NCBI GenBank assembly: GCA_021811185.1
Contig: JAJZPL010000003.1
Span: 62,001 to 126,000 of the forward strand
Source of the DNA: a bacterium
GTDB lineage: Bacteria > Elusimicrobiota > Elusimicrobia > Elusimicrobiales > UBA9959
Length of the DNA stretch: 64,000 nt
Reading direction: 5' to 3'
The notes beneath the pieces are model-generated. The model was not told the origin of the DNA. It ran no database searches and saw only the letters and a list, made by a program, of their open reading frames with translations. Of the stretch, positions 1 to 64,000 are shown in pieces (position 1 is the first letter of the stretch; each line of letters starts with the position of its first letter). The position numbers and the translations under genes are program-made.

Positions 1-30
1 AGTTGATGTTGGTCTTATGGAGTATCCTTA

Positions 31-1464
31 TCATATGCTGAGCTCCTTGGGGTTAGAGGTGAGCCAGAATTCGTAGATAGCCCTGGTCACGAAGACGGAA
101 GTGAACATACCGATAAGAAGACCGATGGTCAGCGTCACGGCGAAGCCCTTTACCGGGCCGGAGCCGAACTGGAACAGGAAGATGGACGCTATCCAGGTGG
201 TCACGTTGGAGTCCAGGATGGCGCTCCAGGCCTTGTCGTAGCCGGTGGGGATGATCATCGCCACGGGCTTGGACAGCGCCATTTCCTCGCGCATGCGCTC
301 GAGGATCAGCACGTTCGCGTCGATGGCCATGGCCAGCGACAGGATCATGCCGGCGATGCCGGGCAGCGTGAGCGTGGCCGAGAAGTAGCTCATCGCCGCG
401 ATCAGGAACACGAAGTTGAGCAGCAGGGCGGTGTCGGCGATGAAGCCGCCGCCTTTGTAGTAGATGGCCATGAAGACCAGTACCAGCAGCAGGCCGCCCA
501 GCGCCGACATAAGGCCTTTGTGGATGGAGTCTTCGCCCAGACCGGGGCCTACCACGCGCTTCTCGATGATGTTCACCGGAGCGGGCAGGGAGCCGGCGCG
601 CAGCACGATGGCCAGGTCGCGGGCTTCTTCCAGCGTGAAGGAGCCCTCGATCACGCCCGAGCCGCCGGAGATACGGGTCTTGATGACGGGGGCGGAGTGC
701 ACGACGCCGTCGAGCACGATGGCCAGGTACTTGCCGACGTTGGCGCCGGTGAACTGGTCGAACAGCCTGCCGCCTTCCTTATTGAAGGTGAAGCCGATGC
801 TGGGGGTGCCGAACTGGCGGTCGCTCTCGACGCGCGCGTTCTCGAGGTAGGCGCCGGTCACGGACACGGTGTCGTTAAGCACGTAGTAGCGCGTCCTGTC
901 GCCTTCCTCGCCTGCCGCCGATTTGCAGAGGATCGTGCCTTTCGGCAGCAGTTTGGCGATCTCGGGGACGGGCGTGCCGTCCTTGTTCAGGGGGGAGCCG
1001 TCCATCAGCTCGGCCTTGGAGATCACGGTCTGCGCTTCCGGGGATTCGTTCACGAGGCGGAATTCCAGCAGCGCGGTCTTGCCGATGAGGTTCTCGGCTT
1101 CTTCGGTGTTGGAGATGCCGGGGAGGTCCACGGAGATCCAGCGTTCGCCCTGGCGTGAGATGGGGGTTTCGCCCACGCCGTACTGGTCGATGCGGTTGCG
1201 GATGATCTCGATGGCGCGGGCCATCGCGTCGTTAAGCTGCTCTTTTTTTCCGAGCTTGGCGACGTCCAGCTCCAGCAGCAGGTGCGTGCCGCCGCGCAGG
1301 TCGAGGCCCAGGTTCAGGATGCGCTTGGGGCGCATGCGCACGGCTTCGAGCTTGGCGCGCTCGCCCGGGGTCTTGGTGTACCACTCCACGGTGGGGTACA
1401 GCAGCCAGAATGAAAGGATCAGGAGGCCCAGGACGGTGCCTATTTTCCAGTGTAATTTTGTCAT
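31..1464 (-). CDS. secD: Protein translocase subunit SecD
   Basis: SecD is the membrane subunit that works with SecF to pull exported proteins through SecYEG using the proton gradient. This 477-residue protein has an N-terminal membrane helix (about 8-24), the conserved DLRGG motif at residues 55-59, a periplasmic P1-type domain, and five hydrophobic segments from about residue 319 onward that match the RND-like membrane core. The length is normal for the short SecD form. It is the last gene of the minus-strand operon visible here, 13 bases after yajC. secF would be expected just beyond the left edge, but only 30 bases remain, so this cannot be checked. The start is an ATG and no internal damage is seen. 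Confidence 0.97.
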   Translation of the reverse strand: MTKLHWKIGTVLGLLILSFWLLYPTVEWYTKTPGERAKLEAVRMRPKRILNLGLDLRGGTHLLLELDVAKLGKKEQLNDAMARAIEIIRNRIDQYGVGETPISRQGERWISVDLPGISNTEEAENLIGKTALLEFRLVNESPEAQTVISKAELMDGSPLNKDGTPVPEIAKLLPKGTILCKSAAGEEGDRTRYYVLNDTVSVTGAYLENARVESDRQFGTPSIGFTFNKEGGRLFDQFTGANVGKYLAIVLDGVVHSAPVIKTRISGGSGVIEGSFTLEEARDLAIVLRAGSLPAPVNIIEKRVVGPGLGEDSIHKGLMSALGGLLLVLVFMAIYYKGGGFIADTALLLNFVFLIAAMSYFSATLTLPGIAGMILSLAMAIDANVLILERMREEMALSKPVAMIIPTGYDKAWSAILDSNVTTWIASIFLFQFGSGPVKGFAVTLTIGLLIGMFTSVFVTRAIYEFWLTSNPKELSI

Positions 1465-1477
1465 TTCCGATCGCTCC

Positions 1478-1771
1478 TTAGTTTGCCTGCGTTACTTTGC
1501 CGTTCATTACCGCGCCGATGGCGCTGCGGGTGAAGGACGCTTTCACGCCCTTGGCTATTTCGAGCTCTATCTCGTCTTCTTTCACGGAGGTTATCACGCC
1601 TATCATGCCGCCGCGGGTTATCACCCTGTCGCCGGCCTTCAGGGCTTCCAGCATCAGCTTGGTCTCTTTAAGCTGCTTCTGCTGGGGGCGGATAAGCAGG
1701 AAATAGAAAATCACGGCTACGGCCGCAAAGGGGATAAGCTGCATCAGGGTCGCGTTCGCATTAGGGTTCAT
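1478..1771 (-). CDS. yajC: Preprotein translocase subunit YajC
   Basis: YajC is a small single-span membrane protein associated with the SecDF complex. The 97-residue product has one hydrophobic helix at about residues 10-26, followed directly by the family signature LIRPQQKQ and a basic cytosolic domain. The start ATG has a clear ribosome binding site (GGAGG, four bases upstream). It lies between tgt and secD, the usual order in many bacteria. The 55-base gap to tgt contains a seven-base inverted repeat (GTAACAA/TTGTTAC) of unclear purpose. Identification rests on motif, length and neighbours, and is secure. Confidence 0.96.
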   Translation of the reverse strand: MNPNANATLMQLIPFAAVAVIFYFLLIRPQQKQLKETKLMLEALKAGDRVITRGGMIGVITSVKEDEIELEIAKGVKASFTRSAIGAVMNGKVTQAN

Positions 1772-1826
1772 CGTTCCTCCGTCGTCAGTTGTACCGCTAT
1801 TATTGTAACAAATTTTATCCGGCTTG

Positions 1827-4012
<2,186 letters not shown>

Positions 4013-4020
<8 letters not shown>

Positions 4021-5149
4021 AATCGGTGATGGAGGCTCCGGGATAATATTGGTGCAGGATCTTTTTATAGGTGCGGCCTTTCTCGGCCATGGCCTTGGCG
4101 CCTTCCTGGCACATGCCCACGCCGTGGCCCCAGCCGCGCCCGGCGAATTCATAACCGCCCCGTACGGGGCTGATGCGGGTGATCAGCGTGCTGCGGAATT
4201 CGTAATTGCCGACGCTCTTGCGCAGTTCGGTCACGGGCGCGTCCTTTACCCCGCGGTCGGTGGTGAAGCGCAGCGACACGGCGCGGCCCGACCGGTCTTT
4301 CCTGTAAACCCTTACCGCTTTGATCTTAAGCGCGGTGGAGCCCTGCTTCTGGATGAACTTCAGCAGGTCCCCGGCCGGGACGAAAAGCTCCCAGCGGTAA
4401 TGGCTTGCCCGCGAGCAGAAAGGGTCCGGGACCCCGTAGAGAGGTTTTATAACGTCCTCGCCCCAGGCGGATTTTACGCTGGCGGTATGGCCGCCGCAGC
4501 ACGCGTGGAAGAAGGCCGTGACCAGTTTGCCTTTATATTTCAGCACTTCGCCGCGGGTGGAATTGACCGCGTCGATTATGCGCGAATTGATCCTGGCGGT
4601 ACCGTTGTAGACCTGCATCTCCACGCCGTCCGTAACGTCGTAGTCGCGGGCGGGGTTTATGTTCTTGAGGGCGTAAGTGCGGGAAGCTACGGCCTGCGCT
4701 TTCAGCGCTTCCAGCGGCCAATCGGGGCTCATTTCCACGCCGAGGACGCCGTAGAGATAGTCTTCCAGGGGAAGGTACTCTATGATATCCAGCTTGTCCG
4801 CGCCCGAAGCCCTTATGAGGATATCTCCCTTGTAAAGGTTCCCTCCCAGGCGTATCCTTTCCTGCCCGTCGGAAGAGAGCAGTTTTATGGGGGAAGAGAG
4901 CTGCTGCCCCGCCACGGAAATGCCGCCGGCCGAAGCTTTTATTTCGTAAGCCGAGCGCTCCAGCAGCAGGTATTTCTGGCCGGTCTTTACGTCCTGCGCG
5001 TAGACGCGCGAAGAGGTCTTAAGTTTGAGCGAGGGGGAGTTCCTGGCGATGGCCACGCGGATGCTCGGGCCTTCCTCGGCGCGGCCGTCCGCCGCGCGCG
5101 CCCGGGGCGCGCAGTACAACAGCAATAGTAGTGCCAGGATGCGTTTCAT
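4013..5149 (-). CDS. SpoIID/LytB-domain peptidoglycan lytic protein, exported
   Basis: This 378-residue protein has a signal peptide (MKRILALLLLLYCAPRARA) and a SpoIID/LytB domain. In the family this domain cleaves glycan strands of peptidoglycan that have been stripped of their peptides. The key segment LGVEMSPDWPLEALKAQAV contains the expected catalytic glutamate (E139), followed by ASRTYAL. The C-terminal GRGWGHGVGMCQEGAKAMA is also characteristic. The gene starts six bases after ruvB and overlaps queA by eight. A sporulation role is not implied, because stand-alone SpoIID homologues are common in non-sporulating bacteria. No clear ribosome binding site is seen, so coupling to ruvB translation is likely. 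Confidence 0.9.
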
Positions 5150-5155
5150 CGATTA

Positions 5156-6181
5156 CTAGATCAGTTCCTGCTGCTGGGGGAGTTTCAGGCCCAGGTGGGC
5201 CGCGGCTTTGGCGGTTATGACGCGCCCGCGGGTGGTGCGCTTGAGAAAACCGCCCTGCATGAGGAAAGGCTCGATCACGTCGGTAAGCGTGTCCTGCTCC
5301 TCCGAAACGGCGACCGAAAGCGTCTCGATGCCTACGGGCCCGCCGCCGAATTTCTCGGCTATAGTCAGCAGGATGCGGCGGTCCAGGTTGTCCAGGCCTT
5401 CGGCGTCGATCTCCATGGAGGTCATCGCGGCCTCGGTAACTTCGGCGGTTATGACACCGGCGGCCTTGACGTCGGCGAAATCCCGCACGCGCTTCAGCAG
5501 CCGGTTGGCTATGCGCGGCGTGCCGCGTGAGCGCCGGGCCAGCCGCACCAGGGCGGGCCTTTCCGCCTTCGTGCCGAGTATATTGGCGGAGCGGACCAGG
5601 ATCTGGGTTATTTCCTCCTCGCCGTAGAACCCCAGGTTGAAAACTATCCCGAACCTGTCCCGGAGCGGTCCGGTGAGCAGGCCGCTGCGGGTGGTGGCGC
5701 CTACGAGCGTGAACCGGGGGACCGCCAGCTTAAGCGTGGTGGCGCCCGGGCCCTGGCCGGTATTTATAAAGAACAGGAAATCTTCCATTACCGGGTACAG
5801 CGCTTCTTCCACCGCCGCGTTCAGGCGGTGGATCTCGTCGATGAAAAGGATGTCGCCCTCGGCCAGCTCGGTGGTCAGCATGGCGGCCAGGTCGCCGGGC
5901 TTGGAGAGTACCGGGCCCGAAGTGACTTTTATGTTCACGCCCATTTCGCGGGCGAGGATGTATGAAAGCGTGGTCTTGCCGAGACCGGGGGGGGAATAGA
6001 AAAGGCAATGGTCCAGCGGTTCTTTGCGGCCGCGGGCGGCCTGGATGTACACCTTAAGGTTTTCCTTAAGCCGCTGCTGGCCCACGAATTCGTCCAGCGA
6101 GGACGGGCGCAGGGCCGATTCCAGCCGGGAGCTGTCGTCGCCGTCGGGACGGGCGGAAAGTATATCTTCTTTTTTTGCCAT
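5156..6181 (-). CDS. ruvB: Holliday junction branch migration ATPase RuvB
   Basis: RuvB is the hexameric AAA+ motor that drives branch migration of Holliday junctions bound by RuvA. The 341-residue product has Walker A PPGLGKTT (about residues 64-71), Walker B ILFIDEIHRL (111-120), the sensor region LVGATTRSGLLTGPLRDRFG, and a C-terminal winged-helix domain with GPVGIETLS. The residue before Walker A is serine instead of the more usual glycine, which should not matter. It is separated from ruvA by one base, so the ruvC-ruvA-ruvB block is complete and compact. Confidence 0.98.
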   Translation of the reverse strand: MAKKEDILSARPDGDDSSRLESALRPSSLDEFVGQQRLKENLKVYIQAARGRKEPLDHCLFYSPPGLGKTTLSYILAREMGVNIKVTSGPVLSKPGDLAAMLTTELAEGDILFIDEIHRLNAAVEEALYPVMEDFLFFINTGQGPGATTLKLAVPRFTLVGATTRSGLLTGPLRDRFGIVFNLGFYGEEEITQILVRSANILGTKAERPALVRLARRSRGTPRIANRLLKRVRDFADVKAAGVITAEVTEAAMTSMEIDAEGLDNLDRRILLTIAEKFGGGPVGIETLSVAVSEEQDTLTDVIEPFLMQGGFLKRTTRGRVITAKAAAHLGLKLPQQQELI

Positions 6182-6182
6182 G

Positions 6183-6791
6183 TTATTTGGGGGAGAGCCG
6201 TTTTAGCGCCAGCCGGATGATGGCCTCGGCATTCGCCTGGGGGCCCGCTTCCGCGGCGGCTTCTTCAAGGGCGGAACGCGCTTCTCCGGCGCGGAACCCC
6301 AGCGCGGTAAGGGCGCTCATAGCCTGGATATAGCTGCCGGCCGGCGCGCTGAACGCGCCCGGGGCGCTGCCGAGCCCGGCGGCGGGGAGCTTGTCCTTCA
6401 GCGCCGCTACAAGCTTTTCCGCGGTCTTGGCGGTGAAGCCGAAGATGGCCGTAAGCGGCTTGGGATCTTTGGCGGCCACGGCGCGGGTAAAATCCGGAAG
6501 GGATTTTACCGCCTTCCCGAGGTAATCCAGGGCTTTCTTCGCACCGGTATTGGGGACCGCGTCGCGCAGCAAATCGAAGAGCTGTTTTTCCTCGCGGCTC
6601 AGAAAACCGTAAAGGGCGGTGCCGCCGTACATGCTTATGGATTCGGCGATATAAGCTTCGGCGGGGGAACCTTCGGCCAGCGCGTCCAGCGAAGGTTCGC
6701 AGAAAAAAACTTCGTAGCCGACCCCGCCGGTCTCTATCACGGCGCTCTCGGCGTTCTTGAGCACCACCAGGCCTTTCAGGTAGGCGATCAT
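6183..6791 (-). CDS. ruvA: Holliday junction branch migration protein RuvA
   Basis: RuvA binds four-way DNA junctions and loads RuvB. The 202-residue protein has the N-terminal OB-fold start MIAYLKGLVV and GGVGYEVF, a helix-hairpin-helix central region that is less textbook than usual (VPNTGAKKALDYLG and FGFTAKTAEKLVAALK), and a C-terminal three-helix domain (ALTALGFRAGEARSALEEA). Its ATG overlaps the end of ruvC by four bases and it ends one base before ruvB. The sequence is fairly divergent, but context and domain order leave little doubt. Confidence 0.95.
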   Translation of the reverse strand: MIAYLKGLVVLKNAESAVIETGGVGYEVFFCEPSLDALAEGSPAEAYIAESISMYGGTALYGFLSREEKQLFDLLRDAVPNTGAKKALDYLGKAVKSLPDFTRAVAAKDPKPLTAIFGFTAKTAEKLVAALKDKLPAAGLGSAPGAFSAPAGSYIQAMSALTALGFRAGEARSALEEAAAEAGPQANAEAIIRLALKRLSPK

Positions 6792-7306
6792 CTCATCCCC
6801 GCTTTGGCCCGGGCCAGCGCTACCGCCTTGGCGAACGGGGCCAGGCGCAGGTGGCAGAGGGCCGCGGCCATGGCGTCGGCCACGTCGTCCGGCTCCGGGA
6901 TGGCGGCCAGCTTGAGCGTGAGCTGCACCACGCGCTGCATCTGCTTCTTCTCGGCGGAGCCGCTGCCGGAGACGGTCTTCTTTATGGTCTTGGGATTGTA
7001 GGCGCTTATGGGAAGGCCGCCTTTTTCGCAGGCCAGCAGGATCACGCCGCGCGCGTGCGTGGTGTTGGCCTGGGTGTCCGCCCTCTTGGAAAAGAAAACT
7101 TCCTCGATGGCCGCCTCGTCAGGAGCATGCGCCGCGATAAGAGCGCAGAGTTCGTCGAAAATAGAGACCAGCCGCTTTTCGAGCGGCGTGTTCTTGGGGG
7201 TGTGGATGAGGCCGGAAACGAGGAGCCCCGGGGGGGCGGCGCCGTTCTTCTCCAGTACGGCCCAGCCGGTCCTGTCCAGCCCCGGGTCTATGCCGAGTAT
7301 TTTCAC
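6788..7306 (-). CDS. ruvC: Holliday junction resolvase RuvC
   Basis: RuvC cuts Holliday junctions symmetrically in complex with RuvAB. The 172-residue product has the RNase H-like fold signature GIDPGLDRTGWAV with catalytic D7, the second acidic site AIEEVFF, and the C-terminal acidic motif DDVADAMAAALCH. The start codon is GTG, two bases after the yebC stop, and its stop overlaps ruvA (ATGA), so translation is probably coupled. The order yebC-ruvC-ruvA-ruvB is widespread in bacteria. Confidence 0.97.
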   Translation of the reverse strand: MKILGIDPGLDRTGWAVLEKNGAAPPGLLVSGLIHTPKNTPLEKRLVSIFDELCALIAAHAPDEAAIEEVFFSKRADTQANTTHARGVILLACEKGGLPISAYNPKTIKKTVSGSGSAEKKQMQRVVQLTLKLAAIPEPDDVADAMAAALCHLRLAPFAKAVALARAKAGMR

Positions 7307-7308
7307 CG

Positions 7309-8064
7309 TTATTTTTCCAGCTTTTCCATCACGGAGTCGGGAATGTCGAAGTTGGAATACACGTTCTGCACGTCTTCGTGCTCTTCCAGCTCGTCCATCA
7401 GGCGGAGGACCTTCTCGGCCTTGTCTTCGCCGATGCTGACCTCGTTCTTGGGGAGCATCGTGATCTCGCCGGAGGCGAGGGGGATCTTCTTTTCTTCCAG
7501 CTTGGCTTTCACCGTGTGGAAATCCTGCGGGGCGGTTATGATCTCGTACTCGCCCGAATCGGCGGCGGCGCGGAAATCCTCGGCGCCTATATCCAGCGCC
7601 AGGGTCATCAGCTCGTCTTCCTTGGCATCGGTCTTGTTTACGGTAATATAACCCTTCTGCTCGAACATCCAGGCCACGGCTCCGGTGGAGCCCATATTGC
7701 CGCCGCTGGAGTCGAGGATCTTGCGGATCTCGCTGGCCGCGCGGTTCTTGTTGTCGGTGAGCACCTGGATGATCACGGCGATACCGCCGGGGCCGTAAGC
7801 CTCGTAAGTGATCTCTTCGTAGACGACGCCGGGTTCCTGGCCGGTGCCGCGCCGGATCGCGCGCTTGACGTTGTCCAGCGGCATGTTGGCGGCTTTAGCG
7901 TCCTCGATCACGGAGCGCAGGCGGGGATTCTCTTCGGGTTTACCGCCGCCGGCCTTGGCCGCGATGGTGATTTCCTTGATGATCTTGGTCCAGACCTTGC
8001 CTTTCTTCGCGTCGGTTATGGCCTTCTTGTGTTTGATCCCTGCCCAGTGAGAATGTCCGCCCAT
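7309..8064 (-). CDS. YebC/TACO1-family protein (translation or transcription factor)
   Basis: YebC/TACO1 proteins are conserved factors reported as DNA-binding regulators and, more recently, as ribosome-associated factors that help translate difficult stretches. The product of 251 residues begins MGGHSHWAGIKHKK, the family's near-invariant start, and contains AGGGKPEENPRLR, NMPLDNVKRAIRRGTG and YEAYGPGGIA. The frame stays open upstream to 8118, but this ATG has an excellent ribosome binding site (AAGGAG) and matches the family start. It is the first gene of the ruv operon, with a promoter about 75-100 bases upstream. Confidence 0.96.
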   Translation of the reverse strand: MGGHSHWAGIKHKKAITDAKKGKVWTKIIKEITIAAKAGGGKPEENPRLRSVIEDAKAANMPLDNVKRAIRRGTGQEPGVVYEEITYEAYGPGGIAVIIQVLTDNKNRAASEIRKILDSSGGNMGSTGAVAWMFEQKGYITVNKTDAKEDELMTLALDIGAEDFRAAADSGEYEIITAPQDFHTVKAKLEEKKIPLASGEITMLPKNEVSIGEDKAEKVLRLMDELEEHEDVQNVYSNFDIPDSVMEKLEK

Positions 8065-8138
8065 GGTAAGCTCCTTAAGTCCCGCGCGTTCTTGCTTGAC
8101 GATTAAAATTTGCCGCAATTATGACCGCGGCTAAATAA

Positions 8139-8167
8139 ATTCTATAATAATATGAATGCTTTAACAA
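8139..8167 (-). promoter_or_regulatory. Predicted sigma70 promoter of the yebC-ruv-secD operon
   Basis: Reading the minus strand, a TTGTTA -35 box (8162-8167) is followed after 17 bases by a TAGAAT -10 box (8139-8144). Transcription would start near 8132, leaving a 5' leader of roughly 70 bases before yebC. It is the only well-formed promoter I see for the whole minus-strand operon. Confidence 0.5.
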
Positions 8168-8220
8168 CCCGCCGCCGCGCGCTCTCGGTATAAGCGGCGG
8201 GCGTTACCTTCGCGGCAGCC

Positions 8221-8440
8221 CGCCGTACCTCTTAAGGGGGGTTCAGCGCGGCGACCAAGCGAAGCGCAGGAAGCAAGCGACGATGTAAATAAGGTCGGGA
8301 CACCTCTTAGGAGGGGTTCAGCGAGCGCTCTGGCGCGAGCGACGACGAAACGGGGAACCTTAGGTTCCCCTTGTGGAGCACCCGGCCGACGAAGGCCGGG
8401 CGGTTAATCCGCCCCGCACTTAGTGCGGGGTGCGACCAGC
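8221..8440. repeat. Gene-free stretch with two related direct repeats and a cluster of perfect hairpins
   Basis: The gap between yebC and tRNA-Arg carries no convincing ORF. Two copies of a unit beginning ACCTCTTA and continuing into GGGGTTCAGCG occur at about 8226 and 8312. They are followed by three perfect stem-loops: GGGGAACC-TTA-GGTTCCCC (8352-8370), CCCGGCC-GACGAA-GGCCGGG (8381-8400) and CCCCGCAC-TTA-GTGCGGGG (8412-8430). A fourth possible hairpin, GGGCGG-TTAAT-CCGCCC (8398-8414), overlaps the last two, so alternative folds exist. No poly-T follows any stem, so they do not look like ordinary terminators. The function is unknown; a REP-like repeat or the processed leader of a tRNA transcript are the options. 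Confidence 0.6.
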
Positions 8441-8517
8441 GCCCCCTTAGCTCAACTGGATAGAGCATCCGCCTTCGAAGCGGCAGGTTGGTGGTTCAAA
8501 TCCGCCAGGGGGCACCA
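8441..8517 (+). tRNA. tRNA-Arg (anticodon TCG)
   Basis: A complete cloverleaf can be drawn. The acceptor stem is GCCCCCT/AGGGGGC, the D stem GCTC/GAGC, the anticodon loop CTTCGAA (anticodon TCG, reading CGA codons) and the T arm is GGTGG-TTCAAAT-CCGCC. The 3' CCA is encoded (8515-8517). The anticodon stem has four clean pairs (CCGC/GCGG) and a T-C mismatch at its base. It lies alone on the plus strand immediately after the hairpin cluster. Confidence 0.95.
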
Positions 8518-8594
8518 GTTTTAGCGGACCGCGCGTAATCATTTTGTAATTAAAAGTTAACCTTAACGCAAACAGGATGGATTAGAATTTATAT

Positions 8595-9689
8595 ATGGTC
8601 GCCTTAATCTCTGCGCTGCTGTTCATGCTACCTGCCCTTCCCGGGCAGGCCGCGCCCGTTTCGCGCAGCGAGCTCGGCCGCAAGGCCCTGGCCACGGTAG
8701 TCGCCCAGCTGAAGAGCGACGACTCCGACCTGCGCGCCCAGGCCGCCGAGATCCTGGGGGCCACCGGCAACAAGGCCGCCATCCCCATGATGAGGAACCT
8801 GCTCGGCGACCGGGACAAATACGTCCGGATAGCGGCCGCCCGCTCGCTCTGGGAACTGGGCAGCCCGGCCGGCATCAAGACCATCTACGCCATCATCAAC
8901 GACATCCCGGCGCAGGGCACGGTGCCCGTCACCAATTCGCCGCTCGTAGAACTTAAAGTTATAGCCCAGAACAAGGTCCGGACCAAGGCCATGGAAGCCC
9001 TCGTCGCCATGAAAGGCAAAGACGCTTCGGACGTGCTGTACAAGATGAAGAACGACAACTACGGCACCATCCGCGACGCCGCGGCCAAGGAACTGGCCAA
9101 ACTCGGCAACGAGGACGAACTGGCGCAGTTCACCGAGGCGCTGGCCTCCGGGGACGAGGGTGTGCGCTACGAGAGCGCCATGGTCCTGTCCAAGATCTGC
9201 GTCTCCGCCGCCGTCGACCCGCTGAAAGCCATGCTGCCGGCGGAAAAATCGGTGCGCGTGCAGATGGCCGCGCTGGACGCCCTGAAATGCAACCCTTCTA
9301 AAAAAGACGCCTTGAACGAAGTCCTCAAACTGGCCGACAGCTCTAACCCGACCATTAAATACAAGGCCGTGGCCGTGCTGAGCGGCATAAAAGACCCCAA
9401 AGCGCAGGCGAAACTCGCGGCGGTGGCCGCGTCCGACGCTTCGGACATCAGGCTGAAGATCACGGCGCAGAAGGGGCTCATGTACAACGGCGCCCCGCCC
9501 GCCGTAGAGGTTGCCCAGAGCGCCCTCAGCGCGGTAAATCCCGAAGTCAAGCTGGAAGCCCTGGACGTGGTGGAAGGTTTTACCGAAGACGAGGCCATGC
9601 CGCTGCTGGCCCAGGCGCTGGACGATACCAGCATGCGGGTCAAGCTGGCGGCCTCCCTGCAGGTGCTTAAAAGGTTCGCAAGAAAATGA
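8595..9689 (+). CDS. Exported HEAT-repeat protein
   Basis: The 364-residue product starts with a hydrophobic signal peptide ending near PGQAA. The rest is a series of about 30-residue helical HEAT/PBS-type repeats, for example LRAQAAEILGATGNKAAIP, VRIAAARSLWELGSPAGI and VRYESAMVLSKICVSAAV. Such repeats form curved scaffolds for protein binding, and no enzymatic motif is visible. The ATG has only a weak, distant ribosome binding site. The stop overlaps the next gene, a large protease, by four bases (ATGA), so the two are co-translated. The envelope location and the partner suggest a periplasmic or surface scaffold. The specific role is unknown. Confidence 0.85.
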   Translation: MVALISALLFMLPALPGQAAPVSRSELGRKALATVVAQLKSDDSDLRAQAAEILGATGNKAAIPMMRNLLGDRDKYVRIAAARSLWELGSPAGIKTIYAIINDIPAQGTVPVTNSPLVELKVIAQNKVRTKAMEALVAMKGKDASDVLYKMKNDNYGTIRDAAAKELAKLGNEDELAQFTEALASGDEGVRYESAMVLSKICVSAAVDPLKAMLPAEKSVRVQMAALDALKCNPSKKDALNEVLKLADSSNPTIKYKAVAVLSGIKDPKAQAKLAAVAASDASDIRLKITAQKGLMYNGAPPAVEVAQSALSAVNPEVKLEALDVVEGFTEDEAMPLLAQALDDTSMRVKLAASLQVLKRFARK

Positions 9690-12600
9690 CTACTATAGTA
9701 AGGAAACAGTTCATAATAGCCGCCGCGCTGCTCTTAGCGGCCGGCGCCCTGCAGGCCGGCTCCGGCCGCGCGCAGAGGCTCTCCCCTTTATCCGATTCCC
9801 TGCGCAAGGTCACCAAGGTCCCGTCCGCGGCCGCGCGCGAGGTCTTCCGTAAATTTTCCGCCAGGCAGGGCAAGGGCTGGCAGGTGCGCTACGACCCGCG
9901 CACCGCCCTGCCGGAGTCGCTGGAAGGCGGGCGGACCTCCGGCTATCCCGGCACCCCGGAACAGGCCGCCATGGCCTTCTTTTCGGATAACCGCGACCTG
10001 TTGAAAGTAGACCCGCAGGCGCTGCGCCTCGCCCTAAAAAAAGAATACATGGGCGTGACCCACCTGCAGTACCAGCAGTACAAGGACGGCCTGCCTGTGG
10101 AGTTTTCCTACGCCAGGGTGCACATTTCCGCGCGCGGCGAGGTCTCCGGCTACCAGGGCAGGTTCGAGCCCGACATCTCCGTTAATACCGTTCCCGCCAT
10201 CTCCGCCGGCGCGGCGGCGGCGGCCGCCGCGGCGGATCTCGGCCTCAGGCTGCCCTCGCCCAGGACCGAACTGGTAATATATCCCGACGAAATATCCGGT
10301 ACGCTGAAACTGGCGTGGAAAGTGCGCGGCAGGGCTAACGGCCTCTGGGTGTACTACGTGGACGCCTCCGACGGGAAAGTGCTTTTCAGATACGACGATC
10401 TGCGCCGCGCGGCCTGCACGGGCTTCTATCCCACGTTCGGCGCCTCCTCCGCCACCGTGTACGCCATTTCGCCGCTGCCCGCCTACGACCCTAACAGTAT
10501 CTACCGTTACGAGTATGAATGGCAGGCGCCGGTGATAAAACCCCTGCGCGACCAGTACGTGTGGGTGGCGGATTATTCCACCAATACCGTCACCGATAAA
10601 GACGGGGACTACTGCTCGAATACCGACGGCAAGGTTTTCTCCTCCATCAAGGGACCGTATTTTTCCGTCACCAACTTCCGCGGCGCCAGCGCCCATTGGG
10701 ACAATGCCGCCGGCGAATGGCGCACCCAGCCCGCTTCGGTCCAGAGCCTGCACCCCTACGCGGATTCACAGACCGTTCCCTACCCGGTTTCCGTCCCGCT
10801 CAGCCTGCTCGCGGCTGGCGAGAAATTCGCCAAGGTCATGCCTTATTTCTCATCTTTCGACGTTGGCGCGCTGGACGTGTACGGCTCCCTTAACGACGAC
10901 GACGAAGTTTCGGTGGGCAACTCCGCCAGCGGCACTTCCGGGGTTTACATAGGCCAGCGCACCGCCGGCTTCTACGGCGCGGCGGTAGAGAACCCGTCCT
11001 ACACCGTAACGCTCAAGGCCGACGCCGCCGGCACGCATAACGGCTTTTCCATAAGCGGTTCGCGCTACCTGGTCCTTCCCAGCGCGAGCGACCCCGTACA
11101 CGCCAACAACGCCACCGGCTCCGTTATCTGGTCCACCTCCAACGCCAGCGTTTCCTTCATGAACAACTCCTCGGCGGACGCCAAGCCGCTGGGCGAAGCT
11201 AACGCCCTTTCCGAAGTGAACGCCTTCTACCACCTGAACGCCGCCCGGCATTACTTCGACGCGCTGAACGTGGATCCGATGGACAGCTCCGTATCCCCGG
11301 CCGACCTGTCCAAGCGGGTTCCCGTCATGGTGCACGCCCACGGCGAGGCCGACAGGGTAGGCACCACCGCCTGCAGCATGGGCGACCCTTCCTGCAACGG
11401 CATGCTCAACGCGTTCTACGACCTTGAGAACGACAACATCATGATCGGCGACGGCCAGATCGACCTCAACGGCAAATACCGCTCTTTCGCGCTGGACGGC
11501 ACCATCGTACGCCACGAGTACATCCACCTGGTGATCAACAGGATCTACCCCATTATCAACTTCGGCGAGTTCGGGGCCATAAGCGAGGCCCTGGCCGATT
11601 ATTTCGCTCTTTCTTCTTTCTGGAACGAGGGGTATACCGGCGCCCCATATCCGCTCCAGACCGTGCTGGGCAATTACGTCGGGGCCGGTGAAGGCGCCGC
11701 GCGCGACATCTCGGGCGGCGGCAACCCCACCGGCCTGAAGGTAATGCCGGCCAACTGGACGGGCGAGGTTCATGACGACGGCCTCATAGTCTCGCAGGCG
11801 CTGTATTCCCTGCGCCTTGGCACCAGGAGCCTGGGGAACCTTACCGGCGCGCCTTTCGCCGGCCGGCCCGCGGCGGACGTGCTGACCTTCGCCGCGCTCT
11901 TCTACTTCCCGGACAATTTCTACAATTTGCGAGACGCCATGAAGGACGCCTGCAAACAGCTGGAGCCCTACGGATGCACCCTCGGGATGCGCACGAACAT
12001 AGATAACGCTTTCGCGGACCACGGGATAGGGACCATAACCACCGGGGACGCTTACGAGACGGGGGACAACGCCCAGCTCTGCGGCAATAACGACGGGCCG
12101 GAATGCGCCGCCGAGCTCGGCAACGACGCCCGCATCTCTCCCGCCACTATTTACCCGCTCGGTGACGTGGATTACTATTCCCTGCCGCTGGCCGCTGGAG
12201 CCTTCAAGGCCACCCTTCACTTCCCTGCCGGCGCCGCGGCCGACACCTTTAACGCCTACTCCCTCTTCCTCTTCGATTCGGAGCGCAACATCATGCGGAA
12301 CCCCGACGGCACGGACGCCGTGGCGGTCCCGGTCATCTACAGCGATCCCAACGGCCAGGTCTGCCCGGATACCGGCGACTGCCTTACCCTGGACCCGTCG
12401 GTGACGCTCAACTGCGATATCCCCGCCGCCGGCAGGTACTACCTGGTGGTGTCGGCCGCGCCTACGTCCTCTTTCGGGAATTCCTCGGCTAATTCCCAGA
12501 CACCTTACAGCGTGGACCTCTCCCGCAGCCCGCTCGGCAGCGCCCAGGCCAGTATCCTTACGGCCGCATACGACAATGACGGCATAACCTTCAACGTGCC

Positions 12601-13228
12601 CTATAACAAATTCGCCATGGCCGTGGCGCCGTCGTCCTCAACCCTTAACAGCGCGGAACAGGTCTTCGAATTCGCGCAGCTGCGCGACCATAATTACGCG
12701 CCCATAGACCTGACGCGCGCATATGCCGACGGTTCCGGCATGTACATGAAGCTGGTGGGGGGCACGCTGAACACGGCTACCACCGATATCGCCGGGCGCC
12801 CGATCCTTTCAGGCCAGGTACGGCTCCAGCCGGGCTTCGGCGCGCGCTATCCCGGCATAGGCACGGTCTACCTGGAAATTTTCGGCCGCAACCACCTGGG
12901 CCAGGTCCTTTCGATGGGCGTCTCAAACGCGGTCAACCTTTCCGCCAACAGGTCGGCCGCCACGGCTTATAACAACATTATCACGGCCGGCAGCTCGGCG
13001 CTGGTTAAGTACGAGCTCCTGTCCGCCGGCACGCTTACGGTAAAGGTTTATACGCAGAGCGGCTCTCTGGTAAAAACTCTTTTTGACGGCCCGGTAACGG
13101 CCGGGAAGGGGACGCTGGAATGGGACGGGGCAAACTCCACCGGCGGCAAAGCGGCCAGCGGCATCTATTTCGTAAAGACCAAGGGCCCCGGCCTGAACAA
13201 GATAGTCAAGATAGCCGTAGTGCGGTAG
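9686..13228 (+). CDS. Secreted thermolysin-like (gluzincin) metalloprotease with FlgD-like C-terminal domain
   Basis: This 1180-residue exported protein has a signal peptide, an N-terminal FTP/PepSY-type propeptide region (about 60-240) and a zinc protease core. The core shows H610-E611-Y-I-H614 with a third ligand E634 in GAISEALADYFA and D638, the exact thermolysin/fungalysin spacing, plus a likely transition-state histidine in EVHDDG near residue 695. A pre-peptidase-type segment lies at about 790-950 (VDYYSLPLAAG). The last 70 residues form a FlgD-like immunoglobulin fold (LEWDGANSTGGKAASGIYF), often used as a C-terminal sorting or anchoring module. It overlaps the HEAT gene and is followed 24 bases later by a PorV-like gene. 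Whether it belongs to M4 or M36 is uncertain. Confidence 0.9.
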   Translation: MTTIVRKQFIIAAALLLAAGALQAGSGRAQRLSPLSDSLRKVTKVPSAAAREVFRKFSARQGKGWQVRYDPRTALPESLEGGRTSGYPGTPEQAAMAFFSDNRDLLKVDPQALRLALKKEYMGVTHLQYQQYKDGLPVEFSYARVHISARGEVSGYQGRFEPDISVNTVPAISAGAAAAAAAADLGLRLPSPRTELVIYPDEISGTLKLAWKVRGRANGLWVYYVDASDGKVLFRYDDLRRAACTGFYPTFGASSATVYAISPLPAYDPNSIYRYEYEWQAPVIKPLRDQYVWVADYSTNTVTDKDGDYCSNTDGKVFSSIKGPYFSVTNFRGASAHWDNAAGEWRTQPASVQSLHPYADSQTVPYPVSVPLSLLAAGEKFAKVMPYFSSFDVGALDVYGSLNDDDEVSVGNSASGTSGVYIGQRTAGFYGAAVENPSYTVTLKADAAGTHNGFSISGSRYLVLPSASDPVHANNATGSVIWSTSNASVSFMNNSSADAKPLGEANALSEVNAFYHLNAARHYFDALNVDPMDSSVSPADLSKRVPVMVHAHGEADRVGTTACSMGDPSCNGMLNAFYDLENDNIMIGDGQIDLNGKYRSFALDGTIVRHEYIHLVINRIYPIINFGEFGAISEALADYFALSSFWNEGYTGAPYPLQTVLGNYVGAGEGAARDISGGGNPTGLKVMPANWTGEVHDDGLIVSQALYSLRLGTRSLGNLTGAPFAGRPAADVLTFAALFYFPDNFYNLRDAMKDACKQLEPYGCTLGMRTNIDNAFADHGIGTITTGDAYETGDNAQLCGNNDGPECAAELGNDARISPATIYPLGDVDYYSLPLAAGAFKATLHFPAGAAADTFNAYSLFLFDSERNIMRNPDGTDAVAVPVIYSDPNGQVCPDTGDCLTLDPSVTLNCDIPAAGRYYLVVSAAPTSSFGNSSANSQTPYSVDLSRSPLGSAQASILTAAYDNDGITFNVPYNKFAMAVAPSSSTLNSAEQVFEFAQLRDHNYAPIDLTRAYADGSGMYMKLVGGTLNTATTDIAGRPILSGQVRLQPGFGARYPGIGTVYLEIFGRNHLGQVLSMGVSNAVNLSANRSAATAYNNIITAGSSALVKYELLSAGTLTVKVYTQSGSLVKTLFDGPVTAGKGTLEWDGANSTGGKAASGIYFVKTKGPGLNKIVKIAVVR

Positions 13229-13252
13229 CCGAACGCTATAAATACTTTGCAT

Positions 13253-14446
13253 ATGAAACTCACATACGAGGAAAAAAATAAAGCGGCGCTGCTTCCCCGG
13301 TTGATCCCGGCGGTGCGCCGCGCTTTTTTTTCGGCCGCGCTGCTGGCGTTCGCCGCCCCGGCCTTCGCCGGCGGCCCCGGTTCCACTGGCATGCAGGTGC
13401 TGAAGACCGATATGAGCCCCAGGGCCGCGGGCATGGGCGGGGCTTTCGTGGCCGTGGCGGACGATATCTATTCGATGGACTATAACCCCGCCGGCCTGGG
13501 CCAGCTTTATATCCCGGAAGCCTCCGCGATGTACCTTTCCGGGTTCGACGATTCAACGCTGCAGCACCTTTCCTACGGCATGCCGCTGCCTTTCATCGGT
13601 TTCGCGGGGCTGCAAAAACCCGGCGCCGGCCTTTCGCTCCTTATGTCCGGCGCGGGCACGCTCAATTACCAGCGCATCAACTCCGACGGCTCCATCGCCG
13701 CCAGGTCCTACGACGCCCAGAAAGACCTGGCCCTGGCCTTCGGCTACGGCGAGAAGGTTTATTCCGGCGAAGTGAACCTGGAGGGGTATAACGCGAAGAT
13801 AGAGCAATATCTCGGCATGAACGCCAAGTATATCAAGTCCACCCTGCTGGAAACCTATTCGGCCTCGGCGCTGGCCGTGGACGCCGGCTGGCTCGTGATG
13901 GAGCCCAGGCTGGGGCTTTCCTTCGGCGCTTCCGTCTCGAATTTCGGCAGCGGGCTTAAATACGTTTCGGAGGTCACGCCGCTGCCCTCCATCGTGCGCC
14001 TGGGCCTGGCTTACCAGCGGCCTACCGTAATGGACCAGTCCGTACTGCTGGCGGCGGAGGGGGACTTCTACACCCAGGAAGCCCAAAAGAGCCTGCGGCT
14101 GGGCATGGAATACCATTTCCAGAGCATCTTCAACCTGCGCCTGGGCTATAAAGCGGCGGAGGACAACAAGGGCTTCACGATGGGCCTGGGAGTGCGCTAC
14201 GAGGACATGGCGCTGGATTTCGCCATGGGCATGGGGAACGCCGTATACAGCGCCTCCCAGGTGGCCTTCTCCTACAAATTTACCGGCATAACAGTTAAGG
14301 AATACCGCAAAAAAATGAATTACCGGGACCCCGAACCCGAAAAAAAGGCTCCGGCTGCAAAGACCAGGCCCCAGCGGCAGAAACCGTCCCGCAAACCGGC
14401 CGCTACGGAAAAGAAGAAGGATTCCGACTTCTTCTTCCTGTATTAG
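13253..14446 (+). CDS. PorV/PorQ-like outer-membrane beta-barrel protein
   Basis: The 397-residue product has a basic N-terminus, a signal peptide ending at APAFAG, and the family signature SPRAAGMGGAFVAVADD followed by MDYNPAGLG. This is typical of PorV/UPF0164 barrels related to FadL. The body alternates hydrophobic and polar residues, as in beta strands. The C-terminus is a low-complexity lysine/proline tail, which is unusual for a barrel. In Bacteroidota, PorV shuttles type IX secretion cargo. Here it directly follows a protease with a FlgD-like C-terminus, which fits a similar role but does not prove it. An in-frame TTG lies six bases upstream of the chosen ATG; neither has a strong ribosome binding site. 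Confidence 0.85.
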   Translation: MKLTYEEKNKAALLPRLIPAVRRAFFSAALLAFAAPAFAGGPGSTGMQVLKTDMSPRAAGMGGAFVAVADDIYSMDYNPAGLGQLYIPEASAMYLSGFDDSTLQHLSYGMPLPFIGFAGLQKPGAGLSLLMSGAGTLNYQRINSDGSIAARSYDAQKDLALAFGYGEKVYSGEVNLEGYNAKIEQYLGMNAKYIKSTLLETYSASALAVDAGWLVMEPRLGLSFGASVSNFGSGLKYVSEVTPLPSIVRLGLAYQRPTVMDQSVLLAAEGDFYTQEAQKSLRLGMEYHFQSIFNLRLGYKAAEDNKGFTMGLGVRYEDMALDFAMGMGNAVYSASQVAFSYKFTGITVKEYRKKMNYRDPEPEKKAPAAKTRPQRQKPSRKPAATEKKKDSDFFFLY

Positions 14447-14473
14447 CCGTGCGCCTGTGTATCCTATGTTAAA

Positions 14474-14502
14474 TTGACACCACCCCCATTTGTTTATAGA
14501 AT
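14474..14502 (+). promoter_or_regulatory. Predicted sigma70 promoter of the lipoprotein pair
   Basis: A perfect TTGACA (14474-14479) and TAGAAT (14497-14502) are separated by the optimal 17 bases. The start codon at 14534 follows about 31 bases later, with the strong ribosome binding site TAAGGAGG in between. This is the best promoter-consensus match in the window. Confidence 0.75.
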
Positions 14503-14533
14503 TCTGCAATAGGGTTTTAAGGAGGCTATCATA

Positions 14534-14983
14534 ATGAAAAAATTAATGTTCGCTGCCGCCGTGGCCGTATTGGCCGTAGGCTGTTCTTCCGCGCCCAACA
14601 AGGGCACCGTATCCAGCTCGGGCGAGATAGAGCGCGAGTGGGTGGAGGAAGGCGTCACCAAGAATTACGTTTTCGCCCGCGGCATAGGCGCGGCCGACCA
14701 GACCCTGGAGAACAAGACCCAGCGCATGGCGACCTCCCGCAACTCCGCCATCGTTAACGCCCAGTACAACATGCTCTCGTTCGTCAAGGGCGTCAACCTG
14801 GAAGGCGGCATCACCGTGGAGAAGGCCCTCGAGACCGACTCCGTGCTCGCCACCAAGATCGACGCGGTCATCAAGGGAGCCCAGGTCGTCCGCACCGAGT
14901 GGACCGCCGACGACGGCTGCGTGGTGATCCTGCGCCTGGCGAAGAAAACGCTTAAGGACGCCGGCCTTAAGATCGCCGAATAA
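14534..14983 (+). CDS. LPP20-like lipoprotein
   Basis: The 149-residue product has a lipobox (LAVGC, modified Cys17) and a soluble domain with the alternating pattern of LPP20-type lipoproteins, including a segment like ATSRNSAIVNAQYNMLSFVKGV and a C-terminal VVRTEWTADDGCVVILRL. The molecular role of LPP20-type proteins is poorly known; they are surface or periplasmic lipoproteins. It has its own strong promoter and ribosome binding site and is followed 16 bases later by a second lipoprotein, probably co-transcribed. The family assignment is by pattern only. Confidence 0.7.
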   Translation: MKKLMFAAAVAVLAVGCSSAPNKGTVSSSGEIEREWVEEGVTKNYVFARGIGAADQTLENKTQRMATSRNSAIVNAQYNMLSFVKGVNLEGGITVEKALETDSVLATKIDAVIKGAQVVRTEWTADDGCVVILRLAKKTLKDAGLKIAE

Positions 14984-14999
14984 GCGCGGGCGTTTATAA

Positions 15000-16058
15000 A
15001 TGACACGCCTTACGCGACTGCTGATGGCGGCGGCTCTTTTTGCCGCCGCCGGCTGTTCCGGGAACCACCGCAAGAGTTCCATAAACCCGGCCTACGAGAC
15101 CGAAGTGGTCGAGGCCGAGGGTATGGCGCCGGTAGTCAACGGCGACCTTGAGGGGGCTAAAAAGACCTCCCTGCATGAAGCCATGCGGAGCGCGCTCGCG
15201 CTCGTCGTGGGCGTCTACGTCTCGCAGGACGCCATGGTCTCCAAGTCCATCCTGATCGAAGAGAACATCACCTCCCAGACCGAAGGCTACATCGAGAAAT
15301 ACGAAACGCTCAAAGAATGGCGCGACGGGGATTTCTACAAGACCCGCATCAGGGCGCACGTGAGGAAGGAAGATCTTTCCGCCAAACTGCGCACGCTCGA
15401 GAGCGAACCGCAGAAGCTCGGGAACCCGGTCATCGGTTTCGATATCAAGGAAACCGCCGATTCCAAGCCGCAGCCGACCAACTACTCGGAGCTCGAACTC
15501 AAGTCCAGGTTCTCGGACGCCGGCTTTATTACCGGCGACAAGGACAAGGCCGACATCCTGATAAAGGGCACGGCCGAGACTTCGTTCAACACGAGGGAAG
15601 GCCTGGGCGGGTTCGTTTCCTACCGGGCGGGGATCTCCCTGGCCGCGGTGAAACAGGGCTCCCAGGAAACGCTGGCTTCCGTGCAGGAATCCGCGGGCGG
15701 CATCGACCTTAACGACAGCGCCGCGGCGCGGGCGTCCATCATAAACGCGGCCAAGAAAGCCGCCGACGAGCTCAAGGACAAGGTCCTTAAATCCCTCAGG
15801 GAAAAATCCATCGTCCGGCTTAACCTGGCCAACGTAAAGACGATGAACGACCTGAGCGACTTCACCAAGGTGCTGCGCAATATCCCGGCGGTCAGGGCCT
15901 CCTGGGTGCGGAGCTACGGCGGGGACGTAGCGGTGCTGGACGTGGCCATGCACACCGGCGGCGCGGCGGACCTTTCCCAGCTGCTGATGAAGAACGCGAA
16001 GCGGCCCGTGAAGATAAACCGGACCTCCTCATACGACCTGGACGCCGAGCTGCAGTAA
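15000..16058 (+). CDS. Lipoprotein, LPP20/flagellar-assembly-T-like, function unknown
   Basis: A lipobox (FAAAGC, modified Cys19) heads a 352-residue protein. Residues about 45-130 (MAPVVNGDLEGAKKTSLHEA to EKYETLKEWRDGDFYKTRIRAHV) resemble the FlgT-N/LPP20-like fold: a run of helix, then a strand describing modified repeats. A second domain (about 150-270) looks like a periplasmic receptor-binding fold with ADILIKGTAETSF. The final part, about 285-330, recalls a secretin-like repeat (VRASWVRSYGGDVAVLDV). No flagellar genes are nearby, so a general envelope role shared with the preceding lipoprotein is more likely. Specific function unknown. Confidence 0.65.
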   Translation: MTRLTRLLMAAALFAAAGCSGNHRKSSINPAYETEVVEAEGMAPVVNGDLEGAKKTSLHEAMRSALALVVGVYVSQDAMVSKSILIEENITSQTEGYIEKYETLKEWRDGDFYKTRIRAHVRKEDLSAKLRTLESEPQKLGNPVIGFDIKETADSKPQPTNYSELELKSRFSDAGFITGDKDKADILIKGTAETSFNTREGLGGFVSYRAGISLAAVKQGSQETLASVQESAGGIDLNDSAAARASIINAAKKAADELKDKVLKSLREKSIVRLNLANVKTMNDLSDFTKVLRNIPAVRASWVRSYGGDVAVLDVAMHTGGAADLSQLLMKNAKRPVKINRTSSYDLDAELQ

Positions 16059-16079
16059 CCGGAGACCAGACAACGACAG

Positions 16080-16118
16080 GAAGCGGCCGGGAGATATCCG
16101 CTCCCGGCCGCTTCTTTT
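16080..16118 (+). terminator. Rho-independent terminator after the lipoprotein pair
   Basis: Perfect 14-base inverted repeat (16080-16093 with 16101-16114, core AAGCGGCCGGGAG), a seven-base loop, then TTTT. It lies 22 bases after the stop of the second lipoprotein and also close to the end of the opposing FecR-domain gene. Confidence 0.85.
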
Positions 16119-16132
16119 CTCCCTCGCTGGGA

Positions 16133-16864
16133 TTACTGCTTCTTTAACTTCGCTTTACGCCGCGCTTCGAAGTCTTCGAGGGTTTTCCGCTGGCGGGCGA
16201 TGTAGTCGTCTATGAAAGAGTCGCGTTCCGCCAGGCGCTTGCGCAGGCTTTCCACCCTGCCCTTAACCCGGTCATAGCGCTTCTGCTCTATCTGCATCAG
16301 GCGGGAGAGCCGCGCCTGCACGGCTATTTCTCCGGCAGAGGCGGAGGCTTCCCCGCCGGGCAGCAGCTCTTTTTCCACCGTGCCGCTGGAGAGTGCCACT
16401 TTGCCTTCGAACAAACCGACCGTAGTCTCTCCGGCAGTGGAGACCAGCATGGAGAAATCCGTGCCGCGCACGGCGCAGACCGCGGAGGGGGTCCTTACGG
16501 AGAACCTGGACGCCGCTGCGTTCTTCATTTTCGCCGCCATCCACAGGGCCTTGCCCTTGAGGAAAGAGAAGGAAAAAGTCCTCTCGCCGGCCGAAGACTT
16601 CAGCGTGTCGGCGGAGGTTTCGGAGTTCTCCGCCAGTTTAATGAACGTCCCGTCCCTGAAGAGCACCTCACACCAGGCGCCCTTGCCCGTCTGCAGGCTG
16701 TCCCCTTCGGAGACCGGCGCCCCTTTCCTGGCCGGCTGCCAGGCCGAAGCCCCGCTCTTCTTTATCAGCGCGGGCCCGCCAAGGTCGTAAACGCAGCCAG
16801 TCTCGACCGCGGCGGCCGCGGCGGCCTGCGCTGCCAGCAGAATGACAAGTAAAAGTTTCTTCAT
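16133..16864 (-). CDS. Exported FecR-domain protein with C-terminal coiled coil
   Basis: The 243-residue protein has a signal peptide (MKKLLLVILLAAQAAAAAA) and a FecR-type beta domain (about 45-165). Recognisable segments are VSEGDSLQTGKGAWCEVLFRDGTFIKLAENSE and SFLKGKALWMA, then VRTPSAVCAVRGTDFSM. FecR domains of this periplasmic kind are thought to bind proteins or carbohydrates. The last 65 residues are highly charged and predicted coiled coil (RLMQIEQKRYDRVKGRVESL and on). It stands alone, facing the lipoprotein operon, with a good ribosome binding site (GGGAGGTGG). It is not next to a sigma factor or TonB receptor, so this is not classic iron signalling. Confidence 0.85.
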   Translation of the reverse strand: MKKLLLVILLAAQAAAAAAVETGCVYDLGGPALIKKSGASAWQPARKGAPVSEGDSLQTGKGAWCEVLFRDGTFIKLAENSETSADTLKSSAGERTFSFSFLKGKALWMAAKMKNAAASRFSVRTPSAVCAVRGTDFSMLVSTAGETTVGLFEGKVALSSGTVEKELLPGGEASASAGEIAVQARLSRLMQIEQKRYDRVKGRVESLRKRLAERDSFIDDYIARQRKTLEDFEARRKAKLKKQ

Positions 16865-17009
16865 AAACCACCTCCCATAACTTTGTTCCTTAAATATACA
16901 ATATATTATAAAATCAAACTATGGATTCTACCGCCTGTCCACCTAAATTGAACGGTCCCCGCCGCGGTTTTACTGGGCGCCGGCGGCCCGCGGCCCGGCG
17001 GGAGGCAAG

Positions 17010-17690
17010 ATGAATTTTTTCCGCCTGCGCGTGATGAACACCCTGCTTTTTTTCGCTACGGGCATACTCATAGGCTTTATCCTTAAAGAGCGCTTCTACG
17101 GCCCCTCTCCCGCCAAAGCCCAGTACCCGCAGCGCTACCAGTCCGTGTATTCGGCCCAGCCCGAGGCCGCCCCGCAGCCGGCCCCGGAAGTAGAGACCAC
17201 CATAGAGCCCGAAGAGACGGAACCTCAGGAACCTCCCGCCGAGCCCGAGCCCGCCAGGCCGCATAAAGCCGCCCCCAAGGCCGAAGAAGACTATTCCAAC
17301 CCCATCGTGATAGAGGCTTCGCAGCCGGATGCTGAACCCGCACGTAAGAAGGACGCCATCCTGCGCGGCTCGCAGGACCAGTTCTTCAAGCGGCCGGCGG
17401 ATTACACGGGGCGCGAACTGGAAATGGAACTCCAACTGATCACCGCGAAGCGCCTGCCTGGCGGCTGGCGCCTTAACTTCGTCTATACCGGCCCGGACAA
17501 GAGCGTGGATTACCTCTACGTCGACGACGACGAAATAGTCGGCGACAAGCCCGACCTGCGCATCGGCTATGTTTACAAGGTGCGCTTCCGCTGCTCCAAG
17601 GGGGACAAGGACGCCGGGAACGTCCTGCTGCTGCTCACCCCCACAGGGGACAAGGCCGCCTGGGCTACGGGGCTCTCGGCCGTGGAATAA
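17010..17690 (+). CDS. Membrane-anchored protein of unknown function
   Basis: The 226-residue product has a single hydrophobic helix near the N-terminus (about 9-25, TLLFFATGILIGFIL). A long linker rich in proline, glutamate and alanine follows (about 45-95), then a compact C-terminal domain (about 115-226) with no motif I recognise. The layout suggests an inner-membrane anchor, a flexible periplasm-spanning linker and a periplasmic domain. The start has a good ribosome binding site (GGGAGG). The next gene, a lipid kinase homologue, begins 27 bases downstream, so they may share a transcript. Confidence 0.75.
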   Translation: MNFFRLRVMNTLLFFATGILIGFILKERFYGPSPAKAQYPQRYQSVYSAQPEAAPQPAPEVETTIEPEETEPQEPPAEPEPARPHKAAPKAEEDYSNPIVIEASQPDAEPARKKDAILRGSQDQFFKRPADYTGRELEMELQLITAKRLPGGWRLNFVYTGPDKSVDYLYVDDDEIVGDKPDLRIGYVYKVRFRCSKGDKDAGNVLLLLTPTGDKAAWATGLSAVE

Positions 17691-17717
17691 AGGCCCGGTC
17701 CTTTGCAACCCGATCTT

Positions 17718-18611
17718 ATGTCCTATTTCTTCATCGTTAACCCTAACGCCGGCAAGGGGCGTCTGGACGCGCGCGAGCGCATCCGGAGTTTTTTCGCCGG
17801 GCGTAAAATACGCTTCGAGATAGAGTACACCAGCGCCCGGGGGCACGCCTCGGAGCTTTCCTCCAGGGCCGCGCTGGCGGGGTTCAGCCGCATAGTGGCG
17901 GCCGGCGGCGACGGTACTATCCGCGAGACTGCGGCCCCGCTGCTTAACGGCCAGGCCGCGCTGGGGATACTTCCCTGCGGCTCCGGGAACGGGCTGGCCC
18001 GCAACCTCTATATCCCGCTCAAATTCGACGCCGCGCTGGCCGGACTGCTTGACTGGAAGCCTCGGACCGTGGACGCGGGCCTGGCCAACGGCCGCCCCTT
18101 CTTCTGCGCCGCCGGGGTGGGCCTGGACGCCGAGGTCGCCCATGATTTCAATTCCCTCAGCACCCGCCGCGGGATCCTGCCCTATGTCTGGCACGCCGCC
18201 CGCCGGGTGCTCACCTACCGCCCCAGGCCTATAGCGGCCAGGGTGGACGGCCGGCGGCTGGAACTGACGGCGCTCCTGAACGCGGTGCTGAACGGCACGC
18301 AGTACGGCGGCGGCGCCAAGGTGGCGCCCGGCGCCTACGTGGACGACGGCCTGCTGGACCTGGTCTCGATCAAGAAAGCCTCCCTGCTCCGGCTGCTTTG
18401 GGCCGTGCCCGCCCTTTTCTCCGGGCGCCTGGCCGAGCATCCCTCCATCTATTCCGCTATTAAGGGCAAGATCATAGAACTGGACTGCGGCGGCGGGGCG
18501 TGGTACCACCTGGACGGCGAGGATTTCTATTCCGAGGACGGGAAGATAAAGATTAGCGTGCTGCCGGCCGCCCTGAAAGTCATAGCCCCTCTACCGAGCC
18601 TGAATAAATAA
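17718..18611 (+). CDS. YegS/DagK-family lipid kinase
   Basis: This 297-residue protein matches the diacylglycerol/sphingosine kinase catalytic fold. It has VNPNAGKG near the start, the nucleotide loop VAAGGDGTIRE and the ILPCGSGNGLARNL segment, followed by a two-layer C-terminal domain with GGGAKVAPGAYVDDGLLDLV. The family phosphorylates diacylglycerol or related lipids in the cytosol at the membrane. The actual substrate cannot be read from the sequence. A TTG at 17703, with a plausible AAAGG upstream, would add five residues and cannot be excluded. The radical SAM gene starts one base after its stop. Confidence 0.9.
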   Translation: MSYFFIVNPNAGKGRLDARERIRSFFAGRKIRFEIEYTSARGHASELSSRAALAGFSRIVAAGGDGTIRETAAPLLNGQAALGILPCGSGNGLARNLYIPLKFDAALAGLLDWKPRTVDAGLANGRPFFCAAGVGLDAEVAHDFNSLSTRRGILPYVWHAARRVLTYRPRPIAARVDGRRLELTALLNAVLNGTQYGGGAKVAPGAYVDDGLLDLVSIKKASLLRLLWAVPALFSGRLAEHPSIYSAIKGKIIELDCGGGAWYHLDGEDFYSEDGKIKISVLPAALKVIAPLPSLNK

Positions 18612-18612
18612 T

Positions 18613-19638
18613 ATGCCTTTTCACGAGGAACTCTCCCGCGAGACCGTGCTGCGCAAGGCGCTGCCGGGCGGGAGGGTGCGCTGCCTCGCCTGCGCCCATA
18701 GCTGCGCCCCGGCGGAGGGGCAGGCCGGCATCTGCGGCGTGCGCTTTAACCGGGGGGGGAAACTGAGAGCCCCGTGGGGCTACGTCTCCGGCGCCGCGCC
18801 GGACCCTATTGAAAAAAAACCCTTCTTCCACGTCCTGCCGGGGGCCCGCACCCTTTCCTTCGGCATGTACGGCTGCAATTTCCACTGCGGCTTCTGCCAG
18901 AACTGGCAGATAGCCGGGGTTAAGGAAGCCGTGGCGCTGAACCCCGAGAAAACTTCTCCCGAAGCTCTGGCCCAAGCCGCGGCAGCCGCCGGCGCCCGCG
19001 CCGTGATCTCGACCTACAACGAACCGCTCATAACGGCCGAATGGGGAGCGGCGGTTTTCGCCGCCGCGAAAAAACTCGGCCTGCGCACGGGGTTCGTCTC
19101 CAACGGCTACGCCACGCCGGAAGCCGCGGCGTTCCTGCGCCCGCACATGGACCTGTGGAAGGTGGACCTGAAATCTTTCAACGCGGAGAATTACCGGAAG
19201 GTCTGCGGCGCGGACCTGGCGAAGGTTCTGAAAGGAATAGAGCTCATCAAGGCCGCCGGCTTCTGGGTGGAAGCGGTAACGCTGCTCATACCGGACTTCA
19301 ACGATTCGGACGCTGAAATAGCGAAGATGGCCGCTTTTCTCGCCGGGCTGTCACCGGACATCCCCTGGCATCTTACGGCCTTCCACCCCGACCACCTGAT
19401 GACGGACCGCGGGCCCACGCCGGGAAGCACGCTGCTGCGCGCCAGGGAAATAGCGCTGAAGCAGGGCCTGCGCTACGTCTATTGCGGGAATATCTCCGGC
19501 GTGGCCGGACAGAACACCAACTGCCCCTCCTGCGGGCGGGAAGTTATAACAAGGGAAGGTTTCGACGTGAAGAAGAACCTGCTGGGGGAGAACGGCGCTT
19601 GCCCCTGCGGGCACAAGATCCCCGGGATCTGGTCCTGA
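18613..19638 (+). CDS. amrS: AmrS-like radical SAM enzyme
   Basis: The 341-residue product belongs to the AmmeMemoRadiSam (AmrS, pyruvate formate-lyase-activating-like) radical SAM group. It has the cluster motif C88-x3-C92-x2-C95 in GCNFHCGFCQNWQI. The N-terminal cysteines (C24, C27, C31, C41) are typical of this subgroup, and there is a C-terminal NCPSCGREV/GACPCGHKI pair that could bind another metal or cluster. AmrS usually occurs with AmrA and Memo-family AmrB genes; neither is nearby. The biological substrate of the family is not settled in my knowledge. The gene follows the lipid kinase directly. Confidence 0.85.
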   Translation: MPFHEELSRETVLRKALPGGRVRCLACAHSCAPAEGQAGICGVRFNRGGKLRAPWGYVSGAAPDPIEKKPFFHVLPGARTLSFGMYGCNFHCGFCQNWQIAGVKEAVALNPEKTSPEALAQAAAAAGARAVISTYNEPLITAEWGAAVFAAAKKLGLRTGFVSNGYATPEAAAFLRPHMDLWKVDLKSFNAENYRKVCGADLAKVLKGIELIKAAGFWVEAVTLLIPDFNDSDAEIAKMAAFLAGLSPDIPWHLTAFHPDHLMTDRGPTPGSTLLRAREIALKQGLRYVYCGNISGVAGQNTNCPSCGREVITREGFDVKKNLLGENGACPCGHKIPGIWS

Positions 19639-19641
19639 AGT

Positions 19642-20112
19642 CTACCTGAATAAAGAGGAGATCTTTTCCGGCCAGGGGTTCTCGCCCGGCTTCTGGAAAG
19701 CCGCGGCCAGGCCGCCTATCAGTACGGCGACCGTGACGCTGAGACCCGAGAAGCCGTAGGCCCCCAGGCTTGAATAGGCAGCGCCGCGCCAGAAGAAAAG
19801 GCCGCAGAACACAGCGGTAAAGAAGACCGCGGCGCACAGCCAGGCCCGGTCAGCGCCGGTGACCTTGAGCAGGCTGACCAGGTAGTAATGGAGCAGCGCC
19901 GCGCCGCCGGAGGCGATAGCGAAACCGAAGGAATCGGAGAGGAGCGGTTTAAGCCGGTACACTTCCCTGGCGCCCAGCGCGAAGCGGGCCAGGGCGAAGA
20001 AGAACTTCATGCCGGCCAGCGCGGCCAGCAGCAGCAACACCGTGGAGAAAAGGGAAACGGCCAGGTACCCGGCCAGGGCGTAAAGCAGCTTTTCCTCGCT
20101 ACTTCTTGTCAT
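19642..20112 (-). CDS. Small integral membrane protein, unknown
   Basis: The 156-residue protein has about four hydrophobic segments (near residues 12-35, 60-80, 88-110 and 115-137) and short polar loops. No family motif is recognised. The ATG overlaps the end of era by 14 bases, so it is the second gene of a DUF-PPC/era transcript and is probably translated by coupling. It converges with amrS, with only three bases between the two stops and no terminator visible. Confidence 0.7.
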   Translation of the reverse strand: MTRSSEEKLLYALAGYLAVSLFSTVLLLLAALAGMKFFFALARFALGAREVYRLKPLLSDSFGFAIASGGAALLHYYLVSLLKVTGADRAWLCAAVFFTAVFCGLFFWRGAAYSSLGAYGFSGLSVTVAVLIGGLAAAFQKPGENPWPEKISSLFR

Positions 20113-21037
20113 AAAAACCGATCTCTTTAAGGAAGACCGGGTTGTCCTGCCATTCGGGCGTGACCTTTACCGTGAGGTGAAGTTCCACCTGGCGCTTGAG
20201 GAAAGTGCCCAGGGCTTTGGCGGAGGCTTCGCGCAGCTTAGCTATCATGCTGCCGCCTTTGCCGATCAGAATGGGTTTCTGGCTGGAGCGCGCTACGTGG
20301 ATCGCCGCCAGGATCTGGTCGTCCTCGCCGGGGGTTTCCCGGAAGACCTCTATCTCCACCGCGCAGGAATACGGGATCTCCTGGCTGTACAGCTTGAAGA
20401 TCTGCTCGCGGATTATCTCGGCGGCGTAGAACTTCTCCCAGCGGTCGGTCAGCTGGTCCTGCGGGTAATAGGGGGGGTGTTCCGGCAGCGCGTACTTGAT
20501 GGCGGCGCGCAGTTCCTTCAGCCCGCCGCCGGTGAGCGCGGAAATGTAGAAAACTTCCTTGACCGTCAGGATGGAGCTGTAATACGCCGCCGCGGCCTTG
20601 GCCCTGTCCTCGGTGGTCTCCTTGTCGAGCTTGTTGATCGCCAGGAAGATCGGAGCTCGGACCAGCTTGAGCTGCTCGAAGAGCGGCTTCTTGTCTTCGG
20701 GCGGCAGCCCGGGCTCGGCGATCAGCACGCAGAGGTCGCCCTCTTCGGCGGCCGCGCGTTTGATGGCGCTGGCCATGCTGCGCTCGAACATGTTCCGCCC
20801 CTTAAGGAAACCAGGGGTATCCACGAAGACGGCCTGGTAATCGAGGCCGTTCAGGATGCCCAGGATATTGTTGCGGGTGGTCTGCGGTTTTTCGGAGATG
20901 ATCGACAGCCGTGTGCCGCAGAGCGCGTTCATCAGCGTCGACTTGCCGGCGTTGGGCAGGCCCGTTATGGGAACGAAGCCTGCCCTGAAGCCTTTCGGGA
21001 TCTCCGGCAGCGGTTTAAGGTTTTCTTCTTCTTTCAC
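20099..21037 (-). CDS. era: Ribosome assembly GTPase Era
   Basis: Era binds 16S rRNA and helps mature the small ribosomal subunit. The 312-residue protein contains G1 GLPNAGKST (26-34), the TTRNNILGI G2 region, G3 VDTPG and G4 NKLD. It ends with the KH RNA-binding domain, whose GKGGSMI loop is followed by a family-typical C-terminal tail (FLKEIGFYDKK). The length is normal. An unknown small membrane protein overlaps its 3' end, and a PPC-domain gene lies upstream. Confidence 0.96.
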   Translation of the reverse strand: MKEEENLKPLPEIPKGFRAGFVPITGLPNAGKSTLMNALCGTRLSIISEKPQTTRNNILGILNGLDYQAVFVDTPGFLKGRNMFERSMASAIKRAAAEEGDLCVLIAEPGLPPEDKKPLFEQLKLVRAPIFLAINKLDKETTEDRAKAAAAYYSSILTVKEVFYISALTGGGLKELRAAIKYALPEHPPYYPQDQLTDRWEKFYAAEIIREQIFKLYSQEIPYSCAVEIEVFRETPGEDDQILAAIHVARSSQKPILIGKGGSMIAKLREASAKALGTFLKRQVELHLTVKVTPEWQDNPVFLKEIGFYDKK

Positions 21038-21069
21038 TTGTTGGTGGTGTCCTGTAACTCCGGCCCGCT

Positions 21070-21519
21070 TTATTTTAGGCAGACCGGGTTGCCCCAGAGG
21101 GGAAGCTGGGTGGCTTTGTCCAGTTTCCGGACCTTGATGTCGCCGGTGAGTTCCTGGATGAAAACTTCGCAGCTGAACACCCTGGTGCCGGCCACGAGGT
21201 GGCCGCCGAACGCCTTGCCTTCGGCGTCGGAGAACATGGCGTGCGCGTGCACCATCGGCTTGTCGTCGAAAAGGCTGACGTTGCCGGTGATGGAAAGGAT
21301 CTCGAGATCTTTCTCCACGTTAAGCTTGTTGTATTTCTTGGTTTTCTGGTCGTAGACGGTGAAAGTGGCCTTCTCTACGGCGCCTATGGCGCTGATAAGG
21401 CCGCAGCGCACCTGGTGGTGGTGGCAGAAATACTGGATGGCCTGCAGCAGGTCCTCGCCCTTGAAGATGCTGAATAAGAACGCCCTGCCTGTAAGATACG
21501 GCTTCTCTTGAACTTGCAT
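21070..21519 (-). CDS. PPC (DUF296)-domain protein
   Basis: The 149-residue product matches the PPC/DUF296 fold. It has a QYFCHHHQVRCGLISAIGAV segment, then HAHAMFSDAEGKAFGGHL with conserved histidines, and a C-terminal EVFIQEL. The domain is found alone in bacteria and fused to AT-hooks in plants, where it binds DNA or metals. Its function in bacteria is largely unknown. The chosen ATG has a strong GGAGGG upstream; the frame stays open to 21564 but that extension lacks support. It ends 32 bases before era. Confidence 0.85.
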   Translation of the reverse strand: MQVQEKPYLTGRAFLFSIFKGEDLLQAIQYFCHHHQVRCGLISAIGAVEKATFTVYDQKTKKYNKLNVEKDLEILSITGNVSLFDDKPMVHAHAMFSDAEGKAFGGHLVAGTRVFSCEVFIQELTGDIKVRKLDKATQLPLWGNPVCLK

Positions 21520-21678
21520 TATCCCTCCGTTGTCCCCGTTTTTACTTTGCAAAACTGTGTTCACGCCGGGGCGGCAGCCGGAAAAAGTTGCGTCCGGCTT
21601 ATGCCCGTTATCCGCGCAATAGTATATTTTAGCAAATTCACGGCGTCCGTGCGGGCGGCGGAGCTTAAGCCCCCGTTG

Positions 21679-23205
21679 TCAGCAGGTCCCTTCGCGGAGA
21701 AAGCGCAGCGCTTTCCCGATGGTATAGGTTTTCTGGCCGGGCGGCAGCGCCGCCTGCAGTTTCCGCGCGGACTCGAGGTCCTCGCCCAGCGTGACGATAG
21801 GCGGCTCCACGTAGCCGTCGGCGTGGATCTGCGGCAGGCCGCAGGCCGAAAGCAGGGCGTTGCACAGGCAGGCCCGGCCGACCGTGTTCTGGACGCGCCC
21901 GCCCTTCGCGACGAAAGCGTCCACGGGCTCGGCGGGGCAGCGGTAGCCCAGCTGGCCGTCGGGGGTAAGATAATTCACCTGCAGCAGGCCCACGTCGCAC
22001 CTGCGCTTGCGGACCTGGTAGACGGCCGGCTCGGAAATGGTGCCGGGCACCTGGGCGACCTTGAACGGGAAGCCGGTGGGGGAAGTAAGAGGTTCGTTGA
22101 CCACCTTGAGTTCGCCAGCGGCCAGGAGAGCCAAAACTTTGTCCCGGTCCTTGGGGGCCATGCCCGACTGGCCGGAGAGGGCGGCCAGCGTGCCGAACTG
22201 GATGCCCGAAGCGCCCTGCGCGCGGGCGGCGCGCAGCCGGTCCGGGCTGCCGCAGGAACCGGCCAGCCAGAAAGGCAGCCCCAGGCCGGCGATGGCGGGG
22301 ATATCGGCCTTGTCCGCGTCGGTATACATCAGAAACGGCTGGCCCTTGGCGTCGAAACGCATTTTGGCCGGGGCCACGCTGTGACCGCCGGCCTCGGAAC
22401 TTTCCACTACGAACCCGTAGGGGCGGGTAGCGGGGTTGGAGGCCAGCGCGTTAGCCAGCGCGAAGGAGGAAACTATGCCCAGGAATTTGGGGGGCTTGAG
22501 CGGCGCCGCCTTTTCTCCGACCAACTTGCCGGGGCTTACCTGCGCGTAGAAGGAACCTGAATCGGAACGGACGCCGTAAACCTTGATGGACATGGCCGCG
22601 GGCTCGTGCCTGGAAAGGCGCTCTATCATCCCCGGCAGTTCGTCGGGGCTGCCCGCGCCTACGAGGATGTAAGCGGCGCCGGCCAGCATGGCGCCGTACA
22701 GCGCCCAGGGGAGAGGCCGCTCCACCTTGCGGAGGAAATTTATGCCTACGGGCTTGTCGTGGCCTTCCTTGGCCAGCCAGACCTCGGCGAAGTTGGCCGA
22801 CAGCACCAGCACCTGCATCTCGCGGGGCAGCTCCCAGAAAGAATCCGGGCCGGGCTTGAAGTTCTCCATACGGGTGAGCCGGCACACGGGCACCTGCTTG
22901 TAGGGCGTTCCGGGGGCCCGGCCGCCTTCGATATAGTATTTATTGAAGATCTCCCAGACGTCGGCGGCCAGCGCCGGCTGGCGGCGGGCCAGTTCCGTGA
23001 AGGCGCGGCGCACGTGGCCGCCCGGGTCGCCGTCCTGCAGCAGGCGGGGGTAAACTATTTCCAGGCCGGTGCCGGAGACCACGCCCAGGCCGCCCATCAT
23101 GGAAACTATCCTGGACATTACCCACCAGGAGATGCGCACGCCCATGCCGCCGGAAATGATCTCGGGGTCGAAAGTCTTTTCAATAGGTGTATTATCGGCT
23201 GTCAC
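21679..23205 (-). CDS. NPD-family (nitronate monooxygenase-like) FMN enzyme
   Basis: The 508-residue product resembles FMN-dependent TIM-barrel enzymes of the nitronate monooxygenase/FabK/PfaD group. Recognisable parts are MGVRISWWVMSRIVSMMGGL, VVESSEAGGHS (FMN phosphate region), ADIPAIAGLGLPFWLAG and GASGIQFGTLAAL. It is longer than a simple nitronate monooxygenase because of inserts around residues 60-150 and a C-terminal cysteine-containing segment. It starts at GTG with a well-spaced GGAG. Substrate unknown; a 2-nitropropane or enoyl-reductase activity is possible. It stands alone. Confidence 0.8.
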   Translation of the reverse strand: MTADNTPIEKTFDPEIISGGMGVRISWWVMSRIVSMMGGLGVVSGTGLEIVYPRLLQDGDPGGHVRRAFTELARRQPALAADVWEIFNKYYIEGGRAPGTPYKQVPVCRLTRMENFKPGPDSFWELPREMQVLVLSANFAEVWLAKEGHDKPVGINFLRKVERPLPWALYGAMLAGAAYILVGAGSPDELPGMIERLSRHEPAAMSIKVYGVRSDSGSFYAQVSPGKLVGEKAAPLKPPKFLGIVSSFALANALASNPATRPYGFVVESSEAGGHSVAPAKMRFDAKGQPFLMYTDADKADIPAIAGLGLPFWLAGSCGSPDRLRAARAQGASGIQFGTLAALSGQSGMAPKDRDKVLALLAAGELKVVNEPLTSPTGFPFKVAQVPGTISEPAVYQVRKRRCDVGLLQVNYLTPDGQLGYRCPAEPVDAFVAKGGRVQNTVGRACLCNALLSACGLPQIHADGYVEPPIVTLGEDLESARKLQAALPPGQKTYTIGKALRFLREGTC

Positions 23206-23324
23206 TTGAGCTCCATGGCTTCATGTTGTAAAAGAATAAACTCCCCATATATAGTATTTTACCTTTTACTGGCGCTTTTTGATACGGTTTTAGGGCCTTT
23301 TCTCTATAATCGAGGCCGGCCGGT

Positions 23325-23353
23325 TTGAGGAGGGGGCGTTTAAATAATATAAT
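23325..23353 (+). promoter_or_regulatory. Predicted promoter of the class II aldolase gene
   Basis: TTGAGG (23325-23330), 17 bases, TATAAT (23348-23353), then a GGAGG ribosome binding site and the ATG at 23382. The implied leader is about 20 bases. A second TATAAT lies upstream at about 23305-23310 and could be an alternative promoter. Confidence 0.45.
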
Positions 23354-23381
23354 GATTGCAAGACAGTCTAACGGAGGATCT

Positions 23382-24377
23382 ATGCCGGCAACAGCCACTG
23401 AAACAGTATCGTACAAGGAACTTGGTTTCGTGAATACCCGCGAGATGTTCAGGAAAGCCATGGAAGGCGGCTACGCCGTCCCCGCTTACAATTTCAACAA
23501 CATGGAACAGCTCCAGGCCATCCTTACCGCCTGCGTGCAGTCCCGCTCGCCTGTTATTCTCCAGCTCTCGAAGGGCGCCCGCGACTACGCCAACGCCACG
23601 CTGCTCCGGTGGATGGCCCGCGGCGCGATGGAGATGGTGAAGGAAATGAAGGAAGGCCCCGTGCCCGCCGCCCTGCACCTGGACCACGGCGATACTTTCG
23701 AGTTGTGCAAATCCTGCATCGACAACGGCTTCTCTTCCGTGATGATAGACGGCTCCAGCAAGAGTTACGAGGACAACATAAAGCTCACCAAGCAGGTAGT
23801 AGAATACGCGCACGCGCACGACGTTACCGTGGAAGGCGAGCTCGGCGTGCTGGCCGGGATCGAGGACGAGGTTTCCCACGAGCACTCCAACTACACCGAC
23901 CCCGCCCAGGTGGAGGATTTCGTGAAGCGCACCGGCGTGGATTCGCTGGCCATCTCCATCGGCACCAGCCACGGCGCCTTCAAGTTCAAGGTAAAGCCAG
24001 GCGAGCAGGTGCCCCCGCTCCGCTTCGACATCCTGGAAGAGTGCGAACGCCGCATCCCCGGTTTCCCGATCGTGCTGCACGGGGCCTCTTCCGTGCTGAC
24101 CGAATATATCGACATGATCAATAAGTACGGCGGCAAGATGGAGAACGCCGTGGGCGTGCCCGCCGAGCAGCTGCGCAAGGCCGCCAAGTCCGCCGTCTGC
24201 AAGATCAACATCGACTCCGACGGCCGCCTGGTGATGACCGCGGTGATCCGCAAGGTCTTCGCAGAGAAACCCGGCGAATTCGACCCGCGCAAGTACCTGG
24301 GGCCCGCCCGCGAAGCGCTGGTAAAGATGTACGCCGACAAGAACAAGACCGTACTGGGCTCGGCCGGCCGGTATTGA
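23382..24377 (+). CDS. fba: Class II fructose-bisphosphate aldolase
   Basis: This enzyme reversibly splits fructose-1,6-bisphosphate in glycolysis and gluconeogenesis using zinc. The 331-residue product has the metal-binding LHLDHGDTFE (D101, H102), the acidic VEGELGVLAGIEDE, the phosphate-binding IGTSHGAFKF and the HGASS loop. Length and motifs suit class II aldolases. The frame is open upstream to 23325, but the ATG at 23382 has a textbook GGAGG. It is a single-gene transcript with a terminator-like hairpin at 24399. Confidence 0.96.
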   Translation: MPATATETVSYKELGFVNTREMFRKAMEGGYAVPAYNFNNMEQLQAILTACVQSRSPVILQLSKGARDYANATLLRWMARGAMEMVKEMKEGPVPAALHLDHGDTFELCKSCIDNGFSSVMIDGSSKSYEDNIKLTKQVVEYAHAHDVTVEGELGVLAGIEDEVSHEHSNYTDPAQVEDFVKRTGVDSLAISIGTSHGAFKFKVKPGEQVPPLRFDILEECERRIPGFPIVLHGASSVLTEYIDMINKYGGKMENAVGVPAEQLRKAAKSAVCKINIDSDGRLVMTAVIRKVFAEKPGEFDPRKYLGPAREALVKMYADKNKTVLGSAGRY

Positions 24378-24398
24378 CCGCAGCCGCGGTGACGCAAT

Positions 24399-24432
24399 AG
24401 AGGGCGGAGTTCCGGAACGCGGAGCTCCGCCT
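24399..24432 (+). terminator. Probable terminator after the aldolase gene
   Basis: GGCGGAG and CTCCGCC form a seven-pair stem that continues, after one mismatch, with TCC/GGA around a seven-base loop. A weak T-rich tail (TTCTGAATT) follows. It ends before the next start at 24468. Confidence 0.5.
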
Positions 24433-24467
24433 TCTGAATTGAGGCGGCTGAGATTTCCTAAAACACT

Positions 24468-25736
24468 ATGGACTCCAAATACGACATCATAATCATCGGC
24501 GCCGGGGCTTCAGGTCTGGCGGCGGCCGTAGAGGCCTCGCGCTCCGGCGCCGCCGTGCTGGTGCTGGAAAAGAACCACGTCCCCGGCCGCAAGATCCTCT
24601 CCACCGGCTCCGGTAAGTGCAACTTTTCCAACCTTAAGATAACTCCCGCGGCCTATCACCCCGGGCCTGCGGCCTTCCTGAAAAAAGCCTTCACCGCGCT
24701 GCCCCCGAAGGAAGTGCTCTCGTTTTTCGAAAGCCTCGGGCTGCTCTGGGCCGAAGGCGAGAATGGCAGGCTCTTCCCCAGGTCCATGAAGGCGCAGGAC
24801 GTGGCGAACGCGCTGCTGAACGAGCTGGCGGCCCGGGCGGTAAGGATACAGACCCTCATGGAAGTAACCCGGATAGCCTGCGCCGGCGCCGGTTTCACGG
24901 TAGAGGCGCAGAAAGTGCCGCCCCAGTGGGACAAGAAGAGCGCCAGGGGAGAGAAAACCTCTTTCGCGGCCGGCAAGGTTATCCTTGCGGCGGGCGGCCC
25001 GTGCTACCCGCAGATAGGCGGGACGGACAGCGGGCAGACGCTGCTGCTGGAATTGGGCCACACCGCTTCCCCGTTCTCTCCGTCCATCGTGCCGCTGAAG
25101 GTCGGGGAAAGTTTCGTCAGGGAGCTCGACGGCGTGCGGCTCGACGCGCGGCTTACCCTGCAGGCCGGCGGGAAACCCGCGAGAACCAAAGGCGAACTCC
25201 TGTTCACCGCCGGGGGGATCTCCGGGCCGGCGGCGCTGGAACTTAGCCGCCGGGCGCTGGCCGCCCTGGCCGAAGGGCCCGTGTCGGTCGAAGCGGATTT
25301 TTTTCCGGATTACAAATTGGCCGACCTAGAGTGCCTGGTACTTGCCAGAGCCGAACTTTTTTCCGCGCGCTCGTTCGCCCATTGCGTCTCCGGCCTGCAC
25401 AACGAAAAACTCCTTAAAGCGGCGGCCGGTCTGGCCGGGATCCCCTGGACCGCCCTGGCCGGGCAGATCGAGCGCGGGGCGCTGCTGGGTTTCGCCGGGC
25501 TCCTTAAAGCCTTGCCGCTGGAGATAACCGGTTCCGCCGGCTACGAGGACGCGATGGTCGCTTCCGGCGGCTGCGCCGTTTCCGAAGTGGACCCTGTCAC
25601 CTTCGGCTCTAAAAAGGTCAAGGGACTGTATATCACGGGGGAACTGCTGGACGTAGACGGGGATTCCGGAGGCTATAACCTGCACTTCGCCTGGACTTCT
25701 GGCATTCTTGCGGCCAGGGCCGCCGCCGGGAAATAA
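24468..25736 (+). CDS. HI0933-type FAD-dependent flavoprotein (paralogue 1)
   Basis: The 422-residue product begins with the dinucleotide-binding motif IIIGAGASGLAAA (about 8-20). It has the family's KILSTGSGKCNFSN segment, a second FAD-binding GELLFTAGGISGP and the C-terminal GELLDVDGDSGGYNLHFAW. It belongs to the BaiN/HI0933 NAD(P)/FAD oxidoreductase family, whose substrate is known only for a few members. A second homologue lies at 32889-34172; the two are clearly related but diverged. The gene has no obvious partner and faces the opposing DUF47 gene, with 40 bases between the stops. Confidence 0.9.
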   Translation: MDSKYDIIIIGAGASGLAAAVEASRSGAAVLVLEKNHVPGRKILSTGSGKCNFSNLKITPAAYHPGPAAFLKKAFTALPPKEVLSFFESLGLLWAEGENGRLFPRSMKAQDVANALLNELAARAVRIQTLMEVTRIACAGAGFTVEAQKVPPQWDKKSARGEKTSFAAGKVILAAGGPCYPQIGGTDSGQTLLLELGHTASPFSPSIVPLKVGESFVRELDGVRLDARLTLQAGGKPARTKGELLFTAGGISGPAALELSRRALAALAEGPVSVEADFFPDYKLADLECLVLARAELFSARSFAHCVSGLHNEKLLKAAAGLAGIPWTALAGQIERGALLGFAGLLKALPLEITGSAGYEDAMVASGGCAVSEVDPVTFGSKKVKGLYITGELLDVDGDSGGYNLHFAWTSGILAARAAAGK

Positions 25737-25776
25737 GGCGCCGGCGCGCAGGTCTCGACAACGGGCGGGGAGGGGA

Positions 25777-26403
25777 CTACCCGTGCTTCACCAGGATGGA
25801 TTCGATCACCTTGGCTACGTGCTCGCAAGTGTCCAGGGTAGCTTCGGCCACCTCGTAGATCTCCTTCCACTTTATCACCATGATCGGGTCCTTCTCCGTC
25901 TCGAACAGCCGGCTGATGGCTTTTTCCCTGATCTGGTCGCCGATGTTCTCAAGGCGGTTCACCTCGATACAGTGGTCCAGCACGCGGCGCTGGCGCTTGG
26001 TGTCGTGCATGTGCAGGACGGCGTTGGCCAGCGCCTGGGAGGACTGGTCGATGGTGTCGGCGAACTGCACCATGTATTCCTCGTTAGCGTTGAGCTTGTA
26101 GAGCTTGATGCGGTTGGACATGGAGTTTATCATGTCGAGGATGTCGTCCAGCGTGTTGGCCAGCGTGTAAATATCCTCGCGGTCGATAGGGGTGATGAAG
26201 GTGCGGTTGAGCATGTCCACGATCTCGTGCGAGAGGGTGTCGCCCTCGTGCTCGAAATCCTTGATCTTCTTCACGATCTCTTCGTCGAAGCGGCCTTTTT
26301 TGACCGCGGACTTGAAACAGTCGGCGGCCTTTACGATGTTTTCCGCCTGCAAATTGAGATAGTCGAAGAATTTCACTTCTCTCGGCAGGAAATTAATGGC
26401 CAT
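25777..26403 (-). CDS. DUF47 (PhoU-like) phosphate-transport accessory protein
   Basis: The 208-residue, all-helical product matches the TIGR00153/DUF47 family, PhoU-like proteins usually encoded next to a Pit phosphate permease. Recognisable segments are NFLPREVKFFDYLNLQAENIV, FEHEGDTLSHEI, TPIDREDIYTLANTLDDILD and VNRLENIGDQI. These carry the metal-binding acidic residues expected of PhoU folds. No pit gene is visible in the window, which is unusual. It diverges from pepT with a 76-base shared upstream region. Confidence 0.9.
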   Translation of the reverse strand: MAINFLPREVKFFDYLNLQAENIVKAADCFKSAVKKGRFDEEIVKKIKDFEHEGDTLSHEIVDMLNRTFITPIDREDIYTLANTLDDILDMINSMSNRIKLYKLNANEEYMVQFADTIDQSSQALANAVLHMHDTKRQRRVLDHCIEVNRLENIGDQIREKAISRLFETEKDPIMVIKWKEIYEVAEATLDTCEHVAKVIESILVKHG

Positions 26404-26479
26404 TTGGTGAGCTCCTTGAACCTTGGGGTAAATTAATTATATCCTTTTGAAACACCGCTCGCAAACGCCCGGAGGACCC

Positions 26480-27712
26480 ATGAATTTCAAGGCCGCGCTG
26501 TACAAAAGACTCGAGAAATACGCCAGGATAGACACCCAGAGCGACGAGAATTCGCAAACTTTCCCTTCCACGAAAAAGCAGTTAGTGCTTTTAAAACTCC
26601 TGGCCGCGGAATTGAAGGCCATAGGCGCCAAACGCGTAAAGCTGGACAAATACGGTTACGTAACCGCTGAAATACCGGCTACGGTAAAGGGGAAAAAGCC
26701 TGTGGTAGGTTTTCTGGCGCATGTGGACACTTCCCCTGCCGCGTCCGGGCTCGGCGTGAAGCCGCAGGTGCACAAAGCCTGGAAGGGAGGCGACATAGTT
26801 ATCAGCCGCAAACACGGCCTGGTCCTGAACACCAAGAACTGCCCCGAACTGGCCGGCTGCCGCGGGGAAGACATCGTAACGGCTTCCGGCGATACCCTTC
26901 TGGGCGCCGATGATAAGGCGGGCCTGGCAATAATTATGACCGTGGCCGAATACCTGCTCAAACACAAGGAGATCCCGCACGGCGCGCTCAGGATAGGTTT
27001 CACCCCCGACGAGGAGGTGGGGCAGGGCGTCAAGTTCTTCGACGTGAAGGCCTTCGGGGCGGACGTCGCCTACACGGTGGACGGCGACGTGGCCGGCGCG
27101 GTGGAAGAAGAGAACTTCAACGCGGACGGCGTGAAGATCGCTGTAGAGGGCAAGAGCGTGCACCCCGGCACCGCCAAGAACGCCATGGCCAACGCCGCGC
27201 GCATAGCGGCGGACATCGTGGCCGGCTGGCCGGAGCACCTGCTGCCCGAAACCACGGAGAACCGCGAGGGCTTCATCATGTTCACGGACATTTCCGGCGG
27301 GACGGAAAAGGCGGAGGTCTCCGGCATCGCGCGCGAGCACGACCTGAAGAAGCTCAAAGCGATGGAGCGCCAGCTCGAAGCCATCGTGGCGGCCAAGCGC
27401 CTCAAATACCCGCTGGCCAGGATCGACCTGACTTTTAAGGAACAGTACCGCAACATGAAGGAAGTGATAGTTAAGCGGCCGGAGATCATGGGCAAGCTGA
27501 TGGCCGCCGTAAAACAGGCCGGCCTCACGCCGCACGTAAAGCCAGTCCGCGGCGGCACCGACGGCGCGCGCCTCTCCTTCATGGGCCTGCCCACGCCCAA
27601 CGTGTTCACCGGCGGCTATAACTACCACGGCCGCTACGAATGGGTCTCCCTCGACGGCATGAACAAATCCGCCGAAGTCCTCATCAACCTCGCCCGGGAA
27701 TGGACAAAGTAA
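26480..27712 (+). CDS. pepT: Peptidase T (tripeptide aminopeptidase)
   Basis: PepT removes the N-terminal residue from tripeptides and helps recycle peptides in the cytosol. The 410-residue sequence has the M20 zinc ligands in GFLAHVDTS and GADDKAGLAI, the catalytic glutamates in TPDEEVGQG, the VDGDVAGAVEEENFNAD dimerisation region typical of PepT, and a terminal histidine in GGYNYHGRYEW. The ATG at 26480 has a GGAGG site, so the open frame back to 26447 is not used. It ends before a clear terminator. Confidence 0.95.
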   Translation: MNFKAALYKRLEKYARIDTQSDENSQTFPSTKKQLVLLKLLAAELKAIGAKRVKLDKYGYVTAEIPATVKGKKPVVGFLAHVDTSPAASGLGVKPQVHKAWKGGDIVISRKHGLVLNTKNCPELAGCRGEDIVTASGDTLLGADDKAGLAIIMTVAEYLLKHKEIPHGALRIGFTPDEEVGQGVKFFDVKAFGADVAYTVDGDVAGAVEEENFNADGVKIAVEGKSVHPGTAKNAMANAARIAADIVAGWPEHLLPETTENREGFIMFTDISGGTEKAEVSGIAREHDLKKLKAMERQLEAIVAAKRLKYPLARIDLTFKEQYRNMKEVIVKRPEIMGKLMAAVKQAGLTPHVKPVRGGTDGARLSFMGLPTPNVFTGGYNYHGRYEWVSLDGMNKSAEVLINLAREWTK

Positions 27713-27736
27713 AAATATAGCTCCGGGAAAACATTT

Positions 27737-27766
27737 AAACCGCCGGCTAGCCGGCGGTTTTGTTTT
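27737..27766 (+). terminator. Rho-independent terminator after pepT
   Basis: Perfect 11-base inverted repeat (AAACCGCCGGC/GCCGGCGGTTT) around TA, followed by TGTTTT. It lies 24 bases after the pepT stop. Confidence 0.85.
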
Positions 27767-27900
27767 AAGCCGGGGGAATAGCGGGTCCGCGGAAGAGGCG
27801 ATTCTTTTCCTGGAGGGGATATTGTATTATGGCGGGAGAATCCTCCGCTTGCGCTCAGGCCTTGCGCGGTTGCGCGGCGAACGGGATTTTGGTAACATAA

Positions 27901-27914
27901 TGACTACACGGTCA
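27901..27914. promoter_or_regulatory. Candidate TetR operator upstream of the efflux regulator gene
   Basis: A small dyad TGAC-N6-GTCA lies 12 bases before the TetR start codon, just downstream of a possible -10 region (CATAAT). TetR-family regulators of RND pumps often bind such dyads at their own promoters, so autoregulation is plausible. The dyad is short, so the call is tentative. Confidence 0.35.
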
Positions 27915-27926
27915 GTATAACCGAAA

Positions 27927-28520
27927 ATGAAAGCTTTAACCACCGAACAGAAGAGGGAAAAAGAACTGGAGATATTGCAGGCCGCCACGCGCGTGCTCGC
28001 CGCGGGGGGCTTCGACGCCCTGACGCTGGACCAGGTGGCAAAAGAGACCGGCGTGGCGAAAGGCACGCTGTTCCTTTACTACCGGAACAAGCAGGAACTG
28101 GTGCTGGCGGTCTTCTCGGCTATGGCCGGGACCCTGGGCCGCACCCTGGCGGCCATTACCGCCTCGGGGCTTCCTCCGGAAGAGCTTCTAAAACAAACTA
28201 TTTTAGCCCTGCTGGAACATTTCGACAAGAAACGCGATATCACCGGCTACTCCGGCGGGCTGCCGCTGGCCGGCCCCGGTAAGGAGAAGCTCCGCGCCAG
28301 CTTCGCGGCCAACATGGCGGCCATCGCCGCGGCGCTGAAACTTTGCGCCTCAGGGGGGCTGCTGGAACTGGAAGACCCCCTGTTCTCCGCTTCGGCGCTG
28401 TTCGGCCTCTGCCGCGGCTCCAATTCTTACGCCCGCGCCGCCGGCCGCGGGCTGCCCGTGCAGGAGCGCGCCCGCCGCATTGCCGGCATATTTCTGGACG
28501 GTACAAGGAAGAGATCATGA
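27927..28520 (+). CDS. TetR/AcrR-family transcriptional regulator
   Basis: The 197-residue product has the typical N-terminal helix-turn-helix (about 25-65): AATRVLAAGGFDALTLDQVA, KETGVAKGTLFLYYRNKQEL. A divergent helical ligand-binding domain follows. It is the first gene of an operon with a TolC-like protein and an RND pump (stop/start overlap ATGA at 28517-28520). The natural inference is that it represses the pump operon and is released by a pump substrate. The substrate is unknown. Confidence 0.92.
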   Translation: MKALTTEQKREKELEILQAATRVLAAGGFDALTLDQVAKETGVAKGTLFLYYRNKQELVLAVFSAMAGTLGRTLAAITASGLPPEELLKQTILALLEHFDKKRDITGYSGGLPLAGPGKEKLRASFAANMAAIAAALKLCASGGLLELEDPLFSASALFGLCRGSNSYARAAGRGLPVQERARRIAGIFLDGTRKRS

Positions 28521-29761
28521 AATTATTAACGCTCGCGGTCTTTCTGGCCATCCCCTCCGGGGCGCTGAAGGCGCAGGAATTCTCCACCACCACCATGCGC
28601 CCCATCACGATGGGGGAAACCTACCGGCTGGCCCTGGCTAAAAGCGAAACTCTCGCGCAGCAGGCTGAAGGGATAAAACGGTTCGAGGCCGCCGAAAGCC
28701 TGATCTCCGCCGCCTTCCGCCCGTTCTTCGACCTTAATGCCGCCCAGGGCAAACAGCAGAATTCTCCCTCGTCCACCAAAGCTTTCCTCTCCGGGGGCTA
28801 CAGCCTCTTCTCCGGCATGAGGGATTACATCTCAGCCAAAGCCGCGGCCGCGCAGACCGGCGCCGCCAGGCTGGACCTGGAGCGCGCCCGCCAACAACTT
28901 TACCTTAGTTCCGCCCAGGGATACCTGAACCTCCTTTTAGCCCAGCAGGAAGTCTTCATCCGGCTCGAGCAGATGCGGGTTACCGCCAAACGCATAACCG
29001 AACTTGAGGCCCGCGCCGACATCGGCCGCTCCCGCAAGAGCGAAGTGGTGGCCGCCAAAACCCAGCTCGCGCAGGACCGGGCCAACTACCTCGCCGCCGC
29101 CGCGGCCGAGCGCCTGGCGCAGCAGGCGCTGATGTTCATAACCGGGCTGGATACGGACCTGGCCCCGAAGGAATACGCCGTGTCCAGGGACGCCGCGCTG
29201 GACGAATACCTTAAGCTCGCCCTGCTGCGCCCCGACCTGGCCGCCAGGCGCAGGTCGCTGGAAGCCTACAATTACCTCGCCGACGTGCAGGACCATAACC
29301 TCTGGCCCACCGTGGACCTCTCCGCAAATTACTACGTAGTCCGCCGCCCGCTGCCCAGCCCGGTAGACCGCTGGGACGGCGCCATAGCGCTTAACGTGCC
29401 GCTCTATACCGGCGGCGCGGCGCGGGCGCAGAAAGACTCCGCCTACGCGGCCCGGAGCGCCGCGGCCCTGGAGCTGCGGCTCGTGGAAAGGCAGGCGCTT
29501 ACGGACGTGCGCTCGGCCTACGAGGAGCGCAAGTATTCCCTGCTGCAGACGGTCAGCCTGACGGAGGCCCTGGCGCTGGCCCTTGATAACGCCCGCTACC
29601 AGCAGGAAGATTACAAGCTCGGCCTTGTGACCAACCTCGACGTCCTGAGCGCTCTGAATTCCGTGCTCCAGACCCGCCTGGCGCTTTCCCAGGCCAAGGT
29701 GCAGGAGAACTTCACGCTCATCAAACTTGAGACCGCGGCCGGCCTGGAGGCCAAACAATGA
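28517..29761 (+). CDS. TolC-family outer-membrane efflux protein
   Basis: The 414-residue product has a signal peptide (MKLLTLAVFLAIPSGALKA). Two TolC-type repeats of long helices follow, with segments such as ISAKAAAAQTGAARLDLERA and SALNSVLQTRLALSQAKVQ, and LNVPLYTGGAARAQ marking the second repeat. It would form the trimeric exit duct for the RND pump encoded next, with which it overlaps by four bases. The frame is open far upstream to 28343, but that part lies within the TetR gene and is out of its frame. It is not fused to an adaptor domain. Confidence 0.93.
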   Translation: MKLLTLAVFLAIPSGALKAQEFSTTTMRPITMGETYRLALAKSETLAQQAEGIKRFEAAESLISAAFRPFFDLNAAQGKQQNSPSSTKAFLSGGYSLFSGMRDYISAKAAAAQTGAARLDLERARQQLYLSSAQGYLNLLLAQQEVFIRLEQMRVTAKRITELEARADIGRSRKSEVVAAKTQLAQDRANYLAAAAAERLAQQALMFITGLDTDLAPKEYAVSRDAALDEYLKLALLRPDLAARRRSLEAYNYLADVQDHNLWPTVDLSANYYVVRRPLPSPVDRWDGAIALNVPLYTGGAARAQKDSAYAARSAAALELRLVERQALTDVRSAYEERKYSLLQTVSLTEALALALDNARYQQEDYKLGLVTNLDVLSALNSVLQTRLALSQAKVQENFTLIKLETAAGLEAKQ

Positions 29762-32700
29762 CGCTTTCAGATATTTCCATTAAAAACCCGGTTTTCGCCT
29801 GGATGCTGATGCTCGGCCTTATCGTGTTCGGCTCGATAGGCTTTTTTAATATGGGAATAAGCCAGATGCCGGACGTGGACTACCCGGTGGTCAACGTCTC
29901 GGTCACGCTGGAAGGCGCGGCCCCCGAAGTCGTGGAAACCCAGGTGGCCGACGTGATCGAAGGCGCGGTCATGAGCATCCAGGGGGTAAAAGACGTTTCG
30001 TCGTCGTCCAAGCGCGGCCAGTGCAACGTTACCATAGAGTTCGAACTCGGGCGCGACATCGACGTGGCCATGCAGGAAGTGCAGGCCAAGATCTCCCAGG
30101 CGCAGCACGACCTGCCCCGCGACATAGACCCGCCGAGCATAAGAAAGACCAACCCCGAAGACCAGCCGATAATCCGCGTGGCGCTTACGGGCAGCAGGGA
30201 CCTTAAAGACCTGATGGCCTACGCCAACGATTTCCTCAAGGACAAGTTCACCACCATTTCCGGAGTGGGCGACGTGGACATGGGCGGCTTCGTGGACCCG
30301 AACCTGCGGATCTGGGTGAACACCGACGAGCTCAACGCCAAACAGATCACCGTCCAGGACGTAATCAACACGATCGGCAACCAGCACACCGAAACGCCCG
30401 CCGGCTACATAAGCGCCGGGGACAAGGAACTTAACGTGCGCGTAATGGGAGAGGCCGTCACGCCCCGGCAGTTCGGGGACCTGGTGATAACGGGCCGGGG
30501 CGGGGCCGCCATCTGGAAAACCTTCCGCATAAAGGACGTGGCGCAGGTTGAGGACGGCCTGGACGATATCCGCCGCGTGGCGCATACCAACGGCAAGCTC
30601 TCGGTAGGCCTCGGGATCATGAAGCAGCGCGGCTCCAACGCGGTGGCCGTCGCCAAGGCCGTGCGGGCGCGGGTGGCCGAACTGCAGAAAAGCCTGCCGC
30701 AGGGGATGAACCTTACGGTGGTGAACGATTCCACCCGCTTCATCGAGGAGTCGACGCGCGAACTCAACTTCACGCTGGTCCTCTCGGCGATCCTGACCGG
30801 CGTCGTCTGCTGGCTGTTCCTGGGGTCCTGGTCCTCCACGCTCAACGTGCTGCTGGCCATCCCGACGTCCATTATCGGCGCTTTCCTCATACTGTACTTC
30901 ATGGGGTTCACGCTGAACACCTTTACGCTGCTCGGGCTTTCCCTCGCCATCGGCATAGTGGTGGACGACGCCATCATGGTGCTCGAGAACATCGTGCGCT
31001 ACAACGAGATGGGCTACAGCCGCGTGAAGGCCGCGCTCGTAGGCGCGCGTGAAATAACCTTCCCCGCGATGGCCGCCTCCATAGCCATCCTCGCCATCTT
31101 CGTGCCCGTCATCTTCATGAAAGGCATCATCGGCAAGTTCTTCTTCCAGTTCGGCGTCACCATGTCGGCCGCCGTGCTGCTCTCGCTGCTGGAAGCGCTT
31201 ACCCTCTCGCCGATGCGCTGCTCCCAGTTCGTGGATTCCGGGCGCACCACCGCGATGGGGATCTGGATGGACAAGGCTTTCATTGCAGTGTCCAAGGCCT
31301 ACCGGGAACTGCTGGGAACGCTGCTCGACCACCGCTGGAAGACCATCGGCGCGGCCATGCTGGTGTTCACCGCCTCTCTCGCGATCGCCTTCAAACTCCC
31401 CATGGAGTTCACGCCTTCCCAGGACCAGAGCCAGTTCATGGTGCGCATGCAGACGCCCATCGGGTCGTCCTTCGACTACACCTCCAGGGTGATGGCCAAC
31501 GTCGAGGCCTGGGCGCTGAAGCAGCCAGACGTGGAGCGCTATTTCGCCATAATCGGCGGCGGCGGGGTGAACAGCGGCATGCTTTTCCTGACGCTGAAGC
31601 AGCCCAAGGACCGCGTACCGCTCACAAAAGGCGGCAAAAAGCCCGCCCATCAGGACCTGATGACTTACACGCGCAAAGCCCTCAAGAAGATCGACGGGCT
31701 GGAGCGGATCTCCATCCAGGACCCGTCGCAATCCGGGTTCACGGCCAAGCGCGGCTACCCCGTGGAACTCAGCCTGCGGGGCCCGGACTGGGACAAGCTG
31801 GCGGAGCTGGACCAGGCGCTGATGAAAAAGATGGCGGACTCCGGCAAGATGGTGGACGTGGATACCGACTACCAGTCCGGCATGCCGGAGGTGCAGGTGA
31901 TCCCGGACAGGGAAAAAGCGGCCGCGCGCGGAGTGGACATAGCCTCCATCGGCGAAGCCGTGAACGCCATGATCGGCGGCGTGCGCGTGGGCAAGTTCAC
32001 CAAGAACGGCAAACGCTACGACATCCGGGTGCGGCTTGTCGGCAAAGACCGCCAGACCCCTTCGGACATAGGCAAGATCTGGGTACGCAATAACCGCGGG
32101 GAACTGATACGGCTCTCCGAGGTGATGAAGGTCGTGGAGAAGCCCACGCTGCTCTCGATCTCGCGGCGCAACCGCGAACGCGCCATAGGCATTTTCGCCA
32201 ACCCGGCGCCGGGCGTTTCCCAGGGCGCGGCGCTGGCCGAGGTGCAGAAGGAAGCCCGGGCGCTGCTGCCCGACGGCTACCGCATCGTGCTTTCCGGCAG
32301 CTCACAGACCTTCCAGGATTCCTTCGGCAGCCTGATCACCGCGCTGGTCTTCGGCGTCTTCGTCGCCTACATGGTGCTGGCCTCGCAGTTCAACAGCTTC
32401 ATCCACCCGTTCACGGTGCTGCTGGCGCTGCCGTTCAGTATTACCGGCGCCTTCATCGCCCTGCTCGTGGGGCACCAGTCGCTCAACATCTACAGCATGA
32501 TCGGCATGATCCTGCTGATGGGCATAGTGAAGAAGAACTCCATCCTGCTGGTGGAATTCACCAATACCCGGCGGCGCGACAAGAAGATGAACGTCCGCGA
32601 CGCGCTGCTGGAAGCCTGCCCGATAAGGCTGAGGCCGATCCTGATGACGTCCTTCGCCACCATCGCGGCGGCCATCCCGCCGGCGCTGGGCATAGGCCCC

Positions 32701-32892
32701 GGCGCCGAGACGCGCATCCCGATGGCCCTGGTAGTGATAGGCGGCGTGCTGTTCTCTACGTTCCTGACGCTGCTGGTGGTGCCCTGCGCCTACAGCCTTA
32801 TGGCGCCGCTGGAAAGCGAGCGCCACGCCGAAGCGCTGGAGCAGGCGCTCAAAGAGCTGGGGGAAGCGCCAGCCGGCGATAAACCCTCATGA
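29758..32892 (+). CDS. RND-family multidrug efflux permease (HAE1/AcrB-like)
   Basis: The 1044-residue protein has the full AcrB architecture. There is one N-terminal helix (ISIKNPVFAWMLMLGLIVFG), two large periplasmic loops (about 35-335 and 560-870) and twelve membrane helices. The proton-relay aspartates lie in GIVVDDAIMV (D403, D404) and the GFTLNTFTLLGLSLAIG motif is intact. It should pump hydrophobic compounds using the proton gradient with the TolC protein encoded upstream. A periplasmic adaptor gene (MFP/HlyD type), normally required, is missing from the operon. The flavoprotein gene downstream overlaps by four bases. Confidence 0.95.
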   Translation: MTLSDISIKNPVFAWMLMLGLIVFGSIGFFNMGISQMPDVDYPVVNVSVTLEGAAPEVVETQVADVIEGAVMSIQGVKDVSSSSKRGQCNVTIEFELGRDIDVAMQEVQAKISQAQHDLPRDIDPPSIRKTNPEDQPIIRVALTGSRDLKDLMAYANDFLKDKFTTISGVGDVDMGGFVDPNLRIWVNTDELNAKQITVQDVINTIGNQHTETPAGYISAGDKELNVRVMGEAVTPRQFGDLVITGRGGAAIWKTFRIKDVAQVEDGLDDIRRVAHTNGKLSVGLGIMKQRGSNAVAVAKAVRARVAELQKSLPQGMNLTVVNDSTRFIEESTRELNFTLVLSAILTGVVCWLFLGSWSSTLNVLLAIPTSIIGAFLILYFMGFTLNTFTLLGLSLAIGIVVDDAIMVLENIVRYNEMGYSRVKAALVGAREITFPAMAASIAILAIFVPVIFMKGIIGKFFFQFGVTMSAAVLLSLLEALTLSPMRCSQFVDSGRTTAMGIWMDKAFIAVSKAYRELLGTLLDHRWKTIGAAMLVFTASLAIAFKLPMEFTPSQDQSQFMVRMQTPIGSSFDYTSRVMANVEAWALKQPDVERYFAIIGGGGVNSGMLFLTLKQPKDRVPLTKGGKKPAHQDLMTYTRKALKKIDGLERISIQDPSQSGFTAKRGYPVELSLRGPDWDKLAELDQALMKKMADSGKMVDVDTDYQSGMPEVQVIPDREKAAARGVDIASIGEAVNAMIGGVRVGKFTKNGKRYDIRVRLVGKDRQTPSDIGKIWVRNNRGELIRLSEVMKVVEKPTLLSISRRNRERAIGIFANPAPGVSQGAALAEVQKEARALLPDGYRIVLSGSSQTFQDSFGSLITALVFGVFVAYMVLASQFNSFIHPFTVLLALPFSITGAFIALLVGHQSLNIYSMIGMILLMGIVKKNSILLVEFTNTRRRDKKMNVRDALLEACPIRLRPILMTSFATIAAAIPPALGIGPGAETRIPMALVVIGGVLFSTFLTLLVVPCAYSLMAPLESERHAEALEQALKELGEAPAGDKPS

Positions 32893-34172
32893 ACGGAAGC
32901 AAAGATCAGCCGCGCAGCGCCGAATCCGAGGTCATCGTCGTCGGAGGGGGGCCCGCCGGCCTGATGGCCGCCGGCCGCGCGGCGGAGCTGGGCGCGAAGA
33001 CCGCCCTTGTCGAAAAGAACCTGCACCTCGGCGTAAAGCTGCTGCTGACCGGCGGGGGCAGGTGCAACGTAACCAACAGCGCCGGCCTGAAAGAGTTCGT
33101 GGCGGCCTTCGGCGGGAACGGGAAATTCCTATACCGCGCTTTCACCGTTTTCTCGAACAAGCGCCTGGTGGAGTTCCTGGGCGCGCGCCATGTGCCCGTG
33201 CGCACCGACCCCGACGGCAAGATCTTCCCGGCGGACGACAAAGCCCGCAGCGTGCTGACCGCGCTGGACGGCTACCTGAGACGCCATAACGCCGAGGTCT
33301 CGTTCGGCCGGAAGGTTACGGGGATCCTTACCCGCGAGGGCAAAGAAGTAGAGGGGGTAAGGCTGGCGGACGGAGGGGTACTGCGCGCGAAGAAAGTAGT
33401 GGTGGCGGCGGGCGGCCTGTCCTACCCTAAGACCGGTTCCACCGGCGACGGCTACGCCCTGGCGCGGAAGATGGGCCACACGATAACGGCGCTCAGGCCG
33501 GGACTCACCGCCCTGGAATCGGACGAACCTTTTATAAAGGACCTGCAGGGCCTGCCGCTGCGGAACGTCACGATCAGGATCCTGGTGAACGGGAAGACGG
33601 CCGCGGCGGAAGACGGCGACCTGATGTTCACCCATTTCGGAGTTTCCGGGCCGAAGCTGCTGGTGCTCAGCGGCATAGCCTCGGACGCGCTGGAAGTTGC
33701 GGGAAACAAGGTGGAACTCTCCCTGGACCTGATGCCGGGACTCAAACCCGAGGAACTGGCCGCGGAGATACAGAAGTACTTCTCGGAAAACGGCGCCAAG
33801 ATATTTTCCAGCTATCTGAAAGCCGCGCTGCCGGATTCCCTCGCCAGGGTGTTCGGCGAGCGCTGCGGCGTGGACCGCTCCAGGCAGTGCGCTTGCATTA
33901 CCGGGCCGGAGCGCAAAAAGATCGCGTCCCTGCTGGGCGATTTCAGGATACATATCACCCGGCCCCGCCCGATCCAGGAGGCCACCGTTACGCGCGGGGG
34001 GATAAGCCTGGACGAGGTGGACCCGCGGACGATGGAATCCCGGCTGGTGAAAGGGCTGTATTTCTGCGGGGAAGTGCTGGACCTCGACGGCATCACCGGG
34101 GGCTTCAACCTGCAGGAAGCCTTCTCCACCGGCTACCTGGCCGGCCAGTGCGCGGCCGAAGCCCTGAAGTAA
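32889..34172 (+). CDS. HI0933-type FAD-dependent flavoprotein (paralogue 2)
   Basis: The 427-residue product starts with an FAD-binding VIVVGGGPAGLMAA (about 15-28). It has LLLTGGGRCNVTN, the second nucleotide motif DLMFTHFGVSGPKLL and the C-terminal GEVLDLDGITGGFNLQEA. It is a homologue of the 24468 gene, of the BaiN/HI0933 family. It overlaps the end of the RND gene (ATGA), so it is co-expressed with the pump. That coupling is unusual and could mean that it modifies a pumped compound, although simple read-through is possible. It converges with the next gene, two bases from its stop. Confidence 0.9.
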   Translation: MNGSKDQPRSAESEVIVVGGGPAGLMAAGRAAELGAKTALVEKNLHLGVKLLLTGGGRCNVTNSAGLKEFVAAFGGNGKFLYRAFTVFSNKRLVEFLGARHVPVRTDPDGKIFPADDKARSVLTALDGYLRRHNAEVSFGRKVTGILTREGKEVEGVRLADGGVLRAKKVVVAAGGLSYPKTGSTGDGYALARKMGHTITALRPGLTALESDEPFIKDLQGLPLRNVTIRILVNGKTAAAEDGDLMFTHFGVSGPKLLVLSGIASDALEVAGNKVELSLDLMPGLKPEELAAEIQKYFSENGAKIFSSYLKAALPDSLARVFGERCGVDRSRQCACITGPERKKIASLLGDFRIHITRPRPIQEATVTRGGISLDEVDPRTMESRLVKGLYFCGEVLDLDGITGGFNLQEAFSTGYLAGQCAAEALK

Positions 34173-34174
34173 CT

Positions 34175-35014
34175 TTATTTCTTTAACGCTTTTTTAAGGA
34201 ACTCCACCAGCCGGGGGCCGTTGGCCTCGCGCTGGGAGTAGAAGGCGTCTATATGGCCGTAAGGAACGGCCAGGAATTCCTTGGGCGGCCTGGCGGCGTC
34301 GTAGAGTTTCCGGCCCTGGCTGAAAGGGACGGTCCGGTCGGTTTCGGAATGGATGAAAAGCTTGGGGCAGGTTATGCCGGCGATATAGTCCGACGGGGAA
34401 TGGCGGCCGCTCACGGTCACCCAGGGCAGCCAGGCCAGCGGCCAGGTCCACCAGCGCTCCCTTAAGACCGCCGAGCCTACGCCCTTGTAGGAATAAAAAG
34501 CCCCTTCCAGCACCAGCGCCGCCGGCTTGAAACCCGACTCGCCTATCGCCGCCACGGCGACAGCCCCGCCCAGGCTCTGCCCGAAAACTATTATCTTATC
34601 CGCTTCCGCGCCCGGCAGCTTCCTGGCCTGCTCCAGCGCCGCCCTGGCGTCCAGCACCAGCCCGTCCAGCGTGGGTTTCCCGCCCGAAGCCCCGTACCCG
34701 CGGTAGTCGAGGATAAAAACGTTGAAGCCTTCCTTCGCAAGCCAGGCCGAAAAAGGGAAATGCGAGGTCATGTTCTGGGCGTTGCCGTGGAAATGAACGA
34801 TGGTCCCGAGGGCGGTGCCGCTGGAGGGGAAGAACAGCCCGGTCAGGTCCGTGCCGTCCTCCGACCTGAATTTTATAACCTCGTATTTAAGCCCCGAGTC
34901 AGCCGGATCGGCGAAGACCCCTTTGGAAGGCTGGAAGAACAAATGCGTGCAGCCCGTCAGCGACAGGGCCGCCATCACGGGGAAAAGTGTTTTTACTTTT
35001 TTAAGAATGCCCAC
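34175..35014 (-). CDS. Alpha/beta-hydrolase lipoprotein
   Basis: The 279-residue product has a lipobox (LTGC, Cys22) and an alpha/beta-hydrolase fold of the BEM46/YfhR kind. The catalytic triad is S147 in GQSLGG, D226 in HSETDRTVPF and H254 in VPYGHIDAF. The oxyanion region HFHGNAQN is also clear. The start is GTG with a GGAGG seven bases before it. Being lipid-anchored, it probably acts in the periplasm. Substrate unknown. It lies downstream of the DUF4105 gene with 24 bases between, so the two are probably co-transcribed. Confidence 0.88.
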   Translation of the reverse strand: MGILKKVKTLFPVMAALSLTGCTHLFFQPSKGVFADPADSGLKYEVIKFRSEDGTDLTGLFFPSSGTALGTIVHFHGNAQNMTSHFPFSAWLAKEGFNVFILDYRGYGASGGKPTLDGLVLDARAALEQARKLPGAEADKIIVFGQSLGGAVAVAAIGESGFKPAALVLEGAFYSYKGVGSAVLRERWWTWPLAWLPWVTVSGRHSPSDYIAGITCPKLFIHSETDRTVPFSQGRKLYDAARPPKEFLAVPYGHIDAFYSQREANGPRLVEFLKKALKK

Positions 35015-35038
35015 CTCTGATCCTCCGGCAGTTCTTTC

Positions 35039-36970
35039 CTACGGCGGGAATACGAATTGGTGGAAATAGATGCCGGCCTCTTTGACCTTGCCGCGCCAGC
35101 CGTATTCCACGCGGACCGCGGTGTTCCGCTCGAGCCTGAACGAAGCCGCCGCCGAGCCTGCCCAGAGCGGCCGGGTGTCGCCCAGCGCGTAGCTTATGTA
35201 CCTGGCCTCGGCCAGGAACCTGAACGCGCCCCGCTCGGCCAGCACGCCGGCCTTCAGGCCCGCGCCGGCGCGCCAAGCGGCGTTAAGCGCCGGGCCGAAA
35301 GCGCTGTCCGCCTCGGCCATAACGTACCAGACCTGGCGCAGCGGCCCGGCCGCTTCAACGGCCAGCCCGGACCCGGCGTTCATCGCCCACACGGCGGCCC
35401 TGCCGTCCTGGCGGCCGGTCTCATCGGCCTGTTCCAGCCCCGCGTTGATCTCCCAGGAGGGTCGGCGCACCCAGCTGTCCCAGGGGTTAAGGCTTATCAC
35501 CCGCGCGAGCCGGGCCTCTTTAAGGAACAGCCTGTTATAGCTCTTATCGTAGCGCAGCCGCAGGCCGCCCATCTCCAGGGCGGCGTCCGGCAGGTAGCCG
35601 GCCGGGTCGTCCAGCAGGTCCTGCAGGGCGAAGCGCGCCCGCAGTTCGTAAGCCGGCCCGCGTTCGAGCGAGACCAGGCCCGCGCCCAGCCTCAGGCTCT
35701 CGTGGCCGGCCGTAACCGGCTCCGGCCTCGCCGGGCCGCCGGAAAAAGTGACCTGTTGGCCGAGCGAGGCCCGGACCGCCAGCAGCGGGTCGGTGCGGTT
35801 ATCGAGTTCGGCCTTGCCGATGCGCCTGGCGTAGAAGCGCCAGCTGAGGTAATCCACCGCCGCTTCCAGCACCGCGGCTTTGGCCGCGGGGTTGGCGTTT
35901 TCGAGCTTTTTAAGTTCCGCCGCCTGGCCGCCGCGCGCGAGTTCCAGTACCGAGGTCCTCTGGCCTTCGGAAAGCTGCGACCTTTTCCACTCCACGGTCT
36001 TCCACAATGAAGGGCGCCAGCCGGGCGCGGCCGGGGGGGAAGCGGCTATTACGGCCTTGGCCGTGTCCGACGGGATCACCCACAGGCGGAACCGGCGCGA
36101 GAGTTGCATTTCGGGCTTCACGATATCCAGCAGCGGCAGCAGCTGCCAGGAGCAGTTCCTCGTGAAGAAAAGGTAAGGGAAGGAAGCCTTGCCAAGTTCC
36201 CAGCCGTGGCGCAGCAGTCGGTCTATTTCCTCCGGCGTAAGGCTTAGCGGGAATTCCCACAGGTCGCGGTTCTCCAGGTTGTGGTATTCCTGGATCTTCA
36301 GGTAATAGGGTATCGTAGAGAACTGGCCGGGATAGGCGCCCACCAGCCCCTTGAGGGCGAAGAACAAACCGCTGTCCTTATCCGTGGTGGCGGCGTAATT
36401 GATGGTGTAGTCCAGCAGGTCCGCGCCGGCGGCGCCGCGCTTATGGAGGCGCAGGAAGGTGTGCCCGTAAAGCGTGGAAGGATTGTTAAGATAGCCGGCG
36501 GCGAAGATTAGGCTGACCGATTCCACGTCCAGCCCGGCCTTCCACTCCTCGAAGTCCGTGCAGGCTCGCGGCGGGAATTCCGCCGGGCTCAGCCCCAGCT
36601 TGCCCTTTAGCCAGCGGTAGCGCTCGGGGAAGCGGCATTCGGGGCTGGCGTTAGCGTCGGGCCCTTCGAAGAACAGGCCGTCCACGGCGGCTTCGAGCTC
36701 AAGCCTCGGGCTTATGCGCCCCCACTTTGACAGGAAAAAGTTCGGATTTACCGACGGACTGTGGTAGTCCCCGCCGGCCAGGTTCTTCTCGTAATACAGC
36801 AGCTTGAGCCAGTAAGGGTCTTTCCAGGCTTCCGCGGCGGCCTGGCGCAGGCCGAGGCGGCGCAGTTCCTGTTCCGGCGAGAGGGCGCGGGCGAAAGACG
36901 GAACGAGCAGGAGGAGGGCGAAAAGAAAACGGACCGGAGGTGTTACCCGCCCGGTCCGGTCTTCTTTCAT
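35039..36970 (-). CDS. Exported DUF4105 (Lnb-like) protein with C-terminal barrel-like region
   Basis: The 643-residue product has a signal peptide (VRFLFALLLLVPSFARA) and a DUF4105 region at about 130-330, with SLIFAAGYLNNPSTLYGHTF, FFALKGLVGAYPGQFSTIPY and FLFFTRNCSWQLLPLLD. A C-terminal part (about 400-643) of alternating aromatic strands resembles an outer-membrane barrel. DUF4105 is related to papain-like amidases or peptidases of uncertain substrate; the conserved H170 and C-containing NCSWQ are candidates for an active site. The frame is open further upstream to 37477, but that part belongs to the neighbouring gene's other frame. A terminator-like hairpin overlaps its first codons. Confidence 0.8.
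   Translation of the reverse strand: MKEDRTGRVTPPVRFLFALLLLVPSFARALSPEQELRRLGLRQAAAEAWKDPYWLKLLYYEKNLAGGDYHSPSVNPNFFLSKWGRISPRLELEAAVDGLFFEGPDANASPECRFPERYRWLKGKLGLSPAEFPPRACTDFEEWKAGLDVESVSLIFAAGYLNNPSTLYGHTFLRLHKRGAAGADLLDYTINYAATTDKDSGLFFALKGLVGAYPGQFSTIPYYLKIQEYHNLENRDLWEFPLSLTPEEIDRLLRHGWELGKASFPYLFFTRNCSWQLLPLLDIVKPEMQLSRRFRLWVIPSDTAKAVIAASPPAAPGWRPSLWKTVEWKRSQLSEGQRTSVLELARGGQAAELKKLENANPAAKAAVLEAAVDYLSWRFYARRIGKAELDNRTDPLLAVRASLGQQVTFSGGPARPEPVTAGHESLRLGAGLVSLERGPAYELRARFALQDLLDDPAGYLPDAALEMGGLRLRYDKSYNRLFLKEARLARVISLNPWDSWVRRPSWEINAGLEQADETGRQDGRAAVWAMNAGSGLAVEAAGPLRQVWYVMAEADSAFGPALNAAWRAGAGLKAGVLAERGAFRFLAEARYISYALGDTRPLWAGSAAASFRLERNTAVRVEYGWRGKVKEAGIYFHQFVFPP
36920..36958 (-). 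terminator. Terminator-like hairpin inside the start of the DUF4105 gene
   Basis: On the minus strand, CGGACCGG (36951-36958) pairs with CCGGTCCG (36930-36937) around 13 bases, followed by TTTTCTTTT. It would end transcripts from the DUF3015 gene, but it lies 12 codons into the DUF4105 coding sequence, so it may act as an attenuator between the two genes. Confidence 0.55.
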
Positions 36971-36984
36971 CTCTGTATTACCGT

Positions 36985-37434
<450 letters not shown>

Positions 37435-37524
37435 TCTTATAGTTCTCCCCTAACTGATTGTATTTCTTCAACCGCAATTCTGCAAATTAAGCGGGCCCGC
37501 TGTCAATTTCCCGCTCGGGAGCGC

Positions 37525-38403
37525 TCAGTGCAGGCCTATCCTGCACTCGTGGTCCCTGGCGTACCGGTCCAGCGAAAGTTTTTCGTGCTCGCGGTAGGCG
37601 GCGGTGCGCTTCATCAGCTGGTCGAAATTGGTCTGGTGCGCGTCGAACATGGGCCCGTCGACGCACGCGAAGCGGGCCTTGCCGCCCACTTCCACGCGGC
37701 AGCCGCCGCACATGCCCGTGCCGTCCAGCATTACGGGGTTGAGGCTCGCGAAGGTGGGGGTTTTATGCGGCAGCGACGTGAGAGCCACGAACTTCATCAT
37801 GGGTATCGGCCCGATAGTGAAGATAGCGTCTATCTTTTCGCCGGCGGCGTACAGCTCCTTCATGGCGTCGGTGACCAGGCCTTTTCTGCCGGCGGAGCCG
37901 TCGTCGGTGGTTACCAGCACCTTTTCGGAAATGCTCTCCATTTCGCGCTCCAGGATAAGCAGCTCCTTCGTGCGGGCGCCCAGGATGGAGATAACCTTGT
38001 TGCCGGCTTCCTTGAAAGCCTTAGCTATGGGGTAAAGTTCGGCTATCCCCACGCCTCCGCCCACGCCCGCCACGGTGCCGTACTTCTTTATCTCCACCGG
38101 GGTGCCGAGCGGGCCGGCCACGTCGCTGAAAGAGTCGCCCTGCTTGAAGGCGTTCATCTGGGTCGTGGATTTGCCGATGGCCTGGATGATCACGGTCACC
38201 GTGCCGGTCTCCGGGTTCCAGTCCACCAGGGTCACGGGGATCCGCTCGCCGCCCTCGTGCGCGCGCAGGATGACGAAATGCCCGGCCTTCGCCTTGGCGG
38301 CTATCAGCGGCGCGTAGATCACGTGCTTGGAGACGGTCGGGGACAACTCGACCTTCTCTACTATCTTGTAAAGGCCTTCCGCGGAATAAATATCGTGTTT
38401 CAT
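37525..38403 (-). CDS. nfnA: NfnA-like ferredoxin-NAD(P) reductase subunit (SudB family)
   Basis: The 292-residue product is an FNR-type FAD/NAD-binding protein with a [2Fe-2S] site in DGTGMCGGCRVEVGG and RFACVDGPMFDAH. It is like the small subunit of NADH-dependent reduced ferredoxin:NADP oxidoreductase (Nfn) or sulfide dehydrogenase SudB. It has AGHFVILRAHEGGERIPVTL (FAD binding) and AGVGGGVGIAELYPI (pyridine nucleotide binding). The ATG at 38403 has a GGAG site; the TTG five codons upstream is less likely. It follows the large subunit gene after 15 bases. Together they would move electrons between NADH, NADPH and ferredoxin, which fits nifJ in the same window. Confidence 0.85.
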   Translation of the reverse strand: MKHDIYSAEGLYKIVEKVELSPTVSKHVIYAPLIAAKAKAGHFVILRAHEGGERIPVTLVDWNPETGTVTVIIQAIGKSTTQMNAFKQGDSFSDVAGPLGTPVEIKKYGTVAGVGGGVGIAELYPIAKAFKEAGNKVISILGARTKELLILEREMESISEKVLVTTDDGSAGRKGLVTDAMKELYAAGEKIDAIFTIGPIPMMKFVALTSLPHKTPTFASLNPVMLDGTGMCGGCRVEVGGKARFACVDGPMFDAHQTNFDQLMKRTAAYREHEKLSLDRYARDHECRIGLH

Positions 38404-38418
38404 AAAATTCTCCTTCAA

Positions 38419-39831
38419 TTACTTCTTAGCCATCAGCCTGGCGTGTATCGCCTGCGCCGCGGCCTTGCCGTCCTTCATAGCCAGCAGCACGGTGGCCCCG
38501 CCGCGCACCACGTCGCCGCCGGCGTAAACGCCGTCCAGCGCGGTCTTGCCGGTGGTCTCGTCCACCGCTATGCAGCCCCACTTGTTCACCGAAAGGCCGG
38601 AGGTGGTCTGCTGGATCACGGGGTTGGGGCTCTGCCCCACCGCCACCACAAGGCTGTCCGCCTCGATATAAAATTCGGAGCCTTTCTTCTCCACGGGCTT
38701 CCTGCGGCCGGAGGCGTCAGGCTCGCCGAGCTCCATGCGCACGCACTTCACGCGCTTGAGCCGGCCCTTCTCGTCGCCTTCCAGCGCCACCGGCGCGGTG
38801 AGGAATTCGAAATGGACGCCCTCCTCCATGGTGTTCTCCACTTCCTCGCCGCGGGCCGGCATTTCCGCGCGGGTGCGGCGGTAAAGCAGCGTCACGCTTT
38901 CGGGCCCGAGGCGCATGGCGCAGCGGGTAGAGTCCATGGCGGTATTGCCGCCGCCCACCACCACCACTTTCTTCCCGATGTAGAAAGGAGTGTCCGTGGC
39001 GGGGAACTTGAAGGCTTCCATCAGGTTGATGCGGGTAAGGAATTCGTTGGAGCTGTAGACGCCCACCAGGTCCTCGCCGGGCACGTTCAGCGGGCTGGGC
39101 AGGCCGGCGCCGGAGCCGATGTAAATGACGTCGAAATCCTTCTTAAGCTCTTCCACGGTAATGGACTTGCCGATCATCACGTTCTTCAGGAACCGCACGC
39201 CCATTTTGCGCAGCGTCTCCACTTCGGAGCGCACGACCTCGCGCGGCAGGCGGAAGGTGGGAATGCCATAGCTGAGCACGCCGCCGAACTCGTGCAGCGC
39301 CTCGAAAACGGTGACGGCGTGGCCGAGCTTCCGCACTTCCGCCGCCACCGCCAGGGACGTAGGCCCCGAGCCGATGCAGGCCACTTTAAAGCCGGTGTCC
39401 GGCGCGCAAGCCGGGGGAGTGATCAGCCCGTTCTTGCGGGCGTAGTCCGCGGTAAAGCGCTCAAGGCGGCCTATCGAGACCGGCCCGAACTTTTCCTTGA
39501 GCACGCAGGCGTTCTCGCAGTACTTCTCCTGCGGGCAGACGCGGCCGCAGATGGCGGGGAAAAGGCTGGTCTCGAAGATCTTGGAGGCGGCGGCGCCCAG
39601 GTCTTCTTTGTAGACGAGGTCCACGAACTCCGGAACCTTTACGTTCACCGGGCAGGCCATTTCGCAGGGCTTGTTCTTGCAGTTCAGGCAGCGCGCGGCC
39701 TCGGTGACGGCGTCTTCAAGCGTGAAGCCGGTGGCTACTTCCTCGAAATTTTTGCGGCGCTCGACCGGGTCCTGGTGGCGGCCGTGGTTCTGCTTTATCG
39801 AAGGCGTAGGTTTTTTAGGCTTGTTGTCCAT
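38419..39831 (-). CDS. nfnB: NfnB/GltD-like large subunit (glutamate synthase small-chain family)
   Basis: The 470-residue product has N-terminal cysteine clusters ARCLNCKNKPCEMACPVNV and CGRVCPQEKYCENAC (two [4Fe-4S] sites), then two FAD/NAD Rossmann segments (CIGSGPTSLAVAAEV and KVVVVGGGNTAMDSTR) and a C-terminal GDVVRGGATVLLAMKDG. This order is shared by GltD, SudA and NfnB. Pairing with the small NfnA-like subunit favours the electron-bifurcating Nfn complex or a sulfide dehydrogenase over glutamate synthase, because no large GltB is present. Confidence 0.87.
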   Translation of the reverse strand: MDNKPKKPTPSIKQNHGRHQDPVERRKNFEEVATGFTLEDAVTEAARCLNCKNKPCEMACPVNVKVPEFVDLVYKEDLGAAASKIFETSLFPAICGRVCPQEKYCENACVLKEKFGPVSIGRLERFTADYARKNGLITPPACAPDTGFKVACIGSGPTSLAVAAEVRKLGHAVTVFEALHEFGGVLSYGIPTFRLPREVVRSEVETLRKMGVRFLKNVMIGKSITVEELKKDFDVIYIGSGAGLPSPLNVPGEDLVGVYSSNEFLTRINLMEAFKFPATDTPFYIGKKVVVVGGGNTAMDSTRCAMRLGPESVTLLYRRTRAEMPARGEEVENTMEEGVHFEFLTAPVALEGDEKGRLKRVKCVRMELGEPDASGRRKPVEKKGSEFYIEADSLVVAVGQSPNPVIQQTTSGLSVNKWGCIAVDETTGKTALDGVYAGGDVVRGGATVLLAMKDGKAAAQAIHARLMAKK

Positions 39832-40099
39832 GTCATGGCTCCGTTTAGTATCCGGCAGTTGCCCGTCGTACCGCTAAATTATACCGAAAAAGGACTTGTG
39901 CCGCCATCCGCGGGCCGGCGCGGGGAGGGCGAACTGCTTGCCGGGCTGGAGCGGGAACTAAGGGGCCAGACTTCCATTTTTCATTCAGGCTCGACGGTAA
40001 TCTTAACATATTCCCTTAAAGGGGAATTCTTAAGTACAATCCGTGATGGAGGGGAAAACTCCGGCTCTGATGCAGGATGAGCGGCTTTAAGGCCGTTAT
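39832..40099. other. Gene-free spacer between nfnB and the kdp promoter
   Basis: This stretch separates two divergent operons. It contains no convincing gene and no recognisable riboswitch. A short CTTAA-rich segment near 40006-40025 and a GGAG/CTCC mini-hairpin near 40048 are the only structures seen. The nfnB promoter must lie here but no good minus-strand boxes stand out. Confidence 0.6.
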
Positions 40100-40116
40100 T
40101 TTACGCTTTCTTTACA
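40100..40116 (+). promoter_or_regulatory. KdpE-box-like site upstream of kdpF
   Basis: The 17-base stretch TTTACGCTTTCTTTACA contains two TTTAC half-sites 11 bases apart, with a third TTTAC at 40132. From memory, the Escherichia coli KdpE site is TTTATACTTTTTTTACA, to which this is identical at 14 of 17 positions. Relative to a start point near 40171 it lies at about -71 to -55, the position I recall for the E. coli site. KdpE is encoded at 47377. Confidence 0.6.
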
Positions 40117-40136
40117 GGTCCGGCGCTTCTATTTAC

Positions 40137-40164
40137 TTGAAGTTCCCCCGGCGGGATGTAAAAT
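40137..40164 (+). promoter_or_regulatory. Predicted kdp operon promoter
   Basis: TTGAAG (40137-40142), 16 bases, then TAAAAT (40159-40164), 18 bases before the kdpF ATG. The KdpE-like box lies directly upstream, as expected for a response-regulator-activated promoter. No strong Shine-Dalgarno precedes kdpF (only GCGAGG). Confidence 0.5.
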
Positions 40165-40181
40165 ATAGCGAGGCATAATTT

Positions 40182-40265
40182 ATGAACTTCCTGATCGCCG
40201 GAGTCTTTTCATTTTCGCTTATGATCTACCTGGTTTACGCGATCCTCCACCCGGAGAAATTCTGA
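40182..40265 (+). CDS. kdpF: KdpF small membrane subunit
   Basis: KdpF is a tiny single-span peptide that stabilises the KdpABC potassium pump. The 27-residue product starts MNFLIAGVFSFSLMIYLV and ends HPEKF, matching the family's Y-x2-L-x2-PE-x-F ending. It is too short for ordinary gene finders. It opens the kdp operon 41 bases ahead of kdpA. There is only a weak ribosome binding site. Confidence 0.9.
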   Translation: MNFLIAGVFSFSLMIYLVYAILHPEKF

Positions 40266-40306
40266 ACGGTCACGGGATCTATCGGGACCTGAAGGTGCTG
40301 CCATAT

Positions 40307-41998
40307 ATGTTCGATACCCTGCAGATAGCTGTCTTTGCCGGCCTGTTAGTCCTGCTGACGCCGCCGCTTGGGAGTTTCATGGCGCGGGTGTTCGCGGGGG
40401 AAAGGACTTTCCTTTCGCCCGCCCTGGGCCCGCTGGAAAGGCTGGTCTACCGGCTGGGCGGCGTCGCCGCGGAGGATGAAATGAACTGGCGGGAATATTC
40501 CCGGGCCGTCCTGGCGTTCAGCGCCGTCGGCCTGGCCGCCGTATTCCTTATGCAGGTCTTCCAGGCTTACCTGCCGCTGAACCCCAACGAACTGGGCAAT
40601 GTGGAATGGTCGAGCGCCCTGAATACCGCGGTCAGCTTCATGACCAATACCGACTGGCAGGGCTACGCCGGAGAGACGACCATGAGCTTTTTTACCCAGA
40701 TGCTGGGGCTGGCCGTGCAGAACTTCGTGAGCGCCGCCGCCGGCATAGCGGTTTTCCTGGCGCTGGCGAGGGGGATCTCGAGGAAGAGCACAGATCTCAT
40801 AGGCAACTTCTGGGCCGACCTGGTCCGCGGCACGCTCTATGTGCTGCTGCCGCTCTCGCTGCTCCTGGCCTTTGTCCTTGTCAGCCAGGGGGTAGTGCAG
40901 AACTTTTCGGCTAACAGGGCGATCACCACGCTGGAAGGCGCCCGGCAGTCCATCCCGCTGGGGCCGGCGGCGTCCCAGATCGCGATCAAGCAGCTCGGAA
41001 CTAACGGCGGCGGCTTTTTCAACGCCAACAGCGCCCACCCTTTCGAAAACCCCACGCCGCTCTCTAATTTCCTGGAGGCGCTCTCGATACTCCTGCTGCC
41101 GGCCGCCCTGGTCTATACCTACGGCATCATGATCAAGGACAAGAGGCACGCCTGGGTCATCTACGCGGTGATGTTCGCCATCTGGGCGGGCGGCCTTGGA
41201 ATTTCGCTCTATTCCGAACGCTACGCCTCGGAGCGGCTCTTTAACGGCATGCCGCTGATGGAAGGCAAAGAAACCCGCTTCGGCGCGGCTAACAGCCTGC
41301 TCTGGGCCACGGCCACCACGGCCGCCTCCAACGGCTCCGTCAACGCCATGCACTCCAGCCTGTCGCCGCTGGCCGGCGGGGTGGCGCTGTTCAATATGCA
41401 CCTGGGCGAGATAGTCTTCGGCGGGGTCGGTTCCGGGATGTACGGCATGCTGTTCTACGTGCTGATGACCGTCTTCCTGGCGGGGCTGATGGTGGGCAGG
41501 ACGCCAGAATACCTTGGCAAGAAAATAGAGAAGCGCGAGGTGCAGATGGCCATGATCGGCATGCTGGCGCCGGGAGCGCTGATACTGCTCGGCACAGCCG
41601 CGGCATGTATCCTTCCCGCCGGGCTTTCCTCGCTTTCCGCCAGGGGCCCGCACGGCTTCAGCGAGCTGCTCTACGCCTTCTCCTCAGCGGCCGCCAATAA
41701 CGGCAGCGCGTTCGCCGGCCTGAACGCGAACACCCCGTTCTACAACCTTGCGCTGGCTTTCGCCATGCTCGCGGGGCGCTTTGTCTGCCTGCTGCCGGCG
41801 CTCGCCATCGCGGGTTCCATGGCGGAAAAAAAGTCCGCGCCGCCTTCGTCCGGCACTTTTTCCACGGGGAACTTCCTGTTCGCTTTCCTGCTGACCGGCG
41901 TAATAATGATAGTAGGCGTGCTGACCTTCGTGCCCGCGCTGGCCCTTGGCCCGGTCCTTGAACACATGCTGATGGCGAAAGGCCTGTTCCTTTTTTAG
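40307..41998 (+). CDS. kdpA: Potassium-transporting ATPase subunit A
   Basis: KdpA is the channel-like, potassium-binding subunit of the KdpFABC pump. The 563-residue product has about ten membrane helices and the four selectivity-filter-like loops: FMTNTDWQGYAGE, KQLGTNGGGFFNANSAHPFENPT, TTAASNGSVNAM and SAAANNGSAFAGL. These are all typical of KdpA. The ATG at 40307, with GAAGG upstream, is preferred over the in-frame GTG at 40295. kdpB follows after nine bases. Domain order and filter sequences look complete. Confidence 0.97.
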   Translation: MFDTLQIAVFAGLLVLLTPPLGSFMARVFAGERTFLSPALGPLERLVYRLGGVAAEDEMNWREYSRAVLAFSAVGLAAVFLMQVFQAYLPLNPNELGNVEWSSALNTAVSFMTNTDWQGYAGETTMSFFTQMLGLAVQNFVSAAAGIAVFLALARGISRKSTDLIGNFWADLVRGTLYVLLPLSLLLAFVLVSQGVVQNFSANRAITTLEGARQSIPLGPAASQIAIKQLGTNGGGFFNANSAHPFENPTPLSNFLEALSILLLPAALVYTYGIMIKDKRHAWVIYAVMFAIWAGGLGISLYSERYASERLFNGMPLMEGKETRFGAANSLLWATATTAASNGSVNAMHSSLSPLAGGVALFNMHLGEIVFGGVGSGMYGMLFYVLMTVFLAGLMVGRTPEYLGKKIEKREVQMAMIGMLAPGALILLGTAAACILPAGLSSLSARGPHGFSELLYAFSSAAANNGSAFAGLNANTPFYNLALAFAMLAGRFVCLLPALAIAGSMAEKKSAPPSSGTFSTGNFLFAFLLTGVIMIVGVLTFVPALALGPVLEHMLMAKGLFLF

Positions 41999-42007
41999 GG
42001 TAAAACT

Positions 42008-44098
42008 ATGGAAGAAAAGAAAAAGCCGGCTTTCGATAAAATGCTGATACTCGGGAGTTCGGTGGAAGCGTTTAAGAAACTCGACCCGCGGGTGCAGGCC
42101 CGCAACCCCGTAATGTTCGTCACGCTGATCGGCGCGGCGCTTACCACGGCCGCCACGGCGCGGTCGCTCGCGGCCGGCCCGTTCCCGCTTTTCGAGTTCC
42201 AGATAAGCCTCTGGCTCTGGTTCACCGTGCTGTTCGCCAACTTCGCGGAGGCCCTGGCCGAGGGGAGGGGGAAAGCCCAGGCCGAAAGCCTGCGGCGGTC
42301 CCGCGTTGAAGTGACGGCCCGCCTGCTTAAGGACGGCAGCGAGGTGAAAGTGCCCTCCTCCGGCGTGACCAAAGGCGACCTCGTGGTCTGCGAAGCGGGG
42401 GATATAATCCCCGCGGACGGCGAGGTCGTGGAAGGCATAGCCAGCGTGGACGAGTCGGCCATCACCGGCGAGTCGGCGCCGGTCATAAGGGAAAGCGGCG
42501 GGGACCGGAGCGCGGTCACGGGCGGCACGCGCGTGATCAGCGACAGGCTGGTGATCCGCGTGACCGCGGAGCAGGGCAAGAGTTTCATAGACCGCATGAT
42601 AGCCCTGATAGAAGGCGCTAAACGGCAGAAGACGCCCAACGAAATAGCGCTGGTCATGGTGCTTTCCGGACTTACCCTGGTATTCCTCCTGGCCGTTTCC
42701 ACGCTGAAAGTTTTCGCCGATTATGCCGGGTTTTCCGCGGGGCAGGACCTGGGCGGGCTGGTCACCGTTCCCGTGCTGGCCGCGCTGCTGGTCTGCCTGA
42801 TCCCCACCACCATCGGCGGCCTGCTGAGCGCCATAGGCATAGCGGGAATGGACCGCCTGATAAGGCGCAACGTGATAGCGAAAAGCGGGCGCGCGGTGGA
42901 AGCCGCTGGAGACATCGACGTGCTGCTGCTGGACAAGACCGGCACCATAACCCTGGGCAACCGCATGGCCACGGCTTTTATCCCGGCGCCGGGAGTTACC
43001 GAAGAGGCCCTGGCCGAGGCGTCCCAGCTGGCCTCGCTTTCCGACGAGACGCCCGAGGGGCGGTCCATAGTGGTGCTGGCGAAAAAACGCTTCGAACTGC
43101 GCGCCCGCGAACTTCACCCGGCGGAATCGTGCTTCGTCCCTTTCTCGGCGGCCACCCAGGTCAGCGGCATCGACATGAAGAACCAGGACGGGAAAATGAT
43201 CCGGTCGATAAGGAAGGGGGCCGTGGACACCATCAGGGAGCAGGCGTCGAAGGCCGGGCTTGAATTCCCGCCCGCGCTGGAGGCGGCGCATAAGGAGATC
43301 GGCGGCAGCGGCGGCACCCCGCTGGCGGTTGCCGAGAACGGGAAAGTTATCGGGCTCATCCACCTTAAGGATATGGTGAAGGGCGGTATAAAGGAACGCT
43401 TCGCCCAGCTCCGGAAGATGGGGATAAGGACCATAATGATAACCGGCGACAACCCGCTCACCGCCGCCGCCATCGCCGCCGAGGCCGGGGTGGACGATTT
43501 TATCGCCCAGGCGACCCCGGAATCCAAACTGGCCCGCATAAGGCGGGAGCAGGAAGCGGGCCAGCTGGTGGCCATGACCGGGGACGGCACCAACGACGCG
43601 CCGGCCCTGGCCCAGGCCGACGTGGGCGTGACGATGAACACCGGCACCCAGGCGGCCAGGGAAGCCGGCAACATGGTGGACCTGGAGAGCAACCCCACCA
43701 AGCTGATCGAGATCGTGGAGATCGGCAAGCAGCTGCTGATGACCCGCGGCTCGCTCACCACCTTCAGCATAGCCAACGACGTAGCGAAGTACTTCGCTAT
43801 CATCCCCGCGCTGTTCGCCACGCTCTACATGACGGAACGGCGCGGCGGCGCGCTCGCGGGCCTGAACATCATGGGGCTGCATTCCCCGGAGAGCGCCATA
43901 CTCAGCGCGGTCATTTTTAACGCGATCATCATAGTGCTCCTTATCCCGCTCGCGCTGAAGGGGGTCGCGTACCGGCCCGAAAACGCCGGCCGGGTGCTGC
44001 GCCGCAACCTGCTTATCTACGGCGGAGGCGGCATAATCGCGCCGTTCATCGGCATAAAGCTTATCGATCTTCTTATTACCGCGGCGAAACTGGTGTAA
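42008..44098 (+). CDS. kdpB: Potassium-transporting P-type ATPase subunit B
   Basis: KdpB is the ATP-hydrolysing subunit. The 696-residue product shows the phosphorylation motif DKTGT (D309), the actuator TGES (153-156), [20 protein letters not shown] and [18 protein letters not shown] in the P domain, and [12 protein letters not shown] in the membrane. The serine of TGES (S156) corresponds to the residue whose phosphorylation inhibits the E. coli pump. All catalytic residues are intact. The kdpC start lies 10 bases downstream. Confidence 0.98.
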
Positions 44099-44108
44099 AG
44101 GCTGACAT

Positions 44109-44681
44109 ATGAGAACATTCCTGCCCGCCCTCAAGATCTTCCTGGTCCTGACCGTTATCACCGGACTGGCCTACCCGCTGGCCGTAACGGCGTTCGCCAG
44201 GCTTTTCTATCCGCTGAAGGCCGGCGGCAGTTTTATCGTGCGCAACGGGCGGGCCGCCGGCTCGGAACTGATAGGGCAATCGTTCAAGGAGCCCCGCTAT
44301 TTCCAGGGGCGGCCTTCCGCTACCGGCTACAACCCTCTCCCGTCCGGGGGCAGCAACCTTTCCCCGGCTTCGCTGGCGGTTAAAACACAAGTGGAAGCCG
44401 GGCTGGCGGCCTTTCTGGCCGCCAATCCCGGGGCTTCGGGCAAACCGGTCCCGGCCGAGATGGTGTTCGCCTCCGCCAGCGGCCTGGACCCGCATATAAC
44501 TCCTGAGGCGGCCGCGGCGCAGCTGGAAAGGGTCGCGCGCTCCCGCGGCTTTGATTCCGACCAAAAAAAAGAGTTAGTATCATTGATAGTTTCCCTGACG
44601 GAAAGGAAGTACCTCGGCATTTTAGGCGAGCGCCGCGTTAATGTCCTGGAACTTAACCTCGGGCTGGACGATATAAAATGA
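44109..44681 (+). CDS. kdpC: Potassium-transporting ATPase subunit C
   Basis: KdpC is a single-span subunit that helps ATP binding to KdpB. The 190-residue protein has one N-terminal helix (about 7-28) and the family motifs GSELIGQSF, YFQGRPSAT, PSGGSNLSP, VPAEMVFASASGLDPHITPEAA and LNVLELNLGL. The stop overlaps the kdpD start (ATGA), so pump and sensor genes form one transcript. Confidence 0.97.
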   Translation: MRTFLPALKIFLVLTVITGLAYPLAVTAFARLFYPLKAGGSFIVRNGRAAGSELIGQSFKEPRYFQGRPSATGYNPLPSGGSNLSPASLAVKTQVEAGLAAFLAANPGASGKPVPAEMVFASASGLDPHITPEAAAAQLERVARSRGFDSDQKKELVSLIVSLTERKYLGILGERRVNVLELNLGLDDIK

Positions 44682-47380
44682 ATCCCGACGAAGAAGACCG
44701 GCCGGACCCGGACCTGCTGCTGAAAGCCGTAAAACAGCAGAACACGCGTGACCGCGGCGGGAAACTGCGCGTCTTTTTCGGCATGTCCGCGGGCGTGGGA
44801 AAAACCTACGCCATGCTGGAGGCCGCCCACGCCCTGAACGAGGAAGGCGTAGACGTGGCGGCCGGCCTCGTAGAGACCCACGGCAGGGCCGAGACCATGG
44901 CCCTCCAGGCGGGCATAGAGACCCTGCCCCGGAAACGGATCGTGTACCGCGGCAGGCAGTTCGAGGAACTGGACCTGGACGCGGTCCTGGCCAGGCGGCC
45001 GGAAGTGGCGCTGGTGGACGAACTGGCGCACACGAACATTCCCGGCTCCCGGCACGCCAAGCGCTGGCAGGACGTAATAGAGATCCTGGACGCGGGAATA
45101 GACGTGTACACCACGCTCAACGTTCAGCACATAGAGAGCAGGAAGGAGGACGTGGAGGTGGTCACCGGCATCCCGGTCCACGAGACCGTCCCCGACTCCG
45201 TGCTGGAGCGGGCCAGCCAGATAGAACTGATAGATATAACCCCCGGGGACCTGATAGAGCGCCTGGCCGAAGGCAGGGTTTACCTGGGCGAACAGGCAGG
45301 CCTGGCGGCGGATAATTTTTTCAGGACAGAAAAGCTTACGGCGCTCAGGGAACTCGCGCTACGGGTCACCGGCGAGATGGTGAGCAACGAATTGAAGAAC
45401 CTGGCGGCCCTGCGGCCCGGCGCGGGCTCCCTGCAAACGCGCGAGAAACTGATGGTGGCGGTCAGTTCAAGCCCCTATTCGGCGCAGCTGATCCGCGCCG
45501 CCCGCCGCGCGGCCTTCAGCAGGGAAGCCGATTGGGTGGCGATCAGCGTGGACACGGGCGAGACCGCCGGCGCCGCCGAGAAAAAGCGCCTGGCGGAGAA
45601 CCTGGAGCTCGCCAGGAAATTAGGGGCGGAGGTGCTGACCACCGCGGACCCCGACATCGTTTCCGCCCTTATACGCATGGCGCGGCAGCATAATGTCACG
45701 CAGATCATCCTTGGCCGCCCGCGCGGCAGCTGGTGGAAGAACCTGCTGCGGGGCGGCACGCTGCTGGACAAGTTCGTGGCCGTCGCCGACATAGATATCC
45801 ACGTTATGCGCGTGCACGAACTGGAAGGCGGAGAGAAAGCCCCGCAGGCCCGCAGGCTTCCGGCGGGAGACATGTTCGAGCCGGACGAATACCTGCGGAC
45901 GCTGGCCGGGCTGACGGCCGTGACGGCGCTGGGTTCGCTGCTGACCGGTTATATCGGCTATAAATCCGTGGGGTTCATCTATCTGCTCGCCGTGATGCTG
46001 ACGGGGCTGTTCTACGGCCTGGGGCCGGTGCTGCTGGCCGCGCTGCTGGGCGCCGTCTGCTGGAATTATTTCTTCATCCCTCCGCTTTACGCTTTTCACA
46101 TTTACGACACCGCGGACATCATAATGTGCGCCGTGTATTTCGTGACCGCGCTTATCATGGGCTCGCTGACGTACAGGATCCGGAGCCGCGAGCGCCTGCT
46201 GCGGCAGCGCGAGGAGCGCAACGAGACCATGTACGACATCGTGGAAACCATCGCCCTTTGCCTGAGCCGGGAGGAATGCGTAAAGGACCTCTGCGGCAAG
46301 ATAGGGGCGGTGCTCGACGGAGAATGCGCCGTATTGTTCCGGGACTCGAAGGGGGACCTGACGGAGCTGCCTACCCCGTTCAAACTGTGGTTCTGGGACC
46401 AGAAGCGGCGGGCGGTGGCCAAGTGGGCTTACGAGAACGACCAGCCCGCCGGCTGGTCGACGGAGACCCTTTCCATGTCCGGCACGCTGAACCTGCCCCT
46501 TAAAGGGCCTTCCGGGATCTCCGGCGTGCTGGCCTTCCTTCCCCGGAACCGCGGCCGCACGCTCTCGCTCGACGAGAGCAATCTCCTTAACGCCGCGGCC
46601 GCCCAGATGGCGGTTTACCTGGAACGCGAGAATTTCCGCGAAAGCGCCATGGAGACGAAAAAGCTCGAGGAATCCGAGCGGCTGCACCAGACCATCCTGA
46701 ACAGCATCTCGCACGAGATTAAAACCCCTCTCACCGCAATAATGGGCCTGTCCTCGGCCCTCGAGACCGGCGAGGTGGGCGGGAACCCGGAACTGCGCGG
46801 CCAGCTCCTGGGCGAGCTGGGCGAGGAGGTGGTCAGGCTCAACCGGGAGATCAACAATATCCTGGATATGTCCAGGCTCAGTTCCGGCGTGCTCACCCTG
46901 AAGAAGGAGTGGACCGATATGCGCGAGGTAGCCAACGCCTGCGCGGTAAAGCTGAAGAGGGAGCTGGCGCGCCACCGCCTTTCCGTTAAAATTCCCGAAG
47001 GACTGCCGCTCCTTAAACTGGACTTCCCGCTTTTCGAGTCCGCGCTTTCCAACCTGCTGCTTAACGCCGCGAACTACACCCCGGAAAAAAGTTCCATCGA
47101 GATCTCGGCGGGATCGGCCGGCGGGGAATTCCTGCTGCGCGTTTCCGACAACGGTCCGGGCCTCCCTGAGGAACAATTGGCCTCCGTGTTCGAAAAATTC
47201 TACAGGGCGCCCGGCAGCCGGGTCGGGGGCACCGGCCTCGGCCTGAGCATAGCCAAAAGCGTGGTGGAAGCGCACGGCGGCCGGATCGAGGCTAAGAACC
47301 GCGCCGGGGGCGGGCTGGAGCTTACGGTTTACCTGCCGCTGGAAAAGCAGCCGGAAATAGAAAGGAGCGAGGAACAATGA
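44678..47380 (+). CDS. kdpD: Sensor histidine kinase KdpD
   Basis: The 900-residue product is a full-length KdpD. It has the N-terminal KdpD domain with Walker A GMSAGVGKT (35-43) and its Walker B-like VDELAHTNIPGSRH, a universal-stress-protein-like domain (about 255-375), and a DUF4118 set of four membrane helices (about 405-500). A GAF-like domain (about 530-650) follows, then the phospho-acceptor H679 in HEIKTPLTA and a C-terminal HATPase domain. It senses potassium limitation or ionic strength and phosphorylates KdpE. It overlaps both kdpC and kdpE by four bases. Confidence 0.97.
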   Translation: MNPDEEDRPDPDLLLKAVKQQNTRDRGGKLRVFFGMSAGVGKTYAMLEAAHALNEEGVDVAAGLVETHGRAETMALQAGIETLPRKRIVYRGRQFEELDLDAVLARRPEVALVDELAHTNIPGSRHAKRWQDVIEILDAGIDVYTTLNVQHIESRKEDVEVVTGIPVHETVPDSVLERASQIELIDITPGDLIERLAEGRVYLGEQAGLAADNFFRTEKLTALRELALRVTGEMVSNELKNLAALRPGAGSLQTREKLMVAVSSSPYSAQLIRAARRAAFSREADWVAISVDTGETAGAAEKKRLAENLELARKLGAEVLTTADPDIVSALIRMARQHNVTQIILGRPRGSWWKNLLRGGTLLDKFVAVADIDIHVMRVHELEGGEKAPQARRLPAGDMFEPDEYLRTLAGLTAVTALGSLLTGYIGYKSVGFIYLLAVMLTGLFYGLGPVLLAALLGAVCWNYFFIPPLYAFHIYDTADIIMCAVYFVTALIMGSLTYRIRSRERLLRQREERNETMYDIVETIALCLSREECVKDLCGKIGAVLDGECAVLFRDSKGDLTELPTPFKLWFWDQKRRAVAKWAYENDQPAGWSTETLSMSGTLNLPLKGPSGISGVLAFLPRNRGRTLSLDESNLLNAAAAQMAVYLERENFRESAMETKKLEESERLHQTILNSISHEIKTPLTAIMGLSSALETGEVGGNPELRGQLLGELGEEVVRLNREINNILDMSRLSSGVLTLKKEWTDMREVANACAVKLKRELARHRLSVKIPEGLPLLKLDFPLFESALSNLLLNAANYTPEKSSIEISAGSAGGEFLLRVSDNGPGLPEEQLASVFEKFYRAPGSRVGGTGLGLSIAKSVVEAHGGRIEAKNRAGGGLELTVYLPLEKQPEIERSEEQ

Positions 47381-48063
47381 CCACAGGCGCCAAGATACTC
47401 GTGGTGGACGATGAAAAATCCATCCGGCGTTTCCTGGAAGTAGGCCTCGAAACCCAGGGGTACAGCGTGCTTCTGGCCAGGAACGGGAAGGAGGGGGTAA
47501 AACAGGCCGCCGACCACCACCCCGACCTGATAGTCCTGGACCTGGGGCTCCCGGATATCCACGGGCTGGAAGTGCTGAAAAAGGTGCGCGAATCCTCCGC
47601 CACCCCCGTCATCGTCCTGACGGTACAAAGCTCCGACAAGGATAAGGAAACGCTGCTGGACTCCGGGGCCGACGATTACGTGACGAAACCTTTCAGCATG
47701 ACGGAACTTTCGGCCCGCATCCGCGTGTGCCTGCGCCACAGCATAAATCTTAAGGATACCCCCGTTTTCGAGAGCGGCCCGCTGCGGATAGATTTCGCCA
47801 AACGCTCCGTGACAGTTAACGGCAATCCGGTCAAACTTACCCCGACAGAATTCGACCTGCTTAAAGCCCTGGCCCGCCACCCGGGCCGGATAGTGACCCA
47901 GCAGCAGCTGCTTAAAGAGATCTGGGGGCCCGCATCCCTGGAGCAGGCCCACTACCTGCGTATTTACATAGGCCAGCTCCGGAGAAAGATAGAGAAAGAC
48001 CCGGCAGTAAGCGGCCTTATCCTGACCGAACAGGGCGTCGGCTACCGCCTCAACCTGCCATAA
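47377..48063 (+). CDS. kdpE: Response regulator KdpE
   Basis: The 228-residue product is an OmpR-family regulator. Its receiver domain has acidic D11/D12, phospho-acceptor D55 in LIVLDLGLP and the lysine in DYVTKPFSM. The C-terminal winged helix has KLTPTEFDLLKALARHPG and a recognition helix region (LEQAHYLRIYIGQLRRKIE). It would activate the kdp promoter through the box at 40100. It ends the operon. No strong terminator follows; a G/C-rich imperfect hairpin is seen near 48090-48115. Confidence 0.96.
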   Translation: MTTGAKILVVDDEKSIRRFLEVGLETQGYSVLLARNGKEGVKQAADHHPDLIVLDLGLPDIHGLEVLKKVRESSATPVIVLTVQSSDKDKETLLDSGADDYVTKPFSMTELSARIRVCLRHSINLKDTPVFESGPLRIDFAKRSVTVNGNPVKLTPTEFDLLKALARHPGRIVTQQQLLKEIWGPASLEQAHYLRIYIGQLRRKIEKDPAVSGLILTEQGVGYRLNLP

Positions 48064-48099
48064 TCCCGCTGATCCTCCCCGCGCGCCCGCCCCCGCTCC

Positions 48100-48129
48100 T
48101 TTAAAGGGGCCGGGGCATAATGCTATACT
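48100..48129 (+). promoter_or_regulatory. Possible promoter of nifJ
   Basis: TTTAAA (48100-48105), 18 bases, then TATACT (48124-48129) within CTATACTTTTA, an 11-base string also found at the -10 of the first tandem-family gene (52000-52010). A strong ribosome binding site (AAGGAG) precedes the ATG at 48193. Confidence 0.35.
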
Positions 48130-48192
48130 TTTAAGGTCAGGTTCCGCAGCACCCGCAAATTTCGCAGCTAAATCCTTAAGGAGATAATTATA

Positions 48193-51100
48193 ATGGCTAA
48201 TAAAAGAACAGCGATGGACGGAAATACCGCCGCGGCTTTCGTGGCGCATAAAACCAACGAAGTAATCGCGATCTACCCCATAACCCCTTCCTCCGTGATG
48301 GGCGAACTGTCCGACATCTGGTCGGCCAAAGGCGAAAAGAACATCTGGGGCACCATCCCTTCCGTGATCGAGATGCAGTCCGAAGGCGGCGCTTCCGGCG
48401 CGGTCCACGGCGCCCTTACCGCCGGCGCGCTGACCACCACCTTCACCTGCTCGCAGGGCCTGCTGCTGATGATCCCGAACATGTTCAAGATCGCCGGCGA
48501 GCTGACCAGCACCGTGTTCCACGTCAGCGCCCGCGCGCTGGCCACCCACGCGCTCTCCATCTTCGGCGACCACTCCGACGTGATGGCCGTGCGCCAGACC
48601 GGCTGGGCCCTGCTCGCCTCGGCCAGCCCCCAGGAAGCCATGGACTTCGCGCTGATCGCGCAGGCCGCGACCCTCAAGACGCGCGTGCCCTTCATGCACT
48701 TCTTCGACGGGTTCCGCACCTCCCACGAGCTTAACATGGTGGAGCCCCTTTCCCCCGAGGTCATGCGCAGCATGCTCAGCGAGAAGCTGATCGCCGAGCA
48801 CAAAGGCCGCGGCCTCAACCCCGAAGCCCCGGTCATGCGCGGCACCGCCCAGAACCCGGACGTGTTCTTCCAGGGCCGCGAAGCCGGCAACAAGTATTAC
48901 ACCGCCGTACCCACGATGGTGAAGGAAGCCATGGGCCAGTTCGAGAAGCTGACCGGCCGCAAGTACGGCCTGTTCGACTACGTCGGCGCCCCCGACGCGG
49001 ATAAGGTCGTAGTGGTGATGGCCTCCGGCGCCGAAGTCGTAGAGGACACCGTGAACCACCTGGTAAAGAGCGGCGCCAAGGTCGGCGTGCTGAAAGTCCG
49101 CCTGTACCGCCCCTACTCCGAAGCGGATTTCATAAAGGCCCTGCCCAAGACCGTTAAAGCCATAGCCGTGCTGGACCGCTGCAAAGAGCCCGGCGCGCTC
49201 GGCGAGCCCCTGTACCAGGACGTGGTCACCGCCTGCTCCACCGCCTTCAAGTCCGGCGCGCTGAAAGAGCTGCCCGCCGTGATCGGCGGCCGCTACGGCC
49301 TCGGTTCCAAGGAATTCACGCCCTCCATGGCCAAGGCCGTGATCGAGAACCTCGACGCCGCCAAGCCCGTGCAGGGTTTCACCGTCGGCATCAACGACGA
49401 CGTGACCAACCTGAGCCTGAAGTACGACGCCGGCTGGACCACCGAGCCCGCGGACATCTTCCGCGCGCTGTTCTTCGGCCTGGGTTCCGACGGCACCGTA
49501 GGCGCCAACAAGAACACCATTAAGATCATCAGCGAAGAAGCCGGCCTGTACGCGCAGGGCTACTTCGTGTACGACTCTAAGAAAGCCGGTTCCATGACCG
49601 TGTCCCACGTGCGCTTCGGCAAGAACCCGATCCGCGCCCCGTACCAGATCGCCAAGGCCCGCTTCATCGGCTGCCACCAGTTCAGCTTCCTCGAGAAGTA
49701 CGAGATGCTGAACAAGGCCGAGGAGAACGCCATCTTCCTGCTGAGCAGCCCGTTCACCGCCGCCGAGGTCTGGGACCGCCTGCCGATCGAAGTGCAGGAA
49801 GTCATCATCAAGAAGCACCTTAAGATGTACGTCATAAACGCCTCCAAGATAGCGGAAGAGGCCGGCATGGGCTCTTCCCGCATCAACGTCATCATGCAGA
49901 CCGCCTTCTTCGGCATCTCGGGCGTGCTCCCGAAAGACGAAGCGATCGCCGCCATCAAGGCGTCCATCAAGAAGACCTACTCCAAGAAAGGCGAAGACGT
50001 AGTGAACATGAACAACAAGGCCGTGGACCTGACCCTGGCCGCGATAGAGGAAGTGAAGATCGGCGGCCTGACCTCCAAGATCAAGCGCGCCTGCGTGGTG
50101 GAGGGCTTCCCGCCCTTCGTGCGCGACACGCTGTGCGAGATGATGGCCTTCCGCGGCGACCAGCTGCCCGTTTCCTCGATGCCCGCCGACGGCACCTTCC
50201 CGACCGGCACTTCCCAGTACGAGAAGCGCAACATCGCCCTGGAAAGCCCCGTGTGGGAGAGCGACCTGTGCATCCAGTGCGGCATCTGCTCGCTGGTCTG
50301 CCCCCACGCCGCCATCCGCATCAAGGGCTACGACGGCGCCGAACTCGCCAACGCCCCCAAGACCTTCAAGTCCGCGGACGGCAAGAACGCGCTGAAAGGC
50401 CTCAAGTTCACCACCCAGGTAGCGGTGGAAGACTGCACCGGCTGCGGCGCCTGCGTGCACAACTGCCCCGCCAAGGAAAAGAAAGAGGGGAAAGAGACCG
50501 GCCGTAAAGCCATCAACCTCGCGCCCCAGTTCCCGCTGCGCGAGCCCGAGCGCGAGAACTTCAAGTTCTTCCTCGGCCTCAAGGACACCGGGTCCGCCAA
50601 GGTGAACCGCAACACCGTGCAGGGCAGCCAGCTGGTGCGCCCGCTGTTCGAGTTCTCCGGCGCCTGCGCCGGCTGCGGCGAAACCCCGTACGTAAAGCTG
50701 ATGACGCAGCTGTTCGGCGACCACATGACCGTGGCCAACGCCACCGGCTGCTCGTCCATCTACGGCGGCAACCTGCCCACGACCCCCTACTGTAAGCGCG
50801 AGGACGGCCGCGGCCCCGCCTGGAGCAACTCGCTGTTCGAAGATAACGCCGAGTTCGGCCTGGGCATGCGCGTGGCCTACGACAAGCTGACCGAGGAAGC
50901 CCGCGAAGTGCTGACCGCCATGAAGGGCGGCCAGCTGAGCGCCAAGGCCGGCCTCTGCGACGAGATCCTCAACGCCTCCCAGGAAGACTGGGTGGCTATC
51001 GAGCAGCAGCGCGGCCGCATCGCCGATCTGAAGAAGGCCCTGACCGCCACCGGCGGAGAGCAGGCCGCGCGCCTGCTGTCGCTGGCCGACCACCTGGTGA

Positions 51101-51795
51101 AGAAGTCCCTGTGGATCCTCGGCGGCGACGGCTGGGCTTACGACATCGGCTACGGCGGCCTCGACCACGTGCTGGCCACCGGCCGCAAGATCCGCATCAT
51201 GGTGCTCGACACCGAGGTATACTCCAACACCGGCGGGCAGATGTCCAAGTCCACCCCGATGGGTGCCGTCGCGCTCTTCGCGGCCGGCGGCAAGGTACTG
51301 CCCAAGAAGGACCTGGGCATGATCGCCATGACCTACGGCAACATCTACGTGGCCCAGATAGCGATGGGCGCCAACTACCAGCAGGCCGTGAAAGCCCTGG
51401 CGGAAGCCGAGGCCTTCGACGGGCCCGCGATAGTGATAGCCTACAGCCACTGCATAGCCCACGGCATCGAGATGCGCACCGCGATGGGCGAGCAGAAGAA
51501 GGCCGTTACCTCCGGCCGCTGGCCCCTGTACCGGTTCAACCCCGCGCTGAAGGCGCAGGGCAAGAACCCGCTGGTAATAGACAGCGGCGCGCCTACCACC
51601 TCCGTGGCGGACTTCATGATGGGCGAGAACCGCTTCCGCTCGCTGCACAAAGCGAAGCCGGAAGTTGCCGCCCGCCTGATGAAGCTGGCGGACGAAGAAT
51701 ACAAGTGGAGGCTCAGCGTCTACAAGCAGCTGGCCGCCATGAACTGCGACGTGCCCAAAGCCGAGGGGAAAACCGAGGAAAAAGCCGCGGTATAA
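48193..51795 (+). CDS. nifJ: Pyruvate:ferredoxin (flavodoxin) oxidoreductase, single-chain
   Basis: This 1200-residue enzyme converts pyruvate and CoA to acetyl-CoA and CO2 while reducing ferredoxin. Domain order is the usual fused gamma-alpha-delta-beta: AFVAHKTNEVIAIYPITPSS at the start, two ferredoxin-type [4Fe-4S] motifs (C693-x2-C696-x2-C699-x3-C703 and C748-x2-C751-x2-C754-x3-C758), then the thiamine-diphosphate domain with ACAGCGETPY (C825, C828) and GDGWAYDIGYGG. Codons are strikingly restricted (ctg, gcc, ggc, aag, aac), suggesting very high expression. It points to anaerobic metabolism. It is transcribed alone. Confidence 0.98.
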   Translation: MANKRTAMDGNTAAAFVAHKTNEVIAIYPITPSSVMGELSDIWSAKGEKNIWGTIPSVIEMQSEGGASGAVHGALTAGALTTTFTCSQGLLLMIPNMFKIAGELTSTVFHVSARALATHALSIFGDHSDVMAVRQTGWALLASASPQEAMDFALIAQAATLKTRVPFMHFFDGFRTSHELNMVEPLSPEVMRSMLSEKLIAEHKGRGLNPEAPVMRGTAQNPDVFFQGREAGNKYYTAVPTMVKEAMGQFEKLTGRKYGLFDYVGAPDADKVVVVMASGAEVVEDTVNHLVKSGAKVGVLKVRLYRPYSEADFIKALPKTVKAIAVLDRCKEPGALGEPLYQDVVTACSTAFKSGALKELPAVIGGRYGLGSKEFTPSMAKAVIENLDAAKPVQGFTVGINDDVTNLSLKYDAGWTTEPADIFRALFFGLGSDGTVGANKNTIKIISEEAGLYAQGYFVYDSKKAGSMTVSHVRFGKNPIRAPYQIAKARFIGCHQFSFLEKYEMLNKAEENAIFLLSSPFTAAEVWDRLPIEVQEVIIKKHLKMYVINASKIAEEAGMGSSRINVIMQTAFFGISGVLPKDEAIAAIKASIKKTYSKKGEDVVNMNNKAVDLTLAAIEEVKIGGLTSKIKRACVVEGFPPFVRDTLCEMMAFRGDQLPVSSMPADGTFPTGTSQYEKRNIALESPVWESDLCIQCGICSLVCPHAAIRIKGYDGAELANAPKTFKSADGKNALKGLKFTTQVAVEDCTGCGACVHNCPAKEKKEGKETGRKAINLAPQFPLREPERENFKFFLGLKDTGSAKVNRNTVQGSQLVRPLFEFSGACAGCGETPYVKLMTQLFGDHMTVANATGCSSIYGGNLPTTPYCKREDGRGPAWSNSLFEDNAEFGLGMRVAYDKLTEEAREVLTAMKGGQLSAKAGLCDEILNASQEDWVAIEQQRGRIADLKKALTATGGEQAARLLSLADHLVKKSLWILGGDGWAYDIGYGGLDHVLATGRKIRIMVLDTEVYSNTGGQMSKSTPMGAVALFAAGGKVLPKKDLGMIAMTYGNIYVAQIAMGANYQQAVKALAEAEAFDGPAIVIAYSHCIAHGIEMRTAMGEQKKAVTSGRWPLYRFNPALKAQGKNPLVIDSGAPTTSVADFMMGENRFRSLHKAKPEVAARLMKLADEEYKWRLSVYKQLAAMNCDVPKAEGKTEEKAAV

Positions 51796-51814
51796 AGGTA
51801 ACAATAAATAAGCG

Positions 51815-51845
51815 AAGGGCGGGCGCCGAAAGGCTCCGCCCTTTT
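51815..51845 (+). terminator. Terminator after nifJ
   Basis: AAGGGCGG (51815-51822) pairs with CCGCCCTT (51836-51843) around a 13-base loop that contains a further CC/GG pairing. A TTTT run follows. It lies 20 bases after the nifJ stop. Confidence 0.75.
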
Positions 51846-51925
51846 GCTTTGTCCCCGCAGGGAGAGCGGGCAGCCAGAGAGAACTTGACACGGCCTTTAC
51901 AAGTCAAGCCCGGAGTAGGTCCTAA

Positions 51926-51945
51926 GACCCAGAAGCGGCTGGGCC
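51926..51945 (+). promoter_or_regulatory. Candidate operator dyad upstream of tandem-family gene 1
   Basis: CCCAG (51928-51932) and CTGGG (51939-51943) form a five-pair dyad with a six-base spacer, flanked by an A-C mismatch and a G-C pair. The same geometry occurs at 53897-53916, at the same distance (65.5 bases from dyad centre to the -10 box). It could bind a regulator. Confidence 0.4.
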
Positions 51946-51977
51946 CAAATATCTCGCCGGCCTGGGCCCTTTGATGC

Positions 51978-52006
51978 TGATATGTTTTGCCGTTCGGCAC
52001 TATACT
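51978..52006 (+). promoter_or_regulatory. Predicted promoter of tandem-family gene 1
   Basis: TGATAT (51978-51983), 17 bases, TATACT (52001-52006). The element GCTGATAT plus 17 bases plus TATA-T is repeated upstream of gene 3 (53949-53977). The ATG at 52042 has AAAAGGAG before it. Confidence 0.5.
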
Positions 52007-52041
52007 TTTAGTGTAGACAGATCAAAAGGAGTACGCTTCAA

Positions 52042-52890
52042 ATGAAAACCAACCTCTCCTCCTTCTCCGCGGTCTTCCTGGCGGCATTCGCATTCACCGT
52101 AGCGTCGGCCTCCGCGCAGGAACTCATAGAAAGAGCCTCCGACCCCAACGCCCCGGAATTCACTAAATACGAAAAAGACAATTCCAGGGTGGACCCCGAT
52201 TACTACACGATAAAGAAAGACTCCATAAAAGTTAGCCTGGTGTCCGTGGAGGACGAGCAGGTGATAGACTACGTGCAGCTCCAGGAGAACCCGGCCAAGG
52301 ACCTGGCGAGCGCCCTGGTGAACATCGACAGCATCGTCAACGTTGCGTCCAAGGTCTGGGCCATAGTAGAAGCCAACGCCCCCGTAGTAAACATAAACAC
52401 AAAGTACGCCACCGCCTATCCCCAGGGCGTCACCTCCGCCACCCAGCTGGCCGGGTGGAGCCGCCCCAAGTCCTACACCTACTCCTTCTACGCCGAAAAC
52501 CTTTACGGCATGGTAATGATAGACTGCAAATACAAGATGTCTTTCACCTACGGCGGCGCTTATAAGGGTAAGGGCAAGTTCCTCACCGGGGTAGCGGTAA
52601 TCCCCACCACGGTCACCGCGGGCTGGGGCTACAAGTTCTACATGAACGCCGCCGTGCCCGATTCCACCATCGCCAACGTCGGCACCGACACCGACCCGGT
52701 CGCCGCCATGCAGATGAAGCTTTCCTGGACCATGAAGACCGTGCTCAAGGAAGTGGACGGCACCAGCATTTACTACGTAGAGGGCAACGGCTATTTCGAA
52801 GAGATAGCCAGCCCGTTCAAGAAGAAAGAGAAGCAGATAGAGGAAGTTAAGTCGGCGGCCCCGCTGCTGACTCCGGAGAAACTGTTCTAA
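52042..52890 (+). CDS. Secreted protein of an unrecognised tandem family, member 1
   Basis: The 282-residue product has a signal peptide (cut near ASA-QE), a charged N-terminal stretch and a domain of about 190 residues shared with the next two genes. Shared segments include VASKVWAIVEANAPVVNI, ATQLAGWSRP, YKGKGKFLTGV and VPDSTIANVGT, then IYYVEGNGYFEEI. No cysteine pair, lipobox or enzymatic motif is evident in the shared domain. Unlike the other two it lacks the proline-rich linker. I do not recognise the family. The alternation of polar and aromatic residues suggests a beta-rich fold, exported to periplasm or surface. Codon use resembles that of highly expressed genes. Confidence 0.8.
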   Translation: MKTNLSSFSAVFLAAFAFTVASASAQELIERASDPNAPEFTKYEKDNSRVDPDYYTIKKDSIKVSLVSVEDEQVIDYVQLQENPAKDLASALVNIDSIVNVASKVWAIVEANAPVVNINTKYATAYPQGVTSATQLAGWSRPKSYTYSFYAENLYGMVMIDCKYKMSFTYGGAYKGKGKFLTGVAVIPTTVTAGWGYKFYMNAAVPDSTIANVGTDTDPVAAMQMKLSWTMKTVLKEVDGTSIYYVEGNGYFEEIASPFKKKEKQIEEVKSAAPLLTPEKLF

Positions 52891-52935
52891 CCAGTACCCG
52901 TCCGATAAGCGGGCAAAAAAAAGGAGACACGACAA

Positions 52936-53826
52936 ATGAAGAAAGTCCTAGCTATAACCGCAGCCATAACAGCGCTGTTCGCGGGCAGGGTTTCGGCGGC
53001 CGACGTTACTGACCCCCGGTACTTCACCGTGGACGAAAACTCCATAACGATCGAAGAGCTCGCTCCCGACAGGGGCGGCACCATTCCCGGCCCCGGCGAA
53101 CTGCCCAAGCCTCCCTCGGGCCCGGTCACTCCGCCTTCCGGTCCCGTTCTCAATCCGCCGCTGGACAATCCGGGAGACAACCCCGGCGCGCCCGTGGATC
53201 CGCAGGCGGGGTTCAACAACGCCGTCGACAACATCAACAGCACCGTAGGCGTGATCGACAATATCGTCAACCTTGCCCAGAAGATCTGGGACATTATCGA
53301 GAAGAACCAGCCCGTGGTGAACATCGCCACCAACTACGCCAACGCAGTCCCTTACGGCATGAGCCACTGGACCCAGCTGCAGCAGTGGAGCAAGCCGGCC
53401 ACCAAGAAGTATTCGTTCTCCATGAAGAACGGCTTCGGTTCCGAAGTGGTGAAGGTCACCTACCAGGTGCACTATACCTATAACGGCAACTTCCAGGGCA
53501 AGGGCAAGTTCCTCACCGGCGTTACCATCGAGCCGCTCGAAGTGGTTACCGCCTGGGGCTATAAAGTAAGCCTGGTTTCCGAAGTGCCGGATTCCACCAT
53601 CGCGAACGTCGGCACCAGCGCCGACCCCGTGGCCTCCATGCAGGTGCAGCTCCGCTGGACCGCCCACACCGCCCTTAAGGACATAACCTCCAAGGCTATC
53701 TACTACGTGCAGGGCGACGGCCTGCTGCAGGAGATCGGCACGCCTTTCAAGAACGCCCAGGAGATCAAGAGCCGGAAAGACGCCGAGGCGGTTAAAGTAC
53801 GGATAGCGACCTCCAGCTTCAACTAA
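52936..53826 (+). CDS. Secreted protein of the unrecognised tandem family, member 2
   Basis: The 296-residue product has a signal peptide (cut near SAA-DV), a short acidic segment (DPRYFTVDENSITIEEL), and a proline/glycine-rich linker at about 50-95 (PGPGELPKPPSGPVTPPSG). The shared domain follows from about residue 95 (VGVIDNIVNLAQKIWDIIEK, WTQLQQWSKP, GKGKFLTGVTIEP, VPDSTIANVGTS). It is only 45 bases downstream of member 1, with a GGAG site and no strong promoter, so it is probably co-transcribed. It differs from member 3 at 18 of roughly 209 residues after the linker, so the pair duplicated recently. Function unknown. Confidence 0.8.
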   Translation: MKKVLAITAAITALFAGRVSAADVTDPRYFTVDENSITIEELAPDRGGTIPGPGELPKPPSGPVTPPSGPVLNPPLDNPGDNPGAPVDPQAGFNNAVDNINSTVGVIDNIVNLAQKIWDIIEKNQPVVNIATNYANAVPYGMSHWTQLQQWSKPATKKYSFSMKNGFGSEVVKVTYQVHYTYNGNFQGKGKFLTGVTIEPLEVVTAWGYKVSLVSEVPDSTIANVGTSADPVASMQVQLRWTAHTALKDITSKAIYYVQGDGLLQEIGTPFKNAQEIKSRKDAEAVKVRIATSSFN

Positions 53827-53850
53827 GCGGCCAAGACAGAGCATTTACAG

Positions 53851-53881
53851 CCCGGCGCCGGAAATACCGGCGCCGGGTTTT
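53851..53881 (+). terminator. Terminator after tandem-family member 2
   Basis: Perfect 11-base inverted repeat CCCGGCGCCGG/CCGGCGCCGGG around AAATA, followed by TTTT. It ends the transcript of members 1 and 2. Confidence 0.85.
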
Positions 53882-53896
53882 ACTTTATAACCTAAA

Positions 53897-53916
53897 GACC
53901 TATACGGGCATAGGCC
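53897..53916 (+). promoter_or_regulatory. Candidate operator dyad upstream of tandem-family gene 3
   Basis: CCTAT (53899-53903) and ATAGG (53910-53914) with a six-base spacer and the same flanking A-C mismatch and G-C pair as the site at 51926. The preceding CTAAAG context is also shared. The stem bases differ but pairing is kept in both, which suggests that the symmetry is under selection. Confidence 0.4.
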
Positions 53917-53948
53917 TTAATCTTCCGCCCAGGTGGGTATTTAGCCGC

Positions 53949-53977
53949 TGATATTCTTTGGCGCAAGGCTGTATAAT
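53949..53977 (+). promoter_or_regulatory. Predicted promoter of tandem-family gene 3
   Basis: TGATAT (53949-53954), 17 bases, TATAAT (53972-53977), about 36 bases before the ATG at 54014. It matches the gene 1 promoter at 51978 in both boxes and spacing. Confidence 0.55.
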
Positions 53978-54013
53978 TTATCTAGCGGCAATCGGTCAAA
54001 GGACAAAGGCAAA

Positions 54014-54910
54014 ATGAAAAAGATCATCACACTCACTGCGGCAATAGCGGCGCTCTTCGCCGGAAGGGTTTCCGCGGCCGATATCACGGACCCCAGGTAC
54101 TTCTCGGTGGACGAAAAGTCCATCGTAATAGAAGAGCTCTCCGACATCTCTTCAAGGGGCGGCACCATCCCCGGCCCCGGCGAACTGCCCAAGCCTCCCT
54201 CGGGCCCGGTCGCTCCTCCTTCCGGCCCCGTGATCAACCCTCCCATGCAGAATCCCGGGGATAACCCCGGCGCGCCCGTGGATCCGCAGGCCGGGTTCAA
54301 CAACGCCGTAAACAACGTCAACAGCACCATCGGCGTGATCGACAATATCGTGAACCTGGTCGACAAGATCTGGACCATCATAGAGAAGAACCAGCCCGTG
54401 GTCAACATCGCCACCAACTACGCCAACGCCGTGCCTTACGGCACCAGCCACTGGACCCAGCTGCAGGGCTGGAGCAGGCCCGCCACCAAGAAGTTCGCCT
54501 TCTCCATGAAGAACGGCTTCGGTTCCGAAGTGGTGAAGGTCGTCTACCAGGTGCATTACACTTATAACGGCAACTTCCAGGGCAAGGGCAAGTTCCTCAC
54601 CGGCGTAACCATCGAGCCGCTCAACGTGGTGACCGCCTGGGGCTACAAAGTGACCCTCGTTTCCGAAGTGCCGGATTCCACCATAGCGAACGTAGGGACC
54701 TCGACCGACCCCGTGGCCTCCATGCAGGTGCAGCTGCGCTGGACCGCCCACACCGCCGTAAAGGACATAACCTCCAAAGCGATATATTACGTACAGGGCG
54801 ACGGCCTGCTGCAGGAGATCGGCACGCCTTTCAAGAACGCGCAGGAAATAAAAAGCCGGAATGACGCCGAGGCTGTTAAGGTGCGGATAGCCGGGTCAAG
54901 CTTCAACTAA
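54014..54910 (+). CDS. Secreted protein of the unrecognised tandem family, member 3
   Basis: The 298-residue product repeats the layout of member 2: signal peptide (SAA-DI), the acidic DPRYFSVDEKSIVIEEL, a proline-rich linker (about 50-95) and the shared domain (IGVIDNIVNLVDKIWTIIEK, WTQLQGWSRP, GKGKFLTGVTIEP, VPDSTIANVGTS, IYYVQGDGLLQEI). It has its own promoter, dyad and terminator, so it can be expressed separately from members 1 and 2. Near identity to member 2 in the second half, with small differences clustered in the first half of the domain, suggests either recent duplication or gene conversion. Function unknown. Confidence 0.8.
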   Translation: MKKIITLTAAIAALFAGRVSAADITDPRYFSVDEKSIVIEELSDISSRGGTIPGPGELPKPPSGPVAPPSGPVINPPMQNPGDNPGAPVDPQAGFNNAVNNVNSTIGVIDNIVNLVDKIWTIIEKNQPVVNIATNYANAVPYGTSHWTQLQGWSRPATKKFAFSMKNGFGSEVVKVVYQVHYTYNGNFQGKGKFLTGVTIEPLNVVTAWGYKVTLVSEVPDSTIANVGTSTDPVASMQVQLRWTAHTAVKDITSKAIYYVQGDGLLQEIGTPFKNAQEIKSRNDAEAVKVRIAGSSFN

Positions 54911-54933
54911 ACAGCATACGCGGTATATTTAAA

Positions 54934-54972
54934 ACCCCGGCGCCAGTTTAACTGGCGCCGGGGTGCTTTTTT
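54934..54972 (+). terminator. Terminator after tandem-family member 3
   Basis: Perfect 13-base inverted repeat (ACCCCGGCGCCAG with CTGGCGCCGGGGT) around five bases, followed by TTTTTT. It also lies near the end of the opposing dnaJ-type gene. Confidence 0.9.
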
Positions 54973-54990
54973 GCCGCCGCTGACGGGCCG

Positions 54991-55944
54991 CTAGGCCGAA
55001 AGGTCTTTAAGTTTTTTAAAAAGCTCCAGCTGCTGGGGCGAGAGTTTTTCCGGCAGGGCCAGCGAAATAACCACGTAGAGGTTCCCGTGAGTGCCGTCCT
55101 TGCGCGGCAGGCCGCGGCCCGGCAGGCGCATCCTGCGGCCGCCCCACGAGGAGGCCGGCAGCCTTACGGTAACGGGGCCCACCGGCGAGGGCACGGATAT
55201 TTCCGCGCCCAGCGCCGCGTCCCAGGGGGGGACGTCCACTTTCACCACCAGGTCGTCGCCGTCTATCTCAAAGCGTGGGTCGGGGAGCAGGCTTATCTTG
55301 AGGTACAGGTCTCCGGCCCTTCCACCGGCGGTTTTGCCCTGCCCGCGCAGCCTGATAGTGGCACCATCGCGCAGCCCTTTAGGCAACTTTACGTTGAGGT
55401 CCCGCGTTTCGGTCTTGCGGCCGGAGCGGTAGGAGAAAGAAAGCTGTTTGTGCCCGCCCTTAAAAAGGTCTTCCACGGAAAGCTGCAGCTCGGCCTCCAT
55501 ATCCAGGGGCGACCGCCCGGGACCCTCCTCCTCCATGCCCCCGAAATCGCCGAAGGACCGCCCTTGCGCGCCGGCGCCGCCGAAGATGGACTGGAAGAAG
55601 TCGCTGAAATCCCCGAATTGCTCCGTCCCGGGGGCCTGCCCGCCCTGGTAATTATACTGGAAGCCGCCGGGCCGCTGCTGGTAGCCGCCGCCGGGAGGGG
55701 GGTAGCCCTGGCGGCTTTCCTGGGGATTCTCTCCCACCTGGTCGTACATCTTTTTCTTCTGCGGGTCGGAAAGAACTTCGTAGGCTTCGTTTATCTCTTT
55801 GAACTTGGATTCCGAGAGCTTATTCCCCTGGTTGCGGTCGGGATGGTGCTTCAGCGCCAGCTTGCGGTAAGCGGACTTGATCTCGCTTTCGCCGGCGGTT
55901 TTAGGCACGCCCAGCACGGAGTAGTAATCTATGTATTTAGGCAT
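54991..55944 (-). CDS. DnaJ/CbpA-type J-domain co-chaperone
   Basis: The 317-residue protein has an N-terminal J domain ([15 protein letters not shown] at 34-36), a glycine/phenylalanine-rich linker with [17 protein letters not shown] (about 85-130), and two C-terminal beta domains. It lacks the zinc-finger cysteines of classical DnaJ, so it is class B/CbpA-like. It stimulates an Hsp70 (DnaK) partner, which is not in this window. It is the last gene of a minus-strand operon with a small membrane protein and a PAS protein, three bases after the former. Confidence 0.93.
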
Positions 55945-55947
55945 GGC

Positions 55948-56214
55948 TTACTTTAACCAGGCGAGGAAGGCGGCCAGGAAGACCCCGAACCCGAGCATGA
56001 GCCAGCGTTCTATCAGGCTTTCCGGGATACCGGGCAGCAGGGCGTCCAGCGCGCGCGCGATGATAAGCACGAGCGCCAGCGCCAGCGCGAAAGTCAGGAT
56101 CTGCGCCCGGGAAGCCTGGGCTTCGGGGGCAGGTTCGGCGCCGGCGGGTTTGCCCTGCGGTTTAACTTCCGCAGGGGCTTGCTGGGACTGGTCCGTAGGA
56201 TGATTTTTAGCCAT
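55948..56214 (-). CDS. Small membrane protein, unknown
   Basis: The 88-residue product has a polar, proline/alanine-rich N-terminus (about 1-35) and two hydrophobic segments (about 39-55 and 68-87). No family recognised. It sits between the PAS gene (two bases) and the J-domain gene (three bases) and is certainly co-translated with them. The compact gene order suggests that the three belong to one process. Confidence 0.7.
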   Translation of the reverse strand: MAKNHPTDQSQQAPAEVKPQGKPAGAEPAPEAQASRAQILTFALALALVLIIARALDALLPGIPESLIERWLMLGFGVFLAAFLAWLK

Positions 56215-56216
56215 AG

Positions 56217-56588
56217 TTACTTTTTGTTCACGAAAGAGATGTCCTGGAAGATGACCGTGACGCCGAGTTCCGAGCCTTCATGGTTCTTTACCAGCATGGT
56301 GCTGTAGCCTATGATCAGAGGAGTGTTGGCGTGCATGATGGAGATCTCGGCGCGGCGCACGCATTTGCCGCTTTCGATGGTTTCCTTTATAACCCCGGTC
56401 AGGGCGGGGAAAGTTTCGAAAGCCCGCTCATAATGCATTTCCTTACAGCAGGAGTCTGGTTCCATATGGAGGATCTTTCCGGCCATGGGATTAAGGTACA
56501 CAACCCGGCCTTTAAGGTCCACGCTCACGAGTCCGCCGGTAAGGTTATCCAGTATGCACTGGTAATATTCCTGGATATTTGTGATCAT
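56217..56588 (-). CDS. Stand-alone PAS-domain protein
   Basis: The 123-residue product is essentially one PAS domain: YYQCILDNLTGGLVSVDLKG, RVVYLNPMAGKIL and a C-terminal GVTVIFQDISFVNK. Such domains sense ligands or redox state or mediate interactions. Three cysteines (CC near residue 47 and C77) could be redox-active or bind a cofactor. It has no output domain, so it may act on a partner encoded elsewhere. It is the first gene of the three-gene minus-strand operon. Confidence 0.85.
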   Translation of the reverse strand: MITNIQEYYQCILDNLTGGLVSVDLKGRVVYLNPMAGKILHMEPDSCCKEMHYERAFETFPALTGVIKETIESGKCVRRAEISIMHANTPLIIGYSTMLVKNHEGSELGVTVIFQDISFVNKK

Positions 56589-56681
56589 GGGAATATTCTA
56601 CAAAAAAACCGCCGCATGAAAAGAGGCGAGTGGAATTTGACCTCCGGCTTATTTTTGATATAATTATCCTGTAGTAAATAT

Positions 56682-56753
56682 TCGCCGGTAGCTCAATGGT
56701 GGAGCATTCGGCTGTTAACCGAAGGGTTGCTGGTTCGAGTCCAGCCCGGCGAG
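56682..56753 (+). tRNA. tRNA-Asn (anticodon GTT)
   Basis: Acceptor stem TCGCCGG/CCGGCGA, D stem GCTC/GAGC, anticodon stem TTCGG/CCGAA with loop CTGTTAA (anticodon GTT), T arm GCTGG-TTCGAGT-CCAGC, discriminator G. CCA is not encoded (CAA follows), unlike the tRNA-Arg in this window. A terminator follows two bases later. Confidence 0.96.
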
Positions 56754-56754
56754 C

Positions 56755-56790
56755 AAATTTAAAGACCCCCGCAAGGGGGTCTTTAAATTT
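56755..56790. terminator. Bidirectional terminator after tRNA-Asn
   Basis: A perfect 16-base inverted repeat (AAATTTAAAGACCCCC and its complement) with a GCAA tetraloop. It is symmetrical, so it can act on both strands, and it lies directly after the tRNA. Confidence 0.85.
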
Positions 56791-56920
56791 ACTCCCCGGG
56801 CTGGCTGATCTCGAATCAACTTCCCGGTTCGTGTCCGCGTAGCGGACCCTCTTGTCCAGCCCGGCCATCTTTCCAATTCATTAGCAGCGTCAGCTGCACT
56901 TTCCCGTCCAGCCCGCCTGA
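56791..56920. repeat. Degenerate copies of the tRNA-Asn 3' end
   Basis: The T-arm/acceptor string GTCCAGCCCGGC of the tRNA (56739-56750) recurs at 56854-56865, and as GTCCAGCCCGC at 56906-56916. On the minus strand at about 56794-56864, a tRNA-like end can be drawn: acceptor CGGGCTG/CAGCCCG and T arm GTTGA-TTCGAGA-TCAGC. There is no normal D arm or anticodon loop. This looks like decayed tRNA-derived sequence, possibly from past integration events. No integrase is nearby. Confidence 0.45.
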
Positions 56921-56959
56921 CTTACAGTTCATCCTCATTCTCAATAAATAATAATAAAA

Positions 56960-56994
56960 AAAAAAACGCCGGATCAGAATGGATCCGGCGTTTT
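56960..56994 (-). terminator. Terminator after the first endonuclease I gene
   Basis: AAAACGCCGGATC pairs with GATCCGGCGTTTT (13 bases) around six bases. On the minus strand a T-rich run follows (from the long A-run at about 56951-56965). It lies about 15 bases after the stop of the minus-strand gene at 57008. Confidence 0.85.
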
Positions 56995-57007
56995 GCCCGT
57001 TAATCAC

Positions 57008-57883
57008 TCAGTGGGCCTGAAAAACTTTAACGCCTACGCGGCCGGCCAGGGTAGTATCGTCCACGAAAGGATTCCGGTTGCCCTGGAACTTCGCTATAAG
57101 GTCGTTGCGGCGCTTCTCCGCCGCGTCCGGCGGGTCCTGGCGGTCCCATTCCAGGAACATCGGCACGCGGCTGGTCCAGAAATCCTTATAATTCACGCCA
57201 TCCTTTATGTTCTGGTCGTAGTAGCGGACCACGAAGTAAAGCATGGCGCGGGCGATGTCGCCTTTGGCGGCGTTGGCGGGCTCGAACCCCTCCGCTCCCA
57301 GCTTGGAGCCGCTGTTGGTGGCATAGTCCGCCCGTGAGACCACGGCGAAGGGTTCGCTGCCGCGGGTATTATTAGGCTTCATGAAAGTGGGGAAAATATG
57401 ATGCAGATCGGCGCGCATGGGCAGGGCCTGGTTGAAAAAACTCTGCGGCCAGGAATGCTCGGCGTTCATGCCGTCGGAATCCACGAAGTCGTCGCCGTTC
57501 TGGTCGCCGACTTCCTTATAGTCCTCGCCATGTTCGCTGGCGCCCTTGGCGCAGACCTGGGAATACAGGCACGTCACGCCGGGGCCGCCGCCGCAGCCGG
57601 CGTTGTCGGCCACCGAGAACATATATTTTTTGGCGCTAAGGTAAGCCGTGGCCTTGGGGGGCGCGGTTATGGCGGTGCTGTCGTGCAGGTACGCGAAAAG
57701 GGCTTCGCCGGAAAGGGGGGAGGCGGAAACGCGTTCGGCGCCGGAGGCTTGAGGGATATCGGATTGGGCGGGAAGCGCGGAGAGGAAGTTCTCCAGACTG
57801 GGCAGGTCCTGGGCCCCGGCCCCGCTGCAGCAGAAACCGGCGGCTAAAAGGGAGAGTACGAAGAACAACGCTTTGCGTTTCAA
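57008..57883 (-). CDS. Secreted endonuclease I family protein, copy 1
   Basis: The 291-residue product has a signal peptide (ending GAGA-QD) and the EndoI/EndA-type beta-beta-alpha-metal nuclease region: E142-H143-S-W-P-Q, RADLHH (161-162) and NNTRG (171-175). These are the usual metal and catalytic positions. Just before them is a calcium-loop-like DQNGDDFVDSDG. Cysteines at about 97, 105 and 111 may form a disulphide. It would degrade DNA or RNA outside the cytoplasm. The start codon is TTG with a strong AGGAGG, the same leader as copy 2. It diverges from a TonB receptor gene. Confidence 0.9.
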   Translation of the reverse strand: MKRKALFFVLSLLAAGFCCSGAGAQDLPSLENFLSALPAQSDIPQASGAERVSASPLSGEALFAYLHDSTAITAPPKATAYLSAKKYMFSVADNAGCGGGPGVTCLYSQVCAKGASEHGEDYKEVGDQNGDDFVDSDGMNAEHSWPQSFFNQALPMRADLHHIFPTFMKPNNTRGSEPFAVVSRADYATNSGSKLGAEGFEPANAAKGDIARAMLYFVVRYYDQNIKDGVNYKDFWTSRVPMFLEWDRQDPPDAAEKRRNDLIAKFQGNRNPFVDDTTLAGRVGVKVFQAH

Positions 57884-58031
57884 GATTCCTCCTGGCTTCG
57901 TAGTACGGCTTCTTTAATATTATACCTAAAACATAGCCTGCGCCCCTTGTGTTTTGCTATATTCAGATATGCTCCGGGCAGGGGGGCTCCGCGCTCGAAG
58001 ACCGGCGGGATCAATGATTTTTGGAGGGTAA

Positions 58032-60233
58032 ATGTTTAACGATATCAGGTTGCGCGCCGCGCTTTGCTGCGCTTTGTTCTGCGCCGGCGCGCCGCGCGCT
58101 TTTTGCCAGGAAGGCGGGGTGGATTTCTTCCAGTCCTCGCTCAGCGAGATCATGGACACTCCGATGCTGGCGGCTTCCTATTCCGAGGAACGGCCCTCCG
58201 ACGCGGCCGCGACCGCCTACGTGATAACCGCCGAAACCATCGAAAAACGCGGTTATTCTACGCTGGCCGGCCTCCTGAACGATATCCCGCAGTTCCAGGT
58301 GCAGCGCAACTCCGACGTGCGCCGCCTCAACGTAGTAAGCGTCCGCGGCGTCCCCTATAACGAAAGGCTGGTCATCCTGTACGACGGGGTGCGGGTAACG
58401 CCGCCTACCGGCGACGTGATGAGCCTGGGCGGCCAGTTCTCGCTCAAGACCGCGGAGCGCGTGGAGATAGTGCTCGGGCCTATGTCCTCGCTCTACGGGG
58501 CCGACGCCTTCAGCGGGGTGATAAATATCGTAACGCGCAAGCCGGGATCCGCGGCGGCGGGAGCGAAGTACGGCAGTTTCAATTCCCGGGCCGGAAATAT
58601 TTCCGCTTCCGGCGGCCTGCCGCCGGAGAGGCTGGCCGACAACCCCGGCGTGGCCTCGGCGTCCGTGGCTTACGAGGCGCAGGCGAGCGCCAACCCGAAA
58701 CTCCCGGACCTTTACAAAACCGACTATTCCTGGTTCAACAATGAGTATCAGAGCGGCAAAGAGAAACTCCCGGACTCTTCCATAAAAACCGGGCTGCCGG
58801 TAGTGAAATATGACGCGGCTACCGGATCCGCTTTCCTTAACGCCAGGCTTAACCTCGGAGATTTCGAAGCAGGCCTGATAAAAATGCGCGAATCCCACTC
58901 CTCTTCCATCGGCGTGAAGCCGGAGCTGACCATCTACGGCAAGGACTCGCGCTTCATCACCGAGGACTGGACCCTTTACGGGCGCCACAGCTATACCGCC
59001 TCCGACGAGAGCTGGAAACTTTCCACGCAACTCTCCCATTACAATTACAACATAGACCCGGAGACCAGGTTCGTGAACAGTTTTTCAGGCTATACCGACG
59101 CCTTCAAGTACGCCTCCTCGCAGACCAATTCGCTAGAGGAGGTCCTTTCATTCGAGCCTGCCGAGGGCTTTCCGGCCCTGGTGGGCTTCACCTACCAGGA
59201 CAACTCCGTCCTGCCTTACACTTCGGACCTGGGACACAAGTTCAACACGTCTTTGAGCCCGGGGTCGCAGGATTTCGTCTACGCGGGGTCCACTATTCCC
59301 GTGGATTTCTATTCGCTCCGCTACTCCAACACCGGGGCTTTCCTGCAACTGCAGGCGCGCGAAATAGGCAACGTCTCCGTCTCCCTGGGAATGCGGTACG
59401 ACTACAACACCGCCTACGGCCCCACCTGGAACCCCCGCGCGGGGCTGGTCTGGAAACCGGGAGGGGAGGAGACTACGGTGGTAAAGCTGCTGTACGGCGA
59501 AGCCTACCTGGCCCCGTCCCCTTTTTACACGCATAAACACTTCGGGTCTTTCGTCTCCTCGCCCACCCCCACCGGGTATTACAGCTATTTCTTCCACGTC
59601 CCGAGCGACGACCTGGACCCGGAGAAGATACGCTCCGTGGAGGCGGACCTCGCCCACAGTTTCGGCCACGGCCTGCGCGTCTCGGTCAATCCATATTACA
59701 CCAGGGTCAGGGACCTGATCCAGGACGTCTTGACCGGCCCCGGCACCTTCCACGGCGTGGACGTACTGCAGATAGAAAAGGCCATGAACCGTGGCTCCAT
59801 GGAAACCTACGGGGCCACCCTGCGGGCCGACGCGGTGCTGCGCGGCGGGAAATGGAGCTTTGAACCCTGGGCGGCCTATACTTATTCCGAGGGCCGCCTT
59901 GCGGGGTCCCCGCTGCCGTTCAATTCAAGGCATACCCTGCAGTCGGGTGTATCGGCCCTGCGCGGCAGGTGGACGGTAACCCCGAAAGCGCTGTACCGCT
60001 CGGAAAGCCGCGACCAGGACGGAATAAGGGTCCCGCAGTTCACGGTCGTAGACATGTCCGTGCGCTATGCTTTCTCCCGCATGAAAATGGGGGCGCTGAC
60101 GGCCTACCTGAACCTTAAAAATATTTTAGACAGGCGCTATTACAACGGCGCCTACGGCGGGGGGGCGGACCACCTGGCCGGCGCCCCGCAGGACCCGTTT
60201 TCGGCGGAGGCCGGGTTCAGCCTGAAATTTTAA
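58032..60233 (+). CDS. TonB-dependent outer-membrane receptor
   Basis: The 733-residue product has a signal peptide and an N-terminal plug domain (about 50-165): VITAETIEKRGYSTLAGLLN, IPQFQVQRNSDVRRLNVVSV, RGVPYNERLVILYDGVRV and YGADAFSGVINIVTRKPG. A long barrel with many aromatic-capped strands follows and ends FSLKF, the typical terminal phenylalanine. It imports a ligand across the outer membrane using TonB energy. Ligand unknown. No ExbB/ExbD/TonB genes are in the window. The next gene, a periplasmic binding-protein-like gene, starts three bases after the stop. Confidence 0.93.
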   Translation: MFNDIRLRAALCCALFCAGAPRAFCQEGGVDFFQSSLSEIMDTPMLAASYSEERPSDAAATAYVITAETIEKRGYSTLAGLLNDIPQFQVQRNSDVRRLNVVSVRGVPYNERLVILYDGVRVTPPTGDVMSLGGQFSLKTAERVEIVLGPMSSLYGADAFSGVINIVTRKPGSAAAGAKYGSFNSRAGNISASGGLPPERLADNPGVASASVAYEAQASANPKLPDLYKTDYSWFNNEYQSGKEKLPDSSIKTGLPVVKYDAATGSAFLNARLNLGDFEAGLIKMRESHSSSIGVKPELTIYGKDSRFITEDWTLYGRHSYTASDESWKLSTQLSHYNYNIDPETRFVNSFSGYTDAFKYASSQTNSLEEVLSFEPAEGFPALVGFTYQDNSVLPYTSDLGHKFNTSLSPGSQDFVYAGSTIPVDFYSLRYSNTGAFLQLQAREIGNVSVSLGMRYDYNTAYGPTWNPRAGLVWKPGGEETTVVKLLYGEAYLAPSPFYTHKHFGSFVSSPTPTGYYSYFFHVPSDDLDPEKIRSVEADLAHSFGHGLRVSVNPYYTRVRDLIQDVLTGPGTFHGVDVLQIEKAMNRGSMETYGATLRADAVLRGGKWSFEPWAAYTYSEGRLAGSPLPFNSRHTLQSGVSALRGRWTVTPKALYRSESRDQDGIRVPQFTVVDMSVRYAFSRMKMGALTAYLNLKNILDRRYYNGAYGGGADHLAGAPQDPFSAEAGFSLKF

Positions 60234-60236
60234 CCG

Positions 60237-61091
60237 ATGAACATTAAAGCGCGAGAGAGCTTAAGGAAAAGGGCCGCCTGCGCGGCCGTTTCGGCGCTGC
60301 TGCTCCCGGCCGCTTTCCGGGCCGAGGCCGGCGAACTGGCGGCGGTGATCTCGTCCCCTTCCGCCCCCTACACCCAGGCGCTCTCGGGGTTCAAAGCCGC
60401 GCTGCCCCTGCCTTACGAGTCCTATGACGCATCCAAGCCGGGCTTCGCCCCGCCCGAAGACCTCAGGTTCGTGGCCGCTTTCGGCGTGCGGGCGGCGGCG
60501 GTCGACTACCCGCCAGGCACGCGCCTGGTGTACGCCCTGGCTCCGGTAATAGCCCGCAAACCGGGCTGGCACGAGATCTCCATGCTGCCGGCGCCGGAGA
60601 AGGCCGTGGACGCCTACCAGGCGCTGCAGCCTTCGCTCAAGCGCCTGGCGGTCTTCTGGAGCAAATATCCTGATGAAAGGTATATAGGCGAGCTTGTAAA
60701 GGCGGGGGCTCCCAGGGGCATAACGATTATCCCGGTAAAGATCAAGAGCCCCGACTTTTTTCCAGAGCGCCTGCGGTCCCTTATGGAAAAAATTGACGCT
60801 TTCTGGCTTATGCCCGATCCCGCCCTTATAAACCCCGGCAGCCTGATGGTGCTGGCTAATTTTTCCTGCGCCAACGCCATCCCGTTCTACGCGCCTACCT
60901 CCGCCCTGGTCCAGGACGGCGCCAGCGCGTCATTCTCCGCGGATTTCGAGGCCGCCGGCGCTGCCGCGGCGCGGGTCATAAGCAACATCTATCACGGCGA
61001 AGACCAGCCCGCCGTAACTTACCCGGGCAACGCGGTGATGCGGGTGAACACGGAATTGGCGGACAAGTGCCGCTGGCCCTTCAAAAAGTAA
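60237..61091 (+). CDS. Periplasmic binding-protein-like protein (ABC substrate-binding, PF04392 type)
   Basis: The 284-residue product has a signal peptide (ending FRAEA) and a two-lobe periplasmic binding fold: LAAVISSPSAPYTQALSGF, FVAAFGVRAAAVDYPPG, AFWLMPDPALINPGSL and ANAIPFYAPTSALVQDGASA. It resembles ABC_sub_bind proteins that are often encoded without permease or ATPase next to TonB receptors or PAS sensors. Here it is coupled to the TonB receptor, so it may take over the imported ligand or act as a sensor. No permease is present. Confidence 0.8.
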   Translation: MNIKARESLRKRAACAAVSALLLPAAFRAEAGELAAVISSPSAPYTQALSGFKAALPLPYESYDASKPGFAPPEDLRFVAAFGVRAAAVDYPPGTRLVYALAPVIARKPGWHEISMLPAPEKAVDAYQALQPSLKRLAVFWSKYPDERYIGELVKAGAPRGITIIPVKIKSPDFFPERLRSLMEKIDAFWLMPDPALINPGSLMVLANFSCANAIPFYAPTSALVQDGASASFSADFEAAGAAAARVISNIYHGEDQPAVTYPGNAVMRVNTELADKCRWPFKK

Positions 61092-61120
61092 GCCTCCCGG
61101 CTGCTTCCTGCGCAAAAAGA

Positions 61121-61150
61121 AAGGCCCCTTAAAAGGGGCCTTCTTTATTT
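61121..61150. terminator. Bidirectional terminator between convergent genes
   Basis: AAGGCCCCTT and its exact complement are separated by AA and flanked by A-rich and T-rich runs. It serves the binding-protein gene on the plus strand and the second endonuclease gene on the minus strand. Confidence 0.85.
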
Positions 61151-61162
61151 AAGTTCTGATAT

Positions 61163-62053
61163 TCAATGCGCTTCGAATACGGCTTCGCCTATCTTGTCGG
61201 CCAGGGCGGGGTTGTCTATGAAAGGATTGCGGTTGCCCTGGAACTTCTCCACCAGGTCGTTGCGGCGGCGCTCGTTGGCGTCCGGCGGGTCCATGCGGTT
61301 CCACTGCAGCAGCATGGGCACGTTCTTGGTCCAGAAAGCGTCGTAATTCATGCCGCCCTGGCGGATGCTGTGGTCGTAGTAGCGCACCACGAAGTACAGC
61401 AGGGCGCGGGCCACGTTGCCCTTGGCGGCGTCGGCGGGTTCATAACCCTCCTTGCCCAGTTTAGAGCCGGCGGAGGTGCTGTAAGTGGCGTTCGAGACCA
61501 TCGCGTATTTAAGGTTGCCGCGGCGGCCGTTGGGGACGGAGAGAGTGGAGCCAAGCTGGTGCAGATCGGCCACCATCGGCAGGTTGCTGTTAAAGTAGCT
61601 CTGGGGCCAGATATGTTCGGCGTTTATAAAGTCGCCGCTTTTCCCGTCCCCGTTCTGGTCGCCCTGTTCCTTATAGGAGTTCCCGTTGCCTCCGGAACCG
61701 TTTATGCAGACCTGGGAATACAGGACTATTATGCCGGGACCGCCGTTGCAGCCGGTATTGTCGGCCGTGGCGTACATATAAGACTTCGACGCTTTATAGG
61801 ACGGCTGAAAGGTAGGGGCGGGGGTAACGGACTGGTGAAGGTACTGGAACAGTTGTTCGCCGGAAAGCGAAGGGTCGGGGGCCTGCTGCGCCTTATAGAG
61901 CGCGGGGGTTCCCGGCATGGGTACGGCGATATCCAGGAACGCCGCCGGAACGGAAGCCCTCAGGGCTTCTAAAGCCGGGACCTGGGCTGCCAGGTTAGAG
62001 AGGGGGGAGAGGTTAAGTACCGCAAGTAAGAGTATTCCAACGAAGCGTTTCAA
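61163..62053 (-). CDS. Secreted endonuclease I family protein, copy 2
   Basis: The 296-residue product is a paralogue of the 57008 gene: signal peptide (ending NLAAQ), NAEHIWPQSYF (E146, H147), VADLHQLG (163-168) and NGRRGN. It differs at the second histidine (LHQ instead of LHH) and in the calcium-loop-like DQNGDGKSGDF. It starts at TTG with the same GGAGGAATC leader as copy 1. Upstream, on the minus strand, a dyad and promoter resemble those of the tandem family. The two nuclease genes flank the TonB receptor and binding-protein genes. Confidence 0.9.
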   Translation of the reverse strand: MKRFVGILLLAVLNLSPLSNLAAQVPALEALRASVPAAFLDIAVPMPGTPALYKAQQAPDPSLSGEQLFQYLHQSVTPAPTFQPSYKASKSYMYATADNTGCNGGPGIIVLYSQVCINGSGGNGNSYKEQGDQNGDGKSGDFINAEHIWPQSYFNSNLPMVADLHQLGSTLSVPNGRRGNLKYAMVSNATYSTSAGSKLGKEGYEPADAAKGNVARALLYFVVRYYDHSIRQGGMNYDAFWTKNVPMLLQWNRMDPPDANERRRNDLVEKFQGNRNPFIDNPALADKIGEAVFEAH

Positions 62054-62109
62054 GATTCCTCCGAGAGTACCACGCTGACAGGCTTGACCAGAATCAACTG
62101 ATTAAAGTC

Positions 62110-62138
62110 AATATAGTTTAGCCTATGATGCCTATTCA
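62110..62138 (-). promoter_or_regulatory. Predicted promoter of endonuclease copy 2
   Basis: Minus strand: TGAATA (62133-62138), 17 bases, TATATT (62110-62115), preceded by GC, so GCTGAATA. This is the same arrangement as GCTGATAT-N17-TATA-T at 51978 and 53949. Confidence 0.45.
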
Positions 62139-62143
62139 GCAAG

Positions 62144-62180
62144 GGCCAAAGGGCCCAGATGTTATCTGGGTCCTTTGGCC
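62144..62180 (-). repeat. Long inverted repeat upstream of endonuclease copy 2
   Basis: Seventeen-base arms (GGCCAAAGGGCCCAGAT and its complement, one G-T mismatch) around GTT. No T-run follows on either strand, so it does not look like a terminator. The core (CCCAG/CTGGG) and the adjoining CTGGGCCCTTTG match the dyad region upstream of the tandem family (51928-51973). Confidence 0.6.
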
Positions 62181-62210
62181 TATAAAACGCTATTTCACGT
62201 TGGAACCGCA

Positions 62211-62238
62211 AATAAAAAAGGCCGCAAGAAGCGGCCTT
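62211..62238 (-). terminator. Terminator of the MarC-family gene
   Basis: AAGGCCGC and GCGGCCTT around five bases, with TTTTTTATTT on the minus strand, 23 bases after the stop at 62261. Confidence 0.8.
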
Positions 62239-62260
62239 AATTATCGCGAATGAGCCCTGA

Positions 62261-62905
62261 TCAGCGGAGCAGCAGCAGCCCCTGGATGCCTTCCCATATT
62301 ATCTGTACGCCTATGGCGAGCAGGATGAAGGCCGAGATCTTGGAGATGGTCTGCTCCCCGGCGCGTCCCAGGCGCTTGATCAGGTATTCCGAGTAGCGGT
62401 AGAAGAAGAACACGCTTAAGGCGGCCAGGGCTATCCCGGCCGAGATGCCGGCGAAGTTCACCCAGGTGGCGCTGGCGAGCAGGGAGCCGGCCGGCACCAG
62501 GGTAAGGGTAACGGCTATCGAGCCGGGGCCGGCGGTAACGGGCATGGTCATGGGGAAGAAGGCTTTGGCGGTCATCCTGGCCTTCAGCTCGTCCTGCTCG
62601 TCCCTCGAGAACTTGGGCTGGCTGTTAAGCATGCGCCAGGCGGTGTTAAATAGCAGCAGGCCGCCGGCGATGCGGATCACGGGGACGGAGATCCCGAAGA
62701 TCTTAAGCAGCCAGCCGCCGGCCACCAGCACCGCGAAAAGCAGCATAAAGGTGTTCTTGCCGATCAGCCAGGCCAGGCGGTGCCGGTCGTCGTCCGGCAG
62801 GGACGAGGTCATGTCCAGGAAGATGGGGGACATGGCGGGCGGATTAAGGATAGGGAAAAGCGCGAGAAAAGCGAGGCCGGTGTAGCTCAGGAACTCTTGT
62901 ATCAT
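62261..62905 (-). CDS. MarC-family inner-membrane protein
   Basis: The 214-residue product has about six hydrophobic helices and the family segments LFPILNPPAMSPIFL, FGISVPVIRIAGGLLLF, TMPVTAGPGSIAV and LAIGVQIIWEGIQG. MarC/UPF0056 proteins are integral membrane proteins whose function is not known, despite the multiple-antibiotic-resistance name. The gene has its own terminator and no coupled partner. The start codon is ATG without a strong ribosome binding site. Confidence 0.9.
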   Translation of the reverse strand: MIQEFLSYTGLAFLALFPILNPPAMSPIFLDMTSSLPDDDRHRLAWLIGKNTFMLLFAVLVAGGWLLKIFGISVPVIRIAGGLLLFNTAWRMLNSQPKFSRDEQDELKARMTAKAFFPMTMPVTAGPGSIAVTLTLVPAGSLLASATWVNFAGISAGIALAALSVFFFYRYSEYLIKRLGRAGEQTISKISAFILLAIGVQIIWEGIQGLLLLR

Positions 62906-62932
62906 GCGGATATTATCGCATTTTGGGCGGGC

Positions 62933-62965
62933 GACAAAAAAGAGGCGCCCGCCGAGGCGCCTCTT
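62933..62965 (-). terminator. Terminator of the small outer-membrane barrel gene
   Basis: AAGAGGCGCC pairs with GGCGCCTCTT around six bases, followed on the minus strand by TTTTTTG. It lies 16 bases after the stop at 62981. Confidence 0.85.
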
Positions 62966-62980
62966 CGTAAGCCGGGACTT

Positions 62981-63712
62981 CTACCAAAGATTCACGTCAA
63001 GCTGCACGGTAAAAGTATCCGCGCCGGCCACTTTCGGGTTATTGTAGATGTCATAACCTAACAGCAGGCTGGTGTTCGGAGTGAAAGCCCAGGAAAAACC
63101 GAAACTGAGCGCGCCGAGGGCGGAGCCGCCGCCCTGGTAGTCCACCGCCGCCCAGAGCTTGTCGGAGATCTCGCTTATGGTCCGGTCCCAGGAAAGCAGC
63201 GCGCCGTTATTGGCCTTCTTGCCGTTCTCGTCCACCAGCACCTTATCGTTGCCGGAGAAGTAGCCGGCGGAGAGCCGGCCGAGTTTGCCGAAATTCCTGG
63301 CGGCCAGGCCGTAGACCACGTCCTGGTCCGTGACGTCCTTTTTAAGGCCGAAATTATAGCCGCCCAGCGCCAACGCCGGAGAACCGGAGAAAAGCGAGCC
63401 CTCTGGGGTACCGGCCTTGGCGTGCAGGTAGACCGGGTAGCTGTCCGCGGGAAGCCCGGCTTTCATCACGTCGAAACCGGCTTCGGCCTGTACTTTCTCA
63501 TACGGCAGCACGCCGATGGTGGGCCCGATCATGAAAACCGGGGCTTTCCAGGTTCCGTTATCCTCTTTCTGCGCCGCGACGTAGTTGTCCACGTTCAGAT
63601 GCGCTACCTTGTATTTCTGAATATCGGTGGAGGGGATCCAGATCTGTGTGGACGGGGTAGCGCCCGCGGCCGAGGCCGACAGCATCAACGCGGTCATTAT
63701 GATCTTTTTCAT
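62981..63712 (-). CDS. Small outer-membrane beta-barrel candidate
   Basis: The 243-residue protein has a signal peptide (MKKIIMTALMLSASAAGA) and alternating strands such as PVFMIGPTIGVLPYEKVQAEAG, NFGKLGRLSAGYFSGN and ALSFGFSWAFTPNTSLLLGY. It ends FTVQLDVNLW, an aromatic C-terminus typical of barrels. No specific family is recognised. It may be an outer-membrane protein of about ten strands. It lies 67 bases downstream of the ammonium transporter gene, with an imperfect G/C-rich hairpin between them, so co-transcription is possible. Confidence 0.75.
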   Translation of the reverse strand: MKKIIMTALMLSASAAGATPSTQIWIPSTDIQKYKVAHLNVDNYVAAQKEDNGTWKAPVFMIGPTIGVLPYEKVQAEAGFDVMKAGLPADSYPVYLHAKAGTPEGSLFSGSPALALGGYNFGLKKDVTDQDVVYGLAARNFGKLGRLSAGYFSGNDKVLVDENGKKANNGALLSWDRTISEISDKLWAAVDYQGGGSALGALSFGFSWAFTPNTSLLLGYDIYNNPKVAGADTFTVQLDVNLW

Positions 63713-63779
63713 TTTTTTCTCCTTATATTAAGAGGAAGCCCGCCCCGCCTCGCGGCAGGACGGGCTCCCTAAGCCGCAA

Positions 63780-64000
63780 TTAATGCAGATAGGCGGTTTC
63801 GCCGTGCAGCGCTTCGTCCAGGCCGTCCGTTTCTTCCTTCTCCGAGGTCCTTACCGGCGTGAAAAGGTTTATCACGAACAGGCTGCCGTAAGAGAAGGCA
63901 AAGGCGTAAGCGGCGGTAGCCGTTACGGCAAGAGCTTCCTTCAGGAAGAAGTTCATGCCGCCGTGCCAGAGGCCGTTAGCGCCGGCCGCGTTCACCGCGG
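63780..64000 (-). CDS. amt: Ammonium transporter, C-terminal part (runs off the window)
   Basis: Only the last 73 codons are present; the rest lies beyond 64000. The fragment has a hydrophobic helix (LAVTATAAYAFAFSYGSLFV) and the cytosolic tail TSEKEETDGLDEALHGETAY. The end of that tail, G-LDEALHGE-AY, is the highly conserved C-terminus of Amt channels, which regulates gating and PII binding. The assignment is by this tail and is tentative because of truncation. No glnK gene is seen on this side. Confidence 0.75.
   Translation of the reverse strand, partial: AVNAAGANGLWHGGMNFFLKEALAVTATAAYAFAFSYGSLFVINLFTPVRTSEKEETDGLDEALHGETAYLH

What the first reader, a model, noticed from the sequence alone, without database searches (positions are those of the whole stretch)
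52042..54910. Three tandem paralogues of an unrecognised secreted protein family
Three adjacent genes encode exported proteins sharing a roughly 190-residue domain with very conserved blocks (GKGKFLTGV, VPDSTIANVGT, IYYV-G-G). Members 2 and 3 also share a proline-rich linker and differ at only 18 of about 209 positions after it; member 1 is diverged and lacks the linker. No family comes to mind. Tandem expansion, restricted codon use, own promoters and strong terminators suggest abundant secreted proteins with a lineage-specific role, for example surface structure or ligand binding.
Basis: partly seen in the sequence, partly recalled or inferred. Interest (0 to 1): 0.7.

Follow-up and report, generated by a model that had tools for sequence, protein, structure and literature searches.

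The report
New exported family, shared enzyme promoter
Three neighbouring genes encode an unnamed exported protein family seen here only in the bacterial phylum Elusimicrobiota, and their promoters carry a DNA element that also precedes many genes for exported degradative enzymes, which gives a first testable clue to what these proteins do.

Summary
In detail: three intact adjacent ORFs encode exported proteins sharing one domain; members 2 and 3 differ at 18 of 210 positions after the linker. No usable Pfam, NCBIfam, PHROG or PDB sequence match. Relatives: 49 loci, recorded as Elusimicrobiota or unnamed 'bacterium' MAGs; 91 of 340 genomes of the phylum. AlphaFold gives a confident helix-beta-helix domain with a docked N-terminal strand; no fold match at E<=0.001. 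Genes 1 and 2 are an old unlike pair; gene 3 is a recent copy of gene 2.

The main new result lies partly outside the given coordinates. An inverted repeat lies upstream of genes 1 and 3 and of 43 of 80 leading family genes (shuffles 0.1), mostly at a fixed distance from the -10 box. All four family transcription units found in this genome carry it; elsewhere it mostly precedes exported proteins, many of them proteases, nucleases or other enzymes. Best reading: non-enzymatic extracellular component of an exported-enzyme regulon. 'Abundant, restricted codon use' is not supported. Molecular function and a single regulator are inferred.

The parts
52042..52890 (+). Gene 1, type 1 member (282 aa): signal sequence, N-terminal strand, short linker, shared domain, ends in F
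   Evidence: type-1 clade of 42 rows, 95/89
52936..53826 (+). Gene 2, type 2 member (296 aa), Pro-rich linker, second gene of the unit
   Evidence: type-2 clade of 55 rows, 100/99
54014..54910 (+). Gene 3, type 2 member (298 aa), recent duplicate of gene 2 with its own promoter element
   Evidence: sisters 96/98
51916..51968 (+). Element of gene 1: half-sites TRGGYC at 51916, 51940, 51963 and reversed half-site at 51926
51977..52006 (+). Promoter-like pair of hexamers of gene 1, -10 TATACT at 52001
53894..53921 (+). Element of gene 3: inverted repeat, 0 mismatches to the consensus
53948..53977 (+). Promoter-like pair of hexamers of gene 3, -10 TATAAT at 53972
53849..53879 (+). Terminator-like hairpin after gene 2
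54934..54964 (+). Terminator-like hairpin after gene 3
61163..62053 (-). Exported endonuclease I gene, further element-bearing gene of the window
   Evidence: Pfam PF04231, E 1.2e-39; element upstream
62147..62176 (-). Element of the endonuclease I gene, spacer of 9 bp instead of 8

Best explanation
The genes encode a family, seen here only in Elusimicrobiota, of exported and apparently non-enzymatic proteins. Each has a signal sequence, a short N-terminal strand, a variable linker (Pro-rich in type 2) and a helix / beta / helix domain, and nearly always ends with an aromatic residue. In the window's bacterial family the basic unit is a type 1 - type 2 pair in one transcript, so the two probably act as unlike subunits. 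A transcription factor that binds TRGGYC-type half-sites upstream of the -10 box controls each unit, and the same element controls a set of exported degradative enzymes. The proteins therefore most likely work outside the cytoplasm together with those enzymes, as a binding or scaffold component in the breakdown of other cells or polymers. Shown by computation: family, signal sequence, confident domain model, pair, element, preferred spacing, association with exported genes. Inferred: one regulator, joint expression, release from the cell, and the binding or scaffold role.
For: Element within 250 bp of 43 of 80 leading family genes against a shuffled mean of 0.10, and of 0 of 40 second genes. 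Centre exactly 65 bp from the -10 box in 24 of 38 family sites; 10 of 27 non-family pairs at 42-44 bp and 8 of 27 at 64-66 bp. 33 strand-hits in the own genome against 6 for the reversed pattern. Exported ORF beside 37 of 49 examined sites of three genomes against 20 of 47 pseudo-sites, Fisher p 0.001; without family sites 32 of 44, p 0.003. With the 9-bp spacer 6 of 6 further sites. 12 of 18 scanned neighbours match enzyme families and one more Lnb_N. All four family units of this genome carry the element. No invariant or nearly invariant Cys or His in 80 rows.
Against: 37 of 80 leading family genes lack the element at <=3 mismatches and 27 at <=4, among them divergent pairs and several f8 copies. 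The base rate of exported neighbours is high (20 of 47). The reversed-pattern control is sizeable in G110 (18 against 47 hits) and in the 9-bp search (3 against 9). 9 of 27 non-family pairs have other spacings. The pattern was drawn from the family genes themselves. No expression data, no regulator, no proof of release from the cell; the role is a guess by association. Invariant residues alone cannot exclude an enzyme.
Confidence: 0.45

Rival explanations
1. Extracellular fibre or matrix protein: the N-terminal strand is donated to the next subunit (donor-strand exchange), the variable linker gives reach, and types 1 and 2 are the subunits of a secreted filament.
For: An N-terminal strand (block pLDDT 93) is docked on the domain across a low-confidence linker; Ser15 of that strand is nearly invariant; conserved unlike pair.
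Against: The model is a monomer and docks the strand in cis; no fold match to fibre proteins; no complex could be predicted.
Confidence: 0.2
2. Membrane-active (pore-forming or membrane-binding) secreted protein delivered with the enzymes: the long helix enters membranes while the beta domain anchors.
For: Long helix 72-104 before a beta domain; beside genes of attack type, e.g. an ADP-ribosyltransferase-like one.
Confidence: 0.1
3. Envelope protein (periplasm or outer membrane): the C-terminal aromatic residue is a signal for the outer-membrane insertion machinery, and the protein stays in the envelope.
For: Aromatic residue among the last four in 109 of 120 members against 7, 3 and 6 of 120 in the three windows before it; two other window genes end in F or W (58032-60233, 62981-63712); UBA1565 is read as diderm (PMC9476967).
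Against: The tail lacks the alternating hydrophobic pattern of barrel strands (position counts; pattern recalled); the model has a helix before the tail; no barrel among fold hits.
Confidence: 0.2
4. The element is a common promoter feature or a repeat of this phylum without regulatory meaning, and the link to exported enzymes is chance or selection of examples.
For: High share of exported neighbours by the crude rule (20 of 47); some sites lie beside a tRNA hairpin or in coding sequence (L144, L154, L159).
Against: With flanks required only three places in 64 kb, all three before exported genes; without flanks there are four more places. Spacing to the -10 box is preferred; family genes that follow another lack it.
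Confidence: 0.15

Closest known systems
Jointly regulated secreted-enzyme sets of predatory or scavenging bacteria (e.g. myxobacteria; recalled)
   Same: Exported proteases, nucleases, amidase, phospholipase-like and toxin-like genes share an upstream element.
   Different: The element and its factor are undescribed in the papers searched; joint expression is not shown; here a non-enzymatic family is part of the set.
Donor-strand fibres (chaperone-usher pili, TasA, archaeal bundling pili; recalled)
   Same: N-terminal strand, linker, beta domain; unlike subunits.
   Different: No sequence or fold match; polymer not shown.
LptE and CsgG (envelope lipoproteins)
   Same: Appear among weak Foldseek hits (LptE 2r76 E 0.27, CsgG 4uv2 E 0.35).
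   Different: Not significant, TM-score by query about 0.16 or less; no lipobox seen by eye in the three window proteins.

Membership tests
Any Pfam-A, NCBIfam or PHROG family | Match above the curated or a significant score | tested here: not met
   Three proteins: Pfam and NCBIfam none at E<=1, PHROGs one at 0.21. 80 members at E<=0.1: no Pfam family in more than one member, lowest E 0.016; NCBIfam lowest E 0.0045, most frequent name in 10 members at best 0.012; PHROGs lowest E 0.0024, at most 4 members
LptE / CsgG type envelope lipoproteins | Same fold | tested here: not met
   Foldseek E 0.27 and 0.35, none at E<=0.001; one model only, so a weak test
Outer-membrane beta-barrel | C-terminal aromatic residue | tested here: met
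   109 of 120 within the last four residues
Outer-membrane beta-barrel | Barrel whose last strand ends in that residue | tested here: not met
   Model has helix 250-273 before the tail; no barrel among the PDB fold hits shown
Donor-strand fibre protein | N-terminal strand completing a beta domain | tested here: inconclusive
   Docked strand 17-21 in a monomer model; trans exchange not modelled
Donor-strand fibre protein | Polymerisation | not testable with these tools
   Needs purified protein
Exported-enzyme regulon | Shared upstream element beside exported genes | tested here: met
   37 of 49 sites against 20 of 47 controls, p 0.001; non-family 32 of 44, p 0.003
Exported-enzyme regulon | Common regulator and joint expression | not testable with these tools
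   No expression data or regulator assignment

The most novel reading that the evidence does not exclude
Free-living Elusimicrobiota have a dedicated regulon, shared across orders, for attacking or digesting other cells, read by an undescribed factor from arrays of TRGGYC half-sites; a conserved part of it is a new two-subunit extracellular protein with a new fold, possibly a donor-strand fibre that holds enzymes or prey.
Probability: 0.2. Interest if true: 0.8.

Novelty: new variant of a known kind. Interest (0 to 1): 0.55.

Why it matters
Few Elusimicrobiota have been cultured (recalled), so their way of life is mostly guessed from genomes. A promoter element that marks exported degradative enzymes would give a genome-readable list of what these bacteria send out, and it places an orphan protein family in that list. 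If true, it makes a scavenging or predatory lifestyle testable and gives a concrete target (the type 1 - type 2 pair) for structure and localisation work.

Tried and rejected
Sequence libraries and PDB sequences: nothing usable. Viral contigs, plasmids, phages: no relative. Foldseek against PDB and viral models: nothing at E<=0.001. Neighbourhood: PFOR and DnaJ-like genes flank the pair in f1 (27 of 49 loci show both), but neighbours of other copies differ, so I do not read the PFOR link as functional. Rfam on the region: two hits far below gathering scores. Codon use as a sign of abundance: rejected. The 902-residue open frame of L088 was a stop-to-stop artefact; the protein itself is about 283 residues. 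A strict pattern for the third half-site with spacing found gene 1 only. One G110 site (L177) was first read at a wrong position because its locus starts at a contig end; one search corrects 11 of 15 to 12 of 15. Papers: searches listed no title or abstract start that describes this family or element; seen: listings with abstract starts, passages of PMC11495043, whole text of PMC9476967. Absence from other phyla rests on one pattern-based scan of genome contigs, which can miss distant relatives.

Full report
The three ORFs are real. Window 52042-52890, 52936-53826 and 54014-54910 (+) encode proteins of 282, 296 and 298 residues with Sec-like signal sequences by eye. Member 1 is 43 and 42% identical to members 2 and 3. 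Members 2 and 3 share the Pro-rich linker and differ at 18 of 210 positions after it; dN 0.074 and dS 0.483 point to purifying selection. Genes 1 and 2 are 46 bp apart; hairpins with T-rich tails follow genes 2 and 3. The effective number of codons (34.2, 36.9, 36.6) lies within the range of 15 other window genes (27.4-40.8), so codon use gives no sign of special abundance.

The family is unknown to the libraries. Pfam and NCBIfam gave nothing at E<=1 for the three proteins, PHROGs one hit at 0.21, PDB sequences none. Scanning 80 members at E<=0.1, no Pfam family matched more than one member (lowest E 0.016); the most frequent NCBIfam name matched 10 members at best 0.012 and the lowest E was 0.0045; PHROGs matched at most 4 members, lowest E 0.0024. 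I take these as chance. A profile of the 80 found no PDB sequence at E<=10. No relative came from viral contigs, plasmids or phages.

It is widespread in one phylum. The scan of genome contigs gave 49 loci, all recorded as Elusimicrobiota (two named Elusimicrobium) or as unnamed 'bacterium' MAGs. Of 340 genomes of the phylum 91 match: by my count of the listing 56 of family f1, 23 of f7, 8 of f8, 2 of f5 and 2 of f13. Three f1 genomes are shown without a match; the 17 f2 genomes shown have none and no f2 genome is among the matches; 229 genomes without a match are not listed. Family searches gave 23 of 44 for f7 and 8 of 8 for f8. G292 of f7 has one contig of 3,802,950 bases (and the locus list), the length of the Lake Zurich chromosome placed in order UBA1565 and read as a diderm aerobic heterotroph from an amoeba culture (PMC9476967, read whole); that identity is my inference. 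The own genome holds five copies: three in the window, one on C58, a distant one on C38.

History. A maximum-likelihood tree of 123 rows has a clade of 42 rows with gene 1 (type 1, 95/89) and a clade of 55 rows with genes 2 and 3 and the C58 copy (type 2, 100/99); the f7, f8 and f13 proteins fall outside both; genes 2 and 3 are sisters (96/98). Long branches make some deep joins unsure. Of 49 loci 36 hold two or more family ORFs on the match strand; 29 show PFOR, 32 the DnaJ-like gene, 27 both; contig ends hide some. So the window shows an old type 1 - type 2 pair at a conserved place with one recent extra copy.

Anatomy. AlphaFold on the mature gene-3 protein with 80 rows gave mean pLDDT 82.8 and pTM 0.70: a strand at 17-21 beside a block of pLDDT 93, a low-confidence linker of about 26-70, a helix 72-104, beta strands between 108 and 248, and a helix 250-273. 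Foldseek found nothing at E<=0.001 in PDB (best 0.13) or viral models (best 0.039). No Cys or His is among the invariant and nearly invariant residues of the 80 rows; Asp200, Ser201, Thr202, Glu247 and a few Lys are. I read the family as non-enzymatic, which is inference. The tail is odd: in 109 of 120 members one of the last four residues is aromatic, against 7, 3 and 6 of 120 in the three four-residue windows before it. One of the 11 exceptions, L085, is cut by a contig end.

The promoter element. Upstream regions printed side by side showed an inverted repeat, AARGRCCYA-N8-TRGGYCYWAAT. Within 250 bp of the start it occurs at <=3 mismatches in 43 of 80 leading genes of the family (shuffles: mean 0.10, largest 1 in 20 runs; 53 of 80 at <=4, mean 0.70) and in 0 of 40 genes that follow another family gene. 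The pattern came from these genes, so the count describes; the shuffles only show that composition does not explain it. The 37 without it include divergent pairs and several f8 copies. In 24 of 38 family sites with a -10 box the centre lies exactly 65 bp before the box. In 51 upstream regions half-site TRGGYC piles up at 38, 61 and 85 bp (24, 26 and 20) and the reversed half-site at 75 bp (24) before the box.

The element leads to exported genes. In the own genome the pattern at <=3 mismatches has 33 strand-hits against 6 for the reversed pattern, by my count 25 distinct places; 22 were examined. An automatic rule finds an exported ORF beside 18 of 22, by eye 19 of 22; three are family units. 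In two other genomes I examined the places for which loci were given: G110 12 of 15 (reversed control there 18 against 47 hits) and G292 7 of 12 (3 against 26). The same rule gives 20 of 47 for pseudo-sites upstream of other window genes and 137 of 1000 for random positions. 37 of 49 against 20 of 47 has Fisher p 0.001; without family sites 32 of 44, p 0.003; own genome alone 15 of 19, p 0.007. The rule also accepts membrane proteins, which raises the base rate. Of 33 chosen non-family gene-site pairs 27 had a -10 box; the centre lies 42-44 bp before it in 10, 47-48 in 4 and 64-66 in 8; 43 and 65 differ by 22 bp, about two helical turns (Rayleigh p 0.009; for the 38 family sites 1e-9, but these are not independent).

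A follow-up. The exported endonuclease I gene at 61163-62053 proved to have the same element with a 9-bp spacer. Searching the own genome for that form at <=2 mismatches gave 9 strand-hits (reversed pattern 3), 7 places, one already counted; the 6 others all precede an exported ORF by eye: the endonuclease that prompted the search, the distant family copy on C38, and four new ones. So all four family transcription units found in this genome (gene 1-2, gene 3, C58, C38) carry the element. In the window, requiring flanks and a spacer of 7-10, there are three places, before gene 1, gene 3 and the endonuclease gene; without flanks four more.

What the other genes are. Of 18 non-family exported proteins beside own-genome places, 13 have a Pfam match at E<=0.001: PAD_porph, ribonuclease, PLDc, three of the metallo-beta-lactamase superfamily, Lnb_N, M14 carboxypeptidase, amidase, trypsin, M10 matrixin, C11 clostripain, ADP-ribosyltransferase exoenzyme; 5 have none. 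This looks like a set of exported degradative and attack-type enzymes, and the family like its non-enzymatic member. Whether it binds substrate, holds enzymes, forms fibres or touches membranes is open; I rate binding or scaffold first.

Known or new. Searches for the phylum name with secreted, predat, regulon, inverted repeat plus promoter, protein families plus groundwater, and extracellular peptidase terms listed no title or abstract start on the family or the element. One paper groups Elusimicrobiota sludge MAGs with two small-genome phyla as having the fewest predicted extracellular proteins, on average 15 at 1.36 Mbp (PMC11495043, passages); the genome here has 3.1 Mb. Subscription literature was not searched.

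Noticed in passing
61163-62053 (-) and 57008-57883 (-): Two endonuclease I genes (PF04231) about 3 kb apart; only the first shows the element upstream.
   Followed up: partly
L089:3039-4586 (-): A family member of 516 residues with a long C-terminal extension that has a transmembrane-like stretch followed by basic residues (by eye): perhaps a membrane-anchored version.
   Followed up: no
L145, L150, L162 (own genome C38, C3, C58): Three exported metallo-beta-lactamase-superfamily proteins beside element sites; they look like the C-terminal part of ComEC (recalled).
   Followed up: no
L165:1592-2416 (+), own genome C60: Exported protein with an ADP-ribosyltransferase exoenzyme match (PF03496, E 7.2e-10) beside an element site.
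   Followed up: no
G243:C153:15675-16349 and G215:C51:463-1215: Family copies reported with one inner stop each; possibly decaying copies or assembly errors.
   Followed up: no
40295-48063 (+): Run of genes that looks like a potassium-transport kdp operon with its two-component system (recalled from the translations; no search made).
   Followed up: no
exported proteins listed: Many element-bearing genes encode proteins with a similar F-x-x-L ... hydrophobic-P stretch just after the signal sequence; by eye only, maybe a shared propeptide or sorting mark.
   Followed up: no
L118, L119, L121, L122, L123 (other genomes of the window's genus): A second, divergent type 1 - type 2 pair at another place, without the upstream element at <=3 mismatches in the leading genes tested (L068, L119, L121, L122).
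   Followed up: partly
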